Notes under the pieces: model-generated | The model's input: only the letters and a program-made list of their open reading frames with translations | Databases searched by the model: none | Told to the model about the DNA's origin: nothing | Position numbers and translations under genes: made by a program | Assembly (NCBI GenBank): GCA_017625815.1 | Contig: JAGAKD010000106.1 | Span: 17,689 to 81,688 of the forward strand | DNA: 64,000 bases | Origin: Lachnospiraceae bacterium | GTDB taxonomy: Bacteria; Bacillota; Clostridia; Lachnospirales; Lachnospiraceae | Direction of reading: 5' to 3' | Part shown: positions 1 through 64,000 of the stretch, piece by piece | How positions within the stretch are numbered: the stretch's first letter is position 1 | Layout: every line of letters begins with the position of its first letter

Positions 1-470
1 GTTTGTACTTCTCCTGAATCTAAAGCTTGTTGGAATCTAGCTTGTTCTTCTGGACCTAATTGAGCCATAATAGCTGCTTGTACATACTCTAGTAACATTT
101 GCTTAGCTTTATCTTGTACTTCACTAGAAGCAATATCACTAGTTCTACATACTTTGAAGTTAAAAGGTCTTTTAGTCTCTTCCCCTAGTAATAAATCAAT
201 CTTTGGTCTAATTATATTATAATCCTGAGCCATTGCAGGAAACCCATCATCTTGGTTAAATGGGTTAGTAACATACTTTAGATCTTTCTCATTATACAAT
301 CCATTATACAGATCGTAATAACTTTGTAATTCTTCTTCGTCAGGGATAGAATTAGCAGAAGAGAAACCAGATATACCTATAAAATAGTCTATACAATCTT
401 TACGCCATTCCTCTGTCTTTTTAGACATTGGTAGCTTTTGTATAGGCATGTTTGATATGTATTTTCTCAT
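1..470 (-). CDS. Portal protein, 5' part (runs off the window)
   Basis: The reverse strand reads from an ATG at 470 straight to base 1 without a stop, so only about the first 157 residues are present. The reading contains 'IIRPKIDLLLGEETKRPFNF', which I recognise as typical of the N-terminus of crAss-like portal proteins, the dodecameric ring through which DNA enters and leaves the capsid. The gene starts 2 nt after the TerL stop, the usual TerL-portal order in these phages. The C-terminal ring domains lie outside the window. The call rests on remembered family sequence plus gene order. Confidence 0.8.
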   Translation of the reverse strand, partial: MRKYISNMPIQKLPMSKKTEEWRKDCIDYFIGISGFSSANSIPDEEELQSYYDLYNGLYNEKDLKYVTNPFNQDDGFPAMAQDYNIIRPKIDLLLGEETKRPFNFKVCRTSDIASSEVQDKAKQMLLEYVQAAIMAQLGPEEQARFQQALDSGEVQ

Positions 471-472
471 AT

Positions 473-3400
473 TTAGTTAGTATACATAAAAGTGGTTGTA
501 CTAAAACTATTATTTATCTGCGGCTCAAAAGTATCTCTATAATTCCTAAATATCGGTTTGTCAAACAAGCGTATTTTCTTTTCAGTCTCTTCTACTTTCT
601 TTACTTGGTGATTATACAATTGCTCTTTGTATATCATTATCTGTAACATCGCCATGACGCGGTCAGCATTAGCTTTGTCATTGTACTTGATTAATTCTTC
701 AAGTAAAGGTTCAGATAGAATTGTATCTACACGAGTTTTACCGTTACCAATATCTTCTTCTAAGTATTCTTTAATTTTATCAATACCCCAAGCCTTAATT
801 TCTTTAGTCATGTGACAACCTTTGCCTCTATTTACTTTAGAAGAATTAGTAATGTCACGTATTACATCAGGTTGATCAGCTAATAAATAACTACAGTGTT
901 TATTATTAAAATATGTGAATATACCTGTATTTTGGTTTTCAACCATAGCTTTTGCATTATAATACTTCAAGAGTTTACGAACATTCTCGTAAAAGTCTTC
1001 AGCAGTCTTCGGTCTACCTGTATACTCGGCTACTATAATATCCTGATTTGATTCAAAGTTTTGGAAACGTTTGTATATGATGCAACTACCTAAAGAGTTT
1101 GTACCAGATTGATCTTGATCGTATGGGTCAATACCCGCAATATACAAACCATACGGAGCTTCTTTGAGAGGGTGTTCCCATATTACTACAGCACCAGTGG
1201 GATCTGCTTTAACTGGTAAAGGATATTCAGTGATGTCATTAGGACTCTTTTGAATATTCCACACTAATTCTCCTTTCACTTCAGTAAGAAAACCCACTTG
1301 TTTAGCATTAGCTAACTTTTTATTAGTTCTAATGCGAGATAATTGCATCTGTAAAGCTTTCTTAGGAAATATATTACCAGTTAATTCAGTAAATGCCTCA
1401 GTAGGAGTTTCTGCGTGTTCTGCAACATATCTATCTATCTGTTGAGTACTCTTAGTGGATTTTAATTCTTCTTCTCTAAGATCTAAGATAAACTGTTTAG
1501 CTTTCTCATGTAATGTATTACCGTCTTCATCCATGTAAAGACGCTTACCGCTTTCATCACGAACGTCTAGATTAGTATGTTGAGGTACAAAAAATCCACA
1601 AGGCCTATCTTGCATTCCCTCATCCCAAATGTTTTCAAATTCAATACAATTGTATTTTTTAGGATCATAAAATGCTTCACGTAAACCAGCAACATTTTCA
1701 CCTTGATCACCGCCAGTATTGTGTGTAACTATCCCATTTACAATATAATTGTGTTGTTCTTTGGCAGTTAAATTGTATATGTCTTGTTCACCGATTTCTT
1801 TAATGTCTACAATTTTATCAGCTACTATACCACTTACATATTTGTGATGTTTTGCGGTTTTTGCTGCAGTAAATAATTGAATTAATTCTAATGCTGCAAT
1901 CTTTTTCCCTACTGTTAACGGTATTCTTTCTGCAAATCTGTTAAGACTTATCACATCAGATATAACTAATCTCCAACAACCATTTACATCTTTTATTTTC
2001 CTATTCCTGTTAGATGGTTTGATGTAATTGATTGTTCCATGTATACCAAAATGTAACAAAGCTTCTTGAACTTCTAACAATATTTCTTTTTGACACTGAG
2101 TTAAAGTTATACAAGCTTGTGTGTTATTTATTCCAACATAACCATCAGTATCATACAAACCTCCAAGCAGTTCTTCTAAAGATTCTGCATCATATTCGTG
2201 AAAATTTACAGGTAAACGTTTTTTGTCTTTAGTTTGACCATATATACCTAGTTCCCTTAGATTTTTACAAATACCTTTAATTCTAATTTCCTGATATAAC
2301 TGATTAGTACTTTTGGTAATGTATTCTTTTTCAATTGTGGTGTCAAAGTTATTGTGACAATAATTTAATATTTCTTCTTCGCAGTTGAATAATCTAGGGG
2401 TCTTATCAAGACCGTAATTACCATCACCGATTAACCAACCAACTAATCTTGGTTCCCACATTTTCTTTTTACCAAAAATAGGAATTTCATCAATTAATCC
2501 AACCTGATCCCCTACTTTACAATTACCAGCATGGTGCCATAACCAAGCTTTCATGTGTTCATTTTCGTCACGTTTTCCAGGTACCCGTCTAGTTCTACCT
2601 GGAGTAGACCATAACAACGGATGATCAGTACTACACCTAATGGTTCTACCAGAACGCAAAGATATTTCTACACACGGTTTCTTTGCTGGTGGATTTATAT
2701 TTTCAATCGTCTGCTGACATACTTGATAAGTATTCCATCCCAATATACCGTCTTTGTGTTGAATATCTTCGATATTTATACAATTTCCTTCATTGGTCCA
2801 TACTCTGGAGCCTTTGCAAACACAACCAAAAAGAATCATTGTACCAAATGCTATACCGTCTTGTTCTACAGAAGGTCTGGCAATTTCCCAAGCAGCTTTT
2901 AATTCTTTAAAAGAACCACCCTCTTCCCAAACAATCAACTTTGCAGCTTTACCACGGACAGAGTTAGGATTATCTTTTACAGACACTCCCATAATTTCCG
3001 ATTTGTATCCAACTTCAATTTTATTACCAAACTCGTCTGTAACAAGCATTGAAGCTCTCTTACGCATCGCAGTATTTGCCACTTGTCTCTTTTTACCCCA
3101 AGCAGTATTTGCATCTATAAAATCCATATAGTCCCAGGCTTTTGTTAAATTACCGTCTTCTGTCAAAAACTGTTTATTAGATGCGTAAACGTAAGATTTG
3201 GAATTGGGAATTAAAAAGAAATTACGACACAGCATGCTGGATGTTTTGTATGAGTATCCTTTTCTTCGACTCTTTGTTAGACATAAATGTTTACCTTTAT
3301 TTTCGGCTTCTTGTACAGCCTGAAAGAAAAAGTAATCATAGTCGTAAAAGTCAGGGAATGCAGCAATACGCTCTTTCTTTGTTTCCCCAGTAATAGGATC

Positions 3401-3640
3401 TGTAGTATATACTAATCTCTGAATAGGACAATAGTTTAAATAGAAATAGTTATACCCAGTAATGTAGTCACCATCATCTGCAGTATAACCATCTATACAA
3501 TACTTCATTTCCTGTTCCCAGAAATTGTAGTATTCGCTTGTACCCTTAGGGTATGAACAATAAGTGCCCGTCTCCTGAAAGCGGATGGCGGGCTGTCTAA
3601 ACTTATTGGAATTTTTTATTTTCTTAGTAAAGTCAATCAT
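473..3640 (-). CDS. terL: Terminase large subunit, interrupted by an intein
   Basis: ATP-driven DNA-packaging motor and headful nuclease. The 1,055-aa precursor has an N-terminal ATPase: a Walker A-like segment at residues 121-134 (LTKSRRKGYSYKTS) and a Walker B-like segment at 235-240 (LIVWEE). A C-terminal RNase H-type nuclease region includes GIDPYDQDQSGT and the later ENQNTG. Residues 273-641 are an intein. Removing it rejoins MILFG to TGGDQGEN and leaves a 686-aa enzyme, a normal size for crAss-like TerL. The start codon shares its A with the stop of the small gene upstream, and the portal begins 2 nt after the stop, so the genes are probably translationally coupled. Confidence 0.93.
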   Translation of the reverse strand: MIDFTKKIKNSNKFRQPAIRFQETGTYCSYPKGTSEYYNFWEQEMKYCIDGYTADDGDYITGYNYFYLNYCPIQRLVYTTDPITGETKKERIAAFPDFYDYDYFFFQAVQEAENKGKHLCLTKSRRKGYSYKTSSMLCRNFFLIPNSKSYVYASNKQFLTEDGNLTKAWDYMDFIDANTAWGKKRQVANTAMRKRASMLVTDEFGNKIEVGYKSEIMGVSVKDNPNSVRGKAAKLIVWEEGGSFKELKAAWEIARPSVEQDGIAFGTMILFGCVCKGSRVWTNEGNCINIEDIQHKDGILGWNTYQVCQQTIENINPPAKKPCVEISLRSGRTIRCSTDHPLLWSTPGRTRRVPGKRDENEHMKAWLWHHAGNCKVGDQVGLIDEIPIFGKKKMWEPRLVGWLIGDGNYGLDKTPRLFNCEEEILNYCHNNFDTTIEKEYITKSTNQLYQEIRIKGICKNLRELGIYGQTKDKKRLPVNFHEYDAESLEELLGGLYDTDGYVGINNTQACITLTQCQKEILLEVQEALLHFGIHGTINYIKPSNRNRKIKDVNGCWRLVISDVISLNRFAERIPLTVGKKIAALELIQLFTAAKTAKHHKYVSGIVADKIVDIKEIGEQDIYNLTAKEQHNYIVNGIVTHNTGGDQGENVAGLREAFYDPKKYNCIEFENIWDEGMQDRPCGFFVPQHTNLDVRDESGKRLYMDEDGNTLHEKAKQFILDLREEELKSTKSTQQIDRYVAEHAETPTEAFTELTGNIFPKKALQMQLSRIRTNKKLANAKQVGFLTEVKGELVWNIQKSPNDITEYPLPVKADPTGAVVIWEHPLKEAPYGLYIAGIDPYDQDQSGTNSLGSCIIYKRFQNFESNQDIIVAEYTGRPKTAEDFYENVRKLLKYYNAKAMVENQNTGIFTYFNNKHCSYLLADQPDVIRDITNSSKVNRGKGCHMTKEIKAWGIDKIKEYLEEDIGNGKTRVDTILSEPLLEELIKYNDKANADRVMAMLQIMIYKEQLYNHQVKKVEETEKKIRLFDKPIFRNYRDTFEPQINNSFSTTTFMYTN
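1718..2824 (-). mobile_element. LAGLIDADG intein in TerL
   Basis: 369-residue in-frame insertion with complete splicing motifs. Block A begins at the first Cys (CVCKGSRVWTNEG), block B is STDHPLLW, and the C-terminal F/G blocks end in NYIVNGIVTHN. Thr is the first residue of the C-extein. Two LAGLIDADG motifs (LVGWLIGDG and LEELLGGLYDTDG) mark an inserted homing endonuclease. All residues needed for protein splicing appear present (Cys1, block-B Thr/His, His-Asn end, Thr+1), so I infer it is active. The site is a strongly conserved TerL motif between the ATPase and nuclease parts, typical for inteins. Confidence 0.93.
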
Positions 3641-3819
3641 TATTTCTTCTTGAAGAACTTTTTAATTCTCTTCCAAATACTTAATTTCTCTGGTTCAGGA
3701 ATCTGCATTGTACCTTCACACGGGGTATTCATCATCGTGTTATATAACGCATAAACATCAGTAAAGTCTAAAGTAATAGCACCAGCTTTAGTGTTATTCT
3801 TCTTGTTATTCTTAGCCAT
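3640..3819 (-). CDS. Small basic-tailed protein upstream of terL
   Basis: 59-aa ORF with both ends rich in Lys and Asn. The N-terminus reads MAKNNKKNNTKAGAITLDFT and the C-terminus WKRIKKFFKKK. Its TAA overlaps the terL ATG by one base, which argues for a real coupled gene. No recognised domain. Position immediately before terL would suit a packaging accessory protein, but nothing in the sequence shows that. Confidence 0.6.
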   Translation of the reverse strand: MAKNNKKNNTKAGAITLDFTDVYALYNTMMNTPCEGTMQIPEPEKLSIWKRIKKFFKKK

Positions 3820-3891
3820 ATTCGTATCTATATTTTTCGTAGCAACGCTACAGTTCTGTTAATGTTATATTATATGTGGATGTAGTTACAA

Positions 3892-4422
3892 CTACTTAAC
3901 TAATTCAAATGGATTTAATTCACCACCACCACGAACTTTAGAATTAGTTAATTCTTCAGCTCTTACTGAAGCTTCTAATAAATCTAATGATTTGATAGTA
4001 TTACCTAAAGAGCTCATACCTGATAATATATCTTTTACTTTCTTTTCATCTAGTAAGTCATCTAGTGAATCAGTGTAGTACTTTGATATACTTTCTAATT
4101 TCTTTCTAGCATTCCTAAGTAATTGAAGAGTTAAAGTGTTATTAAATTCGATATAAGCTTGTTCTGCTTCTAATACGTCTTTAGGTAACTTTATATCAGC
4201 TTTACCAAACAATTCTTTCTTAAGTCTTGGCTCAATGTCTTCAGCATCCATACTCTTGACATAAGGGCTGTCGTATTTATTCTTTAGTACGATATATGAA
4301 ATATATTTGGTAGCTAATTCTTTATCTTGTTTATCGGCATCCCACACCTTTTTAAAGGCGGGGATGCCTAAGGCATCATTGTGTATTAGAACTTTACCTG
4401 CAACAATATCAAATAGTTTCAT
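3892..4422 (-). CDS. Conserved crAss-type protein upstream of terL, possibly structural or packaging
   Basis: 176-aa mostly helical acidic/basic protein starting MKLFDIVAGKVLIHNDALGI. I recall similar proteins beside terL in crAss-like genomes, where they are usually labelled structural or hypothetical. By location it could serve as the small terminase partner, but no helix-turn-helix is obvious. It ends about 70 nt before the next small gene; that gap holds a 5-bp hairpin (GTAGT TACA ACTAC at 3880-3893). Confidence 0.6.
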   Translation of the reverse strand: MKLFDIVAGKVLIHNDALGIPAFKKVWDADKQDKELATKYISYIVLKNKYDSPYVKSMDAEDIEPRLKKELFGKADIKLPKDVLEAEQAYIEFNNTLTLQLLRNARKKLESISKYYTDSLDDLLDEKKVKDILSGMSSLGNTIKSLDLLEASVRAEELTNSKVRGGGELNPFELVK

Positions 4423-4443
4423 ATTTTAATCTTTCGACTTTAA

Positions 4444-4773
4444 TCAGTCATTACAGCATTCGCAATTATTTTGATGTTCGCGTTCGCGATAATAATCGTC
4501 CCATGCCAAGATATTCTTTGACCATGTTTCATTGGATATGATTACTATATCTCGTTCACCTTTTTCTCCTTTTGGGGGATATAACGTAATAATAAGATCT
4601 CCTGATTTTACTTGATGTAGTTTATCTTCAATTCTAATTACTCCGTCTTCTGAAATATAATGCACCCAGTCTATGTGACTATTAATCCCGTCTATTTTCT
4701 TTATTTTTAAAGAGTTTATATCTTCACCTTCTACCCAAAAGCATCGCCCGCTCGAAATAAAATATTGTTTCAT
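4444..4773 (-). CDS. Hypothetical protein with Cys-rich tail
   Basis: 109 aa, not recognised. Predicted beta-rich body (VHYISEDGVIRIEDKLHQV, SGDLIITLYPP) and a C-terminal tail NNCECCND that could bind metal. It lies 12 nt downstream of the dUTPase gene in the same leftward run. Confidence 0.6.
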   Translation of the reverse strand: MKQYFISSGRCFWVEGEDINSLKIKKIDGINSHIDWVHYISEDGVIRIEDKLHQVKSGDLIITLYPPKGEKGERDIVIISNETWSKNILAWDDYYREREHQNNCECCND

Positions 4774-4785
4774 ATCTCTAAGTAT

Positions 4786-5247
4786 TTAATTATTATTAAC
4801 TTCTTCTTTTACTTCGTCTGTAGAACCAAAACCATCTTCACCTCTTTCAGTTTCTTCTAACTCTTCTACTTCAACTAAATCTGCCTTCAAGTAAGGTACA
4901 ATCACTAATTGTGCAATCTTCTCATCAGGTTGATAAATAGTAGGTACTGCATCTGTTGTGAGTTTCATCTTTACTAACAGCTCGCCGGTATAATTAGAAT
5001 CAATTACTCCAACTGAATTACACATTGATACTGAATACTTACTTACCGATGATCTCATGAATAATAAACCAACATAACCTTCGGGAATCTGAACTGCAAT
5101 ACCGGTATGATAAACAAGTACTAACTTACCACTTCTGTCATATTCCTGAGTAAAGGAAACTGCTGTTAAATCCAACCCAGCATCACCGTCATGAGCATAA
5201 CTAGGGATTGTAGCATCTGAGTGTACTTTCTTAAATTTTACTTCCAT
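4786..5247 (-). CDS. dut: dUTP diphosphatase (dUTPase)
   Basis: 153-aa trimeric dUTPase, hydrolysing dUTP to dUMP and PPi. This keeps uracil out of phage DNA and supplies dUMP for the neighbouring ThyX. All five family motifs are visible in order: DAGLDL, RSSVSK, GVIDSNYTGELLV (with the catalytic Asp and Tyr), KIAQLVIVPY, and the C-terminal RGEDGFGSTD flap. Length is normal. The ATG overlaps the stop of the small gene upstream, so the two are probably co-translated. Confidence 0.96.
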   Translation of the reverse strand: MEVKFKKVHSDATIPSYAHDGDAGLDLTAVSFTQEYDRSGKLVLVYHTGIAVQIPEGYVGLLFMRSSVSKYSVSMCNSVGVIDSNYTGELLVKMKLTTDAVPTIYQPDEKIAQLVIVPYLKADLVEVEELEETERGEDGFGSTDEVKEEVNNN

Positions 5248-5411
5248 TATTGTCTTACTATATTATGTCCCAACATTATTTCTGTTATCTGAGCTAATAA
5301 ATTAGCTGCATAATTCTCAGTAAAGGTATCACTTACTTTTGCGTATATTGCTTGTAGATACTGAATTATTACTTCCTGATTCTTTAGTATTTGGTCTATT
5401 TTGTCTTCCAT
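5247..5411 (-). CDS. Small coiled-coil protein overlapping the DUF5664 gene
   Basis: 54 aa if the ATG at 5411 (MEDKIDQILKNQEVIIQYLQ) is used; an upstream non-ATG start at 5441 would give 64 aa. The heptad-like I/L spacing in residues 1-30 suggests a short coiled coil. It overlaps the last 83 nt of the DUF5664 gene in another frame and abuts dut, so it is either a real overlapping gene or a frame artefact. Confidence 0.45.
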   Translation of the reverse strand: MEDKIDQILKNQEVIIQYLQAIYAKVSDTFTENYAANLLAQITEIMLGHNIVRQ

Positions 5412-5709
5412 GTTTACTATACCATAAGAGAGCAATAGCATTCCAAACTACTTGAGCTAGATGTCTGCAACCAGTTTCCTCATCGAACTCTTTAGATTCA
5501 GCAGCATACAAATGCCGTAATAAAGCTCCTTTATAACGTTCATAACCGTTTTCCAAGTTCTGCCAACTATTATCCGCATACTTCTTCGCACCTTCTGTAT
5601 AAACTCTAGCAACATCTTCTAAACAATCCAATGGTATCAATTCCCATCTAGTCTTATCGTCTTTGCGATCATTCTTTATTCCCAAAGTAGGTATCATATA
5701 TATCTTCAA
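5329..5709 (-). CDS. DUF5664-family dATP/dGTP diphosphohydrolase-like protein
   Basis: 126 aa. The core RWELIPLDCLEDVARVYTEG, AKKYADNSWQ, RHLYAAESKEFDEETGCRHL and AQVVWNAIALLWY fits the DUF5664 family often annotated as dATP/dGTP diphosphohydrolase in phages (MazG-like helical fold). It may clear or reshape the dNTP pool. It sits between thyX and dut, so the three form a nucleotide-metabolism cluster. The Asn/Ser-rich last 25 residues are unusual and overlap the next ORF. The start overlaps thyX by 41 nt; a second ATG four codons in is equally possible. Confidence 0.75.
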   Translation of the reverse strand: MKIYMIPTLGIKNDRKDDKTRWELIPLDCLEDVARVYTEGAKKYADNSWQNLENGYERYKGALLRHLYAAESKEFDEETGCRHLAQVVWNAIALLWYSKHGRQNRPNTKESGSNNSVSTSNIRKSK

Positions 5710-6397
5710 ATACAGTTGGAACTAATTCATACATTTGTTTTAATAAGTCTAAAGCCAAAACTCTCATATCTGGATGAGCTGCAGTTGAACAACGTAACTT
5801 AAAGAAATGTCTCCATTCTCTTAAATTAGCTGTCACGTTCAATTCAGTCTTAAGACAATTTGGTAATACTGCTCTAGCTTGTTGTGGAGTTAAACCATCA
5901 TTAATTAAAATGTTATAATAGGTTTCATCGGTTTGTATTGCATGTAAAAATCCATCAATTGATTTACCCCCATCCTCTCTAAAGAAAAATAAAGACTTTC
6001 CATTATCACACATCCAATCACCGTCAGCCCAGCTACATTTGCCTTCAGGTATTTCATCAATCCACTGACTTGGTATGATGTAAGTAATTTCGTTATCGAA
6101 TTTATCTTTAGTATAGTTACAATATCTGGTAGATTCTTGTGCGTATGACGCTATTCTATGACGTACTATTTCATGACTTACCCCTCTATCACAAATGAAT
6201 TTAACAGATATTGAATAGTGTTCAATCATAGCTTCATGACCAGATTCAATTATTCTCTTTACTAGGGCTTTATCTTTCTCCGGAGTAGAGTTATCTTCAG
6301 ATTTGTAACAAGTTCTAGCAATACTAGCTATTTTGTTAATTACTTCAGACTCATTAATCTGATCTAATATTTGTACGCTACTTTTTATTAACTTCAT
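5669..6397 (-). CDS. thyX: FAD-dependent thymidylate synthase
   Basis: 242 aa. Converts dUMP to dTMP using FAD, NADPH and methylene-tetrahydrofolate. The ThyX signature is clear (RHRIASYAQESTRY, corresponding to RHRxxSxxxxSxR), preceded by HEAMIEHYSISVKFICDRGV and followed by NLREWRHFFKLRCSTAAHPD. Its stop overlaps the DUF5664 start and its ATG follows the metallopeptidase-like stop directly, so it belongs to one tight operon with dut. Length is normal. Confidence 0.96.
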   Translation of the reverse strand: MKLIKSSVQILDQINESEVINKIASIARTCYKSEDNSTPEKDKALVKRIIESGHEAMIEHYSISVKFICDRGVSHEIVRHRIASYAQESTRYCNYTKDKFDNEITYIIPSQWIDEIPEGKCSWADGDWMCDNGKSLFFFREDGGKSIDGFLHAIQTDETYYNILINDGLTPQQARAVLPNCLKTELNVTANLREWRHFFKLRCSTAAHPDMRVLALDLLKQMYELVPTVFEDIYDTYFGNKE

Positions 6398-6843
6398 TAT
6401 CTGTTCTTTTTGGATTTAAACTCAATAAAATCTTCTAACTGATCAACACACCATTCAACTAAATAAGCATAATGTTCATTACCCCCGGGATCATCAAAGC
6501 CTTGACTGTATAAATTTAAATAGTCGTATAAAGCATCGACATAATGTACGGCTTCATGAGCTAACACTGATATTTTAATATCTTTCTTAAGCAATATAAG
6601 AACTCCAACACTGCCACCGTCTTTTTCTCTAACCAGTACTGTACAAGCATCACTCATTGGAGAAGGATTAAATGGTCTATCATCGCGTGTATCTTCTGAT
6701 AAATCCTTAGTAGAGTCATAAAAGTAAAAGAAATCATTAACATCATTTACTTCCGTCATCCAATTCACGTAAAGATTCATCGGATACAGATTCTGATATG
6801 CTATTGTCTTTGTTTTCTTGCTTGTTAGCCTTTCTGCCTTCAT
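6397..6843 (-). CDS. HExxH zincin-like protein
   Basis: 148 aa from the first ATG; an internal start at 6759 (MTEVNDVNDFF) would avoid most of the 101-nt overlap with the preceding gene. The motif VLAHEAVHYVDALYDYLNL has the HExxH zinc-peptidase pattern and the downstream GGNEHYAYLVEWCVDQ could supply the third ligand. This form resembles small phage zincins of unknown target. I infer a metal-binding hydrolase, but peptidase activity is not shown. Confidence 0.65.
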   Translation of the reverse strand: MKAERLTSKKTKTIAYQNLYPMNLYVNWMTEVNDVNDFFYFYDSTKDLSEDTRDDRPFNPSPMSDACTVLVREKDGGSVGVLILLKKDIKISVLAHEAVHYVDALYDYLNLYSQGFDDPGGNEHYAYLVEWCVDQLEDFIEFKSKKNR

Positions 6844-7027
6844 ATTTCTTCTTCAACTTTATTTTAAAGAGATAACCAAACATTAATACTCTTTCATCAT
6901 TATCGTCTGCAATCACTCTATTTGCAAATCTAAATGGATGATTGCAAATAACTTCTACCACTTGATATGATAGATTGTATTTATTTGCTAATTTAGTATA
7001 GATACTCTTATCTTTCTTAAATATCAT
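6743..7027 (-). CDS. Hypothetical protein with acidic Ser-rich tail
   Basis: 94 aa. The N-terminal 60 residues may hold a small helical DNA-binding-like segment (LANKYNLSYQVVEVICNHPF). The tail is a low-complexity mix of Lys then Ser/Glu. It overlaps both neighbours by short stretches, as is usual in this operon. Not recognised. Confidence 0.55.
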   Translation of the reverse strand: MIFKKDKSIYTKLANKYNLSYQVVEVICNHPFRFANRVIADDNDERVLMFGYLFKIKLKKKYEGRKANKQENKDNSISESVSDESLRELDDGSK

Positions 7028-7394
7028 CAGGTTTGATCTTTAGTATAATAGTCAGTTGAAGTCGATCTCCAATTACCATTGGTATCAAAGCTTTATTTAC
7101 ACATAACTCATCTTCTGCAGGTCCAGCTTTAAGTATACCTTTTTCCTTGAACGATTTGATATACCTACTTAGGTTATCCTTAGTAATACCTAAATGTTCA
7201 GTTATCCACTTTCTATTGTATCTATTAGCTACGTTTTTGTTAGTATTGGGTTCTTTAACATATTCCATGTCCATCCTAATCAGTGTAGCCATTAGTTCTA
7301 ATTCTCTAGCGGTTAACCCAAGTATACCGTTCATTGTGTGAAGGAATTCTGGTATCAATTGATCTCTATCAACTGATTTAACCAGTTTATTCAT
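7017..7394 (-). CDS. Winged-helix-like protein
   Basis: 125 aa. The segment RYNRKWITEHLGITKDNLSR followed by YIKSFKEKGILKAG reads like a helix-turn-helix plus wing, as in MarR- or replication-initiator-like domains, and suggests DNA binding. The preceding LTARELELMATLIRM helix fits a dimerisation helix. It lies in the nucleotide-metabolism operon. A regulator role is inference. Confidence 0.55.
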   Translation of the reverse strand: MNKLVKSVDRDQLIPEFLHTMNGILGLTARELELMATLIRMDMEYVKEPNTNKNVANRYNRKWITEHLGITKDNLSRYIKSFKEKGILKAGPAEDELCVNKALIPMVIGDRLQLTIILKIKPDDI

Positions 7395-7824
7395 TACCGT
7401 TCAAGATGTCTTTAAATCTATTTAACAATTTAGTTAGATTGAAATGTACCGTATCGTGTTCTACTTTCTGACATGTAGGCATCTTACCAGCTTCATATTT
7501 CTTAATTACAGCTTCATTACGTTGTTTATACTTGTTTTCAAGCTTTGTAATTTCCTTAGTAAGAGTATCAATGACCTTCTTATATTTTTCTGCTTCAGCA
7601 TTGTCGACTGATTCAATTTCTACTACAGAAGCTTCTTCTAAGAAGCCATTATTAGCATAATCTTTAGCTAATTCCGCAGTAATACACATAGATCTAATAC
7701 TATCAAATGCCTCATCATTTACTTCATCAGACATTACATATACGTCGAATTCTGAATCGTGTTCAAAGATGTCATTTACTCTAGCACAACCAAATGCTTT
7801 AATTACTTTATAAGTCTGTACCAT
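7387..7824 (-). CDS. Hypothetical coiled-coil protein
   Basis: 145 aa. The N-terminal half is an alpha/beta segment, and the middle (residues about 75-110: KYKKVIDTLTKEITKLENKY) is a clear coiled coil. A similar small protein recurs near terL in crAss-like genomes as I remember them; function unknown. Overlaps both neighbours by a few bases. Confidence 0.6.
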   Translation of the reverse strand: MVQTYKVIKAFGCARVNDIFEHDSEFDVYVMSDEVNDEAFDSIRSMCITAELAKDYANNGFLEEASVVEIESVDNAEAEKYKKVIDTLTKEITKLENKYKQRNEAVIKKYEAGKMPTCQKVEHDTVHFNLTKLLNRFKDILNGNE

Positions 7825-8017
7825 ATGCTTTAACTATATTTAAGATTTTATTCATTTGTTCAACTCCAATCTTCTTAGAAGCTATCGTCACCTCTTTACC
7901 AATCCCAGAACAAGGATCATTAAACCCTTTGCAATGATTACAATAAGCTGCAGATCTTTTCTTAGGATCAAATGGACAAGCCTTTCTAACTGAAGAAATA
8001 GTTACTTTATAATCCAT
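7808..8017 (-). CDS. Small Cys-cluster protein
   Basis: 69 aa from the ATG at 8017 (MDYKVTISSVRK); an upstream start would add seven residues. Four Cys and a His (CPF, CNHCKG, PCSG) within 35 residues suggest a zinc-binding knuckle. It is the last gene before an 8,030-8,150 gap containing a terminator for the gene further upstream. Confidence 0.55.
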   Translation of the reverse strand: MDYKVTISSVRKACPFDPKKRSAAYCNHCKGFNDPCSGIGKEVTIASKKIGVEQMNKILNIVKAYGTDL

Positions 8018-8074
8018 AATAATTAAATTTATACTCACTTAACGTAAAGGATATATTTTTGTTGTAACTTTTAT

Positions 8075-8110
8075 AAAATAAAAAAGGGGTTAAGTATTAA
8101 ACCTAACCCC
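8075..8110 (-). terminator. Rho-independent terminator (leftward)
   Basis: On the reverse strand GGGGTTA (8110-8104) pairs with TAACCCC (8092-8086) and is followed by TTTTTTATTTTAT. It sits about 40 nt after the stop of the GroES-like gene, so it would end transcripts from 8.5-10.4 kb and separate them from the nucleotide-metabolism operon. Confidence 0.85.
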
Positions 8111-8152
8111 TAGTGACATCACAACAACCACTCTACGACTAACGCTTTAGTC

Positions 8153-8530
8153 TTATTTCTTAATGTAAGCGACCACGTTATACGGATTGACTAACTGACT
8201 ATCTTTAAACAAATCAAAATCAATACCAGCTTTTCTAGGATATGCTACAATATCTCCTACTTCAGGATGATGATCTTCATCTAACCAAGTATAACCAGCA
8301 GGTATTCTTAATACTATACCTTTTCTGAAGGTAGTTAATACTGTTTCTTTGACTGTTTCTGTATCCGATACCGTATAACCATCACTATCTTTTTCACCAG
8401 TATCTACTGGTTTAACAATTTCTTTTTCGATGTATTCATCTGGTAATGGCTTTACCAACATGTCTTTACAAGTTTCAAACTCTAATTTAGAAAGAACTCC
8501 TTCTAACAATTCTTTATCTTCCGTACTCAT
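8153..8530 (-). CDS. GroES/Cpn10-like beta-barrel protein
   Basis: 125 aa from the ATG at 8530 (MSTEDKELLEGVL); an ATG at 8539 adds three residues. The order DMLVKPLPDEY, a mobile-loop-like acidic stretch, GIVLRIPAG, EVGDIVAYPRKAGIDF, then LVNPYNVVAYIKK follows the layout of co-chaperonin GroES. It could help host GroEL fold capsid proteins, as T4 gp31 does, but the similarity is read by eye and an unrelated barrel is possible. A strong terminator follows. Confidence 0.5.
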   Translation of the reverse strand: MSTEDKELLEGVLSKLEFETCKDMLVKPLPDEYIEKEIVKPVDTGEKDSDGYTVSDTETVKETVLTTFRKGIVLRIPAGYTWLDEDHHPEVGDIVAYPRKAGIDFDLFKDSQLVNPYNVVAYIKK

Positions 8531-8547
8531 GAATATCAATATTTTAG

Positions 8548-9086
8548 TTACGGGGGCAGGAATCGAACCACCGACTTCGAGGTCGCTTACAAAAGCGATA
8601 TTATCTGCTTCTCTAATGTGTAATCATCTATCCAATTACAAGTTGAGTGAGCACTATTATTCGTTGGTGGGTAATTTCTACTACGAAATATTTTTGATTT
8701 ACTTTTTTCTATTAGTTCTACCGGAATTATTACTAACTGATCTTCAACAATGGAGCAAACAAAATCAATTTGATCTTTTGTATAAAATTTTAAGTTTTTT
8801 GTAGATGCTGTAAATTGTTGATTTGAAGTATAAATGATATAACTTCCGTTTTCAAGTTGATGCGCAGTCTTACATTGTATTCTAAAATATCTGTTTTGAC
8901 CTGCATCAATTAATAAGTCATATCTACTTGTATTTCCAAATGGAACTGAAACGATAAACCCAGCTTCAATAAACTTTAAAGCGCAGGCCAATTCGCACGT
9001 TATTCCTTTAATCTGAGTTTCGTTAAATAATTTTACCATCGGTAATTAATTAAAAGCCTAATGAGATACCTCTTCTCCACCCCGTG
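8548..9086 (-). tRNA. Initiator-tRNA-like gene split by a homing endonuclease ORF
   Basis: Two tRNA halves flank the ORF at 8587-9039. The 5' half (9086-9055) gives acceptor CACGGGG, D-stem GAGA/TCTC with the initiator-type A11-U24 pair, and anticodon stem TTAGG then CT. The 3' half (from about 8584 to 8548) gives CCTCG, a TTCGATT T-loop, acceptor CCCCGTA and A73. Acceptor bases 2-7 pair and C1-A72 is unpaired, as in initiator tRNA. The halves align well with a bacterial fMet tRNA, but the T-stem has two mismatches. The roughly 470-nt insert in the anticodon loop is almost all ORF, and I see no group I core, so the tRNA is probably inactive. Confidence 0.6.
8587..9039 (-). CDS. PD-(D/E)XK homing endonuclease, I-Ssp6803I-like
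   Basis: 150 aa. KGITCELACALKFIEAGF, then PFGNTSRYDLLID and FRIQCKT give the E, D and QxK residues of the PD-(D/E)XK fold in the arrangement of the group I intron endonuclease family represented by I-Ssp6803I. That enzyme is also 150 aa and comes from an intron in a cyanobacterial fMet tRNA gene. Here too the ORF lies inside an fMet-like tRNA: its TAA is 3 nt before the 3' half and its ATG about 15 nt after the 5' half. I infer a homing endonuclease aimed at tRNA-fMet. Confidence 0.75.
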   Translation of the reverse strand: MVKLFNETQIKGITCELACALKFIEAGFIVSVPFGNTSRYDLLIDAGQNRYFRIQCKTAHQLENGSYIIYTSNQQFTASTKNLKFYTKDQIDFVCSIVEDQLVIIPVELIEKSKSKIFRSRNYPPTNNSAHSTCNWIDDYTLEKQIISLL

Positions 9087-9133
9087 ATTTTAATTCAATA
9101 ACGCAAATACTCTAAAAATGTTCCAAAGTAAAG

Positions 9134-9325
9134 CTAATCTCTTTTAAGCCTTAAGACATTACCTCCAGTGCAGCATATATTTAAAGCCATTTGTGGGCAA
9201 TGTTCATCTTCTTCAAAATAACAAGTAGCACATGAACCATCTGGTCTAGGTACCACAGTAAACATAGTATCCCCAATCTTTACCCAGCCTTGTTTAATGG
9301 CTGCCACTGCTTCTGGTTCTCCCAT
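9134..9325 (-). CDS. Small Cys-rich protein
   Basis: 63 aa. CATCYFEEDEHCPQ and NICCTGG carry five Cys and one His, suggesting a small metal site. The N-terminus is MGEPEAVAAIKQGWVKIGD. It begins 3 nt after the stop of the 25-aa peptide upstream, so it is likely co-translated. Function unknown. Confidence 0.55.
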   Translation of the reverse strand: MGEPEAVAAIKQGWVKIGDTMFTVVPRPDGSCATCYFEEDEHCPQMALNICCTGGNVLRLKRD

Positions 9326-9328
9326 ATA

Positions 9329-9406
9329 TCAACTAAAGTTAAATTCTCCATCACATGGATCTGTAATTTCTTCTTCATTACAGTTATCAAAGTCTATATC
9401 ATCCAT
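9329..9406 (-). CDS. Acidic mini-peptide (25 aa)
   Basis: MDDIDFDNCNEEEITDPCDG plus five residues. The open frame continues upstream to 9538, but the upstream part overlaps the repeat-rich leader and looks non-coding, so I take the Met at 9406. Its stop lies 3 nt before the next ATG. The strongly acidic make-up could suit a DNA-mimic or a leader peptide; this is a guess. Confidence 0.4.
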   Translation of the reverse strand: MDDIDFDNCNEEEITDPCDGEFNFS

Positions 9407-9590
9407 AGTAAGAGTAATAATATTATAGACACATACTCTAGAGTAATAGTAGATATTAGGTAGTAATAATCTAGAGTAGGGTAATATAATTGTTATTAGA
9501 CTGTAATTACTATCTATTACTACTATATACTCTATCATCTCTAAACTCTAAGTAATAGAGTAACGTAAAATAAGTTAATTTTGTTCCAAT
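9407..9590. promoter_or_regulatory. AT-rich leader with CTAGAGTA/AGAGTA repeats
   Basis: Non-coding stretch before the 25-aa gene. It holds the near-palindrome ACTCTAGAGT at about 9437, AATCTAGAGTA at about 9468, ACTCTA at about 9529, and a closing TAGAGTA near 9556. The same CTAGAGTA core recurs at 13,843, 13,909 and 24,925, all in intergenic DNA. I infer a protein-binding or promoter element for leftward genes; the strand of action is not clear. Confidence 0.4.
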
Positions 9591-9785
9591 TTAGATAGGA
9601 AATGTTGTAAAATTTACAATTATTAGACAAATAATAAACCAAAAAATTATCCCAATTAATGATCCATGATACAAAGCTAAAGCATAAAATAATGGCTCAT
9701 TTGGCTTAATTTCCCCCTTATCTATTGCTTTTACTGTAGGAAAAATACCAACCAATGGAAGTAAATAAAGTAAAAATTTTAACAT
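9591..9785 (-). CDS. Two-helix membrane protein
   Basis: 64 aa with a hydrophobic start (LKFLLYLLPLVGIFP), a short polar loop containing DKGEIKPNEP, and a long second helix (LIGIIFWFIICLIIV). Small inner-membrane protein, possibly a superinfection or host-membrane factor by analogy with early phage genes; not recognised. Confidence 0.55.
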   Translation of the reverse strand: MLKFLLYLLPLVGIFPTVKAIDKGEIKPNEPLFYALALYHGSLIGIIFWFIICLIIVNFTTFPI

Positions 9786-9865
9786 TATTTAAGAATTTTT
9801 AACATTTAACCTTAAAGCGTTAACAAATATTTTAACAATATTTAACATTATTTAACATTTATACG
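9779..9865. repeat. Cluster of TTTAACATT(A)TTTAA direct repeats
   Basis: The stretch contains TTTTAACATTATTTAA, TTTTAACATTTAA, GTTAACAAATATTTTAACAA, TTTAACATTATTTAA and AACATTTAT, five imperfect copies within 87 bases, partly overlapping the 3' end of the next gene. The motif TTAACATTTATTAACA also occurs exactly at about 13,927 and 24,882. It could be an iteron-like binding site or a conserved AT-rich leader element; no protein is assigned. Confidence 0.45.
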
Positions 9866-10150
9866 ATAATTTAGAAGTGTTAATAAATCATAAAATTTGT
9901 TAATATTATCAAAATACAAAGTATAGTTAATTACTACGATATTTTCGTCACGGTCTTCGTCACTAAATGGGTTATATATCCTCAAATTAGTAACAGCTAA
10001 ACACTTCTCCCCATTAACTTTAGTATGTTCTTCAATTGTACATTCTAATATTTCAAAGTCACTATAATCATATATTAGAATCTTTGTACTCTCTAACATT
10101 GTATTTCTGATAATAAATCCAGCTGCTTTTAATTCATCTTCAAAGATCAT
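9848..10150 (-). CDS. Hypothetical protein
   Basis: 100 aa starting MIFEDELKAAGFIIRN, mixed alpha/beta, no recognised motif. It overlaps the 80-aa gene upstream by 11 nt in the leftward run from the divergent control region, so it may be an early gene. Confidence 0.5.
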   Translation of the reverse strand: MIFEDELKAAGFIIRNTMLESTKILIYDYSDFEILECTIEEHTKVNGEKCLAVTNLRIYNPFSDEDRDENIVVINYTLYFDNINKFYDLLTLLNYRINVK

Positions 10151-10382
10151 AATTACTCCATTCCTCCTTTGGTATTAATGTTTTTAATGCTTCTTTTACT
10201 TCAGGGATAGTACTACCAGATACTACGTAATCTCCGTAACGTATGTTGTGTTTATACTTACCCATCTTTATGGACAATTTATCTGCCATTTCTTCTAATT
10301 GCTCAGATGTTATGAATTTCTGTCCATTATCACTTGCATCTCTTATTTGAGCATATAGAGATTTATTAATTACTGCTGTCAT
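10140..10382 (-). CDS. Hypothetical protein, first leftward gene
   Basis: 80 aa, starting MTAVINKSLYAQIRDASDNG, mostly helical with a short beta segment (YGDYVVSGS). Not recognised. Being first after the divergent region it is a candidate for early expression. Confidence 0.5.
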   Translation of the reverse strand: MTAVINKSLYAQIRDASDNGQKFITSEQLEEMADKLSIKMGKYKHNIRYGDYVVSGSTIPEVKEALKTLIPKEEWSNYDL

Positions 10383-10708
10383 ATATAAATAAACGTAATA
10401 AAGGAATAAAGTGCGTGTGGATGTATTTTAAAAATTTTTTATAAAAATTTAGGGGATATATTGGTGAGAGCGTGATGCAGTACCCAATCACGCCCCCAAT
10501 CCCTTGAAGTGCGGGAAAGCCCCCCCGCGATACAAATAAGGGGCACAAGGTGAAATTGAGTGTGTATAACCGTAAGATTTAAACACTACAAAGCCCTATG
10601 CGTAAAGAGGGTACAGACAGGTGAATAGCTAGTCCTGTCACTTAATATATAGCTTTTCTTTTACTAAACTAAAAAACCTTATGGTGTATAGGTCAACCGT
10701 ACAATGTT
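10383..10708. promoter_or_regulatory. Divergent control region with GC-rich hairpins, possible replication origin
   Basis: 326 bases between leftward and rightward gene blocks, without a convincing ORF. An AT block (10,429-10,451) is followed by a GC island unlike the rest of the genome. The island has one hairpin, GCGTGAT/ATCACGC (10,470-10,493), and another, GCGGG/CCCGC (10,511-10,528), with runs of C. A further stem GACAGG/CCTGTC lies at 10,616-10,639. Such a place usually holds divergent promoters and may hold an origin; which one is inference. Confidence 0.5.
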
Positions 10709-11317
10709 GTGGCAAACGAAAAGAAAGTCGTTCTATCAAGCGTAAAGATTGAAAAAAGTGCTAATAACATGCCTTATTTACGCTTAGAATACAGCAATGT
10801 AGCTGTAGCATCTACTGACCCTGCATTAGCTGCATTTGCAGAGGATTTAGGTATGATCCATGCTGAAGTTGATAAACCTATTGTTGACGTAATGTCTTCA
10901 TCTAAGTTTATAACTGATGCTTCTGGCAAACAAACACCAGACATCGCTGCAGCTACAGAATGGTGTAATAAAATGGGTCCAGCATTTGGTAGACTAAAAG
11001 CTGCCAATTTTCAATTCACAGCTCGTGAATATGTCATGCCTGTTTCCGATTATTATCGCAAAAACAGTGACGGTTCTGTCGATACATCTACTGTACATAA
11101 CACAATGTCTGTATGGTGCATCTTAGACCCAATGACTAACGAACCTTGGACACCTAATGCTCCGCAATCTAAGGCAAACTCACGCCTTAAAAACGGAGGT
11201 TCTATGTATCAATTGGTATCTACATACCAAAAGATACAAACACAAACCGCACAGGCTGAAGACACACTTGCCACATTAACTGGCGGTGCATCTGAAGCTA
11301 CAACAATGGAATTCTAA
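10709..11317 (+). CDS. Hypothetical protein, first rightward gene
   Basis: 202 aa beginning at a GTG codon (GTG GCA AAC GAA); no ATG fits the frame. Ala/Thr-rich, soluble, with a beta-rich middle (ANFQFTAREYVMPVSDYY, TMSVWCILDPMTNEPW). Well-formed coding sequence and first gene of the rightward block, so probably abundant and early. No family recognised; a nucleic-acid-binding role would be a guess. Confidence 0.6.
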   Translation: MANEKKVVLSSVKIEKSANNMPYLRLEYSNVAVASTDPALAAFAEDLGMIHAEVDKPIVDVMSSSKFITDASGKQTPDIAAATEWCNKMGPAFGRLKAANFQFTAREYVMPVSDYYRKNSDGSVDTSTVHNTMSVWCILDPMTNEPWTPNAPQSKANSRLKNGGSMYQLVSTYQKIQTQTAQAEDTLATLTGGASEATTMEF

Positions 11318-11381
11318 GGGGGAATAATCCCCCTTATTAATTTGTAAACAAATTAGATAACAAATATATTACACAAAGAAA

Positions 11382-11684
11382 ATGAAAAGAGAAAAGGAAA
11401 TTAGAACCGTAATTTGTATATTAACTTCTCATGACATTAACCCAGATATTAATTATCCTGAGTTAATTAAAGAAGGTATACAAAAAATAATTAGTTACTT
11501 TGGTACCAAATGGGCTAAAGAAGCTGAAGATGATATGCCTATGGTACTAGTAGATTGTAGCGTAACCGAAGAAGATATTACACATTTAGAAGGTATAATG
11601 CCTTCAACTAGTTGTAGACTATTGTGTCTACAGGGAGAAAAAGACAATGTTAAATCAACTGGTTATATATTACAAGTACTATGA
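11382..11684 (+). CDS. Hypothetical protein
   Basis: 100 aa, MKREKEIRTVICILTSHDIN. Alternating beta and helix (TVICILTS, MPMVLVDCS, SCRLLCLQG) could make a small alpha/beta sandwich. Its stop overlaps the next ATG (ATGA), indicating coupling. Confidence 0.55.
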   Translation: MKREKEIRTVICILTSHDINPDINYPELIKEGIQKIISYFGTKWAKEAEDDMPMVLVDCSVTEEDITHLEGIMPSTSCRLLCLQGEKDNVKSTGYILQVL

Positions 11685-11803
11685 AAATGAGAAAGAAAAT
11701 AGACGATTTGACATTAGCGGGTATAGTATTTGTTGGTACACTATTACTTGCAGGTGCAATACATGCATTATTTGTATTATCAGAAATATTAGGAACATGG
11801 TAA
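11681..11803 (+). CDS. Single-pass membrane peptide (40 aa)
   Basis: MKMRKKIDDL followed by one hydrophobic helix (LAGIVFVGTLLLAGAIHALF). Starts in an ATGA overlap with the previous stop, and the next ATG lies within its last codons. Positive N-terminus suggests an N-in helix. Function unknown; small membrane proteins of this type are common in the host-takeover part of phages. Confidence 0.55.
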   Translation: MKMRKKIDDLTLAGIVFVGTLLLAGAIHALFVLSEILGTW

Positions 11804-11928
11804 AACAATTATTTAAAAACACAATTAATATAATTATATGTATAATAAATGCCATGTTTTGGAGTATAATACTAATTACAATAATATGTAGTTATTGTTA
11901 TATCATACACTTAGTTAATAACAAATAA
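11797..11928 (+). CDS. Membrane peptide (43 aa)
   Basis: MVKQLFKNTINIIICIINAM then more hydrophobic sequence, so one long or two short helices. It begins inside the last two codons of the preceding gene. A longer frame upstream is a shadow of other genes and is not used here. Confidence 0.5.
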   Translation: MVKQLFKNTINIIICIINAMFWSIILITIICSYCYIIHLVNNK

Positions 11929-11939
11929 ATATCAAATTT

Positions 11940-12143
11940 ATGAAACCAAATAAAATAGCATCAGCAATAAGAATAGGTAACATGACTATCGTGTTATCTG
12001 GTTCTTTTAAAGATTGGGAAATCATTGAAACTTCAATAGTTCAATGTGGTAACAAACAACAAGTCACAACTAAAATTATGAGATTTAAATCTCGTAAATT
12101 AGCTGACAAAGAGTTTAACAGACGTAAAAGATTAGGATTATGA
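11940..12143 (+). CDS. Small basic protein
   Basis: 67 aa, MKPNKIASAIRIGNMTIVLS, ending in a Lys/Arg-rich helix (FKSRKLADKEFNRRKRLGL). The positive tail suggests nucleic-acid contact. ATGA-type overlap with the next gene. Confidence 0.5.
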   Translation: MKPNKIASAIRIGNMTIVLSGSFKDWEIIETSIVQCGNKQQVTTKIMRFKSRKLADKEFNRRKRLGL

Positions 12144-12418
12144 AGACAATCATTGTTTTATTACCATTAATTATTAATGGTGGCAATAACAAACGTAATA
12201 TAAAACAGATACGTGATTCTTTAATACCTTTACTTGGAGAATTAAATACTGAATGGCATTATACAAATGCATTAATATTTAATGGTGAATTATCAACAGA
12301 TGTAAAGGAAAAGATTTACAGACGTTTAATAGTTCGAGATTGTTCTGTATTATATGTAACGACAGAAAATGATCCATACAATAATAATAAAAATCCTAAT
12401 TATTGGGATATTAGTTAA
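12140..12418 (+). CDS. Hypothetical protein
   Basis: 92 aa, MKTIIVLLPLIINGGNNKRN, mixed alpha/beta; the early hydrophobic stretch is short and looks like a beta strand rather than a signal. Coupled to the preceding gene by overlap. Not recognised. Confidence 0.5.
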   Translation: MKTIIVLLPLIINGGNNKRNIKQIRDSLIPLLGELNTEWHYTNALIFNGELSTDVKEKIYRRLIVRDCSVLYVTTENDPYNNNKNPNYWDIS

Positions 12419-12469
12419 ATACCAATCAGTGTATGAAGTGATACACAACATTTATTAATACAAAATGAT

Positions 12470-12889
12470 ATGAAAAATAGTTTAATATTATTATTCTTAT
12501 TAATCATATTCTCATCAAATACTCCAAATCTATATATAAATAAAGATAAAATAGATAAAGAGATAAATGATAAGATATGGGAAGCATTAGTAAATGCAAT
12601 ATGTATCATTGAATCGAACAACAATGATAATGCAATCAATCCACGTAGTGGAGCATCTGGGCGTTTTCAAATGAAAACTATTTATGTTGATGAAGTGAAT
12701 AGAATATTAAAACAAAATAAATACAAATACAGCGATAGATTTGATGCAAAGAAATCACGTGAAATGTTTGAAATATATCAATCACATCATAATCCAACAA
12801 AGGATATTAACAAAGCAATGGTTATTCATAGAGGAAAACATAGTAAAAAGTATATCAATGCAGTTAAAAAAGAAATGAAATGTACATAA
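12470..12889 (+). CDS. Membrane-anchored lytic transglycosylase-like lysozyme
   Basis: 139 aa. An N-terminal hydrophobic segment (LILLFLLIIFSS) acts as signal or anchor. ICIIESNNNDNAINPRSGAS and GRFQMK then give the E-S...N...G..Q pattern of SLT/lysozyme-fold enzymes, with Glu the likely catalytic acid. It would cut peptidoglycan during lysis or entry. The following gene encodes a one-helix membrane protein, giving a possible enzyme-holin pair. Confidence 0.7.
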   Translation: MKNSLILLFLLIIFSSNTPNLYINKDKIDKEINDKIWEALVNAICIIESNNNDNAINPRSGASGRFQMKTIYVDEVNRILKQNKYKYSDRFDAKKSREMFEIYQSHHNPTKDINKAMVIHRGKHSKKYINAVKKEMKCT

Positions 12890-13002
12890 GTGTATTAGAA
12901 GGTATAATACTACTAATAATGGTTATCTTACTACCATTCATAGTAAAAGGTTTAAGTATAATTATACGTAATGTAGCCAACGACAGTAACAAGCCTGTGT
13001 AA
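12880..13002 (+). CDS. Single-pass membrane peptide, possible holin or spanin
   Basis: 40 aa, MYISVLEGIILLIMVILLPF then a basic/polar tail ending in NDSNKPV. It overlaps the 3' end of the lysozyme-like gene, which is why a lysis role is suggested; the sequence alone shows only one transmembrane helix. Confidence 0.5.
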   Translation: MYISVLEGIILLIMVILLPFIVKGLSIIIRNVANDSNKPV

Positions 13003-13337
13003 ATACAGAGTTAAGTAACCTTTTGTATTTCTATCAGTTTTGCATGATTAGTTCAGAAGAATAAATACTACGGTTCGTGAGAATAGTAGTATTGATTTTA
13101 ATAACAACATCTCCAGAGTAATGACAACCTCAACGAAGCACAATCCGATAAATTCGGCACATCCTAAAGCTGTTTTTAATTTCTGACATAGTGTTTTTCA
13201 TGGTATAATAGATTAATAATTACTCAATGTGTGCGGGTTCTGGAGTCCAGTAAGCTTAAATATGTTATCTCTGTCCGAATGATGATAACTGCTGAAGCCA
13301 ATAGTCATTATTTTATCTTGCATAAATTTTCATAGCT
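13003..13337 (+). ncRNA. Structured non-coding region
   Basis: 335 bases without an ORF. Visible hairpins are ATACTAC/GTAGTAT near 13,067-13,096 and CCGA/TCGG near 13,148-13,160. A pair AATGA/TCATT lies near 13,280-13,312. The part from 13,225 (GTGCGGGTTCTGGAGTCC) is richer in G. It resembles the other hairpin-dense gaps of the rightward block. I cannot assign a family; it may be a stable RNA or a long leader of the next gene. Confidence 0.35.
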
Positions 13338-13664
13338 ATGAACCGAATTATATTGCGAGACAACAAAAAGACTAATTTTATTAGTCAGATTAATACGTTG
13401 AAACAACGTTTTAATCTAAAATTATGGATGACCATTAAACTTATCTATCATTTAAGAAAAGATAAGTCTATAATCATCCAATCTTTCAAAGATACAGCAT
13501 GGATTAACAATAGAATAGAATATTCATATTTTATTCTATGTAATAAATTTAATGCTGTTCTAATAGAAGAAGATAATGTGTTCTTTAGACAAATTGATAG
13601 AAGAGACTACAATTTGTTATTAGATTCATATCCAAAAGGAATTACATTATTTATTGAAAGATAA
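13338..13664 (+). CDS. Hypothetical protein
   Basis: 108 aa, MNRIILRDNKKTNFISQINT, basic, mixed helix and strand. Followed directly by a terminator-like hairpin, so it is probably transcribed with the upstream non-coding region as a unit. Not recognised. Confidence 0.55.
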   Translation: MNRIILRDNKKTNFISQINTLKQRFNLKLWMTIKLIYHLRKDKSIIIQSFKDTAWINNRIEYSYFILCNKFNAVLIEEDNVFFRQIDRRDYNLLLDSYPKGITLFIER

Positions 13665-13672
13665 AGTTTATA

Positions 13673-13739
13673 GGGTAAGTAGAAGTTTTTAGGATTTAAT
13701 TACATTTTCTTTTGTTTGTTTTATTCTACTTACCCTTTT
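13673..13739 (+). terminator. Long-looped hairpin followed by a T-run
   Basis: GGGTAAGTAGAA (13,673-13,684) pairs perfectly with TTCTACTTACCC (13,724-13,735) and TTTT follows. The 39-base loop is very T-rich. It lies 9 nt after the stop of the 108-aa gene, so termination or 3'-end protection is the simplest reading. Confidence 0.6.
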
Positions 13740-13838
13740 ACTACAGAAATGCATCGGATTATATATTTATTTATTAGTTATTAATCAAGTATTTTCTAAG
13801 AGCCACCTGAGATAACATGTGAATGGTCTATTGGGTAT

Positions 13839-13917
13839 TAATCTAGAGTATTTGATAGTATGAACTGCATGGTGAGTACACTAGTGCGTATGTAAGTATT
13901 ATCATTACTCTAGATTA
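13839..13917. repeat. 12-bp perfect inverted repeat TAATCTAGAGTA
   Basis: TAATCTAGAGTA at 13,839-13,850 and its exact complement TACTCTAGATTA at 13,906-13,917, 55 bases apart, followed by TTTTG. It could be a second terminator, or two operator sites, since the same CTAGAGTA core occurs at 9.4 kb and 24.9 kb. The 13,740-13,958 gap holds nothing else recognisable. Confidence 0.5.
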
Positions 13918-13958
13918 TTTTGTTTGAATTAACATTTATTAACATAATTATCAAAGTT

Positions 13959-14435
13959 ATGAAACTACAGTTTAAAATAACAGATCTTCCTGATTCTGAA
14001 AGATTTAGAACAATTAAAATTATTTCAGAGTTTTTCAGAATGCCTTTAAAAAAGGCTAGAGATTTAGTATATTCTGGTGACTTTGTACTAGAAAGTAATG
14101 ACAATGCGCTTAAAGATTTAATTGCATCTTTACCAAAAGAAGTAAAAATATCATCAGTTGATGAATCACTGAGTGCAACATTTGATTCAATGATCCAAGA
14201 ACACAATGAATCTGACACATTTGTCAAATTTATAGAAAGTATAAAGACATGTGTATTTGTACATACTCCTTATGTAATAATAACTAAACAAAAATTTAGT
14301 AATTTATTAGATAATAGAGATCAATTAAGTGAAATGTACAAATATAGAGCTTTGTATGAAGATTTAAAAGGAAGTTTAGAATCATTAAATAAACAATTTG
14401 AAAATGCCATCAAGGAAAATAGTAGCATCTCTTGA
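13959..14435 (+). CDS. Protein with ribosomal L7/L12 C-terminal-like domain
   Basis: 158 aa from the ATG at 13,959 (MKLQFKITDL). Residues about 15-55 (TIKIISEFFRMPLKKARDLV, then NALKDLIASLPKEVKI) follow the pattern of the L7/L12 C-terminal or ClpS-like fold (IKxxRExxxxxLKxAKxLV...LKxxLExxGxxVxI). The C-terminus is a coiled coil. In bacteria that domain binds translation factors, so this protein could touch the host ribosome. The similarity is by eye only. Confidence 0.45.
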   Translation: MKLQFKITDLPDSERFRTIKIISEFFRMPLKKARDLVYSGDFVLESNDNALKDLIASLPKEVKISSVDESLSATFDSMIQEHNESDTFVKFIESIKTCVFVHTPYVIITKQKFSNLLDNRDQLSEMYKYRALYEDLKGSLESLNKQFENAIKENSSIS

Positions 14436-14775
14436 AGAAATTAGAGATGCAATACGTGAAGAAGTGAAGAAAGAACTAAAAAATGAGTTCATATTTGACG
14501 TTTGTATAAAACAAATCCAAATAATATTTGCAGTATTACATGGAGGAAATAAATACAATTCACAACGAATCTATGAATTATTACACAGATACACGATAGC
14601 TCACGAACTTGTACACGATTTAATAACTACAAGTTTATTAAATAATTTTTTCGATATAAATGCCCCAAAAATAAAGAATCTTAGAACACGTCTTTGGTGG
14701 CAGTTAAAAGAAAAAATATTAAAAGAAAATAGGGAGTGGAAAAGTAAAAATACAAAACGTGTTAATATTAATTAG
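14404..14775 (+). CDS. Hypothetical helical protein
   Basis: 123 aa from ATG 14,404 (MPSRKIVASLEEIRDAIREE). Overlaps the preceding gene by 32 nt. N-terminal amphipathic helix with many Lys/Glu, middle hydrophobic helices, basic C-terminus. No family recognised. Confidence 0.55.
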   Translation: MPSRKIVASLEEIRDAIREEVKKELKNEFIFDVCIKQIQIIFAVLHGGNKYNSQRIYELLHRYTIAHELVHDLITTSLLNNFFDINAPKIKNLRTRLWWQLKEKILKENREWKSKNTKRVNIN

Positions 14776-14788
14776 AAAGTCAATAAAT

Positions 14789-15274
14789 ATGGAATCAAAA
14801 AGTAATTTCTTCAAAGGTTCGATAATAGTAATATTACTGTTATTGTTAACGTGTGCAGGTATATGTACGCACAAATATATATCACAACCACCATCTACAG
14901 AAACATATGTTTGTGAAGATACGGCTGTGATATTACCGATTACAAAAGAAGAGGCAATGAAAGAATACTTGGAAACTAAGGAATTTAATCGTTGCTTTGA
15001 TGTCTATATGAAATTACCTGAAGTAATAGTAAGTTCTTTATTTGATAAATTAGGTACAGAAGCTTTTGTCGAAGACTATGTATATGAATACGAAAAGAAT
15101 AAAGAATATTACATATCATTACAGGTAAGTAACATATTAGAAAAGATAGGATTAAAAGATAAAGGTGTAGATGGAGATAAAATTAAACAAGTTCAAGTTA
15201 AAACAGAACTGAAAGAATCTCAAGATCTACCTGTACAATTAAAAGTTAATCCTGATTCGAGTTATAAAAAGTAG
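14789..15274 (+). CDS. Membrane-anchored protein
   Basis: 161 aa from ATG 14,789 (MESKSNFFKGS). One transmembrane helix near the N-terminus (IIVILLLLLTCAGICT), then a mainly helical outside or cytoplasmic domain with no recognised motif. An upstream start at 14,759 would add ten residues overlapping the previous gene. Confidence 0.55.
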   Translation: MESKSNFFKGSIIVILLLLLTCAGICTHKYISQPPSTETYVCEDTAVILPITKEEAMKEYLETKEFNRCFDVYMKLPEVIVSSLFDKLGTEAFVEDYVYEYEKNKEYYISLQVSNILEKIGLKDKGVDGDKIKQVQVKTELKESQDLPVQLKVNPDSSYKK

Positions 15275-15661
15275 TATCTCGATTTTTCATAATTATAGAT
15301 CTTAAAGTGTTAAACATCAGACTACATTCATCTGTGAAGACCAATGTAGTCGCACTCCCTTTAAATAGTCAATATGGTGAGAATCCATATCAAACATGTG
15401 GGGCTTATATCTCATATTACTGCAGGATATGAGTATTAGTGCAGACGTAAAAATCATGTCTTCAATAAGCTGTTGTTATTACGAAACAATAGCTGCTTAG
15501 AAGTAAACTTGAAATAAGTAAATATCGTAAAATATTAATTACCTCGTATAATTAGATTTAGCGAGATTGCTACAACAATCAACATTTTAGTTCATCAGTT
15601 CCTGTCAATAGTTGTAGCTATTGACCGTCCATAGTTATTAACTTTTTAAAATTTATCAAAA
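15275..15661 (+). ncRNA. Structured non-coding region (387 nt)
   Basis: No ORF, and strong local pairing. GACTACATT pairs with AATGTAGTC near 15,330-15,352, ATATGG with CCATAT near 15,371-15,390, and CTCATAT with ATATGAG near 15,412-15,432. AGCTGTTG pairs with CAATAGCT near 15,470-15,496, and GTCAATAG with CTATTGAC near 15,605-15,626. This many hairpins in AT-rich DNA suggests a stable RNA or a long structured leader. No known family recognised. Confidence 0.45.
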
Positions 15662-16099
15662 ATGAAAGGTATTATTTTGGGAATTATTCCTAGCAGTGCT
15701 AATTTCGTAGAAGTTAAACTTCCATTAAATGTAGAGCCTAAACAATTCGATGCAATTATGAATCGAATCAAATTGGAATTTTATTCCAATATACAGCCTA
15801 AGATGAAATCAAGTGACAGTGATTTCGGAATCGTTACATTTAATGAAGACGAAGCAAATAGCATTATAAACGAATCTCCTGCTATTATGGCAGTTGAAGA
15901 CTTAATTCGAACAATTGGTAACCCGGTAGCAAATCCAGATTGGGCATCAAAATTTTGGAGAGAGTACGGTAATGGTAATCCTATAGTAGGACAAGGATTA
16001 TTAGTTATTCGTAACAATTGTGATTCTCAACTTGAAGATTATCTCAAGGAAAAGAATTTAGCATGGTTATTAGATTTTGTTAGAGCAACAAGAAGATAA
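15662..16099 (+). CDS. Hypothetical protein
   Basis: 145 aa, MKGIILGIIPSSANFVEVKL. Soluble, alpha/beta, with GNPVANPDWASKFWREYGNG in the middle. Good coding character; no domain recognised. Preceded by the structured 387-nt region, which may control it. Confidence 0.55.
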   Translation: MKGIILGIIPSSANFVEVKLPLNVEPKQFDAIMNRIKLEFYSNIQPKMKSSDSDFGIVTFNEDEANSIINESPAIMAVEDLIRTIGNPVANPDWASKFWREYGNGNPIVGQGLLVIRNNCDSQLEDYLKEKNLAWLLDFVRATRR

Positions 16100-16101
16100 T
16101 C

Positions 16102-16224
16102 ATGGGAAAGACTTGGAAAGAAAGTAAATTTGCAAAACAAAAAGAGTATAAATCTCATTCTCATTGCAAATTAACTCCTTATAAAAGACATAAATGCGAC
16201 AAAGATGAAACTTATCGCCAGTAG
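16102..16224 (+). CDS. Small basic Cys/His peptide
   Basis: 40 aa, MGKTWKESKFAKQKEYKSHS then HCKLTPYKRHKCDKDE. Lys-rich with two Cys and several His; might bind RNA or metal. Begins 2 nt after the previous stop, which supports translation. Confidence 0.45.
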   Translation: MGKTWKESKFAKQKEYKSHSHCKLTPYKRHKCDKDETYRQ

Positions 16225-16408
16225 TAACATCTAAAATTTCATTTATATGGTGGTCAACCCCAATAAGCGTAAATATTTCCAGAGTCCTACGACATCACCC
16301 CCTGTGTGAAGATGCACAGCACGTCAATAAAGTAATAGGGATACTGTCGATATAAGTAAAATGAATAAGACAGACGCTTTTATTTAAGACATTAAATATC
16401 AAATTATA
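16225..16408 (+). ncRNA. Structured non-coding region
   Basis: 184 bases. CTGTG/CACAG forms a hairpin near 16,305-16,322, and AAGCGT near 16,268 can pair with ACGCTT near 16,375, enclosing most of the stretch. CCAGAGTCC recalls a TGGAGTCC in the 13.2-kb region. Function unknown. Confidence 0.35.
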
Positions 16409-16612
16409 ATGGCAAAGGAAACTAAATTAAAAAAGTTATGGTTGTGGAATAAAAAGCCTAAAGAGGAATTTAATCCACAAAGTTCGGCATTATCACAAGT
16501 AACTGTGAAATGTACACTCTTACGTAGATTTAAGTCATTTGTAGAAGTGGCTTATAATCATCCTAGAATTAATAAACAAGTAAAAACAATACTACCAGCT
16601 TATTGGTGGTAA
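16409..16612 (+). CDS. Small basic protein
   Basis: 67 aa, MAKETKLKKLWLWNKKPKEE, very Lys-rich with Trp at both ends (ends in LPAYWW). No domain recognised. Confidence 0.5.
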   Translation: MAKETKLKKLWLWNKKPKEEFNPQSSALSQVTVKCTLLRRFKSFVEVAYNHPRINKQVKTILPAYWW

Positions 16613-16634
16613 ATAAAATATAAGAATAACATTT

Positions 16635-16949
16635 ATGGCATCACGAGATTCGCCTAAAAAGCCAGATTCACATAAAATGGAACTAAAAGCAAAAGTTCGC
16701 GAATTAATTAATAGTAGACCTAAATTTAAAGCATATTTAAAAAAACACAATTTAGAAGGTAAACTAATTAAGAACTTTTGTGAATTAAAATATCATTTAA
16801 AAGGTAAAGACTTAGATGATAAAATAAATACATTAAAATATACACCTTATCCAATAGCTCACATATTTACTTGGCGTAAAACAAAAGAAGGAGACGCATT
16901 CTGGGGAAAACACGATGCATATTTTAATGATATTATCAAACGAAAATAA
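16635..16949 (+). CDS. Small basic protein
   Basis: 104 aa, MASRDSPKKPDSHKMELKAK. Contains LINSRPKFKAYLKKHNLEGK, a helical basic segment that could contact nucleic acid. No family recognised. Same orientation and spacing as its neighbours. Confidence 0.5.
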   Translation: MASRDSPKKPDSHKMELKAKVRELINSRPKFKAYLKKHNLEGKLIKNFCELKYHLKGKDLDDKINTLKYTPYPIAHIFTWRKTKEGDAFWGKHDAYFNDIIKRK

Positions 16950-16981
16950 ATCAATTACAAACAATTTAAAATCAATTTATT

Positions 16982-17359
16982 ATGGGAACATTTAATTTAG
17001 AAGAAAAATTAGCAAATCAAGAAGCAAACGAAAACAAAGTTCAAGCAGACGCAGTAGCAAAAGCTAAAGAAAACATGGCACAGAAGAAACTTGAAGAGGA
17101 AGCTCGTAAAGTTGAACGTCGCCTTGTAGATGCAGAACAAGAAGAAACTAAAGCATTAAAAGCTTTACGCTATGATCGCAAGAAAGCAGACGCTCAGAAA
17201 ACTTACTTAGAAACTATTTCTAAGGCCAAGGAAGAGTTTGAAACTTCTGGTGATTATGCTAAGTATGACAAAGCAGTTGAAGAAGCTGACAATGCCCGTA
17301 ACAAAGCTCTTACAGAAGCTAAGAAAGCTATTTACGGAGATGACTATTGGAGATATTAA
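16982..17359 (+). CDS. Ala/Lys/Glu-rich coiled-coil protein
   Basis: 125 aa, almost entirely one charged helix (EEEARKVERRLVDAEQEETK, KEEFETSGDYAKYDKAVEEA), ending YGDDYWRY. Likely a rod or oligomer. Resembles in style the larger coiled-coil gene at 27-28.4 kb. It immediately precedes the non-coding RNA region and tmRNA. Confidence 0.6.
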   Translation: MGTFNLEEKLANQEANENKVQADAVAKAKENMAQKKLEEEARKVERRLVDAEQEETKALKALRYDRKKADAQKTYLETISKAKEEFETSGDYAKYDKAVEEADNARNKALTEAKKAIYGDDYWRY

Positions 17360-17374
17360 TCCTATAGTACTATT

Positions 17375-17870
17375 CCAATAACAGAGCTGAGAGTGTTCGA
17401 AAGACCTCTCAGTCTCTATTTTAAAGTATTTACACTTTAATTTAGAGATTAATGCCACGTTACAAACAACCGAAGCGCAGTAGGTAATTTTATCTGAATT
17501 AACAGATAGCTCAAGAACCTTTGAGTCAGAGTGGAAGAACTTTGAGCCACTGATCATGTGCCTAAGATCATTGTTATTATAAAGCTTACCGACAATTGGG
17601 TAAGTGCTGAATCGCTAGAGCCTTGGAGCCAAGACTATAATAACAGCTCTAGAAATGGAGTTATAATAACAATGATATCAAATCACAATAACTATGAGTC
17701 TTAGAACCAGCAGCAATGCAATAGTTATACGATCTATCAAAGGCTATTTTACATAAATAATATTGAGCTATATGCCGTATAAAATCTAACGAAAAGAACC
17801 AGAGCGATCCATTAATAATGATATGATCCAGCAGTTAAGTAATTAGAACAAATTTTATACAATATTATTT
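17375..17870 (+). ncRNA. Large structured RNA upstream of the tmRNA
   Basis: About 500 bases, no ORF. CTGAGAG/CTCTCAG and TCTCTA/TAGAGA form hairpins near 17,383-17,446. GCTTACC/GGTAAGTGC lies near 17,583-17,611. CTAGAGC/GCTCTAG (about 17,613 and 17,648) encloses CTTGG/CCAAG. TTGTTATTATAA (about 17,571) is fully complementary to TTATAATAACAA (about 17,661), and a second TATAATAACA (about 17,636) competes for it. It may be an ornate phage RNA or a long precursor segment of the tmRNA. Confidence 0.5.
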
Positions 17871-17878
17871 ATATCTTA

Positions 17879-18140
17879 GGATATACGTTGGGAAACTAAC
17901 GTATATCCACAAATATTCAATACATAAGAACTGTGTATTGTCTTATTAGGTTTATTGGAAGTATGTAAGACGAGAGTTCGAATCTCTCCATCTCCACAAG
18001 AATAATAGAAAAGGGGATGAAAGGCATTAGATTACATATGAAAGATAAAATAGGTTCACCTATAAATTTAAATGGCAATACATTTGTCACAGATTATACT
18101 GCGATAGCAGCGTAATCTAACGTGCTAACTACGGAAGTGC
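17879..18140 (+). ncRNA. ssrA: Circularly permuted (two-piece) tmRNA
   Basis: tmRNA rescues stalled ribosomes and tags the protein for degradation. The acceptor half comes first: H-type pseudoknot 17,919-17,945 (AATACA/TGTATT with TAAGA/TCTTA), P2 strands TTTAT and TATGTAA, T-arm GAGAG-TTCGAAT-CTCTC, then CATCTCC (17,989-17,995) and A. After a 16-nt spacer the coding half starts with GGGGATG (18,013-18,019). It pairs with CATCTCC over all 7 bp, including the G3-U70 alanine wobble. TTACATA and ATAAA (18,032-18,049) pair with the P2 strands. Tag frame GGC to TAA (18,074-18,115) reads GNTFVTDYTAIAA, its 3' part in a P5-like hairpin. CCA is not encoded. The outer ends of both pieces are uncertain. 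Confidence 0.8.
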
Positions 18141-18145
18141 AGGGA

Positions 18146-18216
18146 TACCATTTAGCTCAATCGGTTAGAGCCATGGATTTTACCATGAGATGGGGGTTCG
18201 ACTCCCCCTTTGGTAA
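18146..18216 (+). tRNA. tRNA-like gene, Lys(UUU)-like, with a short anticodon loop
   Basis: Good D-arm GCTC-AATCGGTTA-GAGC and T-arm GGGGG-TTCGACT-CCCCC; acceptor TACCA/TGGTA pairs over five positions with T-T mismatches at 6 and 7. The anticodon stem CATGG/CCATG leaves only six loop bases (ATTTTA), so the anticodon is read as UUU with one base missing. No CCA encoded. It follows the tmRNA directly and is probably co-transcribed. Either degenerate, or altered so that anticodon nucleases do not cut it. Confidence 0.55.
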
Positions 18217-18255
18217 CAAGTGTTAATTAACATTATTAATTTAATAATCATCAAG

Positions 18256-18645
18256 ATGAAAAAAGATGGCAAAAGATCTACGTTTGAATCATTAGAAGGT
18301 AATTTCTCACATTTTACTGAGGAGTTTATTGCTGCTGGACCAAGACTAACAGTCATTGGGTTATTTCGTAAACTATGTGCATTAAATGCTGAAGTAGGTT
18401 GTATAGATATGAGTAGTTTATGCAGCAAAAATGCTAAAATAGTATTATTGTGTATAAATGAAGGTACAGGTAAAAGGAAATACGGTAAAATATATCTAAA
18501 AAACAGAGCTTGGTGGGACTATTGGCATAATCCAAAGCATAAGCGCAATAAACCAGCTTATAAAACTTATAATGTACCTAAACAAATGTCTACAGTACTT
18601 AATAAATTAGTTATTAATCCAATAGAACTAATAATTCCAGAGTAA
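18256..18645 (+). CDS. Hypothetical protein
   Basis: 129 aa from ATG 18,256 (MKKDGKRSTFESLEGNFSHF). A longer frame would start inside the tRNA and is not likely. Basic, with an aromatic cluster (YLKNRAWWDYWHNPKHKRN). No family recognised. Confidence 0.6.
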   Translation: MKKDGKRSTFESLEGNFSHFTEEFIAAGPRLTVIGLFRKLCALNAEVGCIDMSSLCSKNAKIVLLCINEGTGKRKYGKIYLKNRAWWDYWHNPKHKRNKPAYKTYNVPKQMSTVLNKLVINPIELIIPE

Positions 18646-18646
18646 T

Positions 18647-18826
18647 ATGAGAATAGAAGCGTGGGTTCATTTCGATGAACCAAATGAAAAGAAAGACTTA
18701 ATAGAAATCATGAAGAATAATCCAAATAAGCTACTAGCTAATATGGCAATTCAAGAAAGATTTGGTTTAAGTTTAACAGAAGCAGATACAGTAATCGAAA
18801 TGTATAACAAAAGAATTAAGAAATAA
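18647..18826 (+). CDS. Small hypothetical protein
   Basis: 59 aa, MRIEAWVHFDEPNEKKDLIE, helical. Starts 1 nt after the previous stop, and its TAA shares its last A with the next ATG. The helix pattern LANMAIQERFGLSLTEADTV could be a small helix-turn-helix. Confidence 0.55.
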   Translation: MRIEAWVHFDEPNEKKDLIEIMKNNPNKLLANMAIQERFGLSLTEADTVIEMYNKRIKK

Positions 18827-19257
18827 TGGAAAGATTAACAAAAGCAGGCATATACATTGCCGAACATTTAACCACACATGAACAATTTCTAGTAAATGTA
18901 ATTGGTACAGCACCACTTCTAAAAATAACAAATATAGTAAATCTGAATGAATTTTCAGAAAATATTATTATAGATAATGATGATATTTATCATTATAAAA
19001 CAGAACTAGAAGAAGGAGTAAACGATTACTCATGGATACCTTTAGAACACAAAAAGTATATACCAATTAAGCGTAGTAATCCACTACAAGGTTTAAGTAA
19101 TTATCAATGTTTAAAAGATAATTACGAAGACTATAGAAAATTAATACTCAACGAAAGAGAAAATGAAGTATTAATGGATATATGTACTAAAGAAAATGTA
19201 TCAGTTGAAGTAGCACAAGAGATCATAAAGGAATTAAAACAATCCTATCGTGATTAA
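18826..19257 (+). CDS. Hypothetical protein
   Basis: 143 aa, MERLTKAGIYIAEHLTTHEQ. The N-terminal half is beta-rich and the C-terminal half helical (ICTKENVSVEVAQEIIKELK). Overlaps the next gene by 8 nt. Not recognised. Confidence 0.55.
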   Translation: MERLTKAGIYIAEHLTTHEQFLVNVIGTAPLLKITNIVNLNEFSENIIIDNDDIYHYKTELEEGVNDYSWIPLEHKKYIPIKRSNPLQGLSNYQCLKDNYEDYRKLILNERENEVLMDICTKENVSVEVAQEIIKELKQSYRD

Positions 19258-19738
19258 ATTATATGACCAAACAAATCGGTTATCAAAACAAATGATTGAC
19301 TTCCTTTTAAAAGGAGGTTTACCAGAGTATTTATTACCAGAATGGGATGATAGTTGTGGTTATAGATGTGATTGGAATATTATAGGTGGTGAAGAAGCTA
19401 AAATAAAATTTAAGCCTTATTACAAACCACATGATAAATATTCTTATACTTTAGACGTAAAAAAGAAAGTAGAATCATGGCTAGTTAGAACTAGTATGAA
19501 ACTATTTTTACCACATTTACTAGTTAAAAATACTATGAGAACAGATCATGTACAAAAAAGAATATGTACATCAATGATCTACAATTTACCAATAAATGAA
19601 ATAGATAAATGGATGATTATGGACAATTATCTATTTTGTTATTGGAATCGCAAACGTGTGTTTGATTTGTACATGTGTAAAGAGGTAATGAAATTACCTT
19701 TTGCACCGGATCTAATAGAAGAAGATCCAGGGTGGTAG
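19250..19738 (+). CDS. Hypothetical protein (GTG start)
   Basis: 162 aa beginning GTG ATT AAA TTA. Soluble, many aromatic and basic residues, Trp-rich (PEWDDSCGYRCDWN, KWMIMDNYLFCYWNRKR). Its stop lies within a 9-bp hairpin that precedes the sigma-factor gene. Function unknown. Confidence 0.6.
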   Translation: MIKLYDQTNRLSKQMIDFLLKGGLPEYLLPEWDDSCGYRCDWNIIGGEEAKIKFKPYYKPHDKYSYTLDVKKKVESWLVRTSMKLFLPHLLVKNTMRTDHVQKRICTSMIYNLPINEIDKWMIMDNYLFCYWNRKRVFDLYMCKEVMKLPFAPDLIEEDPGW

Positions 19739-19757
19739 GAGAGAGATACTCCTACCA
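19733..19757 (+). promoter_or_regulatory. Stem-loop just upstream of the sigma-factor gene
   Basis: TGGTAGGAG (19,733-19,741) pairs fully with CTCCTACCA (19,749-19,757) around AGAGATA. It spans the stop codon of the preceding gene and ends 20 nt before the sigma ATG. No T-run follows, so it is less likely a terminator than an mRNA processing, stability or translation-control element. Confidence 0.5.
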
Positions 19758-19777
19758 TTCACAATAATCCGTAGCCT

Positions 19778-20359
19778 ATGAAAGAAGAAGAAAAAATCTT
19801 AATAGAACAGGCAAAGCACGGAGATGAACGAGCTTTCAAGAAATTATATGATAAATATTATCGTTTAATACGATATATTATTTTTGATAGTATCAAGAAT
19901 GAAGAAAAGACAGCTGATTTAGTTGCCTTAACTTTCTCGAAAGCATTTCAACGACTCGATTACTTTGCTGAAAATATCTCTTTTGAAGCGTGGTTAAAAA
20001 CCATTGCAATCAATTCTGTTATTGATTCATTCAGAAGAGATAGAAATAAGCAAATTGATCTCTCTATAGATGACGAGGAAAGTTCAATACAAATTTCTAC
20101 AGATAATGATCCCGAAACTGACATGATTAAGTCAGAGTCTTTAGAAATATTACGTATTGCACTTACTCGGCTTAGATCTAAATATCGGAACCTTCTAGAA
20201 CTTCGATACTTTAAGAATCTAAGTTACAACGAACTTAGTGCTGAGCTTGGAATACCAGTTGGAACCATAAAGTCTGACTTATATAAAGCGAAGCGTAGGC
20301 TAAGAACTATTTTCAATAACATTTCAAATTCTAACAAAACATGGCAACAACCTTCTTAG
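19778..20359 (+). CDS. ECF-type RNA polymerase sigma factor
   Basis: 193 aa. Region 2 is DERAFKKLYDKYYRLIRYI through SFEAWLKTIAINSVIDSFRR, the core-binding and -10 recognition part. Region 4 is LLELRYFKNLSYNELSAELG followed by IPVGTIKSDLYKAKRRLR, the -35 helix-turn-helix. Length and layout match ECF sigma-70 factors, which are abundant in Bacteroidetes. It may redirect host RNA polymerase to phage promoters in mid infection, complementing the phage's own virion polymerase. No anti-sigma gene is evident; the next gene is a membrane protein that overlaps it. Confidence 0.9.
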   Translation: MKEEEKILIEQAKHGDERAFKKLYDKYYRLIRYIIFDSIKNEEKTADLVALTFSKAFQRLDYFAENISFEAWLKTIAINSVIDSFRRDRNKQIDLSIDDEESSIQISTDNDPETDMIKSESLEILRIALTRLRSKYRNLLELRYFKNLSYNELSAELGIPVGTIKSDLYKAKRRLRTIFNNISNSNKTWQQPS

Positions 20360-20715
20360 CAATGCTTACAATCGCAATCATTTTTGCAGTTGCACGCTAT
20401 TACGGAAGTTCATCGTTAGCAAGTAATCTATTGCTTACTTTGGCTTTTAGTGTTGTTGTTGGACTTGGTATTCAATTTGCTACAAAGAAATCTGAAGCAA
20501 AGAAGATTACCAAGGTAGAACAATTAGCTACTACTAATAGTTCATCCATGTTACCAGTATCAGCTTTGGAACCTGATACTTGCCAATCAGGGGTAACAGG
20601 TAAGATGAACAATTATAATGTAGTTAAAGACACTACCAAAGGAGTTCAACAGCAAGTAGTTAATCCTCTACTGTCATTCACACGAGGAGCTCCCCCATTT
20701 CCAGACTCATCCTAG
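20341..20715 (+). CDS. Two-helix membrane protein next to the sigma factor
   Basis: 124 aa; helices LAMLTIAIIFAVARYYG and LLLTLAFSVVVGLGIQFAT, then a polar Ser/Thr/Gln tail. Overlaps the sigma gene by 19 nt. Some ECF sigma factors are held by a membrane anti-sigma partner, and the coupling makes this a candidate, but no known anti-sigma domain is seen. Confidence 0.55.
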   Translation: MATTFLAMLTIAIIFAVARYYGSSSLASNLLLTLAFSVVVGLGIQFATKKSEAKKITKVEQLATTNSSSMLPVSALEPDTCQSGVTGKMNNYNVVKDTTKGVQQQVVNPLLSFTRGAPPFPDSS

Positions 20716-20790
20716 AGAGAGTTAGCGGGGTCACAATTTTATTAGTAATTAACAATTTAATTCAGTAAAGGACTGAGTATCATTATCAAA

Positions 20791-22206
20791 ATGGCAAAGA
20801 AAGATAAAAAGAATAATAATAAGAAAGAAGAAGTAGTTAATACAACAGCACAGACTGTTAAAGACACTCCTAAGACTGATTTAAAAGAAACATCAGCTCC
20901 TCAACCAGCAGGTAAAACTGTTAAAGAGACAAAGAAACCTGAAGTAAAGAAAGAAGAACCTAAAGTAGAGGTTCCTAAAGAAGATGCTTCAGGTATTGTA
21001 GAAACTCCAGAAGTAGAAGAAGTAAAGAATGAAAAACCTGTAGAACAAGGTAGTTCTTTAGTTCCTCCAAGTATTAATGAATTATATGCTAAAATGGGAC
21101 CATCAGACATGATGGATGCAAACCATGCAGCAGTATTCATGGATACTATGGAACGTAGATTGGCTAAGATGGATAAGTCTAAACCACTCTATGTAAAGAT
21201 GGAAAGCTTACTAGATTATAATATGATGTGGTATGCAATCCGTCTATCTGTTCAGAGTTTCGCACAAAAGCGTGAAATGAATATGATTACTCCTAATGAT
21301 GAAACAATCGTTCAGGAAGCAATCAACATTGCAGCATCTATGGGTGTAGCATTAGAAGCTCATCCTACGCCAGATAATCAGCAAATGGTATTAGAGTTCA
21401 AAGAGAAAAACATGGACAAAGATACCATTGAAGCAGCCAAAGCTGAAAATGCTGGTACAGAAACAGCAAAGAAAAGTAAACGTACACCATTAACTCCAGA
21501 AGAAATGGATCCAAAGAACTGGAAGAATGATGAAGATGCTAAACGAGCACTTCAACAGGACATTCAAGCAACTCAGGAAACTCCAGCAAATAAGTTCTTA
21601 CGATTACTTGGTAAAGTAAAGACATATCGTGAGAATATTGAAACCGATCCAGTAAAGAAGAATATGTGGGGTTCAGTCACATTTGGTACTCTTACTAAAG
21701 AACTTATTAGTTTAATTGGTAAAAAAGGTATCATTGTTCTTAATGGATTAATGTCCGCAACTACAGGTTCAATGAAATTAGGTCAAACAATGATCTTTGC
21801 TCATTCAACGATTAAAAACAATATGCCTGCTTTACGTGAAACAGAAATTGCAGACTTGTTGAAGACGTTCATTGAATTAATGCATACGAAAGCTGATCAA
21901 CCACTTGATCAAGATCCAGCTATCGTAAAAGGAATTCTCGAGCCTACTCGCGATACATTCGTTCGTATAGCATTACAGAAACCTGCAGAAAGTGAGAATC
22001 CTGATTGGTTTAAGAAAATCTTTAATCCATTCTTAAAAGCTTATCGTGATGAAGTTGGTTCTAAAGTAGATAGTAATGGACATAATAATCCAGACTTTTA
22101 TTTAAAAGCAGCAAACAAGATGATTGAGATTCGTAACTTGTATGTAGACAAAGAAGCTCAATTCCCATTATTTACTTCTGCTGATATGGCTGTATTCACC
22201 GCATAA
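20791..22206 (+). CDS. Conserved-type protein with Lys/Glu/Pro-rich N-terminus
   Basis: 471 aa. Residues 1-95 are low complexity (KK, EE, PK repeats); the rest is a helical domain (about 100-460) with PSDMMDANHAAVFMDTMERR and TGSMKLGQTMIFAHSTIK. Not recognised. Its size and codon use suggest a highly expressed gene. Possibly a virion or DNA-organising protein; this is inference only. Confidence 0.6.
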   Translation: MAKKDKKNNNKKEEVVNTTAQTVKDTPKTDLKETSAPQPAGKTVKETKKPEVKKEEPKVEVPKEDASGIVETPEVEEVKNEKPVEQGSSLVPPSINELYAKMGPSDMMDANHAAVFMDTMERRLAKMDKSKPLYVKMESLLDYNMMWYAIRLSVQSFAQKREMNMITPNDETIVQEAINIAASMGVALEAHPTPDNQQMVLEFKEKNMDKDTIEAAKAENAGTETAKKSKRTPLTPEEMDPKNWKNDEDAKRALQQDIQATQETPANKFLRLLGKVKTYRENIETDPVKKNMWGSVTFGTLTKELISLIGKKGIIVLNGLMSATTGSMKLGQTMIFAHSTIKNNMPALRETEIADLLKTFIELMHTKADQPLDQDPAIVKGILEPTRDTFVRIALQKPAESENPDWFKKIFNPFLKAYRDEVGSKVDSNGHNNPDFYLKAANKMIEIRNLYVDKEAQFPLFTSADMAVFTA

Positions 22207-22216
22207 ATCATATCAA

Positions 22217-22594
22217 ATGAAAGCTAAATTAGCATATATTGCAACAATATTTGTAGGATTAATATTATCTTACAATACGAATATCTTTGAACCAGAAGTT
22301 ATTCAAGCAAGTGAAATCCCTAAAACGGTCACATTGCCACAAATTCCAGGTAACTTTAAGTTAGATCTGGATCTAGAAACAGGTAAAGCAAATGTGGAAA
22401 GCAATTTACCCATTGCAAGTACTGGCATTACCGTTAATCACCCCACGAAAATCGTGGAAAAGGTAGTTTATAAAAACAAAATTAAAAAAGTCTATGAAAC
22501 AAAAACTGAGTATCGAGAGAAACTTCTGATGTTTCCTCTACCTTCTAAGAAGATTCACGTACCAGATATTCAGATACCAACAAAGGTAGAATAA
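22217..22594 (+). CDS. Membrane-anchored or exported protein
   Basis: 125 aa; N-terminal signal or anchor KAKLAYIATIFVGLILSYNT, then a beta-rich, Lys-rich domain with Pro-spaced strands (VPDIQIPTKVE at the end). No recognised family. In a small cluster with the preceding gene and a one-helix peptide. Confidence 0.55.
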   Translation: MKAKLAYIATIFVGLILSYNTNIFEPEVIQASEIPKTVTLPQIPGNFKLDLDLETGKANVESNLPIASTGITVNHPTKIVEKVVYKNKIKKVYETKTEYREKLLMFPLPSKKIHVPDIQIPTKVE

Positions 22595-22596
22595 TT

Positions 22597-22701
22597 ATGA
22601 CTAGTATTAATTCTAAATTAGATCCAAAAGATGACATTAAATTCATCATAACATTATTGGTTATACTATTTATAATAATATTAACCGCAGTAAGTAACTA
22701 A
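22597..22701 (+). CDS. Single-pass membrane peptide (34 aa)
   Basis: MTSINSKLDPKDDIKF then one helix IITLLVILFIIILTAVSN. Starts 2 nt after the preceding stop, and the 2.2-kb non-coding region begins right after it. Confidence 0.5.
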   Translation: MTSINSKLDPKDDIKFIITLLVILFIIILTAVSN

Positions 22702-24870
22702 TACAGTCACCGTAGAAAGCTGTCAGGTAAAACATCTATCACCTGTAGTAAGAAGAATAGAGGTCATATTGTAGCTGTAGACCTAAAATTGCAATAAGTA
22801 CAGCGTATATACATTAGTAATATCAAAGGCCAAGAGGATTCGTGTATATAGACAAGAGAAACAGAGTACGAGAATATGTGATCAGCTAAAACTGTAAATT
22901 CAAAAGGTAGTACAATAACTTACTATGAGTTTATCTCTTTACTCAAGAATCATTAGTAAGAAAATGGGAGAGTGTCACTTCAACCCATAAAGTTCGAGAA
23001 CCGTCTGGTGGAATGATTAAAAGACACGATCTAGCTCAGCAGAGACGAAGACAAACGAAGTAAAGGTATCGGCATCCTAAAGTAGTAATAGTTATGAGAT
23101 ATTACTATGAGTATATGAGTAAATACAAGGAGAAACCTCAGTACGTTGATACAATCATGTATGGAATCAAGAAGGTACGAAACACGAGCTGAAAGCTAGA
23201 GTAAGAAATACAAAGTGTATCCAACTTACTCTAGTTATTACTCATTCAACTGACTAACGTATTTGGGCATGTCCAAAGTGTCCATTCTGAATCTATGCTA
23301 CCGAAAGGAATAGATAGGATAAAAATTGCTACTGTAGTGTTCACCATATAAGTTCTGGAACTCACTTAAAAGTGGAAAGTATGGTTATGAAGGCAGAGAG
23401 ATTAATCGAGTGTGCTTTAGGTGCTACATTTGAAAGTAAAGCAGTACAATTCTGCAATCTTTTACTCGTGGAAGTAAAGGATAATAGTCTGTATTATTAC
23501 TGGAGAATATAAGGCTGAGTGGCTATGGCTCATACACTGAATTCGAGACTTATGTGTATGATAAGTTATCTGGATTAGGTGCCAAACCTATACCTAATAG
23601 AACGATTAATACAAATGTGTCCGTGTTTGCTTCAAGTTATGACACAATAAAATGATGGAAACGAGCAGGTTGTAAAAGCGTCCTAAAACACTAATACAGA
23701 GTTATGACACCCTTTAGCAAGGTGGTTACACAGCAATGTGTGGGAGAGTATCCCTTTAATTTACATACCAAAAAAGTTCGCCTGGTAGACACACCAGTAC
23801 GCAAGGAGAAGCGTAAAAGTTCATTTCAGAGTTTAGTTAAAGCTTTCTTTAAGATATATAACGAAAGTGGGGCTGATGATTAATTGCCAATGAGCTAAAT
23901 TCAAGGCTAAGGTAATTAGCGAAAAGGTAGAAATACCCTGAACCTAACGGTTCATCACTGGCTCGAGAGTTAACGACACTCTTAAACAAAAGCGTTGATA
24001 ACATTGTTTAACCTCAGTAGTGGTCACGCCCACGAAGTAACAAATCCAGGGAAGTCCTCGCTGGTCAATATAAGGAACGAAGGAGCCACCGTTGTAAGGG
24101 AAGGAGAGTAGTTCTGGATGAATGCGACCTTGGCAAGCCAACCGTTATAGCTACAAACACTATCAGAGTATAGACTGCAAATCTATATGTTCGGTAGAAA
24201 GCGTTTCATGAATCTTCATAGACTGGATACCTGTCGTGCGGAAAGAGTAGTGGAAAGTGGTGAAAGTCCCAATATTCGTGCTTGTAAAACAACCTATAGG
24301 CAGTATACTGTATAGGAAATTAAAACTGTTACTCTACTTGTAATAGAGAACTATTTAAGTACCGTTAGAAAACGACCGTGTGTGTAATGCATTCGATAAA
24401 GTGGAAATATTTAACTTTAGAGTAATCATAAGTGTATCTGAGCCAATTCAAGATAGCAACCCTTTGCAAAGGTTATTTGTTTTTATGATTATGATAGTTA
24501 GTCCTGAGAAGCCAGGAAACCAGTGTAGTTAAGTAAAAGAAGCAAAATTCCTTTCTCTAAAGCGTTAGAGGATTGTAACCTAGTAATGGCATTTGACTTA
24601 TGTCTAAATGTCTAAAGATCTCATTAGTCTGACACCAACCAAAGTCAATCGTATGACAGGTATTCGTTTAGACATATGAACCTCGTATAAGTAGTATTAC
24701 TAGAGTAGTAGAGGAAGTATCTGTACTCGCGGTATGATGAAAAATACCAAGTAATACGAAGATTATGCGTTAAAATCAACTAATATTAGTCTTCATGAGA
24801 ATAAGTACTTGATTGTACAATGGACGTTTAGACACAACCTCCATTAAGTGAACATTTATATGAAGTGGAA
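22702..24870 (+). ncRNA. About 2.2 kb of highly structured non-coding RNA
   Basis: No plausible gene on either strand; instead near-continuous hairpins. Examples: CTAGAGTAAG/CTTACTCTAG (23,196-23,234); ATCTAT..CC-GAAA-GG..ATAGAT (23,291-23,315); TTAGGT/ACCTAA (23,575-23,597); ACACA-GCAA-TGTGT (23,728-23,741); AATCATAA/TTATGATT (24,424-24,491). GNRA loops and A-rich linkers recur. Two tandem TGTCTAAA (24,601-24,616) face two TTTAGACA copies (24,667 and 24,827), so two alternative 8-bp helices are possible. Size and setting recall ornate large phage RNAs (GOLLD, ROOL) often found near tRNAs, but I cannot match either. It could be several adjoining RNAs. Confidence 0.6.
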
Positions 24871-24983
24871 CAAATTGGTTTTAACATTTATTAACAACTT
24901 AAAACAGTAAAATATAAGGTAAACTAGAGTATTAACTTATTCCGTTGGTGAAATCAATCACGGAATCAAAAGAGGAATAAATT

Positions 24984-25523
24984 ATGAAAACAGAAATTAT
25001 TTTAGCATCTCAGTGTGGCGCAGCCCTAGGTAAATTCGTATTAACAGTAGAACGGAATCCGGTAGATCCTGATTATTCTCGTAAAGTAGCTGAAAACAAA
25101 CTTCGGACTAGTAGTCCAATTTATATGTATTCGATTAAACCAATTAAGGTAAAGAATGCAGAGATTGTTGAAACAACAAATGGTGGAAAGTTTGTTGAGT
25201 ATAACAATGATGCTACATTACGGATTCCTTTGATTTCAGGTGATACAATTGATAAGGTAATCCCGAAACCAAGTGCTGACTCTGTACGGGTTGCTATTAA
25301 TAAATATGAAACAACAAAACAGAAAACCATTTTCATTGATTATCCGGCATTGGTGAAGGAAGTTGCCGCACTTAACAATGAATCTGAAGCTATCCTAACT
25401 GCGTTCGTTAACGAAATGATGAAATACGTTAAGACGTTACGGGATGCTACATCAACTGAAATTGCTGCTTGTAAGAGTGCAATGGAAGACGAAGGTATTG
25501 ACGTTTCATCTATCTTAGGCTAA
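24984..25523 (+). CDS. Hypothetical protein
   Basis: 179 aa, MKTEIILASQCGAALGKFVL. Beta-rich N-terminus and helical C-terminus. Its leader has an ATTCCGT/ACGGAAT hairpin (about 24,939-24,966) and a GAGGAATAAATT stretch just before the ATG. Well-formed coding sequence with different codon preference (more CGG, GTA) than nearby small genes. No family recognised. Confidence 0.6.
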   Translation: MKTEIILASQCGAALGKFVLTVERNPVDPDYSRKVAENKLRTSSPIYMYSIKPIKVKNAEIVETTNGGKFVEYNNDATLRIPLISGDTIDKVIPKPSADSVRVAINKYETTKQKTIFIDYPALVKEVAALNNESEAILTAFVNEMMKYVKTLRDATSTEIAACKSAMEDEGIDVSSILG

Positions 25524-25529
25524 TAGATA

Positions 25530-26024
25530 ATGAATAAGAACGTCTTAACTAAAGAAGCACAGCTTGATCTAAAACACATGTTCAGTGACGATGATTTCGT
25601 CACATTACTATTTACAGATGAAAAAGAAATAGCAAAACATATTAGTGTTGATGATACTGGTTCTGTAACTCTTGGTAAGACGAAATGGAAAATCATCAAT
25701 AGACTCTTCCTAGATGAGAAAGTGTTGAGTACTAATGATGTTTGTCTACGACTTATCAAGATAATAACCGGTAAAGGAGAAGCAAGAAATAAAGATGCCT
25801 TTAAGAGTCTCATTGAAGATCTTACTGTGGCATTAGACAACGAAGATTATTCCTATGCGATTACTCGTATTTTCATGGCATATCGCCTTGGTTACAAGAA
25901 AGACGTAGCGCAAATGTGTGAAGTAGCTAACGAGCGAGATGAAGTAGCTGTTAAACCATTTTACGCAATTGCACAAGATGGAATGGGAGTTCCATACGCT
26001 ATAAAACTTGGTAAATACAGATAA
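25530..26024 (+). CDS. Hypothetical protein
   Basis: 164 aa, MNKNVLTKEAQLDLKHMFSD, mainly helical, 6 nt after the preceding gene and probably co-translated with it. Nothing recognised. Confidence 0.6.
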   Translation: MNKNVLTKEAQLDLKHMFSDDDFVTLLFTDEKEIAKHISVDDTGSVTLGKTKWKIINRLFLDEKVLSTNDVCLRLIKIITGKGEARNKDAFKSLIEDLTVALDNEDYSYAITRIFMAYRLGYKKDVAQMCEVANERDEVAVKPFYAIAQDGMGVPYAIKLGKYR

Positions 26025-26039
26025 TTGCATTTTAAACGA

Positions 26040-26300
26040 ACTATAATAAAGTAGGATATATGAGTTTAGATTCTAAGATGAGATAATGAATATAAATAAT
26101 ATATGTGTTACTTTTTAAAGATATTTCAAAGGGAGAATTAGATGAAAAATATTCTCCCTTACATAGCCATGATGTGGTATCTTTAATCGGATACTAAGTG
26201 ACGGAAAGCTCCGAGAATAAGAAGGAGATGTCATATCGAGATGAACATGGCTACACAGGTAGTTTGATAATTTCAAGTATGCTTAGTGTTTAATCATTTA
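26040..26300 (+). ncRNA. Structured non-coding element
   Basis: GGGAGAAT/ATTCTCCC (about 26,131-26,158) forms a strong hairpin. A second unit is closed by TAGCCATG (about 26,164) pairing with CATGGCTA (about 26,246). It contains GTATC/GATAC, CGG/CCG and CTCC/GGAG stems, so it looks like a roughly 90-nt multibranched RNA. It could be a small stable RNA or a riboswitch-like leader; no family recognised. Confidence 0.45.
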
Positions 26301-26314
26301 AAATCAAAGTGTAT

Positions 26315-26827
26315 ATGAATAAAATTAAAGCAACAGACATTATCAAGAATAAGAAACAGTTAGATATTGATATTTCAAAATATTGGAATATTATTCTAAA
26401 AGAGAATCTATTGGATAAAGGTTTAACTCGTAATTATGATATGAAAGCATTATTACATAGTATTAATGAAATGTATAATAAGCGAGTACAGACTAAACTA
26501 GATTCTATTGCTATTAACTTAGGTTATAAGAGTCGTGCAGACTTTCCGAAAGAAAGTATTTACCCTATCATTTATACATTGAGTGAGCGTAATGAACTTT
26601 ATGTACATTTGGATAAAGTATTGAAGATTGCTACGATTAATCCTATTTTGAAAGCAAAATTAGGTAAGAAAAAGCTCTATAAAACTGAGGAGCTTACTGC
26701 AGATTATATTAAGAAATTAATGATTCCTCTGCAGTTGGAAATCAATGGTTTAAAGAAGAAACTAGAAGATTTCAACAGTAAAGCAGAACTAGATATTGAT
26801 AAAGCATATATGTATCTAGTAGCTTAA
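26315..26827 (+). CDS. Hypothetical helical protein
   Basis: 170 aa from ATG 26,315 (MNKIKATDIIKNKKQLDIDI). Helical, with a C-terminal coiled coil (MIPLQLEINGLKKKLEDFNS). Leaders on both sides are structured RNA. Not recognised. Confidence 0.6.
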   Translation: MNKIKATDIIKNKKQLDIDISKYWNIILKENLLDKGLTRNYDMKALLHSINEMYNKRVQTKLDSIAINLGYKSRADFPKESIYPIIYTLSERNELYVHLDKVLKIATINPILKAKLGKKKLYKTEELTADYIKKLMIPLQLEINGLKKKLEDFNSKAELDIDKAYMYLVA

Positions 26828-26835
26828 GGTATTAC

Positions 26836-26951
26836 TGATCCTCGTAAGTCATCCAAAAAATTGAGTTTGTAACTTATATATTTTAGGAGCATTTGTTTTT
26901 ATTTCAACAGGATGATGAGTGGAAAGTGAGGTTCGAATCCTCGGGGATCAA
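26836..26951 (+). tRNA. tRNA-like element with an enlarged body
   Basis: A complete 7-bp acceptor stem TGATCCT/GGGATCA, A73, and T-arm TGAGG-TTCGAAT-CCTCG are present in normal order; T1-A72 recalls tRNA-Gln. Between them lie about 84 bases instead of the usual 41. They hold a long TCATCC/GGATGA hairpin (26,849-26,915) and no normal D-arm or anticodon arm. Either a tRNA with an insertion or a separate tRNA-like RNA. Confidence 0.45.
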
Positions 26952-26992
26952 CAAGTCTCGAAATATAAGTTTAACATTTAAAAATTAGAACA

Positions 26993-28360
26993 ATGAGTAA
27001 GAAGGATATCAAATCTAAGAAAAATACTTTTCAAGTTTCAGTAAACACACCAAACTGGAAGAATGAAATACGTAATGCAGTCAATGCAGGAATGGAAGTA
27101 GAAGGTCTGAATGAAGAACAGACAGAGTATATTAACAAGTGTATCGCTGATAAAAAAGCTAAAGAAGAAAAGATTAAAGCAAGAGAAGAGAAGAAACAAT
27201 CTTTGTTAAAGAAAGCAAGCGAAGCTTTAAAACAAAAGAAACTTCAAATCTTAGAAGTAGCTAATGCTCTTGCAGATCGTATCTTATGTAAAGCAATAGA
27301 AAAAGAAGAACGTGAAGCAGAGTTTGCTAAACGTAAAGAAGAAATTAAAAAGAAAGTAGATAAAGAAACTATTGCTAAAGCAGAAAAGAAACGTGAACGT
27401 AAAACTGATTTATTAAATCGTAGCATTCCAAGTAAAGAAGCAATAGCAGCTAATAAGAACCGTCAGAATTTCTTAGCTAAAGCTCATGCACAGAAACGTG
27501 AAGAGATTGAAAAACAATTACAAGCTAAGATTGACTACATGAAAGAAGAAGCTACTAAAGTAGAAGAAAAAAGGAATGCACGTAAAGAAAAAGAATTAAA
27601 ATTAGCTTCAAAGCGTTTAGAAATGCATAAAGCAAAGAAAGACGGTACATTTAAGTTAAAACATACTACAAAAGAAGAAAGAATTGAAGCAATCAAGGCT
27701 GAAAAAGCTGCTGGTAAAGCAGGTTATACTCAAGAACTGAAGAAACAAGCTTCAGAAATTGAGGCAGATCGAAAAGGATACATGGAACGAGTATTAAAAC
27801 GTGAAGAGTCTGAAAGACAGAGACTTGAACGTATTATCGAACGTCGTCAAGCAAGAAAAGATAAAGAATTCTCAGAGAAATTAAAACAACAAAAGATTAC
27901 TCAAAGAAATCTTAATCGTTTCATTGAATCCGAAAAGAATCGTCTAACACGTAAAGAAGAACATCGTGCTAAGTATCTTACTGGAGGTGGAATAGCAATT
28001 CCTAAAGTAAAGAACAAAGTAAAAGTTGACAAACAAAGAGCAGAAGAATATATGAATCAAACTGCAACTAAAGTAGATAATAAAGAACGTTATCTTATAC
28101 GAATAGCTAGTACAAACAATCCTAGCATTATAACAGATAGCGTAGGAGCTTTCATTTGTAAACCAGAAGATTTACAAAAACGCTTAAAAGAAGCACACAA
28201 TCATCAAATGAAAGATAATCCTGATACTTATGTAGGTATATATGCTTACTCAGGAATAGGAAAAGATCAAGTTTGTATTGCAGAAATGATTAATGATAAA
28301 TTCTTAGAGTTTGAAGGTAAGTCAACCAGTAGGATAAATGCAGAAGCTAAAGCTGCATAA
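26993..28360 (+). CDS. Large Lys/Glu coiled-coil protein
   Basis: 455 aa. Residues about 45-330 are an extremely charged helix (AKRKEEIKKKVDKETIAKAE is typical). A small globular C-terminal domain (about 350-440: RYLIRIASTNNPSIITDSVG, DTYVGIYAYSGIGKDQVCIA) follows. It should form a long rod. No known family; possibly a scaffold or DNA/RNA-binding protein. The tRNA gene follows. Confidence 0.6.
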   Translation: MSKKDIKSKKNTFQVSVNTPNWKNEIRNAVNAGMEVEGLNEEQTEYINKCIADKKAKEEKIKAREEKKQSLLKKASEALKQKKLQILEVANALADRILCKAIEKEEREAEFAKRKEEIKKKVDKETIAKAEKKRERKTDLLNRSIPSKEAIAANKNRQNFLAKAHAQKREEIEKQLQAKIDYMKEEATKVEEKRNARKEKELKLASKRLEMHKAKKDGTFKLKHTTKEERIEAIKAEKAAGKAGYTQELKKQASEIEADRKGYMERVLKREESERQRLERIIERRQARKDKEFSEKLKQQKITQRNLNRFIESEKNRLTRKEEHRAKYLTGGGIAIPKVKNKVKVDKQRAEEYMNQTATKVDNKERYLIRIASTNNPSIITDSVGAFICKPEDLQKRLKEAHNHQMKDNPDTYVGIYAYSGIGKDQVCIAEMINDKFLEFEGKSTSRINAEAKAA

Positions 28361-28411
28361 GTTTGCCATAACAATTTTAGCACAGGGGCGCGTCTGTATA
28401 ACGCGCAATAT

Positions 28412-28484
28412 CGCGGGATAGCTCAGTGGTAGATGCGCTGGTCTCACGAGCCAGAGGACGAATGTTCGAATCATTCTCCCGCAA
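28412..28484 (+). tRNA. tRNA with CAC anticodon and an initiator-like acceptor end
   Basis: Acceptor GCGGGA/TCCCGC pairs at positions 2-7 while C1 faces A72, as in initiator tRNAs. D-arm GCTC-AGTGGTA-GATGC has one extra base. The anticodon arm is CTGGT-CTCACGA-GCCAG (anticodon CAC, Val/GUG) and the T-arm GAATG-TTCGAAT-CATTC. A hairpin GCGCGT/ACGCGC (28,388-28,406) lies just upstream, perhaps for processing. No CCA encoded. Val is the reading by anticodon; the C1-A72 mismatch makes the identity uncertain. Confidence 0.75.
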
Positions 28485-28503
28485 CTAATATAACCATAGT
28501 ACT

Positions 28504-30432
28504 ATGAAAATTAAAGACTTAACTTGTATAGTCTTTGATATTGAAGTGTTAAAAAATATATTCACTTGTACCTGCAAAGATACAGAGTCTAAAGTAATAC
28601 AAACATTTGAAATATCAGCTCGTAGAGTAGATATTGAAGATATGATTAATTACTTTAGTAATAAATCTGTATACTTTGTAGGATACAATAATATCCATTA
28701 TGATAACCCTGTAATAAACTATATTATAGAATTATGGAATAAAGGATATTTCAATAGATTTAGTACAAGACAATTAACTGAATCTATATTCAGAATAAGT
28801 CAATTAATCATTGATAAAGATTCTGATTTTGAAAGATGGAAACAATACAAATATGCTAATAACTTCAAGTCAATAGACTTATTAACTATGCTCTACAGTA
28901 AAGCATTACGAGTATCTTTAAAAGAGATGCAAGTAACAATGCAATATAAGAATGTAGAAGAATTTGTAGTAGATTGGCATCAAGATCTTCCTGAAAAAGA
29001 TATGGATAATTTGATATCATATAATATTAATGATGTTGAATCTACTGAAGAATTATTATATCGTTGTAAAGGGGATTTAGATTTACGTTTAGCAATTGAA
29101 GAAGAATATAAAATACCTTGTTTAAGTTTAGATGGAGTTAATTTAGGTATGAAAATTCTTCAACAAGAATATATAAAGTATACAGGTATATCTAAGGAAG
29201 TATTAGAATCGTTAAGAAGCCCTTGTGATAGAATAGATTTAGAAAAAGTAATATTTCCTTGGATTGAGTTTGAAACTCCAATATTACAAACTGTATTAAA
29301 AGAAATGAAACAAATACATAATGTATCTCCTGGTAGAAAAGGATATGAAAGATCATTTGTATTTGCAAACATGAATGTAACCATTGGGGTAGGTGGAATT
29401 CATGGAGATTGTGGAGTAGGTCCAATTATACCTAAAACAGATGAATTATTATTAGATTCTGATGTCAATTCACTATACCCGAGTATGATTATTGAACACA
29501 ATCTATATCCACCACACTTAGGTATAGAATTTAAAGAAGTATATAGTAATATTCGTACTGAAAGACTAAAAGCGAAAAGAAATAAAATAAAAACTAAAGA
29601 TAAAACATTAAAATTAGCACTTAATGGTCTTTCAGGAAATCTACAAAACGAACATTCTTGGTGTTATAGTCCATTTACTGTATTACAAATTAGAATCAAT
29701 GGACAATTACTATTACTAATGCTTACTGAAAAATTATATAAATTAGGTTGCAAAATTCATCAAATTAATACTGATGGTGTATTATATACCTGTAAAAAAG
29801 ATAAATATGAAGAAGCTAAACAAATTATGACTGAATGGGAAAAACTTACGTCTCTTACTCTGGAAACGGAAGAATTTACTAAGTTTTACCAATTGGCTAT
29901 TAATGATTACTTTGGTGTTACACCTGAGTATGAAAAAACCAAGAACCTTGACGATATAAAGAAAAAAGGATTCTTTCTAACTGATATAGTATTAGGTAAA
30001 GGATTAACTCCTAAAATTATACCAGAAGCAATTATCAATTACTTCGTAAATGGTACATCAGTAGAAGAATACATAAAAGATTGTAGAGATATTAGAAAGT
30101 TTCTACAAGCTGAGAAAACAGGCAAACAATGGACAGTTGAGTACAATGAAAAAACTCAACAAAGAACAAATCGTTTTTACGTAAGTAACAACGGTTATTA
30201 CCTTTGGAAATGGAAAGATGACCAAGGTAAAAAGCAATATCAGAATATGTTAAAAGGATATGGAGTAACATTACATAATACCTTGTATTCTGATGAAGAT
30301 CTCCAATGGAAATATTCACAAGGAGAAACTTTCCAGAGTATATATGATATTAATTATCAGTATTATATTACTCAATGCGTTAAAGTTATAGAACAATTAA
30401 AACCAAGACAACTAAGTCTGTTCGATTTCTAA
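28504..30432 (+). CDS. polB: Family B DNA polymerase
   Basis: 642 aa. The N-terminal 3'-5' exonuclease has FDIEVLKN (Exo I), YNNIHYDN (Exo II) and YNINDVEST (Exo III). The polymerase has motif A DSDVNSLYPSMI, motif B KLALNGLSGNL and motif C NTDG (one Asp replaced by Asn compared with the usual DTDG). The replicative polymerase of this phage; the short length resembles compact phage PolBs. crAss-like phages carry either PolA or PolB, so this places it in the PolB group. It heads the replication genes up to 38 kb. Confidence 0.92.
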   Translation: MKIKDLTCIVFDIEVLKNIFTCTCKDTESKVIQTFEISARRVDIEDMINYFSNKSVYFVGYNNIHYDNPVINYIIELWNKGYFNRFSTRQLTESIFRISQLIIDKDSDFERWKQYKYANNFKSIDLLTMLYSKALRVSLKEMQVTMQYKNVEEFVVDWHQDLPEKDMDNLISYNINDVESTEELLYRCKGDLDLRLAIEEEYKIPCLSLDGVNLGMKILQQEYIKYTGISKEVLESLRSPCDRIDLEKVIFPWIEFETPILQTVLKEMKQIHNVSPGRKGYERSFVFANMNVTIGVGGIHGDCGVGPIIPKTDELLLDSDVNSLYPSMIIEHNLYPPHLGIEFKEVYSNIRTERLKAKRNKIKTKDKTLKLALNGLSGNLQNEHSWCYSPFTVLQIRINGQLLLLMLTEKLYKLGCKIHQINTDGVLYTCKKDKYEEAKQIMTEWEKLTSLTLETEEFTKFYQLAINDYFGVTPEYEKTKNLDDIKKKGFFLTDIVLGKGLTPKIIPEAIINYFVNGTSVEEYIKDCRDIRKFLQAEKTGKQWTVEYNEKTQQRTNRFYVSNNGYYLWKWKDDQGKKQYQNMLKGYGVTLHNTLYSDEDLQWKYSQGETFQSIYDINYQYYITQCVKVIEQLKPRQLSLFDF

Positions 30433-30492
30433 CTTTATCAGATATTTACAAAGACATTTCAAAAAAGACAGACGAGTAAAATTATATTCGTT

Positions 30493-31053
30493 ATGATCTT
30501 GCAACTAGATACAAGTCTATTAAAAAAGATAGACAATCTTTCATTAAATCAATTATTGTTTTTAAATCTTGTATTAAACTATAATCAAAAGAATCATCAA
30601 GATGTTACAGCCATTGTTAGCCAGGTGAGTAACAATGAGATACAAGATTTAATCAATAACAATTACATAAGTTATAAAGAAATAGATAAAGGTTTACCTT
30701 ATGAACCTACTAATACTCTATTATCATTGGTTAATTATAATCATGAATTTGATAGATTTTATAACTTATACCCAACATATGTGACTAGACCAGATGGCAC
30801 AAAAGGTTTTCTAAAAGGTAATAAGAAGAAATGTGAAGAACAATACAAAAAGATTGTTAAACAGATTGATTCAGAATTACTTTATAATTGCCTACTTAAG
30901 GATGTTGAACAAAAAACAATGACTGGTAAGTTAGGTTATATGAAAACTATGTGGAAATGGCTTACACAATGTGAATGGGAAGTAATTGAAGATCAATTAA
31001 TAACTGAAAGTGAAACTATAAACACTATTGCATATGGAACAAAACTTCTATAG
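30493..31053 (+). CDS. Replication-associated hypothetical protein
   Basis: 186 aa, MILQLDTSLLKKIDNLSLNQ. The C-terminal half (FDRFYNLYPTYVTRPDGTKG ... QYKKIVKQ ... GYMKTMWKWL) resembles segments of phage replication and helicase-loader proteins, as does its position between polB and the helicase gene, which it overlaps by 20 nt. Loader role is inference. Confidence 0.5.
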   Translation: MILQLDTSLLKKIDNLSLNQLLFLNLVLNYNQKNHQDVTAIVSQVSNNEIQDLINNNYISYKEIDKGLPYEPTNTLLSLVNYNHEFDRFYNLYPTYVTRPDGTKGFLKGNKKKCEEQYKKIVKQIDSELLYNCLLKDVEQKTMTGKLGYMKTMWKWLTQCEWEVIEDQLITESETINTIAYGTKLL

Positions 31054-31960
31054 TCCTGTACCATTAAAACATATTTCTGAAGTAAGTGAAGAAGCTTTGA
31101 GATATATCACTCAAAGAAGAAATCATGAAATTCAGCCGCTACAAACACGTTGGACTAAATTTAACAAAATGTGTGGAGGGGGTATTGAACCTGGTTGTGT
31201 ATATACAATTGCAGGTACTTCAGGAAGTGGCAAATCAGCAGTAATTAATTGTATCGAAAATGATTTAATTGAATTAAATCCGAGTAAGGAGCTTGTGATA
31301 CTTTCTTTTAGCTTTGAAATGCTTAGTTCAAGAACTTTCGTTCGTAAGCTTTCAAATAAGTTGCATCAAACAACTATGGAATTATACAGTACAGATCATG
31401 AAATATCAGATGATCTAATGGATAAGATTACTATCGAAACATTAAAGATGAAAGATTATCCAATATATTATGTTGAAACTTCAACTACTGTAGAAAAAAT
31501 AGAAGAAACTATCAAATATTTCCAAAGTACTATTGCCAGAAATAAATGGCTCATAGTATTTTTAGATCACACTTTATTGGTTGATTCCTCAGGTGGGGAT
31601 GATCGTAAAACAATTGCAGCATTGCAAAAAGTATTCATAAAGTACAAACAAATAGGTACTACGAGTATTATCCAATTAAGTCAGATGAATAGAAATATTG
31701 AAGCTCCTGAAAGGATTTTAAATCCAGCAAGTCACTATCCAATGAGAAGTGATTTGTCATCTTCAGATTCTATATTTCAAGGAAGTGATATTGTAGCCGT
31801 ATTGTCTCGCCCAGAAATGCTACAAATAGCGGCATATGGTATTCAAAAACTACCTGTACAAAATAAAGTATATCTACACTTTCTAAAAGTGAGAGAAGGA
31901 CAACCAGCCATACTTGAATATGAGAATAACCTTAAATACAACGACCTTATTGAAGTATAA
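31034..31960 (+). CDS. DnaB-like replicative helicase (RecA fold)
   Basis: 308 aa from ATG 31,034; another ATG at 31,028 is possible. Walker A GTSGSGKS, Walker B LIVFLDH, the DnaB-type FSFEM segment and the sensor IIQLSQMNRNIE are in the right order. The N-terminal domain of full DnaB is missing, common for phage versions. It should unwind DNA at the fork with PolB and the primase at 34 kb. Confidence 0.88.
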   Translation: MEQNFYSPVPLKHISEVSEEALRYITQRRNHEIQPLQTRWTKFNKMCGGGIEPGCVYTIAGTSGSGKSAVINCIENDLIELNPSKELVILSFSFEMLSSRTFVRKLSNKLHQTTMELYSTDHEISDDLMDKITIETLKMKDYPIYYVETSTTVEKIEETIKYFQSTIARNKWLIVFLDHTLLVDSSGGDDRKTIAALQKVFIKYKQIGTTSIIQLSQMNRNIEAPERILNPASHYPMRSDLSSSDSIFQGSDIVAVLSRPEMLQIAAYGIQKLPVQNKVYLHFLKVREGQPAILEYENNLKYNDLIEV

Positions 31961-31988
31961 GAACTGAAAATCAGTATTAACTTTTTAA

Positions 31989-32495
31989 ATGGCTAACAAC
32001 ATGAACTTTACAATTTTGAATTCTAAGAAGGGTAACAAAACTAACGATAACTTTAAGTATGAATCTATTAATCTTGATAATATTCTTAAGAAGGATAATA
32101 AAAACTATGTAGATGATCTATTAGACAAAGCATACAAAACTTTCTTACCTTGGATGTCTCGCAAGACGGAAGATAATAAAAAGATCATTTACTTGGATAC
32201 TTCTAAGTATGATTATAAACCAGATTATACAATTCTTGACGTAACTCCTTACGCATTGAATCTTGAATGGAATAAAGCAGCATCTCGTTTGTTAGATATT
32301 GCTTATTACATGGATCATCCAACATATGATTTCATGATTGATGATATTGCAATCAAGATCCATGGTAATTATATTCAGATTGGATCTGAAATTATTCCAA
32401 CATTCTCTAAAGCTAAGGATTTTAAGAAATTTGATAAAGATACACAGATTAATCTTTATTACATTGCAGTAATTATTAATAATATTGCTGCTTAA
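31989..32495 (+). CDS. Hypothetical protein in the replication cluster
   Basis: 168 aa, MANNMNFTILNSKKGNKTND. Disordered N-terminus, then an alpha/beta domain (YDFMIDDIAIKIHGNYIQIG). Lies between helicase and recombinase genes and is followed by a pseudoknot-like leader. No family recognised. Confidence 0.55.
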   Translation: MANNMNFTILNSKKGNKTNDNFKYESINLDNILKKDNKNYVDDLLDKAYKTFLPWMSRKTEDNKKIIYLDTSKYDYKPDYTILDVTPYALNLEWNKAASRLLDIAYYMDHPTYDFMIDDIAIKIHGNYIQIGSEIIPTFSKAKDFKKFDKDTQINLYYIAVIINNIAA

Positions 32496-32557
32496 TTTTG
32501 ATAATTAATTCTTTTCAGATAGATTATCAAAACTTTCGACTATCAAAACATATCTGA
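32496..32557 (+). promoter_or_regulatory. Pseudoknot or switch-like RNA leader of the Sak4-like gene
   Basis: TTTTGATAAT (32,496-32,505) pairs with ATTATCAAAA (32,523-32,532). Inside that loop TCAGATA (32,515-32,521) pairs with TATCTGA (32,551-32,557), an H-type pseudoknot. A second TATCAAAA (32,541-32,548) can replace the first partner, so two exclusive states are possible. It ends 22 nt before the next ATG. Regulatory role inferred. Confidence 0.5.
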
Positions 32558-32579
32558 GAAGGTAAATAAAATTATATAT

Positions 32580-33320
32580 ATGATTGAATTACCTACAAAA
32601 AAAGTTGAAGCAAAAGTAAGTAATCCCAGATTTTTAATCTTAGGTGGTAAACCAAAAGCAGGAAAAACCTCATGTGCTGCAGCTCTCGAAAACAATTTAA
32701 TTATTGATTTAGAAGGAGGCTCAGAATACTTGGAATGCTTATCAGTTCAAGCTCGTAATATTAACGATTTAGCAGAAATTGCTAATGCGTTACGAGACAA
32801 AGAAAAAGAACTAGGAAAGCCTGCATATGATTACATTACTATAGATAATGCTACACGATTAGAAGAAATGTGTCTAAGCTATGCAGTTACGTTGTATAAA
32901 AATACTCCTATGGGGAAAGCTTATCAAGGAACTGACGTAAGAACCTTACCAAATGGTTCTGGTTACTTGTATTTACGTATGGCAGTACGCAAAGTAATTG
33001 ACATGTTTAGAGAATTAGCTCCTAATTTCATTCTAATTACCCACGTAAAAGAATCAACCATTAATAAAGATGGTGAAGAAATGTCTTCAATGTCTATTGA
33101 TCTTACTGGAAAATTGAGTGACATAATCTGTGGAGAAGCAGATGCAGTTGGTTATGTCTATCGTAAGAAGAATGAAACTATTATTTCATTCGAAGGCGGA
33201 GATAACACAATTCGTGAAGCAAGAGCACCTCATTTGAGAGGTAAGAAAATAGTAATTACAGAAAGTGACGAAAATAACAATCTTACTTTCCATTGGGATA
33301 AAATCTATTTGCCAAAATAA
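32580..33320 (+). CDS. Sak4/RecA-like ATPase (AAA_24 family)
   Basis: 246 aa. Walker A GGKPKAGKTS, the early Asp/Glu LIIDLEGGSEYL, Walker B YDYITIDNATRLEEMC and the sensor FILITHVKES fit the AAA_24 phage ATPases, of which Sak4 is a single-strand annealing recombinase. It works best with a cognate SSB, and the next gene is SSB-like, as in other phages. Confidence 0.82.
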   Translation: MIELPTKKVEAKVSNPRFLILGGKPKAGKTSCAAALENNLIIDLEGGSEYLECLSVQARNINDLAEIANALRDKEKELGKPAYDYITIDNATRLEEMCLSYAVTLYKNTPMGKAYQGTDVRTLPNGSGYLYLRMAVRKVIDMFRELAPNFILITHVKESTINKDGEEMSSMSIDLTGKLSDIICGEADAVGYVYRKKNETIISFEGGDNTIREARAPHLRGKKIVITESDENNNLTFHWDKIYLPK

Positions 33321-33338
33321 TTAACAAAAATATAAGAT

Positions 33339-33950
33339 ATGTATAGTTCAGAAAGAGCCAATAAAATTGTAACGAAAGACGTAGCGTATTTACCTGCAGG
33401 TATTCACGATAATGTAAAATTGGTTGGAGTTCGATGTGAGAATTCACCAGTTCAAGGTAACATGTTTCTCGAATTTAAATTTGAGCAAGACGGTAAAGTC
33501 ATGACACATACTGAATGGACACCTACACGTGGAAATTTAGATGAAACAGCATTTGCTAAGAAGTGTGATACGCAATTTAAACGTATTGAACAAATCTTAT
33601 TGTGTTATGGTTATACTAAGGAAGATTTGTCCTTTAATGGAGAATCTTTCAAAGAATTGTGTGACTGGACTATCGACCACTTGAATAAAGCTGATTTAAA
33701 CACTTTATTACGAGTAAAAGTAATCTATAATGATAAAGGTTACACTGCATTACCTAAGTATGCAACATTTACATTTATCGAACCTATGTCAATTGTTGAA
33801 GAAGGTAAATCTGTTATCACTAAATTAGGTATTGATTTATTTGAAAAGCCTGTCATAGCTGATACAGAAAAATCTAATCCTAATCCGTTTTCAACGGCAG
33901 GAATGACTCATACAGAAAGTAATAACGACCCAAACGGTCTACCTTTCTAA
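33339..33950 (+). CDS. Single-strand DNA-binding-like protein
   Basis: 203 aa. Beta-rich OB-like body (DNVKLVGVRCENSPVQGNMF, LEFKFEQDGKVMTHTEWTP) and a disordered tail ending NDPNGLPF, like the acidic PF tip of bacterial SSB that recruits partner proteins. It follows the Sak4-like gene, which supports the call. No clear SSB signature, so moderately sure. Confidence 0.6.
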   Translation: MYSSERANKIVTKDVAYLPAGIHDNVKLVGVRCENSPVQGNMFLEFKFEQDGKVMTHTEWTPTRGNLDETAFAKKCDTQFKRIEQILLCYGYTKEDLSFNGESFKELCDWTIDHLNKADLNTLLRVKVIYNDKGYTALPKYATFTFIEPMSIVEEGKSVITKLGIDLFEKPVIADTEKSNPNPFSTAGMTHTESNNDPNGLPF

Positions 33951-34112
33951 GAAATTAGCCCGAAGTACAAGGGATCGTAGACATCTAGGCTTCCCATTAG
34001 AACAGCTTAAAGTAGATCTAGATCGTAAATGCTAGCTCTGACCACCCAGAGGTTATAGTTTAAAGGTGGCGCGATAATGGTTAATGAGGGTTCGATTCCC
34101 TCAATCGCACAA
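33951..34112 (+). ncRNA. Structured leader with a tRNA-like minihelix
   Basis: The 3' part (34,069-34,110) has acceptor-like GCGCGAT/ATCGCAC (one C-A mismatch) and T-arm TGAGGG-TTCGATT-CCCTCA joined by only nine bases, so D and anticodon arms are missing. Upstream, CTCTG/CAGAG (about 34,036-34,051) and AGCC/GGCT form hairpins. It may be a tRNA relic or a T-arm mimic; it lies just before the primase gene. Confidence 0.4.
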
Positions 34113-34133
34113 TTAACAAAAATTTTCAATCAT

Positions 34134-35114
34134 ATGTATGACTCTACAAGAGCAAATAAAACAAAACAAGACTCTATTACTTTAGAGTATATCTTGTCAA
34201 AAGTCACAGAATATGATATTTACGCACGATATATAGGTCAATTTAAGATTGGCTTTATCTATAACAGTCCTTTTAGGAAAGACAAGAATCCTTCATTTGG
34301 TATATTCCATAGTAGGAAATCAGGTAGATTATTATTCAAAGACCATGGGAATGGTGAATGTGGAGATGTTATTAAATTTGTAGGGTTGTATACAGGTCTA
34401 ACAAATTATAATGATATATTACACAGAATAGAATCTGATATGTCTATAACTAATGATACTAAATTAGTATGTCATAAAGAATATGAATCTAAAGATACAG
34501 TAATTGGTGTTGTTAGACAAGATTGGACTGAAGTAGACAAAAAGTATTGGAAACAATTTGGTATTACTACAAAGACTTTAAAGAAATTTGGAGTAAGTAG
34601 TATAAAATATTATCTGTGTAATGGTATAGTAAAAAGCATATATAAAGATGAAAATCCTATGTATGCTTATAAAGTATATGATCATTTTAAGATCTATAAA
34701 CCATATGCAGATAAATATACCAAATGGCGTAACAACTTAACTGAACACGATATACAAGGTTATGAACAATTACCTAAAACAGGTGATCTATTAATCATAA
34801 CAAAGTCATTAAAAGACGTAATGGTACTATATGAAATGGGGTATAATGCAATATCTCCATCATCAGAAAGTACATTTCTACCAGACGACGCTTTAAAGGC
34901 CATTTTAAGCCGTTTTAAGCGAGTTTTAGTTTGTTATGATCGAGACATCGCTGGAGTTAGAAATATGCGTAAAATAAGCCAGAAAACAGGCTTAAAATGC
35001 TTCCTTGTACATCGTAAGTTCCACAGTAAAGATATAAGTGATGCTGTTAAGAATAATGGATTTGAAACTATTAAAAACTGGTTAAATCTAACATTAAAAT
35101 GTCAAAATTTATAA
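34134..35114 (+). CDS. DnaG-type primase
   Basis: 326 aa from ATG 34,134 (MYDSTRANKTKQDSITLEYI); a start further upstream would lie in the tRNA-like element. The N-terminal part (YNSPFRKDKNPSFGIF, GNGECGDVIKFVG) has the layout of the primase zinc domain with most Cys replaced. The TOPRIM part has DLLIITKSLKDVMVLYEMGY and RVLVCYDRDIAGVRNM, with the DxD metal site. It makes RNA primers for the phage fork. Confidence 0.85.
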   Translation: MYDSTRANKTKQDSITLEYILSKVTEYDIYARYIGQFKIGFIYNSPFRKDKNPSFGIFHSRKSGRLLFKDHGNGECGDVIKFVGLYTGLTNYNDILHRIESDMSITNDTKLVCHKEYESKDTVIGVVRQDWTEVDKKYWKQFGITTKTLKKFGVSSIKYYLCNGIVKSIYKDENPMYAYKVYDHFKIYKPYADKYTKWRNNLTEHDIQGYEQLPKTGDLLIITKSLKDVMVLYEMGYNAISPSSESTFLPDDALKAILSRFKRVLVCYDRDIAGVRNMRKISQKTGLKCFLVHRKFHSKDISDAVKNNGFETIKNWLNLTLKCQNL

Positions 35115-35266
35115 TAGAATTACTGGAAAAATTAAGTTGTAAACACAAATGGAAAGAATATGAAAGATGGAATGTAAATACCGATTTAGGGGGTAGATAT
35201 ACTAAAATTCTTTTTATTTGTGAGAAATGTGGTAAAATGAAACAATATAAATCTAATTGTGGATAA
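35099..35266 (+). CDS. Small zinc-ribbon-like protein
   Basis: 55 aa, MSKFIIELLEKLSCKHKWKE, then ILFICEKCGKMKQ. SCKH and CEKC give a possible four-ligand zinc knuckle. Overlaps the end of the primase gene, so probably co-translated with it; could assist the primase, whose own zinc domain lacks Cys. Confidence 0.55.
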   Translation: MSKFIIELLEKLSCKHKWKEYERWNVNTDLGGRYTKILFICEKCGKMKQYKSNCG

Positions 35267-35267
35267 A

Positions 35268-35846
35268 ATGATTTGGTTTACTTCAGATTTACATTTCTTC
35301 CATGACAGAATACTTGAATTCCATCCAAAGCGTAAAGAACTATTTGGAGATACTGTAGAAAAGTCTAAAGAAGCTATGATTCTATGGTGGAATAGACGAG
35401 TAAATAAGAAAGATACTGTATATATATTAGGAGATTTATCATTCGGTGAAGTAGAAGATAAAAGAAAACTATTTCAAAGACTAAATGGTAATAAAGTCTT
35501 AATATTAGGTAATCATGATAAAATACCAGATCATTTAAAATGTTATTTTAATCATATTACTCAGATTAAGAATATAAAGTTTAAGAAATCTGTACATTCT
35601 TTCCTTACTCGAGATATTGAAGTGATTATGTGTCATTTTCCAATGTTAACATGGGAACACAAAGAAAAAGGTTCAGTAATGTTACATGGACATTGTCATG
35701 GAAAAGTAGATAAGATAAATGAAGAATCTAAAGAATTACGAGTAGATGTTGGTATAGATAGTGCGTTTGCAAATTATGATTTAGTTTCTTTGGAAAAGAT
35801 TGACAAACATTTTAGTAAAATAATAAATGACAGTGACAAGTATTGA
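35268..35846 (+). CDS. Metallophosphoesterase 1
   Basis: 192 aa from ATG 35,268; a GTG at 35,259 would add three residues. SDLHFFHD, ILGDLSFGE, ILGNHDK, MCHFPML and LHGHCHG are the calcineurin-type metal-site motifs. Cleaves a phosphoester of unknown substrate (nucleic acid end, nucleotide or signalling molecule). Its partner MPE at 36.3 kb is different in sequence. Common in phage replication clusters. Confidence 0.88.
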   Translation: MIWFTSDLHFFHDRILEFHPKRKELFGDTVEKSKEAMILWWNRRVNKKDTVYILGDLSFGEVEDKRKLFQRLNGNKVLILGNHDKIPDHLKCYFNHITQIKNIKFKKSVHSFLTRDIEVIMCHFPMLTWEHKEKGSVMLHGHCHGKVDKINEESKELRVDVGIDSAFANYDLVSLEKIDKHFSKIINDSDKY

Positions 35847-35982
35847 ATTAGCTCTTTTAGTATTTATATCAAATGTGTTAGCACAAATGGTATGTATTGG
35901 AATAGAAAATGCAGTAGAGTACTATGAGAGTAAAAAGAAAAAAGACAACACAGAACAAGAAAGTACAAAATGCAACTCCTAA
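35827..35982 (+). CDS. Single-pass membrane peptide (51 aa)
   Basis: MTVTSIELALLVFISNVLAQ, one hydrophobic helix, then a Lys/Glu-rich tail. Overlaps genes on both sides by 20 and 59 nt, so its reality rests on the membrane helix and the start codon in an overlap. Confidence 0.4.
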   Translation: MTVTSIELALLVFISNVLAQMVCIGIENAVEYYESKKKKDNTEQESTKCNS

Positions 35983-36340
35983 TGTGTACAATGGAATAAA
36001 ATTCCGTAGCAAACTTGAAACCTACACATATAAAAAGCTGGAACAAGCAAAGATAAATGCAGAGTATGAAATGCATAGATTTGAGCTTATTCCAGCTTTC
36101 ACTTTCTTGGGCAAAAAGATACGTGCTATGACGTATTTGCCAGACTTTGTAGGAGATAGTTTTATAATTGAATGTAAGGGGTTTGGTAATGACGCTTGGC
36201 CCCTAAGAGAAAAATTATTCAAGTATAAATTATTTCTTACTCAGGATAATAGAGAGTTTTATGTAGTACATAATCAAAAGGAAGTTGATAATTGTATTAA
36301 TCGAATTTTAACTAAAAATGACAGTAACAGCAATCAGTGA
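35924..36340 (+). CDS. DUF1064-like PD-(D/E)XK nuclease
   Basis: 138 aa. YNGIKFRSKLETYTYKKLEQ (Glu helix), TYLPDFV and FIIECKGFG give E...PD...ExK of the PD-(D/E)XK fold in the DUF1064 form, often proposed as a phage resolvase or structure-specific nuclease. Fits beside the exonuclease and recombinase genes. Start at 35,924 overlaps the preceding ORF. Confidence 0.78.
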   Translation: MRVKRKKTTQNKKVQNATPNVYNGIKFRSKLETYTYKKLEQAKINAEYEMHRFELIPAFTFLGKKIRAMTYLPDFVGDSFIIECKGFGNDAWPLREKLFKYKLFLTQDNREFYVVHNQKEVDNCINRILTKNDSNSNQ

Positions 36341-37007
36341 TATTCATGGACATTTAATTAAAATAGATCCGTGTGATATTCTATTAATATGTGGTGATGT
36401 ATCTCCATTAGAGATACAAAAAGATTATACACAGATGATTAGTTGGTTATTTAAAGACTTTAGAAAATGGATTGAAGAAATGCCATGTGATAGAGTAATA
36501 ATGACACCAGGTAATCATGACTACTTATTTCAGAAAATCTGTAAAGAATACGGAATTACTGAATTGTTTGGTAAACTATATATACTTGTAGATGCTGAAT
36601 TTAATCATTATGATAGTAATGATGATAAGTGGTACAAAATCTACGGTACACCACAATGTAAACAATTTGGTACTTGGCCCTATATGCCAGGAGATAGTCG
36701 TTTAGACGACTTTTATAGTAAGATTCCAGAAGATGTTGATATTCTAATCTCTCATGATTCACCTCAAATAGGTCAAGTAGGTAATATCTTAGAGGATAAG
36801 AATAGTTTTAATCCATTTGGTAGACCTGCTGGTAATAAGTATTTAACAAGTGCTTGTTATCATAAATTACCTAAGTATGTCTTATCAGGACATATTCATT
36901 CAGGAGATCATGAATTGAAAGAATATTCAGATATGAAATTAGCTAATGTTAGCTTACTTGATGAATCTTATGAAGTTGTTTATAAACCTTTAACCTTTAC
37001 ATTATGA
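36318..37007 (+). CDS. Metallophosphoesterase 2
   Basis: 229 aa. ISDIHGHL, LICGDVSPLE, TPGNHDYLF, LISHDSPQIG and LSGHIHSGDH are the complete MPE metal-site set. The first, second and fourth motifs differ from the other MPE, so this is a separate subfamily, closer to small stand-alone phosphodiesterases. Substrate unknown. Overlaps the DUF1064 gene by 23 nt. Confidence 0.88.
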   Translation: MTVTAISDIHGHLIKIDPCDILLICGDVSPLEIQKDYTQMISWLFKDFRKWIEEMPCDRVIMTPGNHDYLFQKICKEYGITELFGKLYILVDAEFNHYDSNDDKWYKIYGTPQCKQFGTWPYMPGDSRLDDFYSKIPEDVDILISHDSPQIGQVGNILEDKNSFNPFGRPAGNKYLTSACYHKLPKYVLSGHIHSGDHELKEYSDMKLANVSLLDESYEVVYKPLTFTL

Positions 37008-37135
37008 TGACTAACGAAATTAGAGTAATCTTCACCTCTGTTGCATCAGAATTACTCAACAACTGTATTATAGAAGATGGTAGCTTTGATGAAGTTATTA
37101 TAGAAGATGATGTTAACGAAATAATTATAGAGTAA
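37004..37135 (+). CDS. Acidic small protein (43 aa)
   Basis: MMTNEIRVIFTSVASELLNN followed by a run rich in Glu, Asp and Ile. Starts in an ATGA overlap with the MPE gene and ends in a TAATG overlap with the exonuclease gene, which strongly suggests translation. Unknown; such acidic peptides may mimic DNA. Confidence 0.5.
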   Translation: MMTNEIRVIFTSVASELLNNCIIEDGSFDEVIIEDDVNEIIIE

Positions 37136-38118
37136 TGGATATAACTATACCATATTATGAGGATATGACTCGTATCAGCAACTCTAATATAGGATGGTTT
37201 ATCAAAAAGGGTCCAAAGTATCTTAAAGAGATGCTGAATGGAGAACGTGAAGGATTAAAACTCCCACAGTTAGAAAAAGGTAGTATGATACACGAATACG
37301 TACTCCAGCCAAATGAGTTCTGGAAAGATTACATCATACTAGACTTTGAAACGCCTAAAACAAAGCAACAGAAAGACTTTTGTGAGGCTTATGTAAGCTC
37401 ATTAGAGCTCATAGAAGACGAGAAAAAGCTACAGGCTTACAAGAGTTCATACAGTAACTCAAAGTCTTGGCAAATAGCCTTAAAAGAGGCTACAGAACTT
37501 TGTAACAAGTATAAAAGATATATTGAGTATTTAAGACTCAAAGATAACAAGAAAGTAATATCATTTGCTGATCTTAATATGTTAAAGACTATAGAGAAGA
37601 ATCTTAGAGAACATAAGAAAGCAAATGAAATATTATACTCATACCCAGCTGAATTTGAAGTAAACAACGAATTTCATATAAACTGGGAATATCCTAATGC
37701 TTCTACTATGGGTGATTTACCTTGTAAGTCTTTATTAGATAGATTTATGATAGATCATATTAATAAGAAGATTAGATTAGTAGACCTTAAAACTACAGCA
37801 GATGTTTATAACTTTAAACACTCTATTGAAGAGTTTGACTATTGTAGACAGATGGCTTACTATTGGTTAGCTATCCATTGGTATTTTAAGAACGAACTAA
37901 AACTAAATATTGAAGAATATGACTATGAAACCTACATTGTTGCAATTCAAAGCCACGACAGCTATGAAGTTAGAGTATTTGCTATTGACTCTAAAGCAAT
38001 TGAGGAAGAACTTATAACAATTGATCAAGCTATTAGAAAGATAGCTTGGCATAAGAATAATAACTTATGGGAACATACTAAAGAATATTATGAAGGAGAT
38101 GGTTGTGAAATATGCTAA
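37135..38118 (+). CDS. RecE/YqaJ-like PD-(D/E)XK exonuclease
   Basis: 327 aa. GSMIHEYVLQP (His/Glu start), KSLLDRFMIDHINKK and IRLVDLKTTADV (D...DxK) and the helix FDYCRQMAYYWLAIHWY match the phage exonuclease group related to RecE (DUF3799/PDDEXK). It would resect dsDNA ends and feed the Sak4-like ATPase and SSB, making a full recombination system with the DUF1064 nuclease. Confidence 0.85.
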   Translation: MDITIPYYEDMTRISNSNIGWFIKKGPKYLKEMLNGEREGLKLPQLEKGSMIHEYVLQPNEFWKDYIILDFETPKTKQQKDFCEAYVSSLELIEDEKKLQAYKSSYSNSKSWQIALKEATELCNKYKRYIEYLRLKDNKKVISFADLNMLKTIEKNLREHKKANEILYSYPAEFEVNNEFHINWEYPNASTMGDLPCKSLLDRFMIDHINKKIRLVDLKTTADVYNFKHSIEEFDYCRQMAYYWLAIHWYFKNELKLNIEEYDYETYIVAIQSHDSYEVRVFAIDSKAIEEELITIDQAIRKIAWHKNNNLWEHTKEYYEGDGCEIC

Positions 38119-38591
38119 TAGATAAATATACAAAACATAGTATATTTTCACTTCCTTTAATATTCGATGATATTGTAGATAGACATGAATTAAAAGCTAA
38201 TGGATTTGTTAACATGTATGTATATGACTTAAACATTCCATTAGCTTCTAATCATATTTTTTTGGTTTTTAAAAATCTTAGTAACGAATTACTTGAAAAA
38301 TTTGAAAAACATCACAATTATTGGAATGATTATCATTCAGTGATTGGTGGTGTAACTTATCATATTGTTTGTTTTCAGAGAGGATTTTCAATAGGATACA
38401 TTGTTGATAGTACAGAAAAAGGTCTGTATTATGAAACTGATTACCACAGTAAAATGAGAATTATTAAATTCTGGAATTCTCCAACAAACTTAAGTACTTC
38501 TTTACATAGTTATTTATTTAATCCAAATGCAGTACGTATTAAACCAGTAAGTGAAAACATTACTAAAGAAGATAAAATAAAAAAGCCGTAA
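38112..38591 (+). CDS. Hypothetical protein, last gene of the rightward block
   Basis: 159 aa, MLIDKYTKHSIFSLPLIFDD, overlapping the exonuclease gene by 7 nt. Beta-rich centre (YHIVCFQRGFSIGYIVDSTE). Not recognised. Its stop is inside the 5' arm of the bidirectional terminator. Confidence 0.55.
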   Translation: MLIDKYTKHSIFSLPLIFDDIVDRHELKANGFVNMYVYDLNIPLASNHIFLVFKNLSNELLEKFEKHHNYWNDYHSVIGGVTYHIVCFQRGFSIGYIVDSTEKGLYYETDYHSKMRIIKFWNSPTNLSTSLHSYLFNPNAVRIKPVSENITKEDKIKKP

Positions 38592-38617
38592 CTTAATTGC
38601 TACGGCTTTTCTTTTTT
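38581..38617. terminator. Bidirectional Rho-independent terminator
   Basis: AAAAGCCGTA (38,581-38,590) pairs with TACGGCTTTT (38,601-38,610), with TTCTTTTTT following on the plus strand and TTTTTTATTTT on the minus strand. It separates the converging rightward replication block and leftward giant virion block. Confidence 0.93.
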
Positions 38618-41600
38618 AAAATACAGACACTAAGTTATCATAATATTCTAACTTAGATCTTGGGTCTTGCATTTCGTATATACTTCTGAATGGACTAATC
38701 TTAATTAATGATCGTTCAAATCGCGTCTTACCCTTATACGCTCCTTTCTTAATTACTTTATTAGGTTCATCAAAAAGTGTACTAAAAGCTCGACCAAAAT
38801 GTTCTATTATACCCCATGCTGCAGTAGGAGAATTAAACATACTTACTGTTTCAACAGGTAACAAGTTACTACGGCTTTCTACAGCAGTTCTTACAGCAAT
38901 AAGAGCAGTTAAGTTCTTAAACCAATTATCTTTATCATCGTCTGCCATTGCTCTGGCGAAAGATGAAATTATGAAAAGTCCTACTAGAGAAAATGCTATT
39001 TCGCAAGTTACCCTTTTCAAAAGTCTTCTTTCAAATTCATCCAACTCATCATAGTTATGATACATTTCTTTTAATGTATTTATCTTATCTTTATCAAAGT
39101 AATGTCTCCAAAGATAATTAAATGCACCACGATATTGAGCTTCTTGCCAAGTATCTGTAGAATAATCATAATGACGTTTTGTTATGAATTTGGTCTGCAT
39201 ATTAATTAACAAGAAGTTACGATAGATAAATATCAATTTACAGAAAGCATTTGAATTAACAAAACTCTTATCCAAATCAGTAAACTGTGTATCAATTCTA
39301 GTACCCGTTTGTTTAATAGTATTACGTACTATGTTTAGAGTTCTTTCGTCAACGTTCTTAGCATACTCTGGTTTAACTACCCATTTATTACCTTCAACAG
39401 TAAATGCGTCAAATATAGTAGTATTTAATCTATCCCATTCTACTTCAGCTTGTTTCTTATCTTTGTAACGTAACATAAATTTGTTTTTATGTACAAATTT
39501 ACCTGTAGTAGGATCTAATTTATACATAAAAGCAATAGCAACTGCCATTTTACCTTTAGTCATGAAATCAGCAGCTTCATAACCACCCCACCAGAAGTGT
39601 TGATTTAAAGCTCTTAACCATCTACTCTGATTTAACTTACTAAAAGTTTCTTCACTATTTCTAACAGTACCTGTCCATTCTAAGAAACATAATACTTTAT
39701 TAGTATTATTGGCTTTACCTAGACCAGATAATGCGCTAAAGTAAGCAGATTGAACTTCTTTGGATGCTGCAGCTAATGCTTTATTATCATAGTAAATACC
39801 TGATATAGCATCCAATCTTGATTGAATCTTATTAGTAAATAACCCAGTAAGGATGACATTTAAATTGTTACCCATACCATTTAAACGAGTAAATCTAGCA
39901 AGATTACCAATTGCTTTTGCTACACTAAATTGAATACGCTTGTTACCAATAGTTTTATCTACAGTCATATCATTTTCTTCCATACCATAGATAAACTGTT
40001 CAAGCATCTGATTAGCTTTATTGTAAGTATTACTCTTTACTCCAACAACAGTACCACCTCTAGAATCAGTAAATTGTTGCCTACTAAGGAATTCTGTCAT
40101 AATTTCCATCTCTGGAGCAATCTTAGACATTTCATTGTAGTTTGCTGCCATACCATAGTAAGCAATAACAGAACCTACAATATCATTAGTAAGAGCTTCA
40201 GGATTGTCTAATTTACGCATATATCTAGTAGGTACAAGTCTAATTCTTGAACCATCTGGATCTAAAGCTTTATCTACATTATACTGAGTATCATCATCCT
40301 TAATAGTAAAGGTGTCTTTAAATGCATAACCTAAACCTTTCAGTACATTATCTTGACTTAAAATTTGAGTCATAGCACCACCTTCAATCTGTGGTAATAT
40401 GTATTGTCTACTATTATTTAAGAATGGTAAATTCTCATTATTAGCTTCATTAAGAGTACTAACTAGACCATCGTATAACTCCTTTAAATTACCCTTTACT
40501 TTGGAGAAATTAGCAGTATTATCATACAATGAACGCTTAGGTTGTCTTGATTCAGATTTAGTATCATCGAAATTCTTATTATAGAAAGGTGATGTCTTAT
40601 CTATTTCAACCCATGAAGAATTTGGTACAGTATCTATATACTTATCATGCAATTCGTCTTTAGGTACTAACTTTCTCCAGAAAGAAGCAGGTACATAATC
40701 ACCACGATCATTGTAATGACCGTTCTTAGCTTCCCATTCTGCTAACTTACCGTTACGATTTGCTTCATCTCTACTTACAAAGAAGTTAGGATCTACTTGC
40801 CATTTTGCTATTTCAAAGATTCTTGATTTTTGACCTTTAGGACTTAAACGAGCTTCTTCTGCTATCAAGAAATCCAAAGTAGAAATGTATTGTTTTACCT
40901 TACTTGGCATTAACTTCACATTCACTTTGCCATCTATAGTATATAGACGTATCAATTGTTGACGCATTTCTTCATACTTGACTTGATTAGCAGTTTTTAC
41001 TTTACCTGAAGATAATTTAGATAGATCTTCATAGAATCGTTCATTAATCTTATCTAAAGAGTTTCTTTCTAACCAGATTTGATACTTCTCTGGAGATAAG
41101 TTCTTTTTAGCTTCTTTTCTAGCTTTTTCCCAACCTTCTTTATTAGACTTATACTTAAGACTTTCTCTAAGTTTCTTATTATAAGCAGCAAATTCAGCAG
41201 CTATTTCTTTTTCTGTACCTACTTTAGGAGTACCATCTGCATTAAAAGGATTAGATAAGTTACGTTTAGCAGCTTCTAATGAAGTCAATCTATCATAGTC
41301 TTCATCACTCAAATCTTCACGATGATATTTACCATTTTCATCAATTGTTGGGTTTAATATCATACGTATATCATGATCTATTTGAGTCTTCTTAGATATA
41401 GCTTCATTACTTAAGCCTTCTAATAGTTCATAGAATTCTGGAGTAAACTTACGCTCTGTGTGAGTAGCATCCCATTTATTCTTCTCTTTGTTCCATAATT
41501 TCAACTGATCTGAATTAAGGATCGAAGGTATATCGTGAAAGTCAACACCAGCTGGTACGGTAACATTAAGAGTATCTAAATATTTGAGCATGTGAGCAAT

Positions 41601-44108
41601 ATAATCTGCTTCATGCTGACCATAGTTTAGATCTCTAATCAAATTACCTGTACGTTTACCGTCCTTATCTCTTTCGTAAAGCAGTTTTAAGTCGTTTTTA
41701 GACACTTTATCTAAGAGATTGAGTAATCGTTTACCTACTTCTAATTTACGGTCATGTACCTTTAATTTAGCTCCTACCATCTTATTTAACATAAGACGTA
41801 TTACTTCACTATTACTGTATTGAGTTTGACCTACAAACTTATCCCAGAAACCTATATCGTCATCACCTTCATCTAACTTTCTTCTAAGTTCTTCTACAGA
41901 GAATGAACCTTGTTTAGTAGCTTCTTCTATAATTCTATCTTTAGCCACTTTATCGGCAAGACTATTATAGTTTCTAACTAGTTCGTTGTAGTCAGCTATA
42001 ACAGAATCTAATCTTTCCTTAAAGGTATCGTATACACCTAATTTTTGATATAACTGTATTACTTCAGGATCATCCAACATATTTCTAAGATTGGTTACAA
42101 TATTGTTATAGAAACCAATTGTACCTTTCTTAATAATATCTAATTTCTCTGGAGTAATAGGATTAACAGATATTAAACCTTTCTTATAATTTACATATTG
42201 TTGTTGATAGTTTCTTAATTGTTCAAAAGCTTGGTTTACATCTTCTACCATGTAGTTGGTAAACTCTAATACCGCTTTATCATTTTCTAACTTATTCAAC
42301 GTGTTATATAGATTGTTTAATCTTTCTAGATTCTGTTGAACTTTCTGAGTAGAATGAGTAAATAGATTGATTCTATTCTTAGTTGCTTTTAATAGTTTGT
42401 CATATTCCTTAGTAAGGATATATGGTACTGATATATCAGACATACGCTGATAATGTATCTCATTTAAATTTGTATTTCTTTCACCTAAATCTTTTCTGGA
42501 AAGAAAAGCATTGGTTAACTCATTTAAAACACGTTGTTTAGAACTAAAAAGTTGTTTCAACCAATTGAAAAATCGATTGTACCATTTCAAAGCTTTTAAA
42601 GAATTTTCTCCTATTGCTTGAACTAACTCCTCTTCAGACTTAAATAATTTTATACCTTTTTGAACAATATTTGAATTTCTAAACCATGCTATATAGTGAT
42701 GCGCATACTCATGAGGTAAAGTATCTGCATTTTCATATAAAGCATTGAGTAATACTGCTCCAATCTTATTTTCTGTTAATATTGCTTTACCCCTTAATAC
42801 ATTCCCAGAATCATCTTTAAAATCATTTGTGGTAGTATATAAAATTATATCTGGATAAAGTTTTTGAAGAATTGTTTGTAATTCTTTATTTCTGTTGCTA
42901 ATTTCTGGTGTAGTGTCTTGTACTTCTAATTGTGTAAAATTATTAAGTTGATCAAGATAAGGCTCTCTAAAATTCAATATGTCATTAAGGTCTTTGGCTC
43001 TACGCATTTTTAATTTTGCTGAAAAAGCCTTAGAAAAATCAAAAATTTTTAAGCCATCAAAAGTTTCACGAACTGCAAAATCATCATTTGTGAAAAACAA
43101 ATCTATGTTCTTACCGTCAACATCTAACGCAAGAGTTAAATCCCCACCTTTTATGACCGCACGATGCAAATCAACTTGTTTGTAATGTTTTTTTAATTTT
43201 TCAAAAATTCTTTTAAAAGAATTATCTTTCATTAGGATAGAAAATATTGCATCTAAATCAGATTTGTTTTTTTCTTCTGTTAAAAATACTTCTCCTTTAT
43301 TATCTTTTCTATCATCAAACTTATTTATTATTTTTTCAGATAATGAATCAATCTTTTTACTAAAATCTATATCATGTGGATCTATTCCGTTTTCTCGATA
43401 AATCGAACCCAAATTAGAAATAGCACCACTTCCAGTTAAAATCCAACCTTCTTCTGAAAGAGCTTCGTATATGTTTAAAGTGTTAGATAATTTTAAATTG
43501 TTTTTGGTATATGTTACAGGAGATGCACCTTTTTGTCTCTGTGTAGCATATAACAGTAAATACCGATAACCTACATAAGCCTCATTTGCTAAAGTTATTG
43601 CATCTGCTTCTAAATTGTTAATACCCTTTTTTTGATACTCTTTTGAAAGTTCATTTATTTTTGCATAAGTATATTCCCCATTAAATATTTTGTTTAATGT
43701 TTCTTTAGCTTTGTTTTTAGTTTCATCAGAAACTTTTGTAAAGTAATCTTGATATGGAGCAATACTTATTGCAATTTCGCTTTTTACTTGAGCTACAAAT
43801 TCTTTTGTTATTTTTTCTGGAACGTATATAGTCTTTGTAGATAAATCGATACCTGCAGACTTGTTAAGATCACTAATCAATTTTATACCAAACAAATTAG
43901 CAACTATTTTCAGATCTAGTGAAGAACTAAAATGTTCATCTTCAGAAATACCCAGAATAGCACTCAATTGAGTGCTATCTGGCATAATTCCATCATTTTC
44001 AGATAATACATAATATGCAGCTTCATAACTGCCTAGCTGTGAAGTTAACTTGTTTAAGTCTTCAACAACTGCTTTATTCTTAATATTTAAACATTTTGCA
44101 CCTTGCAT
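38616..44108 (-). CDS. Giant virion protein next to the RNA polymerase (nucleotidyltransferase-like and zincin domains)
   Basis: 1,830 aa, last of the leftward giant genes, a place held in crAss-like phages by proteins packaged with the virion RNA polymerase. Residues about 220-385 look like a nucleotidyltransferase fold: GSGAISN, GIDPHDIDFSKK, LALDVDGKNIDLFF and FSAKLKMRRAKDLNDILNF. Residues about 460-475 (TLPHEYAHHYIAWF) are an HExxH zincin site. The middle is long coiled coil. Near the C-terminus a hydrophobic helix (IAFSLVGLFIISSFARAM) could insert in a membrane. The first 400 codons are more T-rich than the rest, perhaps a later addition. It likely enters the host with the DNA. Confidence 0.7.
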   Translation of the reverse strand: MQGAKCLNIKNKAVVEDLNKLTSQLGSYEAAYYVLSENDGIMPDSTQLSAILGISEDEHFSSSLDLKIVANLFGIKLISDLNKSAGIDLSTKTIYVPEKITKEFVAQVKSEIAISIAPYQDYFTKVSDETKNKAKETLNKIFNGEYTYAKINELSKEYQKKGINNLEADAITLANEAYVGYRYLLLYATQRQKGASPVTYTKNNLKLSNTLNIYEALSEEGWILTGSGAISNLGSIYRENGIDPHDIDFSKKIDSLSEKIINKFDDRKDNKGEVFLTEEKNKSDLDAIFSILMKDNSFKRIFEKLKKHYKQVDLHRAVIKGGDLTLALDVDGKNIDLFFTNDDFAVRETFDGLKIFDFSKAFSAKLKMRRAKDLNDILNFREPYLDQLNNFTQLEVQDTTPEISNRNKELQTILQKLYPDIILYTTTNDFKDDSGNVLRGKAILTENKIGAVLLNALYENADTLPHEYAHHYIAWFRNSNIVQKGIKLFKSEEELVQAIGENSLKALKWYNRFFNWLKQLFSSKQRVLNELTNAFLSRKDLGERNTNLNEIHYQRMSDISVPYILTKEYDKLLKATKNRINLFTHSTQKVQQNLERLNNLYNTLNKLENDKAVLEFTNYMVEDVNQAFEQLRNYQQQYVNYKKGLISVNPITPEKLDIIKKGTIGFYNNIVTNLRNMLDDPEVIQLYQKLGVYDTFKERLDSVIADYNELVRNYNSLADKVAKDRIIEEATKQGSFSVEELRRKLDEGDDDIGFWDKFVGQTQYSNSEVIRLMLNKMVGAKLKVHDRKLEVGKRLLNLLDKVSKNDLKLLYERDKDGKRTGNLIRDLNYGQHEADYIAHMLKYLDTLNVTVPAGVDFHDIPSILNSDQLKLWNKEKNKWDATHTERKFTPEFYELLEGLSNEAISKKTQIDHDIRMILNPTIDENGKYHREDLSDEDYDRLTSLEAAKRNLSNPFNADGTPKVGTEKEIAAEFAAYNKKLRESLKYKSNKEGWEKARKEAKKNLSPEKYQIWLERNSLDKINERFYEDLSKLSSGKVKTANQVKYEEMRQQLIRLYTIDGKVNVKLMPSKVKQYISTLDFLIAEEARLSPKGQKSRIFEIAKWQVDPNFFVSRDEANRNGKLAEWEAKNGHYNDRGDYVPASFWRKLVPKDELHDKYIDTVPNSSWVEIDKTSPFYNKNFDDTKSESRQPKRSLYDNTANFSKVKGNLKELYDGLVSTLNEANNENLPFLNNSRQYILPQIEGGAMTQILSQDNVLKGLGYAFKDTFTIKDDDTQYNVDKALDPDGSRIRLVPTRYMRKLDNPEALTNDIVGSVIAYYGMAANYNEMSKIAPEMEIMTEFLSRQQFTDSRGGTVVGVKSNTYNKANQMLEQFIYGMEENDMTVDKTIGNKRIQFSVAKAIGNLARFTRLNGMGNNLNVILTGLFTNKIQSRLDAISGIYYDNKALAAASKEVQSAYFSALSGLGKANNTNKVLCFLEWTGTVRNSEETFSKLNQSRWLRALNQHFWWGGYEAADFMTKGKMAVAIAFMYKLDPTTGKFVHKNKFMLRYKDKKQAEVEWDRLNTTIFDAFTVEGNKWVVKPEYAKNVDERTLNIVRNTIKQTGTRIDTQFTDLDKSFVNSNAFCKLIFIYRNFLLINMQTKFITKRHYDYSTDTWQEAQYRGAFNYLWRHYFDKDKINTLKEMYHNYDELDEFERRLLKRVTCEIAFSLVGLFIISSFARAMADDDKDNWFKNLTALIAVRTAVESRSNLLPVETVSMFNSPTAAWGIIEHFGRAFSTLFDEPNKVIKKGAYKGKTRFERSLIKISPFRSIYEMQDPRSKLEYYDNLVSVF

Positions 44109-44114
44109 ATTCTA

Positions 44115-47100
44115 TTACCCTTTACATTGTTTTAATCTTTCTTGTATTTCTGCCCACTTAGCTTTAGTGATTTGAGATAACCCTTGTGGATTTACTTGGA
44201 CATTAGTAGGAACTGTGTAGATGACTTGCTCTCTTGCCCTAGTTACAGCAACATACTTCAATTGTTGACGAATGCTTTCTGATGGGAATTTATCAAATGA
44301 ACCACCAATAACCATCACCTTATCATAAGTTGAACCTTGTGACTTGTGTACAGATTGCGTATAACCATAATCAAATGTTTTAGATTTAATTACAGCACCT
44401 GTTTCTTCGTCGATTATGTTAGACATTGTAGTGAACGATTGTTCAATGTCTCTGATTTGATCGAATATTATACCCGCTGCAGTAAATTGTTTCTCAGCTC
44501 TTAAACGTTTATTTTCAGCCCACAATTCTCGTACTCTTAAAGTTATTGCTCTTAATGTTTTGTTAGGTACTGACTTATCTACCAAGAAGGTCTTTATACG
44601 ATGACCTGAAGGCAATTCAATCAATTCTACATTTCTACCGGTTATTTCAAAACCAGGCATGTGCGGTATGGATTTGTTTGTAACTTCATCAATCTTATCA
44701 ACCATGTAATCACCAGAATTGATAATGTTATAAGGACGTTTCTTATTCTTATTGTTATACTGAGCATTAGCATAACTCATCAACAATTCCCCTTTTACTA
44801 AGGTTGGAGCGTCTTTACCGTATAAGATAGTTCTAACTATATTATTGTATATTGGAATCAAATCATTTGTGCCACTTAATATTTTAAAGTGTAAAGGATT
44901 AGCTTTAAACTCATCAGATTTCAATACACTCTGTAGTAATATAGCAATTGTATTATTGTTATTAGTAAACATAATACCATGTCCTTTACTATTTAAGTCA
45001 GTCTGATATGATAATGGTTTAGATTCTCTTAAGTTGGTAGCTTCTTTAAGAATTGAATTATTACCAGTACGTTCTACTTTAGTTAATTCTACCTTAGAAT
45101 TCATATTAAATGATTTAGATAAAGTAGATTGTTTTACTGGAGATAACTGAGCAGGATCACCTAAGAATATTAATTTACTATCTTTCTCACGTACCGCATC
45201 ACAGATATAATCAACCAATGCATCAGGTAACATTGAGCATTCATCAAGTATTACTACTTGTTGCTTCTCGATTTTAGCTTCACCAGGGTCATCAAAAGTG
45301 ATCTTTGATACGTCAAATGAATCACTTGTCATGTCATAACTAGGAACAATACCTAATGCGGAATGTACAGTAGATGCGTTTACATCAGGGTTATTAGCTT
45401 TAGTAACGGCGTTAGCTTTGTGAGTAGGGGCTAAGTATAATGGTTGGTCATACTTCTTCCTCATATAAGCATCAAAGATCTTCATGATTGTAGTCTTACC
45501 TGTACCAGCATAACCCTGCAAACTAAAGAATGTTTCATTACCGTTATAGAACTTCTCTAATTCAAGTAAAGCAAACTTCTGTTGTTCATTTAATTCAAAT
45601 GGAGTATCTATCTTAGTACCATCTGCAAATGTAAAACTAGGTGTAGATTTAGCTTTTGGTAATTCTGATAATTCTTTTTGTACAGACTTTATGTCTTGTT
45701 CATCATACCATGTACTAGTTTCAGCTACGAATTGTTCAAACTCTTGAGGATATTTAACAACAGTCCTTCCAATCATTCCCATAGCTTCATTAACAAGTGG
45801 AGCAAAAGACTCGTGGAATTGAATATTATTCAAAATAGCATAATTGTTCAATTCTTGAGCAGCTTTTACAAAAGCAAGGGCAAACATTGTTGCCATGTCG
45901 TCTGAAGTATATCCGTTTAAATTTGGTTTTTCAGAATAAGTATATGCAACTTTGAACGTATTATCTGGATGGTTCACAGCAAACCTGTAAAACTTAACTA
46001 TATTCTCTACAATTTCTTGCTCACTTAAAGATTTTTTTGCTCCAGGCGTAGTTACAGTTTGTATACCATAAGCTCGTCCTGATTTAGAAAGTGTATTAGC
46101 CATTTGTTCACGCTGTTCAATTCTCCCTTGATTTAAAGCGGCTAATGCAGCTCCACCTGTACCTTTACTAGGATTACCATTGTATGCTGCAGAATTTGAT
46201 CCAAATACAAAAATAGCAGGATCATCTTTGGTAATAAGACCGCTATACGTATTTAATCTAGTTGAAGAGGATGTAGTAGTATCATCGATTTCTGATTTTA
46301 TACCAAATGTGTTATTGAACAATTCAATAATTGCATTTCTAGAAGCGTCTTCTGCGTCTTTACCTAAATAATTAGGATTATCCGCATATGCACCTGTAGT
46401 TTTATCTTTCTTCTTATATAACTCTATATCCCTTGTACCAATTCCTGCAAATCGTTGTGAAAGACGTGGTGTAGTAGCCGTTGGTTCAAATACATTAACA
46501 TCATAAGCATATTCATACCACATGCGAGTACTTGGACTAAAAACATATACTGGTTTATTTAATTTTTTTGCCAAATTCACAGCGTATGATGTTCCGCCTT
46601 TTACCGTAGTAAGATCCGCGTTTAATTCTGAAATAGCATATACTGCATCGGAATTGACAACTTGATAGTAGTTGCGAACCTTAAGATTATCTTTTAAGTT
46701 ATTTTTGAATTCTCTATTAAAAAGTCTAGACATTTCTTTTCTAGCTTCATTCATTTGAGATTCTGATAATTCTGCAGCAGTTATTCCAGCTTTTGATAAT
46801 TTAGAGGATAACTTTGTATTATCTGCATCTCTGTAATGATTTATATTAGAAATTCCAAAAGACCTAGCTACTTCATCCCACATAGTATCTGCTCCATATG
46901 CACCACCTGAATGCATAGTATAGTCAGCAGGATTATTAGATTCGCTTACCAAACTCACACTTTCATCACTTCTTTTATCAAGATTTACTTGAGGAATTCT
47001 TGAAGTGCGAGTTAATGCTAAATCTAGTTTGTTGCCATTTTCATCATAATATTGATATTGCGAACCATCATTTTGTTGAGCAGCGTAACAGTATGCACAG

Positions 47101-50100
47101 CAACTTAAACACACATCTGAATATTTTAACATATCTCCGTGTGCTCCATAACACATGCATTCAAGCCTTGTTTTATCTTTGTAATTTTTATCAATTTCTA
47201 CACCCGTTAGATTTTCTAATACTATTGGATCCAAACAAGCAGCTTCTTCTAATTTCAGATTATTAGATGCACAAGATTTTATTTCAACTCCATACTTATC
47301 AATTAGCTCATGCAATTTGTCCGAAAATGGTTTTACAGCTTCTTCTTTTGGTTTATTGTTCACGGTACCATCAGGAAGTATTTTGTAGTATTTAGCCCAA
47401 TCGTAGTTTATTCTGGATTTTAATGCTGGAACAATACCTCTAGGATGTTTGGATTTTTCAGTCCATCCGTATGATTGCATTACTGAAGACACAAACTTTG
47501 TAATACCCATTTCAGATGCACGTTGAACTACGTGTTCAACATCTTCTAATTTGGTTACTCCTGGTAATAAAGGATCAATACGAATAGTTGTGGTTTTTGG
47601 GTTTATTTTTCCGTCATTAATCAAATTTTGAATTTTATCTAACAAATCATCAGACTTTAATACACCAGGTTCCAATGCAGAATTACCTAAAGTAGAAATA
47701 CTAAACGAATGCATTGGTGCAACACGATATTTAATACAAGCATCGATTAAATCCACCATTGGAATACCATCGTGTTTTGACCAAATTTCAATTGCATAGA
47801 ATCTGTCTGGATGACCAAATGGTAACTTATCATTTTCTTTTAATTGTTTAATTATTTCCTCAGTAAAGAAAGCCGGATCAGTTCGTCTAGATGCTGATTT
47901 TACAAACAATCGCTTGTCTTTTGTAGCTTGTTTAATTAAATCTTGTTCTTCTTTAGTAAAGAAATCACCAAGTTCATTGGTTATTTTCAATCCTTGTTTA
48001 GCCAATTCAACGGATTCTCTTACTATTTGTGTAGCTTCTTTTTCATCTGGAGCTAAATATTGGCGAACATCTTCTGGTAAATCTTCTCTATCTACAGCTT
48101 CATCTAAAAGCTTAGTGGTAAATAATTTATCCTTTAACCACTCTATTTCACCAACATAACCTTCCTCAACTTTTAGGTTCATAGACTTATTAGAATCTAA
48201 ATTGAATTTAATTGCATTGTTGATGAAAAAGTCTTTAGGCAACTCATTATTGTTGTTAATCCCAAGTAATGATCTAGGAATACCAGATGTTTCAACAATC
48301 ACTCTACCTTTATGCTTCAACCCTTTCTTATTAATTAAAGTATAAATAGGTTGTTGTCTAGTAACTGGTTTACCTTCACTATCCAGTACAGGCATACCAT
48401 TTCTACCTATTACTTCAAACTCACGTGTACCAACAAATCTATACACATGAGTAGTTAAAGGATTGTTTCTACCTCCAAAGTCAACTTTAATATAAGGCTG
48501 ATATAATGGTTGTTCAAGTGTATTTAGACCAATAACTTTAGCTTTAGGTACAGACATCAATAAAGGTACAGGAACATCTTCGACACCCTTTCTTACTGTC
48601 TTATTACTTGGGATATACCAGTTATTTAATTCGTAGTGCTTAACAAATTCGTCATCATAATATTCTTTGATGATTTCATTGTGTGAAGGAACTACTTCAT
48701 CATTCCACCACAAGTTCTTGATAACATCTTCTTCATCAATCTTATCAAGTATTGTAGATGGTTCCGATTCTAACTTACGTATATAATCATAATAACCACA
48801 AGATTCCCTAAAACTTTCTGGTACATACTTAAAGATGTTATTTCTACCAAATGCGTCACCTGAAGTAAAGAAAGAATAAATTACTAGATCTCTAGCAAAA
48901 TTTCTAATAATATCTACTTGAGGTTGCAATGTAGCATCAGTAGTAGTTAATTCTAATAATTCTTCCCACGCTCTAATTAAGTGATCATCAAGATTATGAT
49001 CATCTGACCTATTGTGTTTGAATTGAATAAAGTCAGGTAATACCATATCTTGTTTATCAGTCTTAATCATCATACTGATACTATCTAGCAAAGTATTAGA
49101 GAATGAACCATCACTGTTAAGTAAACCTAGTGCAGGATTTGACTTAATTAGCTGCTTGATAGTATATAATCTACGTGGTACTGAATTACTACCAGCTAAT
49201 AAACTACCTACTTTAACACCATTCTTTGCAGCATATTCTTTCCAGAATGTAGTCTTATAACAAGCTTCCATCATTCTAGTAATGTCATTGACATACTTAT
49301 CTGATGAAGCGTGATGACGACCTGTAATCTGATATATCTTACGCCTTTTGTTCTCAAATTCTGGAGTAGTACGTAATAATACATTACCTATATACTGACG
49401 TGGTCTTATTAATGCATAATACAGTTTATCTTTCAAGAATGTATTTCTAATGACCGATAGTGGATCTGCAAATACTTTATCATTTTGAGCAAACTCTGCC
49501 ATCTTGATTAAGAAGTTCTGTTGTAATGCAAAGTTATTACCATACTTCTTAGTATCAATCTGTGATAACTTGGTATTTTCACTAAGGGCTTTAGCAAATG
49601 GTTCAATGTCTTCAAATACCTTAAGTATAGCTAACTGATTCAAATACCATTTAGCACTGTTATCTTCAGGCATGAACTCTCTCAGAGTCTTAATGTCAAA
49701 TGGATTTATCCCACCTGGCTTAGTCATTCTCTCTAACTCTGCATTTACTTTATCCAAAGTCCAACCAAAACTATTTAACTTATCTAAGTATGTTTGTTTT
49801 ACTTTGGATTTAGCAGCAGATGCGGCATCCCCTAAATTATCATCTACACCATAATAACCACTCAATGCTTCAAATTCACTAGCTATATCTCTTAATATCT
49901 TTTGTGATAAGAAGTAGAAAGTAGATTCACCTTTACCTGCACGTAACAAGTAATTGGTCATATTAAGAGTGAATTTACGAACATTCAAACGATTGATGTA
50001 AGGGTCTTTTGCAACGTCTACGTGAGCGTTAATCATTGCAGAAATCCAATCAGATATTAGTGTTACAATGGTTTGTTTATCGTGGAAGTTAGGATCTTGA

Positions 50101-50642
50101 CTGTAAATGTTACCAAGTTGATTCAAATTAAAATGATCAATATTCTTATGACCTTGAGTTACCAAATGAACTGCTTGAGCTAACATGTGATGAGAGTTAC
50201 CAAGAGCCATAGCACCTAAGTTCTGTTTACCAGCAATCAAATCCGCTTTAGTTCTATTTTGGAAACCTGGAGTAGCAGTATATAATTGAGGTTTAGAAGA
50301 ACCTTCATTACCTTGTAGTTTATCAATATCTGCTAATATCTTATCAGTAAGATAAGAAGTTACTGCATCTAGAGGCTGTCTAGATTCAGAGTACTGTAAC
50401 GGATTGGAAATAGAAGCTATATACATATCAAGCAACCTATTCTGTATAGCTTCTCTACTATTTGCTTCTGCTACAGTCTTATCACTATACTTCTTATATG
50501 CTTCTAATACAATCTTTTCATCATCCCAATCTGGATGGTTTTCTCGTAGACTTTGTGTATATTCATCTTTAGTTTGATATTTGACTTTCTTGCCATTCTT
50601 ATCAAAATTGTAGCGAGCTACAAAGAGCTTGTCTACGTCAAA
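44115..50642 (-). CDS. Virion RNA polymerase polyprotein, exon 2 (C-terminal RNAP, DUF1848, SLOG, macro-like, SF1 helicase)
   Basis: 2,175 codons after the intron, in frame with exon 1 (..TGSD | FDVDKLFVARYN..). The annotated-type ATG at 50,435 is only an internal Met. After the polymerase part come: DUF1848-like radical-SAM-like region (about 47.9-47.07 kb, CMCYGAHGDM and CLSCCAYCYA); SLOG/DprA-like Rossmann part (about 46.9-46.4 kb, HSGGAYGADTMWDE, GGTSYAVNLA, FAGIGTRD); macro-like part (about 46.2-45.9 kb, IFVFGSNSAAYNG, GRAYGIQT). Last is an SF1 helicase of Dda/RecD type (about 45.6-44.1 kb: GYAGTGKTT, ILDECSM, GDPAQLSP, SVHKSQGSTYDKV, VAVTRARE). Such accessory domains would travel in the virion with the polymerase. 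Confidence 0.85.
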   Translation of the reverse strand, partial: FDVDKLFVARYNFDKNGKKVKYQTKDEYTQSLRENHPDWDDEKIVLEAYKKYSDKTVAEANSREAIQNRLLDMYIASISNPLQYSESRQPLDAVTSYLTDKILADIDKLQGNEGSSKPQLYTATPGFQNRTKADLIAGKQNLGAMALGNSHHMLAQAVHLVTQGHKNIDHFNLNQLGNIYSQDPNFHDKQTIVTLISDWISAMINAHVDVAKDPYINRLNVRKFTLNMTNYLLRAGKGESTFYFLSQKILRDIASEFEALSGYYGVDDNLGDAASAAKSKVKQTYLDKLNSFGWTLDKVNAELERMTKPGGINPFDIKTLREFMPEDNSAKWYLNQLAILKVFEDIEPFAKALSENTKLSQIDTKKYGNNFALQQNFLIKMAEFAQNDKVFADPLSVIRNTFLKDKLYYALIRPRQYIGNVLLRTTPEFENKRRKIYQITGRHHASSDKYVNDITRMMEACYKTTFWKEYAAKNGVKVGSLLAGSNSVPRRLYTIKQLIKSNPALGLLNSDGSFSNTLLDSISMMIKTDKQDMVLPDFIQFKHNRSDDHNLDDHLIRAWEELLELTTTDATLQPQVDIIRNFARDLVIYSFFTSGDAFGRNNIFKYVPESFRESCGYYDYIRKLESEPSTILDKIDEEDVIKNLWWNDEVVPSHNEIIKEYYDDEFVKHYELNNWYIPSNKTVRKGVEDVPVPLLMSVPKAKVIGLNTLEQPLYQPYIKVDFGGRNNPLTTHVYRFVGTREFEVIGRNGMPVLDSEGKPVTRQQPIYTLINKKGLKHKGRVIVETSGIPRSLLGINNNNELPKDFFINNAIKFNLDSNKSMNLKVEEGYVGEIEWLKDKLFTTKLLDEAVDREDLPEDVRQYLAPDEKEATQIVRESVELAKQGLKITNELGDFFTKEEQDLIKQATKDKRLFVKSASRRTDPAFFTEEIIKQLKENDKLPFGHPDRFYAIEIWSKHDGIPMVDLIDACIKYRVAPMHSFSISTLGNSALEPGVLKSDDLLDKIQNLINDGKINPKTTTIRIDPLLPGVTKLEDVEHVVQRASEMGITKFVSSVMQSYGWTEKSKHPRGIVPALKSRINYDWAKYYKILPDGTVNNKPKEEAVKPFSDKLHELIDKYGVEIKSCASNNLKLEEAACLDPIVLENLTGVEIDKNYKDKTRLECMCYGAHGDMLKYSDVCLSCCAYCYAAQQNDGSQYQYYDENGNKLDLALTRTSRIPQVNLDKRSDESVSLVSESNNPADYTMHSGGAYGADTMWDEVARSFGISNINHYRDADNTKLSSKLSKAGITAAELSESQMNEARKEMSRLFNREFKNNLKDNLKVRNYYQVVNSDAVYAISELNADLTTVKGGTSYAVNLAKKLNKPVYVFSPSTRMWYEYAYDVNVFEPTATTPRLSQRFAGIGTRDIELYKKKDKTTGAYADNPNYLGKDAEDASRNAIIELFNNTFGIKSEIDDTTTSSSTRLNTYSGLITKDDPAIFVFGSNSAAYNGNPSKGTGGAALAALNQGRIEQREQMANTLSKSGRAYGIQTVTTPGAKKSLSEQEIVENIVKFYRFAVNHPDNTFKVAYTYSEKPNLNGYTSDDMATMFALAFVKAAQELNNYAILNNIQFHESFAPLVNEAMGMIGRTVVKYPQEFEQFVAETSTWYDEQDIKSVQKELSELPKAKSTPSFTFADGTKIDTPFELNEQQKFALLELEKFYNGNETFFSLQGYAGTGKTTIMKIFDAYMRKKYDQPLYLAPTHKANAVTKANNPDVNASTVHSALGIVPSYDMTSDSFDVSKITFDDPGEAKIEKQQVVILDECSMLPDALVDYICDAVREKDSKLIFLGDPAQLSPVKQSTLSKSFNMNSKVELTKVERTGNNSILKEATNLRESKPLSYQTDLNSKGHGIMFTNNNNTIAILLQSVLKSDEFKANPLHFKILSGTNDLIPIYNNIVRTILYGKDAPTLVKGELLMSYANAQYNNKNKKRPYNIINSGDYMVDKIDEVTNKSIPHMPGFEITGRNVELIELPSGHRIKTFLVDKSVPNKTLRAITLRVRELWAENKRLRAEKQFTAAGIIFDQIRDIEQSFTTMSNIIDEETGAVIKSKTFDYGYTQSVHKSQGSTYDKVMVIGGSFDKFPSESIRQQLKYVAVTRAREQVIYTVPTNVQVNPQGLSQITKAKWAEIQERLKQCKG

Positions 50643-51579
50643 CGCTTATACCTCACGTTTCCGTGAGGGCTAGACTATATCTTCATTTTGATAATGCTCC
50701 CCATTTCGCCTTTCGGCTACACAGCGTGTGTACGCTGACTCAAATCATATTGAATTTTGTGTATCATTGAGGGCACTTGTTCAACATATTGTTTTACTAA
50801 GTTTATAAACTTAATGCCTTCTTTTGTTCCACAACATAAGGAAAAACTATCTTGTTTTTTACCTTCGTGGAACATGTAAAATTCAATATTCCAAATTTCT
50901 TTAAAGTAATCTATTATTACTTGTAATTCATCTTTTGGTAAACAAGTTGCAATCTTTATGTAAAAACCGTGTATTTTGTTATTGGTTTTTCTATAATTGA
51001 TGTGTCCATCATCCATATACCAGATTGCAATTTCTTTAGCACTTAGCCTGTTTAATAACTTTCGGTTTCCTATTTTTTTATAAGGTTTGTAGAAAACTCG
51101 TCGCAATACCTTAATAAAAGGTAAAACATTTAATTGAGTATAACATACCTTTTTTCCAATATTAAACCCTTTTGAACTAGTGTACCATTTTAAACCGTTA
51201 TTACGAATACCAACATTATTTAATTGTTTTATTTTCCACTCTAAGTAATCTTGCTGTTGTTCGCAATGAGATAGTTTAAATACGTTGTTATTGCTTATAG
51301 TGCCGTCACCAAGTAAAAGACCAATTAGTAAATTTCTAGATTCTTTTGTTATTTTTGTTTTCATTTTTGCTATCCATTAAGGAAGCTTCAGTTGAGTATT
51401 AGTCGTTGAACCTTCCGATTAGTTATATAGATAACGATCGGCTTGGCTGCTGGTTGTCCAATTTTCGGCATTGTCACGTGCAGTAATAGCTTTTATCCAT
51501 GCGCGTAGTCGAAACTCTAAGGAGTTTCCAGCAATTAAAGGAATTTTTTATATTATACTGGTTCGAACAGTGACATTTT
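50643..51579 (-). mobile_element. Group I intron (937 nt) inside the RNA polymerase catalytic codons
   Basis: Reverse strand. P1: exon GGTTCGGAT (51,588-51,580) pairs at all nine positions with intron GTTCGAACC (51,568-51,560), ending in the canonical U-G at the 5' splice site. Core: P AATTGCTGGAAACTCC (51,536-51,521), Q AACCAGCAGCCAAGCC (51,455-51,440), R GGTTCAACGACTA (51,412-51,400), S AAGATATAGTC (50,683-50,673; GACTA/TAGTC makes P7). A P9-like hairpin CCTCACG/CGTGAGG lies at 50,651-50,668, and the last base is G (50,643). Splicing joins GAT to TTT GAC GTA GAC, restoring D-FDVD. The endonuclease ORF sits between R and S (P8 loop). Confidence 0.93.
50717..51364 (-). CDS. LAGLIDADG homing endonuclease of the intron
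   Basis: 215 aa. Two LAGLIDADG helices, LLIGLLLGDGTIS (about 11-23) and KEIAIWYMDDGHIN (about 110-123), each with its metal-binding Asp, as in the LAGLIDADG_2 family. Encoded in the P8 loop of the group I intron; it should cut intron-less RNA polymerase genes of related phages at the catalytic motif. No frame damage, so probably active. Confidence 0.92.
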   Translation of the reverse strand: MKTKITKESRNLLIGLLLGDGTISNNNVFKLSHCEQQQDYLEWKIKQLNNVGIRNNGLKWYTSSKGFNIGKKVCYTQLNVLPFIKVLRRVFYKPYKKIGNRKLLNRLSAKEIAIWYMDDGHINYRKTNNKIHGFYIKIATCLPKDELQVIIDYFKEIWNIEFYMFHEGKKQDSFSLCCGTKEGIKFINLVKQYVEQVPSMIHKIQYDLSQRTHAV

Positions 51580-54500
51580 ATCCGAACCAGTCAATGCTGT
51601 CCATTCATCGGGTAACGTAATAGTATCCCCAATATTCTCTGGATAAACATCAACTACTTTTAAAGCAGCTACTGAAGAAGGGCCTTGGGCAGGAATACGA
51701 TAACCCATTGCCATAGCAGCTGATTCTCTACCAATCATTCCAGCATTCTGTAGCCATTCTTTAGCTTCAATGAATGATTTCTTATCGTAATCTGGAATAA
51801 TTGTCTTAAGTAAGTTAATAGATACTACGCATTCAATAGTACCATCTTTTGTATCAAATTTAAGATCTCTAACACCACCGTCAGTTCTTACAGTAAGATC
51901 ATTATAAGCAATGGAAGACATCTGAATAAACATACCACCTGGAGTATTAACATCTACTATTTCTTTGTTAAGTAAAGAAATAATTGCAGATTCCATCCAA
52001 GCATTGTTAGACATACCCGATAAAGGAGCTGTTCTACCATTAGCGTCTGGAGTAAGACCATCTAATGTATTTTGATCCATGTTAGATGCTTCAGCTGATG
52101 CTCTTAACGTATCAGTTAACTTTTCTTTATCTAATTCTAAGTCACCATCATCATTAGTACGTACACCTAACTTCTTATCTATTGATTCACTACCTCTTCT
52201 GGTAAGCTCATTCATCATTTCAAAGATGTTACGATACAAATCTGAACCAGATACCTTCTCACCATCTGGAGTAATATATGTATTGTTAACTCTGATGTTA
52301 AGCATTGCTGCTTTTTGAGCCTGTGATACAAACATCTGTTCATGATGAGCATCGTGTGGGTCTGTAACTAACTGTCTTCTAAATCTATTTAATGGTTGCT
52401 TATGAGTAACTATATTAGCGAGACCTTCTATATTAACTGAACCATCTTTATTATATACAGCTGTCTTTTGATCTTGACCTACTTTGACTGCTGATTCAAA
52501 TGCCAACATGTGAATTGGATTCTTTTCATCAGTCATTCTCTGATAGACGTATTTCATATCACCAGTAGCAAATACTGGGAATACTGGGAATAATGCCATC
52601 TTATCAAAGATAGGAACACTTCTCTTCAAATCAGCATTATCACGTTCACCAAAGAACATCACCTTCAATGGTTTGAGGATAGCATTAAGAGAATCATGAT
52701 ACAATTTAGAATTTCTATCAGTTAAAATACTTGCGTCATTAAGCACTTCAAATGCTTTAGCTACTTCTGGTGTCCATCCATCTATACGTCTTACTAACTG
52801 TTTGTAACCTTCTGGAGATATTAATACAGTAGCATCTGTTTGGTTTACTTTCTTATAACCTTTAAACCTGGTTTCAGCCATAGCATTAGCTTGGTCTATT
52901 ATAGCAGCATCTGCTGTACCGTTATCTAATGCTTGAATTGCGTCTGCTTCAGTATAACCACGTTGCTGGAGTAAGTTGAATGCGTAAGATCTAGCTGCTG
53001 ATTTCTTAACTTCATCGAACTGTCTACTAACTATTTCATTATCACGCAATGTACCTACTGTGAATTCCTTGAAATCACTCATTTCAGGATTATCTGGATA
53101 ATCTGTTCTAGGTACAACACCTGTAGATAATACCTCACGTAAACGCTTAATCATATCTACTGAGTGTTTGTAATACGCGGGGTCTTTAGTATAGATCTTA
53201 CCAAACTCAATTATTGACGATACACTATTAGCAAAGTAAGTCATCAATACATCTAATGTAGCAACTCTATCCGCATACTTATCTGCGATATTCTGTGGAT
53301 TACTTACTTTAGCATCATTAACGTATTTAGAAGGTATGGCTACATTCTCAATAGAAGAGTACTTCTTACCGTCCCATTTAATCAAACCAATCTCCTGAGC
53401 ATAATCCAATTCTTCCTTGAATACCTCAGTAAGATAGTTATTCATGATACGTGTCTTATCTGCTTTTGACTTCTTATTCCAGTTATTGATTATACCTTGA
53501 ACAGCAGCTTTAGCACTACTATAAGTAGTATCACTTTTAGCTAGATCATCCTTTTCAAACTCAGCTATAATCTGATTAATTGTCTTATCAGGACGTGCAG
53601 ATAATTCTTTAATACCATCGAAGTATCTAAGTTTATAACCGTTTCTAGCACCTGTATCATAATTAGCAATTTTGTCTTCAGGCTTAGTCGGTTGATGTTC
53701 GTAGTTATACAGGATAGTTTCTAATTCTGTAGTAAAATACTTAATAAACCTATTGATAATCTTAGCATCAAAGTTTAACTCCATCTTATCATCCTTTTGT
53801 CTTATTACTAAGGCATTGGAGAATGAGAAACCTTTTACAGCAGCACCACTTAATACATCATATCTAACAGAGTCACCCATAGTAGGTAATAGAACTTTAT
53901 TAGCTCTGGTCAAAGCCATCTTAGTAATATAGTTCTCTAACGGAGATATTTCTGTATAAGAACGACCAGTGTCTGAAGATTGATCTTTTCTAAATCCTAC
54001 TAGCGTTTGTACTTTAAGCTTAGCCTCTCTAGATTTAGTACCATGTTTCTCTGTTTCGTGTAGTTTCTTTAACTTATCTACAATAACAGATCCTTTGACA
54101 CTCTTTTTATCCTCATTGATACCACCTACATAAGTAACATTTGCTAATTTGTCTACAGCCTCTGCATCTTTATCTAATTCCTGAGTATAATCAGATAAGT
54201 AATTGTGCTCAGTAATAGTGTAGAATAACTTACCATCTGTTGTTAATACTGATGTTTCTTCAGGTGAAGGATTGTGTATGCAATGAGCTTCAGCTAATCT
54301 CTTAGCAAAACCAACATTGTCATAGAAAGTATCAATCTTTGCTTTGTAATTACCTCTACGAGTGTTACCAGTCTTATCAATAGACTTTAAGTCAACTAGC
54401 TTATTACTAAATACAAACTTAACTCCATTGTCTGTACCATCCCTTAGTAAGGACTTAAATGATTCTAGTTCTGATGGATTGTAATAGTACTCACTTAGAA

Positions 54501-57500
54501 CTGTATTTAAAGTCTCAAGATCTACTTCTAAACCTACTTGGCTTAATAAGCTTAATAACCGATTCTTATAGTTCTTTAACTGTATTGCTACAAGTCTATC
54601 AGGCTTAGAGAATAATTTGTTAAATCCTTCAGAAACTTTACTGATATTGTTATTAGTAGATTCATCTGATACAAACTCACCATTTTCAACCTTAACTAAA
54701 GATGTGTTAGTTATTAGATTATTAGCCCAACCAGATAATACTTGACGTATTGTTCTATTAGCTGATTCATTGCTAATTACAATATCTACTGAAGTATTAT
54801 TGTTTTCATCTACTACATTCTTAGCTGTTACGAATATCAAGTCAGCTTTGTTCTTTCTGAATGTATTACGTATTTGAGTCTTTAAGTTCTCTTTAGCAAT
54901 CTTTGCAGTCTCAGTATCATTGGGGTCAGTTTTTGTTAAAGCTTCTAACTGATTAGCAAATGTCTTAAACAAAGCGTACTGATTACCTAATTTATGACTC
55001 TTATCAACAATCTCTTGGAAAGTATTACACCCTGCTAATTCATTGGCTAATGTGTTCCAAGCTTTGTCAAAATCTACAGTAGTGAATAAACCTGTTGCTG
55101 GACTCTTTACAGTAACTAATTCACCATCTACATACTTCTGATTAGGTAGACATGCAACAAATACTTTTACTTCTGTTAAAGCATTACCTTTAGAAGATAT
55201 TTCTAAGGAAGACTTTGTATGCTGAGCGAGAGCATTACCGGTATCACCGTAATCTCCAGAAGCTTTGTTTTCAGTTTCCTTGTCGAAATTCTCTTTAACG
55301 TCTTGTACATTAATTTTGTATTTACGCAAGTTATCTCGAACAAGTTTTGAAAACATGTCAAACTTTTCATAAATTTCATTACGTACTGCGCCTTGAGAAG
55401 GTGTTAATGTTCCATTATTAATCAAAGCTGTAGTAACAGAAGGATTTAATGCAGCTTTGATCTTAGACATATCTAGGTTGACTAAATCCCCAGTAAACTT
55501 AACATTATTGGTTAATATAGCAGCAGAAGATAATGCGTTAATTGTTTCTTCTACTTGGGTATTACTAATACTGTTTATTTCATTACCTCTGTATCTAAAT
55601 GGAGCTACACCTCTTGTGCCTTTGAATCTTTCTAAGAATTCTTGTTCTGATTGACGATTTACTTTAACATTCTTAAAGTAACCTGAATGAATCTGTTCAT
55701 ATAGTTTGTATATAGCTCTATCATTCTTATTGAACCAAGTCTTAACAAAATACTTAATTCTATTAAATAATCTACGAACTATGTTCAATTCAGGATCGTA
55801 AGTAGCTTGCATCCATTGTCTGAAGTCTTCAGCTAATAACTCTTCAATGGAGTTATCATCTCTACTTGGAATTTTGTATCTATTACGATACATATTATAT
55901 AATTCCTTACGAGACTTAGGATCTAATAACAACAAAGATACTCTATGGAATGCTTCATGATAACCAGTACCAGCTTCAGCTGATTGATATAGTTCAATTG
56001 CAGAGGTTCTACAAACACCCATAGCCCACTGACTATTACCTATATAGAATGCTATTTCTGGTTTTACTTCAGCATCTAAACCAAGATTCTTCTTAATCCA
56101 CTGTCTTTCCCAATCTGTAACAGGACTGTTTGCTGGTTTGGGTTGTTCCCCTGATGGTACATCTTCTACTGTTCTAAAGACCCCACCTAAAAAAGATAAT
56201 GGATCTTTTCCACTTTCGGCTTGCTTTAAGGCTTCTGCTACATCATCAGTATTTTCTATATTGACTATTTTTGATTGTTGTGATTCACTAGAGGTAGATA
56301 ATGGTTTGTTTGTTTCATTTATACCTTCAGCTAATTGAGGTGTTGTGTCTTGTGTTGTGGTTCCGTCAATTACAGAAATACCAGAGTAATAGTAGAAAGG
56401 ATCAGTAAATAGTTGATTCTTAGCATCAGAAGTAATTAAACCATTACCAATCATCCACCCCATTACCGTAGTAGGAGTTTCAAAATCAGCTCTTGTAAAC
56501 TTTAAGCCGGGAACGATTGTAACTTCGTCATCAGTGGTGTTATTGAAGTGTTCGGCAACAGATGGTAGAGCATCTTCTAACGTACCCCAGAAAGTCTTAC
56601 GAGATACAGACCAGTGCATATTCTCTATTACTTGGTCTATGATTTCTTCTTTCTGATCTGCACTTAGATTAGAAGGTTCATACAATCTATCACCAACTAC
56701 TAATCTACCAGCTCGGTTATAACCAAACTGTTTGTTAGTTAAGAATGGTAAACGTACATCATTCGGATCTTTTAACAGTGTATGTTCACCAAAGTTAAAT
56801 ACAAAGTTGAAGATTTCTTCTAATTCAATATCAGTCTCTACACCATTTATTGTCATGTATTCAGTGGTGTTATATTGATGTCCAAAGAACTGATTTAATA
56901 ATGTTCTTACAAGTAAGTTATGGTGCTTAAACTGACTAACATTTAATTGAATAGGTAATGTGTTACCAGAGAATGTTTGAGATGGTTGAGCAATATAATA
57001 CAAATTACCACTATTACCTTTACCTGGTAATATCTGTCCATTACTATCTATAATGTCAAAGTCACCAATGACTCCTCTACCGATAGCGATGTGTACATTA
57101 TTGTCAGTAATGGTGTGATAATCACTAGGTACGTTCATACCAGTAATTTTATCAAGGGTTCTTTGTACAGATACTGTGATGCCATCACTTTGTTTCTTGG
57201 TATTATTGTTGTAAATACCATTAGAAGCACGAATACCAGCGGGAACTACTTTCTGACCCGGTTTAAGGCTCTCTAGAGCCTCTATAATCGCATTTCTGTT
57301 AACTCTTAACCTTTCTATTGCCTCAGCATCAACGTTCATTGTAGAGGCTGCATTTGGCGTTTTAAGAGCCATCAGGTACTTATCTTTACCATGCACTACT
57401 TCTAATAGTATAGGAGCATCGTCATAAGTACTTCTATCACCTGCCTTATAGGTTGTCTTATACTCAGGATTAATAAAGAATCGTAGCTCGCATTCATTTA

Positions 57501-60500
57501 ATATACCTGGAGTATTAAGGAAATTAGATAATTCTTTACCAGACTTATAACCTGGTAACAATGGTTTCTCTCCATATGGAGCATAGAATAATGTTTGAGA
57601 TACTTTATCCGCTACATCTTCTAATTCTTCTAATTGGTCATTGATGCTGAGTTCAGATAAACGAACTGCTTCTGCAGCATCGCTGTTAGACATACCAGTA
57701 GTATCGATAGAAGAATTGTCTGTTGGAACTGGTTGAACTTCATCCTTAATTACCAAGTCTTCTACATTCACACGTTCGGAGTCTTCCCCTTCTTCTACAA
57801 TTATTCCCTCAGTATCAATATCTTCTACAGTTATTCCTGGAGTATCAATTCCTTCAACATCAACATCATCTGGATCTTCGTATTTATCATTAGCTTGTAC
57901 ACCATTTAATAATGATGCAGCTTCATCCATTAACTCTTCTGTCTGACTTTCATCAAGATCACTGTCTGTAGTTCCTGGAGTAGGAGTAACAGGTGTTCCT
58001 GTAGTTTCTTCTTCAAATGGAACAGGTTCTGGAATGAAATCTTGAGGAACTGTATTGTCAACAGGGCTTTGTTCTTGATTAATAGGAGCTACTTCTTCAG
58101 TTGCTGTATCTGCTGGCTGTGTTTGATTGTTACTAAAGGCTGTTGCATTATTCCTAATAGTATCTATAGTCTCATTACGTTTCTTAATGAACGTATCTAC
58201 TTTATTCTTAATGCTATTAGCTACATCTGCTTTAGTTTCCTTATCTAGCTTACTAAAGTTGGTACGCTTACCTTCTTTATTTACTAATTCACCTTTGTAA
58301 GCCTGACTGTTTTGTACAGATAGATCGTAATCAGCCTCGTTTGCAAATTTCTCAAAGAATGTCTTAGCTACCTCGTTTGTTTCATCTGATTGTATCATGT
58401 AAGTCTTATCAAACTTAGAATCAAATGCAAGTTCTTCTGCAGCTTCAACTAACCCTTCACGTTGAACTTTGGCGTTAAATAACAAACGTTTTGCTAGAGG
58501 ATTCTCCTTATTAAGGATACCAAACTTCTCTTTACCTTCTTCAGGTTTAGATTCAATCATTCTGATTACATCATCTAATACACTAATTTGTGCATTTAAA
58601 CCCGTTAAGGCAGTAGCTACGTTGTGTTCATCCTCAGTAATATCGCTAGCGTGAGCTATATTACGAAGATTGTTAACAGCTTCATTATACTTATTAGTAC
58701 TTTCTTTTATTGCTTCTCTTGCTTCTTTGACATCATCTTCTGCCATAGTTGATAAGCCCAAGAAAGCATTGTATTCTTGACTTCCTTTAGCAAATCCAGC
58801 AGCTTTTGCCATAGCGTTGAATTCTTTATTGTTGACCAAATCTCTAACGCTTTTGACAAGTTTGATTTCATTGTCAATATCTTCTTCGGTAATACCAGAA
58901 TCTTGTTCATTTGGCAATATGTGTTTCTTATAGTTTTCAAACGATTCAATCATTTGATCACTGTAGTCTAACTTACTAGCTAATCTACTAGCATATGCTT
59001 CAATCTTAGCAAATCTATCTTTCTTAGCAATATTATCTACAGTAAGTTCACGTACAGTTCTGTTAGCAGCCAATTCCTTTGCTGTACCAATAGTAACTGA
59101 TGGAGCAGTACCAACACCACCCATTAACAAACCTAATGCTACACCAGCTTTTACTTCATTATAGAAGTCTGGGTCATTAGCTAATTCTGTTTCAGTATCT
59201 AAACCAGCTAGTATCTTACCTACTCTATAATTTGCATCTATTACTGAGGCATATGCTTTCAACATATTAGTTGAATCAGCATCATAATTACCAGCTAAGA
59301 AGTCACGATTAAATACATTCTGAGAACCTTCTTCAAAACCTTCAGATACTGCAGCTAAACCGTATTTAGCTAATTTCTTAGTAGTACTTAATGCGGCAGC
59401 TTTAACTGGAGATTTCATTGCCATTCGAGTCTGCCAACCAACCAGACCATCAACTACATTGTCGTAGTATTTAGCTAATGGATCTGTTACTTTATCTAAC
59501 TTAGATGCTTTTTTAACATATTTAGTTAACTTACCAAGACCACCAATCTTACCAAAGGTTAACGCATTCTGAGCAAGATCTAAAACAATTAAACCTCTAT
59601 TCTTAGCATAGACAGAATCTACACCTTGTCTAGAAGCTTTCAAAGTATCTTTTACATACTGGTCATTAGTTTGTATTTCACCAGTTAACAGTTTGTCTAT
59701 TACTTGGTCATCAGAGTACTTAGCTAATGATTTATCTCTAAGCTTTAGAGATTGAGCGTATTCATATAGATTTACACCATCTTTGGCAAATGTCTGTAAT
59801 GCTTTATCTTTATATGCACCAAATGTTCCTGCTAATGCTTCAGACTTATTGGCTTCATTTACTCCCCAAATGTTGATAGCGTGAGCTGCTAATTTACCTG
59901 CAGTCCTAATACCAGTTGCTGCAGCCAATGCTAAACCTGTACCAGCACCGGCAGAAGCAATTGTACCACCAGCAGCAACTGCACCAGCTAATGCGGAAGA
60001 GCCCCATTCTACTGCCCATGCACCAGCTCTAGCCAGGTATGCAGACATATCTGAGAAAGATGAACCCAATGTACCAGGAATTGAGTATTTCCAGTAATCG
60101 GGACTACCTAGTGAATCATCTTGTGCAAATTGTTCTTTTGCTTTAGTATAAGCAGATACACCCGAGCGTGAAGACATATCTCCTTCAATGTCTGCAATTT
60201 GTTCAAGTACTGATTGTTTATTATCAGTTAACTGCTTATGGCGTTCTAACAGTCTCTGTTGTTCTTCTGGAGACAAGTTTTCTTCATTCATTCTTGCCTC
60301 AATAGCTTCTAATTCTGGATTGATTTCGTTGATTAATTTACCTCTTTCGGTCATTAATCGAATCTCATCTCTTTTATTAGAGAAGTTATTCCAAGAATCA
60401 GTAAACCAGTTGTGGGATTTACTTTCCACTTCTGGTTGTTCTAATGCAAATTGGTGCTCCAACTCATAAGTATCAATTGGAGCACTTTGCAAATTACGAT

Positions 60501-60585
60501 CATAACCCGAAACAATGGGTGAACCTACCATAGATTGTGCACTATAGCTAGGTAATACTTTGTTCGTATTATTGTTCTCTAGCAT
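51580..60585 (-). CDS. Virion RNA polymerase polyprotein, exon 1
   Basis: 3,002 codons up to the intron; without splicing it would read eight more codons and stop at 51,553. The C-terminal part GYRIPAQGPSSVAALKVVDV, then GDTITLPDEWTALTGSD, runs into FDVDKLF of exon 2. This is the crAss/phi14:2-type active-site loop (DFDxD; the Asps hold Mg). Earlier parts include a Gly/Ala hydrophobic stretch (residues about 195-235), long helical segments, an acidic Asp/Glu-Val-Thr-rich linker (about 57.7-58.1 kb), and a zincin site TGYHEAFHRVSLLL near residue 1,541. Joined with exon 2 the protein is about 5,177 aa. It is expected to be injected and to transcribe early phage genes. Confidence 0.88.
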
Positions 60586-60602
60586 AATTTTGTTACGCCT
60601 TA

Positions 60603-62405
60603 TTATTTAAAAACATTAGAAGTATGTGTATATACATTTGTAGGTACTTGTTCCTTAGCGAAACCAGTACCCGCATTAAGTTTGTCAATTGCGCTACTAA
60701 AATATTGAGCGTCATTGGAGTCCCTAGTGATACCTCTTACCAAAGGAATGCGAATATAAGCATCACCATTTTCGTCTGTTACTATATAGTCACTTCCCCA
60801 GTGGCTCACGACCGCAGTCTGAACTCTCGCACCCATCTTACCAAGGCCAGCGACAGGTATGTAACCATCATAACCAAGCATCAAAGTATTAACGCCATCT
60901 ACATTACTAGTGTAACCTCTATTTGTTGGAGAAATGTAACCATTTTGCTTAAGTAAAGTCTCAATCATTCTTACATCGTGACCGCTACCATTATTTACAG
61001 TTGGATCAAAATGTTTATTTAAATCTTTTACACCAGCCTCTTTGTTCATTAAATCGAACACCGATGTATAATTACCCAATTTGCCAGCATAAACTATTGT
61101 CGGTGCACCATTGAATTTTATTTCTTGAGATTTACTAGCTCCTAGTTCTGTATAAGCTGTTGAAATACCATCATTTATATTTACACTAAGATTGTCAAAT
61201 GCACCTTCTAATCCTTTAGCTAGATTGTGTTTTTTACGGTTAACTTCATCAACGTTGGTTAGTAGACCAACCCCACTTTCTTTTCCTATTTCGGTCTGAA
61301 CCGCACTTTTATACAAATCGTGCATATCACTTTCGTATTTGTTGAAACCCTTTTTGATTTCGTCAAATTGCTCTTTAGTAATCTCACCAGACTTATGCGC
61401 TTGGGCAGCTGCAGTATAAGCACTCAAAACGTCTACATAACTCTCTGCATATTTACCAAAATCATTTAAATATGCATTGTTTGTATTATATAGAGCTTCA
61501 CGTACTCTCGCCACGTCAATCGACTTGTACGTTTCGTCATATGCAGTAGGTAATATAGATCGTTCATCTCTACCTGTACCACCTTTCTTTACTCTAGCTA
61601 AATCACTGTTCAATTTGTTCTGATATGCAGCCATTGCATATGGATCTACACCAGTTCTTTGTTTATAAGCAGCTTCATTTGCAGCAGTATACACTTGATC
61701 AATGAACATAGTCTTAGCTTGTTCGGGAGTAGCGCCTGCATTAATCATAGTACGCATATGCATTTGAGCTTGTGGAGTAGATAAGATTTCAGATAAGTTA
61801 GCATCTACCTGAGCTCTAGTTCTTTCTTGAGAAACGCCTGAATATAAATAACCACCTTCAACACCCATGTCGCTAGCTTTCAAGTTATCAACATAAGGTC
61901 TAATCATGTCGTTTACTGAAGAATATGGAATTGGAGTTTCATCAAATAAACCTTGTATAGTAGAATCATAGTTAGAGAAGTCTCTATTATGCCATAAAGG
62001 GTTACCTTTACCAGCTAGAGCTAACTGCTGTTCCATCTTCTTATACTCATCAAATTGAGCAGCATTCTGTTTCAATTTACTAAGTAAAGCTCTATCTACA
62101 TTGTTAATGCTTGCCTGCATTTGAGCTCTAAACGCTCTATCCTTAATTAAGTCTGGATTCTTAGCCATTTGGTCGATGTAAGGCATTTGTTTACCTATTG
62201 TCTCATCATACCAAGTTTGCATATCTTTATTGGATCTACTACGGAAATCACCAAACTTATCCATAGATTTACCAAAATCTTCGAGAGCTTTATCTACTCT
62301 AGCGTTAGCTTCTCTACCTAGAGTATATAACTGTTCAAATGGGATTGGCACATACGTATTAATAAATTGTAACTGTGCCGGTGTATCGTATCTATTTACT
62401 GCCAT
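60603..62405 (-). CDS. Virion internal (cargo-type) protein
   Basis: 600 aa, MAVNRYDTPAQLQFINTYVP. Mostly helical, Lys/Asp/Ala-rich with a beta-rich C-terminus (VVSHWGSDYIVTDENGDAYI). Position directly before the giant RNA polymerase gene matches the cargo proteins packed with the polymerase in crAss001. Role assigned from gene order; no sequence motif proves it. Its ATG overlaps the stop of the gene upstream and its stop is 17 nt before the polymerase start. Confidence 0.6.
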   Translation of the reverse strand: MAVNRYDTPAQLQFINTYVPIPFEQLYTLGREANARVDKALEDFGKSMDKFGDFRSRSNKDMQTWYDETIGKQMPYIDQMAKNPDLIKDRAFRAQMQASINNVDRALLSKLKQNAAQFDEYKKMEQQLALAGKGNPLWHNRDFSNYDSTIQGLFDETPIPYSSVNDMIRPYVDNLKASDMGVEGGYLYSGVSQERTRAQVDANLSEILSTPQAQMHMRTMINAGATPEQAKTMFIDQVYTAANEAAYKQRTGVDPYAMAAYQNKLNSDLARVKKGGTGRDERSILPTAYDETYKSIDVARVREALYNTNNAYLNDFGKYAESYVDVLSAYTAAAQAHKSGEITKEQFDEIKKGFNKYESDMHDLYKSAVQTEIGKESGVGLLTNVDEVNRKKHNLAKGLEGAFDNLSVNINDGISTAYTELGASKSQEIKFNGAPTIVYAGKLGNYTSVFDLMNKEAGVKDLNKHFDPTVNNGSGHDVRMIETLLKQNGYISPTNRGYTSNVDGVNTLMLGYDGYIPVAGLGKMGARVQTAVVSHWGSDYIVTDENGDAYIRIPLVRGITRDSNDAQYFSSAIDKLNAGTGFAKEQVPTNVYTHTSNVFK

Positions 62406-64000
62406 TATTTATTTCTCCCCCACTTTTTATTGAGACCAGCAAGGTATTCATCCTTAATACCGTATTGTAAGAAGTCTGAAAGAATTGGATATAAAGCCTC
62501 ATCTCTTTCTTTCTGGTTCTTCATCAACTGTCTATTCTGGTACCAATTATTATAATTCTCAATAGATTTAGTTCTGAAGTTTCTAGCAGCAGCTCTATTT
62601 CTAGCATTCAAGTCATTAGTATATACAGCGTTCTGTGCAAACTGTTGACCTAAGTTATTCATCATATTAGCAGCATCTGCTAAGTATTGATTGTTAGCAT
62701 TATCTCTAGTTGCATATACATCTGCATTCTGAGCGTATTCACTTACAGCTGCTTGAGTTCTAGCAGCTAAGTTAGCACCTGTATTAGGATTGATGTTAGC
62801 TAAATTACGATTAGATATTGCTCTACTTCTTCTATTAGCTGCAAGAGTGGGTTCTATATTCATTCTACGTCTTGCCATAGCTCTATTAATTGCTCCAGCG
62901 TAAGGATTGAATACTTGACTATCGTACTCTGGTTTAGCAAACATATTAGCTGCTAATGGTATTAATTCACCTAATGCAGACAAATCAAAAGATTTTTTAT
63001 CTTTTACGGTATCTGTAGGTAATTCAGTGGGTATTCTATTCGGAGCGGTCAAGTCCAATTTAGCACCTTCTGGTATATTTAATTTGGTACCAAACGTCTC
63101 TAGAGGAGTAGTAGAACGTACTTCAGGAGTAGTTTCTTTCTTAGGAGCTGTAGCTGCTTTTAGTACGGATTTACTTCCGTTACCTTTTGCAGGGGTTACG
63201 GTTTTTGTAGCAGTTATAGGTGTTGTAATGCCGTTTGAAGGTGTTACAGTATTGTTTTCACCATCATTAACAAGGATGGTCTCCCCAGTAATACCGTCTG
63301 CCGGATAATCTTCTGGTCTAACAGGGATTTGTCCTGCAAACGAATTTACAAGAGATTGAACCCACCCAGCACTACTAACTGGGTACGGTGTGTTTTTACT
63401 ACCAACCACTGCTACTTCCGGTAGCATTCCCCCATATCTCATGAAATCACTACTTTTATTCATCTGGGTAGTATAATCTACCGGATTATAACCTACTTTT
63501 TCATTATTGATGTTTAATGCTGCTGGGTTTGGAATGTTGTTTTGAAATTTTTTTGTTACTGAAGCAGAATCCAGATTTCCTTCGCGAGCTACCGCGATAG
63601 CATAAGGTCTATCATATTTACCTAAAAATTTACCATTGCCGTCATACATGTAGCCGGTCACACGATCAACTTTAACTTTACCGTATTGTGGGTCTGTTAT
63701 GTAGTCATAATCTGTACCACCCTCATAAGCAGGAGCTACACCCTTCATCTTAGGTTTAATACCTTTCTTAGCTTTTACTTCAGCTTGTTCAGCTAATAAC
63801 TGTTCATACTTAGCGTTAGCGTGAATCTTATTTAGTTTATCAGCTGCTTGGGCAAATCTATCTTTACCTTTACTACCTTTAGTCATTTTAGCTAATTTTT
63901 CACCTTCTTGTGCAAATGTCTTATTTGTACCAGGTCTTTTTAATTTATCAGATAACACAGATTCTAGAGTAGTAGAGTTAATTAAATGATTATCAGTACC
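62405..64000 (-). CDS. Virion internal (cargo-type) protein, 5' end outside the window
   Basis: The frame is open past 63,958 to the window end (..TDNHLINSTTLESVLSDKL..), so the start lies beyond base 64,000; at least 532 codons are present. Repetitive Lys/Ala N-part, Pro/Thr-rich linker (about 63.0-63.3 kb), and an Asn/Ala/Arg-rich helical C-part (INRAMARRRMNIEPTLAANR). By order in crAss-like phages it is a candidate cargo or portal-side internal protein ejected with the polymerase. Confidence 0.55.
   Translation of the reverse strand, partial: GTDNHLINSTTLESVLSDKLKRPGTNKTFAQEGEKLAKMTKGSKGKDRFAQAADKLNKIHANAKYEQLLAEQAEVKAKKGIKPKMKGVAPAYEGGTDYDYITDPQYGKVKVDRVTGYMYDGNGKFLGKYDRPYAIAVAREGNLDSASVTKKFQNNIPNPAALNINNEKVGYNPVDYTTQMNKSSDFMRYGGMLPEVAVVGSKNTPYPVSSAGWVQSLVNSFAGQIPVRPEDYPADGITGETILVNDGENNTVTPSNGITTPITATKTVTPAKGNGSKSVLKAATAPKKETTPEVRSTTPLETFGTKLNIPEGAKLDLTAPNRIPTELPTDTVKDKKSFDLSALGELIPLAANMFAKPEYDSQVFNPYAGAINRAMARRRMNIEPTLAANRRSRAISNRNLANINPNTGANLAARTQAAVSEYAQNADVYATRDNANNQYLADAANMMNNLGQQFAQNAVYTNDLNARNRAAARNFRTKSIENYNNWYQNRQLMKNQKERDEALYPILSDFLQYGIKDEYLAGLNKKWGRNK

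Follow-up and report, generated by a model that had tools for sequence, protein, structure and literature searches.

The stretch of DNA that we analyzed (64,000 nucleotides, hereafter the window) carries at positions 17,919–18,145 a circularly permuted tmRNA gene of a crAss-like phage, confirmed by sequence analysis and of the Suoliviridae type. The 3′ acceptor/T-arm half of the gene lies upstream of its 5′ half, and the acceptor stem and two P2 helices join them; the transcript would likely be cut into two RNAs that pair again as a working tmRNA. tmRNA releases ribosomes that are stuck and adds a tag to the proteins they have left incomplete, and trans-translation is a major ribosome rescue system of bacteria.

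A sequence-only reading of this DNA had proposed a permuted tmRNA and named its acceptor halves, P2 strands and tag frame, all of which we found where it had placed them (Table 1). ARAGORN called a permuted tmRNA at 17,907–18,206 and predicted the tag that had been read by eye, GNTFVTDYTAIAA. The Rfam check that had been suggested was run, and model RF04321 (tmRNA_permuted) scored 51 bits against a cut-off of 47, while the beta_tmRNA model aligned the acceptor domain with a score below its own cut-off. No open reading frame (ORF) of at least 60 amino acids was found in window positions 17,560–18,179. Since the 3′ end given by ARAGORN overlaps a tRNA-like gene, a position near 18,145 is the more likely end of the coding piece.

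Table 1 Parts of the permuted tmRNA gene and its flanks in the window.
Feature	Positions	Strand	Basis and remarks
Strong hairpin GGATATACGTT/AACGTATATCC	17,879–17,908	+	Directly upstream of the acceptor piece; read in the sequence
Acceptor-piece hairpin ATAAGA-ACTGTNNNNTG-TCTTAT	17,924–17,946	+	Motif recurs in relatives
Distal P2, 3′ strand TTTAT	17,951–17,955	+	Partner 18,045–18,049; partner-swap test
P2, 3′ strand TATGTAA	17,962–17,968	+	Partner 18,032–18,038; partner-permutation test
T arm GAGAG-TTCGAAT-CTCTC	17,972–17,988	+	T-stem covariation; loop holds a group I intron in five relatives
3′ acceptor strand CATCTCC (17,989–17,995), discriminator A and one C	17,989–17,997	+	Acceptor covariation; CCA not encoded
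Intervening sequence, 16 nt counted from behind the discriminator	17,997–18,012	+	Removal expected
5′ acceptor strand GGGGATG of the coding piece	18,013–18,019	+	Acceptor covariation; RF04321 alignment
D-loop-like segment AAAGGCATTAGA	18,020–18,031	+	TTAGA in the window, TTTGA in 19 relatives
P2, 5′ strand TTACATA	18,032–18,038	+	Partner-permutation test
Distal P2, 5′ strand ATAAA	18,045–18,049	+	Partner-swap test
Tag frame GNTFVTDYTAIAA, Gly resume codon, stop TAA	18,074–18,115	+	ARAGORN; related tag in 20 of 20 genomes
Remainder of the coding piece (..CGTGCTAACTACGGAAGTG..)	18,116–18,145	+	Kept in cr50_1 and cr10_1; end and function putative
tRNA-like gene directly downstream of the coding piece	18,146–18,217	+	ARAGORN; Rfam, 44.4 bits

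Contig C55, on which the window lies, belongs to an assembly of 2.8 Mb. Its ECF sigma factor shares 74% identity with the homologues of the crAss-like phages cr55_1 and cr1_1, and DNA matches to cr1_1, cr55_1 and cr50_1, which their GenBank records place in the Suoliviridae, Boorivirinae, amount to 10–12% of the 24.9 kb used as query. A Bacteroidota host as the source of the assembly was considered and dropped: no match to a SusC/RagA protein was found in the assembly holding the phage contig, and its one-piece tmRNA (G000, C131:19966–21165, 175 bits, with SmpB adjoining) has the tag ANENYAYAA. Given the lack of a SusC/RagA match, the assembly is probably not that of a Bacteroidota host and the phage contig probably came into it by a binning mistake. 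This one-piece ssrA has its own two ends and lies on another contig, so the idea that an intact ssrA might use one of the halves seen in the window did not hold.

To follow the gene among related phages, 16 named Suoliviridae records were gathered via sigma factor or DNA similarity; they represent 16 of the 21 named crAss records of the sigma-factor list after removal of duplicates (cr60_1, cr113_1, cr114_1, cr124_1 and cr272_1 were left out). A permuted tmRNA gene is present in all 16, and it is thus not special to this phage. In the 13 records where both were observed, the gene lies upstream of the sigma factor gene, within ~3 kb, and the coordinates in cr118_1, cr53_1 and cr6_1 agree with this order. 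SmpB gave no match in any of the 16 phage records searched.

A bare GenBank feature "transfer-messenger RNA, SsrA" stands at the same place in seven of the 16 records (cr50_1, cr10_1, cr52_1, cr125_1, cr115_1, cr7_1 and cr273_1). The feature is absent from cr55_1, cr1_1 and VCotu56, whose inspected stretches span the gene, and the stretches of the other six span it incompletely. The view that a permuted form in a crAss-like phage would be new has therefore to be narrowed, as these annotations exist and permuted tmRNAs of marine phages are published; what stands is that the open-access matches listed include no publication describing the permuted form in such gut phages.

The RF04321 scores of these genes are marginal. 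Over 21 records, 14 matched at E ≤ 0.01 and eight exceeded the cut-off, one of these eight being bacterial; the seven others are from the 20 crAss-like records, and cr118_1 reached only 21 bits. Six genes that the model missed were found by reading the sequence alone (cr55_1, cr1_1, cr4_1, cr56_1, cr6_1 and cr109_1). A fragment also missed by the model (L006, from G002), which has just the acceptor hairpin near its end, was excluded from the count, and three loci for which ARAGORN predicted related tags (L101, L117 and L183) were excluded from the pair counts. Outside the Suoliviridae, three Steigviridae and three Intestiviridae records gave no match over cut-off to RF04321 or RF00023 (0 of 6 each), and only cr128_1 was upheld by eye. 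A single match to the 5′ acceptor/D-loop pattern was seen in crAss001 (3872–3892, minus strand). Weak matches to RF04321 or RF00023 at L039, L040, L184, L185 and L186 were judged tRNA-like or due to chance and were not counted.

Pairing was then examined in 20 genomes, namely the window, the 16 named records and the IMG/VR contigs G001, G003 and G004. Pairs were counted on extracted strands, since a MAFFT alignment of 13 whole precursors shifted the cr273_1 acceptor by one base. In the acceptor stem, all 140 cells are paired and the G3-U70 pair, which also occurs in the acceptor of bacterial permuted tmRNAs, is kept in 20 of 20 genomes. Pairs 1–3 are invariant (G-C, G-C, G-U), and the other four of the seven show compensatory two-sided changes (pair 4, G-C or C-G; pair 5, A-U, U-A, C-G or G-C; pair 6, U-A or A-U; pair 7, G-C, A-U or U-A). 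When partners were swapped among the six distinct rows, full pairing was reached in 10 of 10,000 trials. The T-stem, with its register picked for full pairing with a 7- or an 8-nt loop, is paired in 100 of 100 cells over nine distinct rows, and none of 10,000 swaps did as well.

For the P2 helix, the mean duplex energy is −6.87 kcal/mol with own partners against −3.88 kcal/mol with swapped ones, a value reached in none of 2000 permutations. Row by row, the own partner comes out on top for only seven of the 20 genomes, and in cr10_1, cr6_1 and cr115_1 at least eight foreign partners outscore it. For distal P2, the summed longest helix is 108 with own partners and 96.4 with swapped ones (20 of 10,000 swaps reach it), the longest helix lying in a different register in four of the 20 rows (G001, cr55_1, cr115_1 and cr273_1). 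The search for compensatory changes that had been advised thus shows covariation of the acceptor, the T-stem and both P2 helices. Because of this covariation, a chance resemblance combined with a prediction artefact, for which an Rfam score barely over threshold could speak, is already refuted and keeps a negligible probability; the synteny in the 20 genomes also goes against it.

The acceptor is followed by A-C in 20 of 20 genomes, and none encodes CCA. The T-loop of the window (TTCGAAT) is of the TTCRA type. Exceptions among the 20 genomes are cr56_1 and cr109_1, with an 8-nt loop TATCGTAT, cr53_1, with TTTGATC, and cr6_1, whose loop across the intron has 8 nt; judging from their sequences, the 8-nt T-loops of these three phages (cr56_1, cr109_1 and cr6_1) may reflect an altered function.

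The pieces outside the helices are conserved to differing extents. The ATAAGA-ACTGTNNNNTG-TCTTAT motif is identical in cr50_1, cr10_1, G001 and cr55_1, recurs where fragment L006 ends, and has one-base variants in G003 and cr1_1; the pattern was not found at the tmRNA of the remaining relatives. Of the pseudoknot that had been proposed for the acceptor piece, this hairpin is the only element seen. Hairpins of differing sequence occupy the position of the 17,879–17,908 hairpin in several relatives, as judged by eye, and this hairpin could possibly be a 5′ boundary or a processing site. On the other side of the gene, a T-arm hairpin follows the stop codon of the tag within 200 nt in 18 of the 20 genomes, all but cr52_1 and cr273_1, in which it was missed; the same holds for 5 of 319 stretches of the window that served as controls. 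In the window, the tRNA-like gene found there has an anticodon loop of 6 nt (CATGG-ATTTTA-CCATG), its acceptor is imperfect, and ARAGORN cannot name its identity. It would likely act as an RNase P entry setting the 3′ end of the coding piece, the cut freeing that piece. Odd tRNAs or tRNA-like remnants also trail the tmRNA in relatives.

A tag frame with a resume codon and a stop is present in 20 of 20 genomes. The tag has 12–15 residues in 19 of them and reads GNTSYVMDYTRLAA in cr109_1. It starts with G-N (D-N or D-K in 2 of 20), has a V.DYT or similar core, and ends in small C-termini (-IAA, -IGA, -AVA, -CVA, -KVA, -LAA, -LVA, -NVA or -EAA). The resume codon encodes Gly in 17 of the 19 genomes counted. 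Within the DY of the core, the Tyr is found in every one of the 20 genomes and the Asp in all but one, and both Asp codons and both Tyr codons are used. This conservation bears on the possibility that the gene is a decoy, whose tRNA-like domain would titrate SmpB or alanine charging and so block host trans-translation. A precedent is the tag-less tmRNA gene of mycobacteriophage DS6A, which has a tRNA-like domain, such a molecule inhibiting tmRNA according to the portions of PMC11915505 and PMC4131195 that we consulted, and the odd T-loops of cr56_1 and cr109_1 would suit it; but a decoy needs no tag frame, and the frame kept in every genome makes this explanation improbable.

The course that a working two-piece tmRNA would follow can be predicted from what tRNAs and tmRNAs are known to do. 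The 16-nt intervening sequence would be excised by host RNase P together with a 3′ tRNA nuclease, and the host would add CCA to the acceptor end. Alanyl-tRNA synthetase of the host would charge the molecule via G3-U70, host SmpB would bring it to stalled ribosomes, and the ribosomes would append GNTFVTDYTAIAA to the unfinished protein. As the phage records gave no SmpB match, the SmpB of the host would be needed. In five relatives, a group I intron of the T-loop would have to be spliced out first. The benefit to the phage, as far as sequence can tell, would likely be that ribosome recycling continues during infection with a tag of the phage's choosing; hypothetically, as the earlier reading had it, ribosome rescue or tagging could be redirected during infection.

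The five interrupted genes are those of cr55_1, cr1_1, cr118_1, cr4_1 and cr6_1 (5 of 20 genomes), where 705–870 nt split the T-loop. With the Rfam model RF00028 (Intron_gpI, cut-off 50 bits), the inserts of cr55_1, cr1_1, cr4_1 and cr6_1 scored 58.7, 63.0, 74.9 and 96.7 bits, respectively, and that of cr118_1 scored 76.0 bits, a match that was not reported when longer stretches were scanned. Read by eye, the 5′ splice sites show a U-G pair and the introns end in G. By the rules of PMC11915505, also applied by eye, the introns sit at T-loop subsites 7 (cr55_1 and cr1_1), 8 (cr118_1 and cr4_1) and, less surely, 3 (cr6_1), the ends chosen for cr6_1 being less sure because they leave an 8-nt T-loop. 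Every T-loop insert carries an antisense ORF of 165–200 amino acids. Pfam HNH was matched in the ORFs of cr55_1, cr4_1 and cr118_1, the ORF of cr6_1 gave no Pfam match, and the 169-aa ORF of cr1_1 has the same letters as that of cr55_1.

In their T-loop subsites, these introns resemble those of the T-loop-intron tmRNAs in the accessible part of PMC11915505. In that part, however, the intron form stands apart from the permuted one, whereas the interrupted crAss-like genes are also permuted, and none of the introns discovered there exceeds 700 bp, unlike the crAss-like inserts. Table 3 of that paper, drawn from a database of 97,179 sequences, distinguishes a standard, a permuted and an intron form besides two that lack the tag and, in what we saw of it, no permuted-plus-intron form; for this reason, the combination of a permuted tmRNA with a T-loop group I intron appears to be new. 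It was likewise not reported among the open-access matches listed.

Insertions are also found between the two halves, where the intervening sequence ranges from 16 to 601 nt among the 20 genomes. That of cr56_1 contains a 191-aa ORF annotated as an endonuclease (L050, 1770–2345, minus strand), with no Pfam match, and a shortened remnant of the same DNA is found in cr109_1 (L053). One could propose that a decayed tmRNA survives only as a target into which group I introns and endonuclease genes home, as the T-loop introns of five genomes, the endonuclease-annotated gene of cr56_1 and its remnant in cr109_1 would allow. We hold this to be highly improbable, because the T-loop is free of an intron in 15 of the 20 genomes, compensatory changes maintain the helices and the tag frame is conserved. 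Intervening sequences also have conserved pieces of their own (L002, about 3689–3902; L003, about 3085–3183; L038; L032): by eye, a T-arm-like hairpin AGAGG-TTCGACT-CCTCT was seen in those of cr50_1 and cr10_1, and CTAGGATTTTT..ACCGTGCGCCAAGTT..AGAACGGT is common to those of G003, cr55_1 and cr52_1.

The origin of the permutation was approached through one-piece relatives. Steigviridae phage cr128_1 has a one-piece tmRNA, read by eye, with the acceptor GGGGCAT/ATGCTCC and the tag frame GNTYRAAA. Its T-loop holds a group I intron (86.1 bits) that shares 80% identity over 227 nt with the cr6_1 intron and carries an antisense gene annotated as an endonuclease, whose protein matched only zf-FCS in Pfam. 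Locus L069 likewise has a one-piece tmRNA (tag GNTYRIAA), and the adjoining ORF resembles the neighbor in cr128_1, a kinship judged by eye. As ARAGORN divides the genes into parts, the crAss-type permuted rows share with the one-piece L079 and L130 a TTTGA D-loop (19 of 20; TTAGA in the window), no encoded CCA and mostly a GGC resume codon. In contrast, six permuted rows (L081, L087, L099, L106, L120 and L121), labeled alpha/cyano-type from motifs alone, have a TCGA D-loop, an encoded CCA and a GCA resume codon.

The tags of L079 (GENNYALAA) and L130 (GETNYALAA) differ from the crAss-type permuted tags and are of a kind that we take to be a Bacteroidota mark. Both these Bacteroidota-type genes and the crAss-like cr128_1 and L069 resemble the crAss-type permuted genes in D-loop, missing CCA, GGC resume codon and T arm, but all four are in one piece and in normal order, cr128_1 having the T-loop intron in addition.

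The T-arm pattern scan of viral contigs gave, among the matches listed, 123 loci (L064 and up), in which ARAGORN predicted 41 tmRNAs. From these, 26 were chosen before a tree was built; near-copies and odd tags were left out (L109, L123, L124, L127, L129, L138, L141, L146, L159, L163, L173, L177, L178, L180 and L181), and the tree is also without the five intron-bearing genomes, cr109_1 and cr128_1. In the resulting tree of 41 rows and 72 columns, where no row was identified as beta-type, the six alpha/cyano-type rows lie on one side of a 99/95 branch. The AU test, on 72 columns and with taxonomy lacking for most rows, rejects a tree in which the 30 permuted rows make up a single clade (p = 2e-5). 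Nor are the other 24 of these rows united among themselves: they require at least nine label changes, five of them forced by starred branches, and were grouped together in 0% of 200 bootstrap trees. On these 72 columns, two crAss-type rows (L117 and cr273_1) fall on the alpha/cyano side.

These results can be weighed against an alternative in which the phage captured an already permuted tmRNA from one of the alpha-, beta- and cyanobacterial lineages or from the phages of such bacteria. Such a capture would agree with the matches to RF04321, a model built from those lineages, with the two rows on the alpha/cyano side and the lack of a single crAss-type group, and with the alpha-type permuted tmRNA published in marine phages (PMC9004378, in the part available). 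We nevertheless consider it unlikely, as the crAss-type rows match the one-piece L079 and L130, not the six alpha/cyano-type rows, in the lack of CCA, in the D-loop (19 of 20) and mostly in the resume codon, and the AU test, for its 72 columns, stands against one permuted clade. The Bacteroidota-type body of the gene indicates that the crAss-type permutation is likely separate from the alpha-, beta- and cyanobacterial events. Together with a one-piece relative in another crAss family, it suggests a separate permutation, and we are less sure that this took place inside a phage. Permuted tmRNA of Bacteroidota-type sequence was not reported among the open-access matches listed.

We put forward, with evenly balanced confidence, a fourth origin of two-piece tmRNA, in which a Bacteroidota-type one-piece crAss tmRNA would have been permuted in the Suoliviridae and some members would then have gained a T-loop group I intron. 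If true, this would make a doubly broken tmRNA, needing both splicing and cutting before its two pieces pair. The GGC resume codons of other permuted tmRNAs (the L070, L078, L090, L152 and L160 groups) suggest that the permutation event may be wider than the crAss-like phages, or that there was more than one. In other viral contigs (L070, L086, L112, L078, L127, L129, L181, L090, L152 and L160), permuted tmRNAs have tags that begin with Gly, for instance GKTINVNFAPAQFRAAA and GKTINFSNAPLRAVA. L070 carries a promoter-like box, TAACTTTGC, presumably of the Bacteroidota type.

Compared to the permuted tmRNA genes of alphaproteobacteria, betaproteobacteria and cyanobacteria (RF04321, RF01849–RF01851), the crAss-type genes have the same order of halves, acceptor pairing, P2, downstream tag frame and intervening sequence. 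They differ by the lack of an encoded CCA, the TTTGA D-loop, the Gly resume codon, the V.DYT-like tag core and, in 5 of 20, the T-loop group I intron. The bacterial genes were described by Keiler 2000 and Sharkady 2004, as cited in the consulted part of PMC11915505. In phages, the accessible text of PMC9004378 counts 402 of 18,146 genomes with a tmRNA and 133 unique structures, 53 of them two-piece; 50 of these are marine or aquatic and the other three are not named. The phage Melnitz and other marine phages of that study likewise bear a permuted tmRNA, but the Melnitz ssrA is placed with alphaproteobacteria in the pages seen, unlike the crAss type. The three remaining structures could be crAss-like, crAss-like phages not being named in the same pages. 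Among the ten phages with ssrA in the available part of PMC4131195 there is no crAss-like phage, and the corresponding part of PMC4383926 does not mention the word "phages". Sequences of the crAss type may be present, unremarked, among the 79 phage entries of PMC11915505, as far as its visible portion goes.

Among the viruses of the human gut, crAss-like phages are very abundant (PMC6235969, in the section consulted). If a whole phage family has a tmRNA with a tag of its own, these phages would supply their own rescue RNA to host SmpB in infection, and, the tag being conserved, its protein targets can be sought directly in gut proteomes. Within one phage order, the one-piece, permuted and permuted-plus-intron forms offer a natural series for studying how an RNA gene becomes split.

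Other elements were noticed around the gene. A weak match to Cow-rumen-4 (RF02948) at 17,879–17,941 was dropped: in the 21 genomes and records, four matches reached E 0.1 and none the cut-off, and only that of the window lies at a tmRNA. Just upstream of the tmRNA, a RAGATH-22 RNA (17,387–17,556, 125 bits) and a Hatchet ribozyme (15,368–15,459, 93.7 bits) were found, and RAGATH-7-assoc, -9, -20 or -22 and Hatchet occur near the tmRNA in several relatives too. Finally, a terminase-like ORF of 1055 amino acids at 473–3640 on the minus strand of the window seems, by eye, to contain an intein-like insert.
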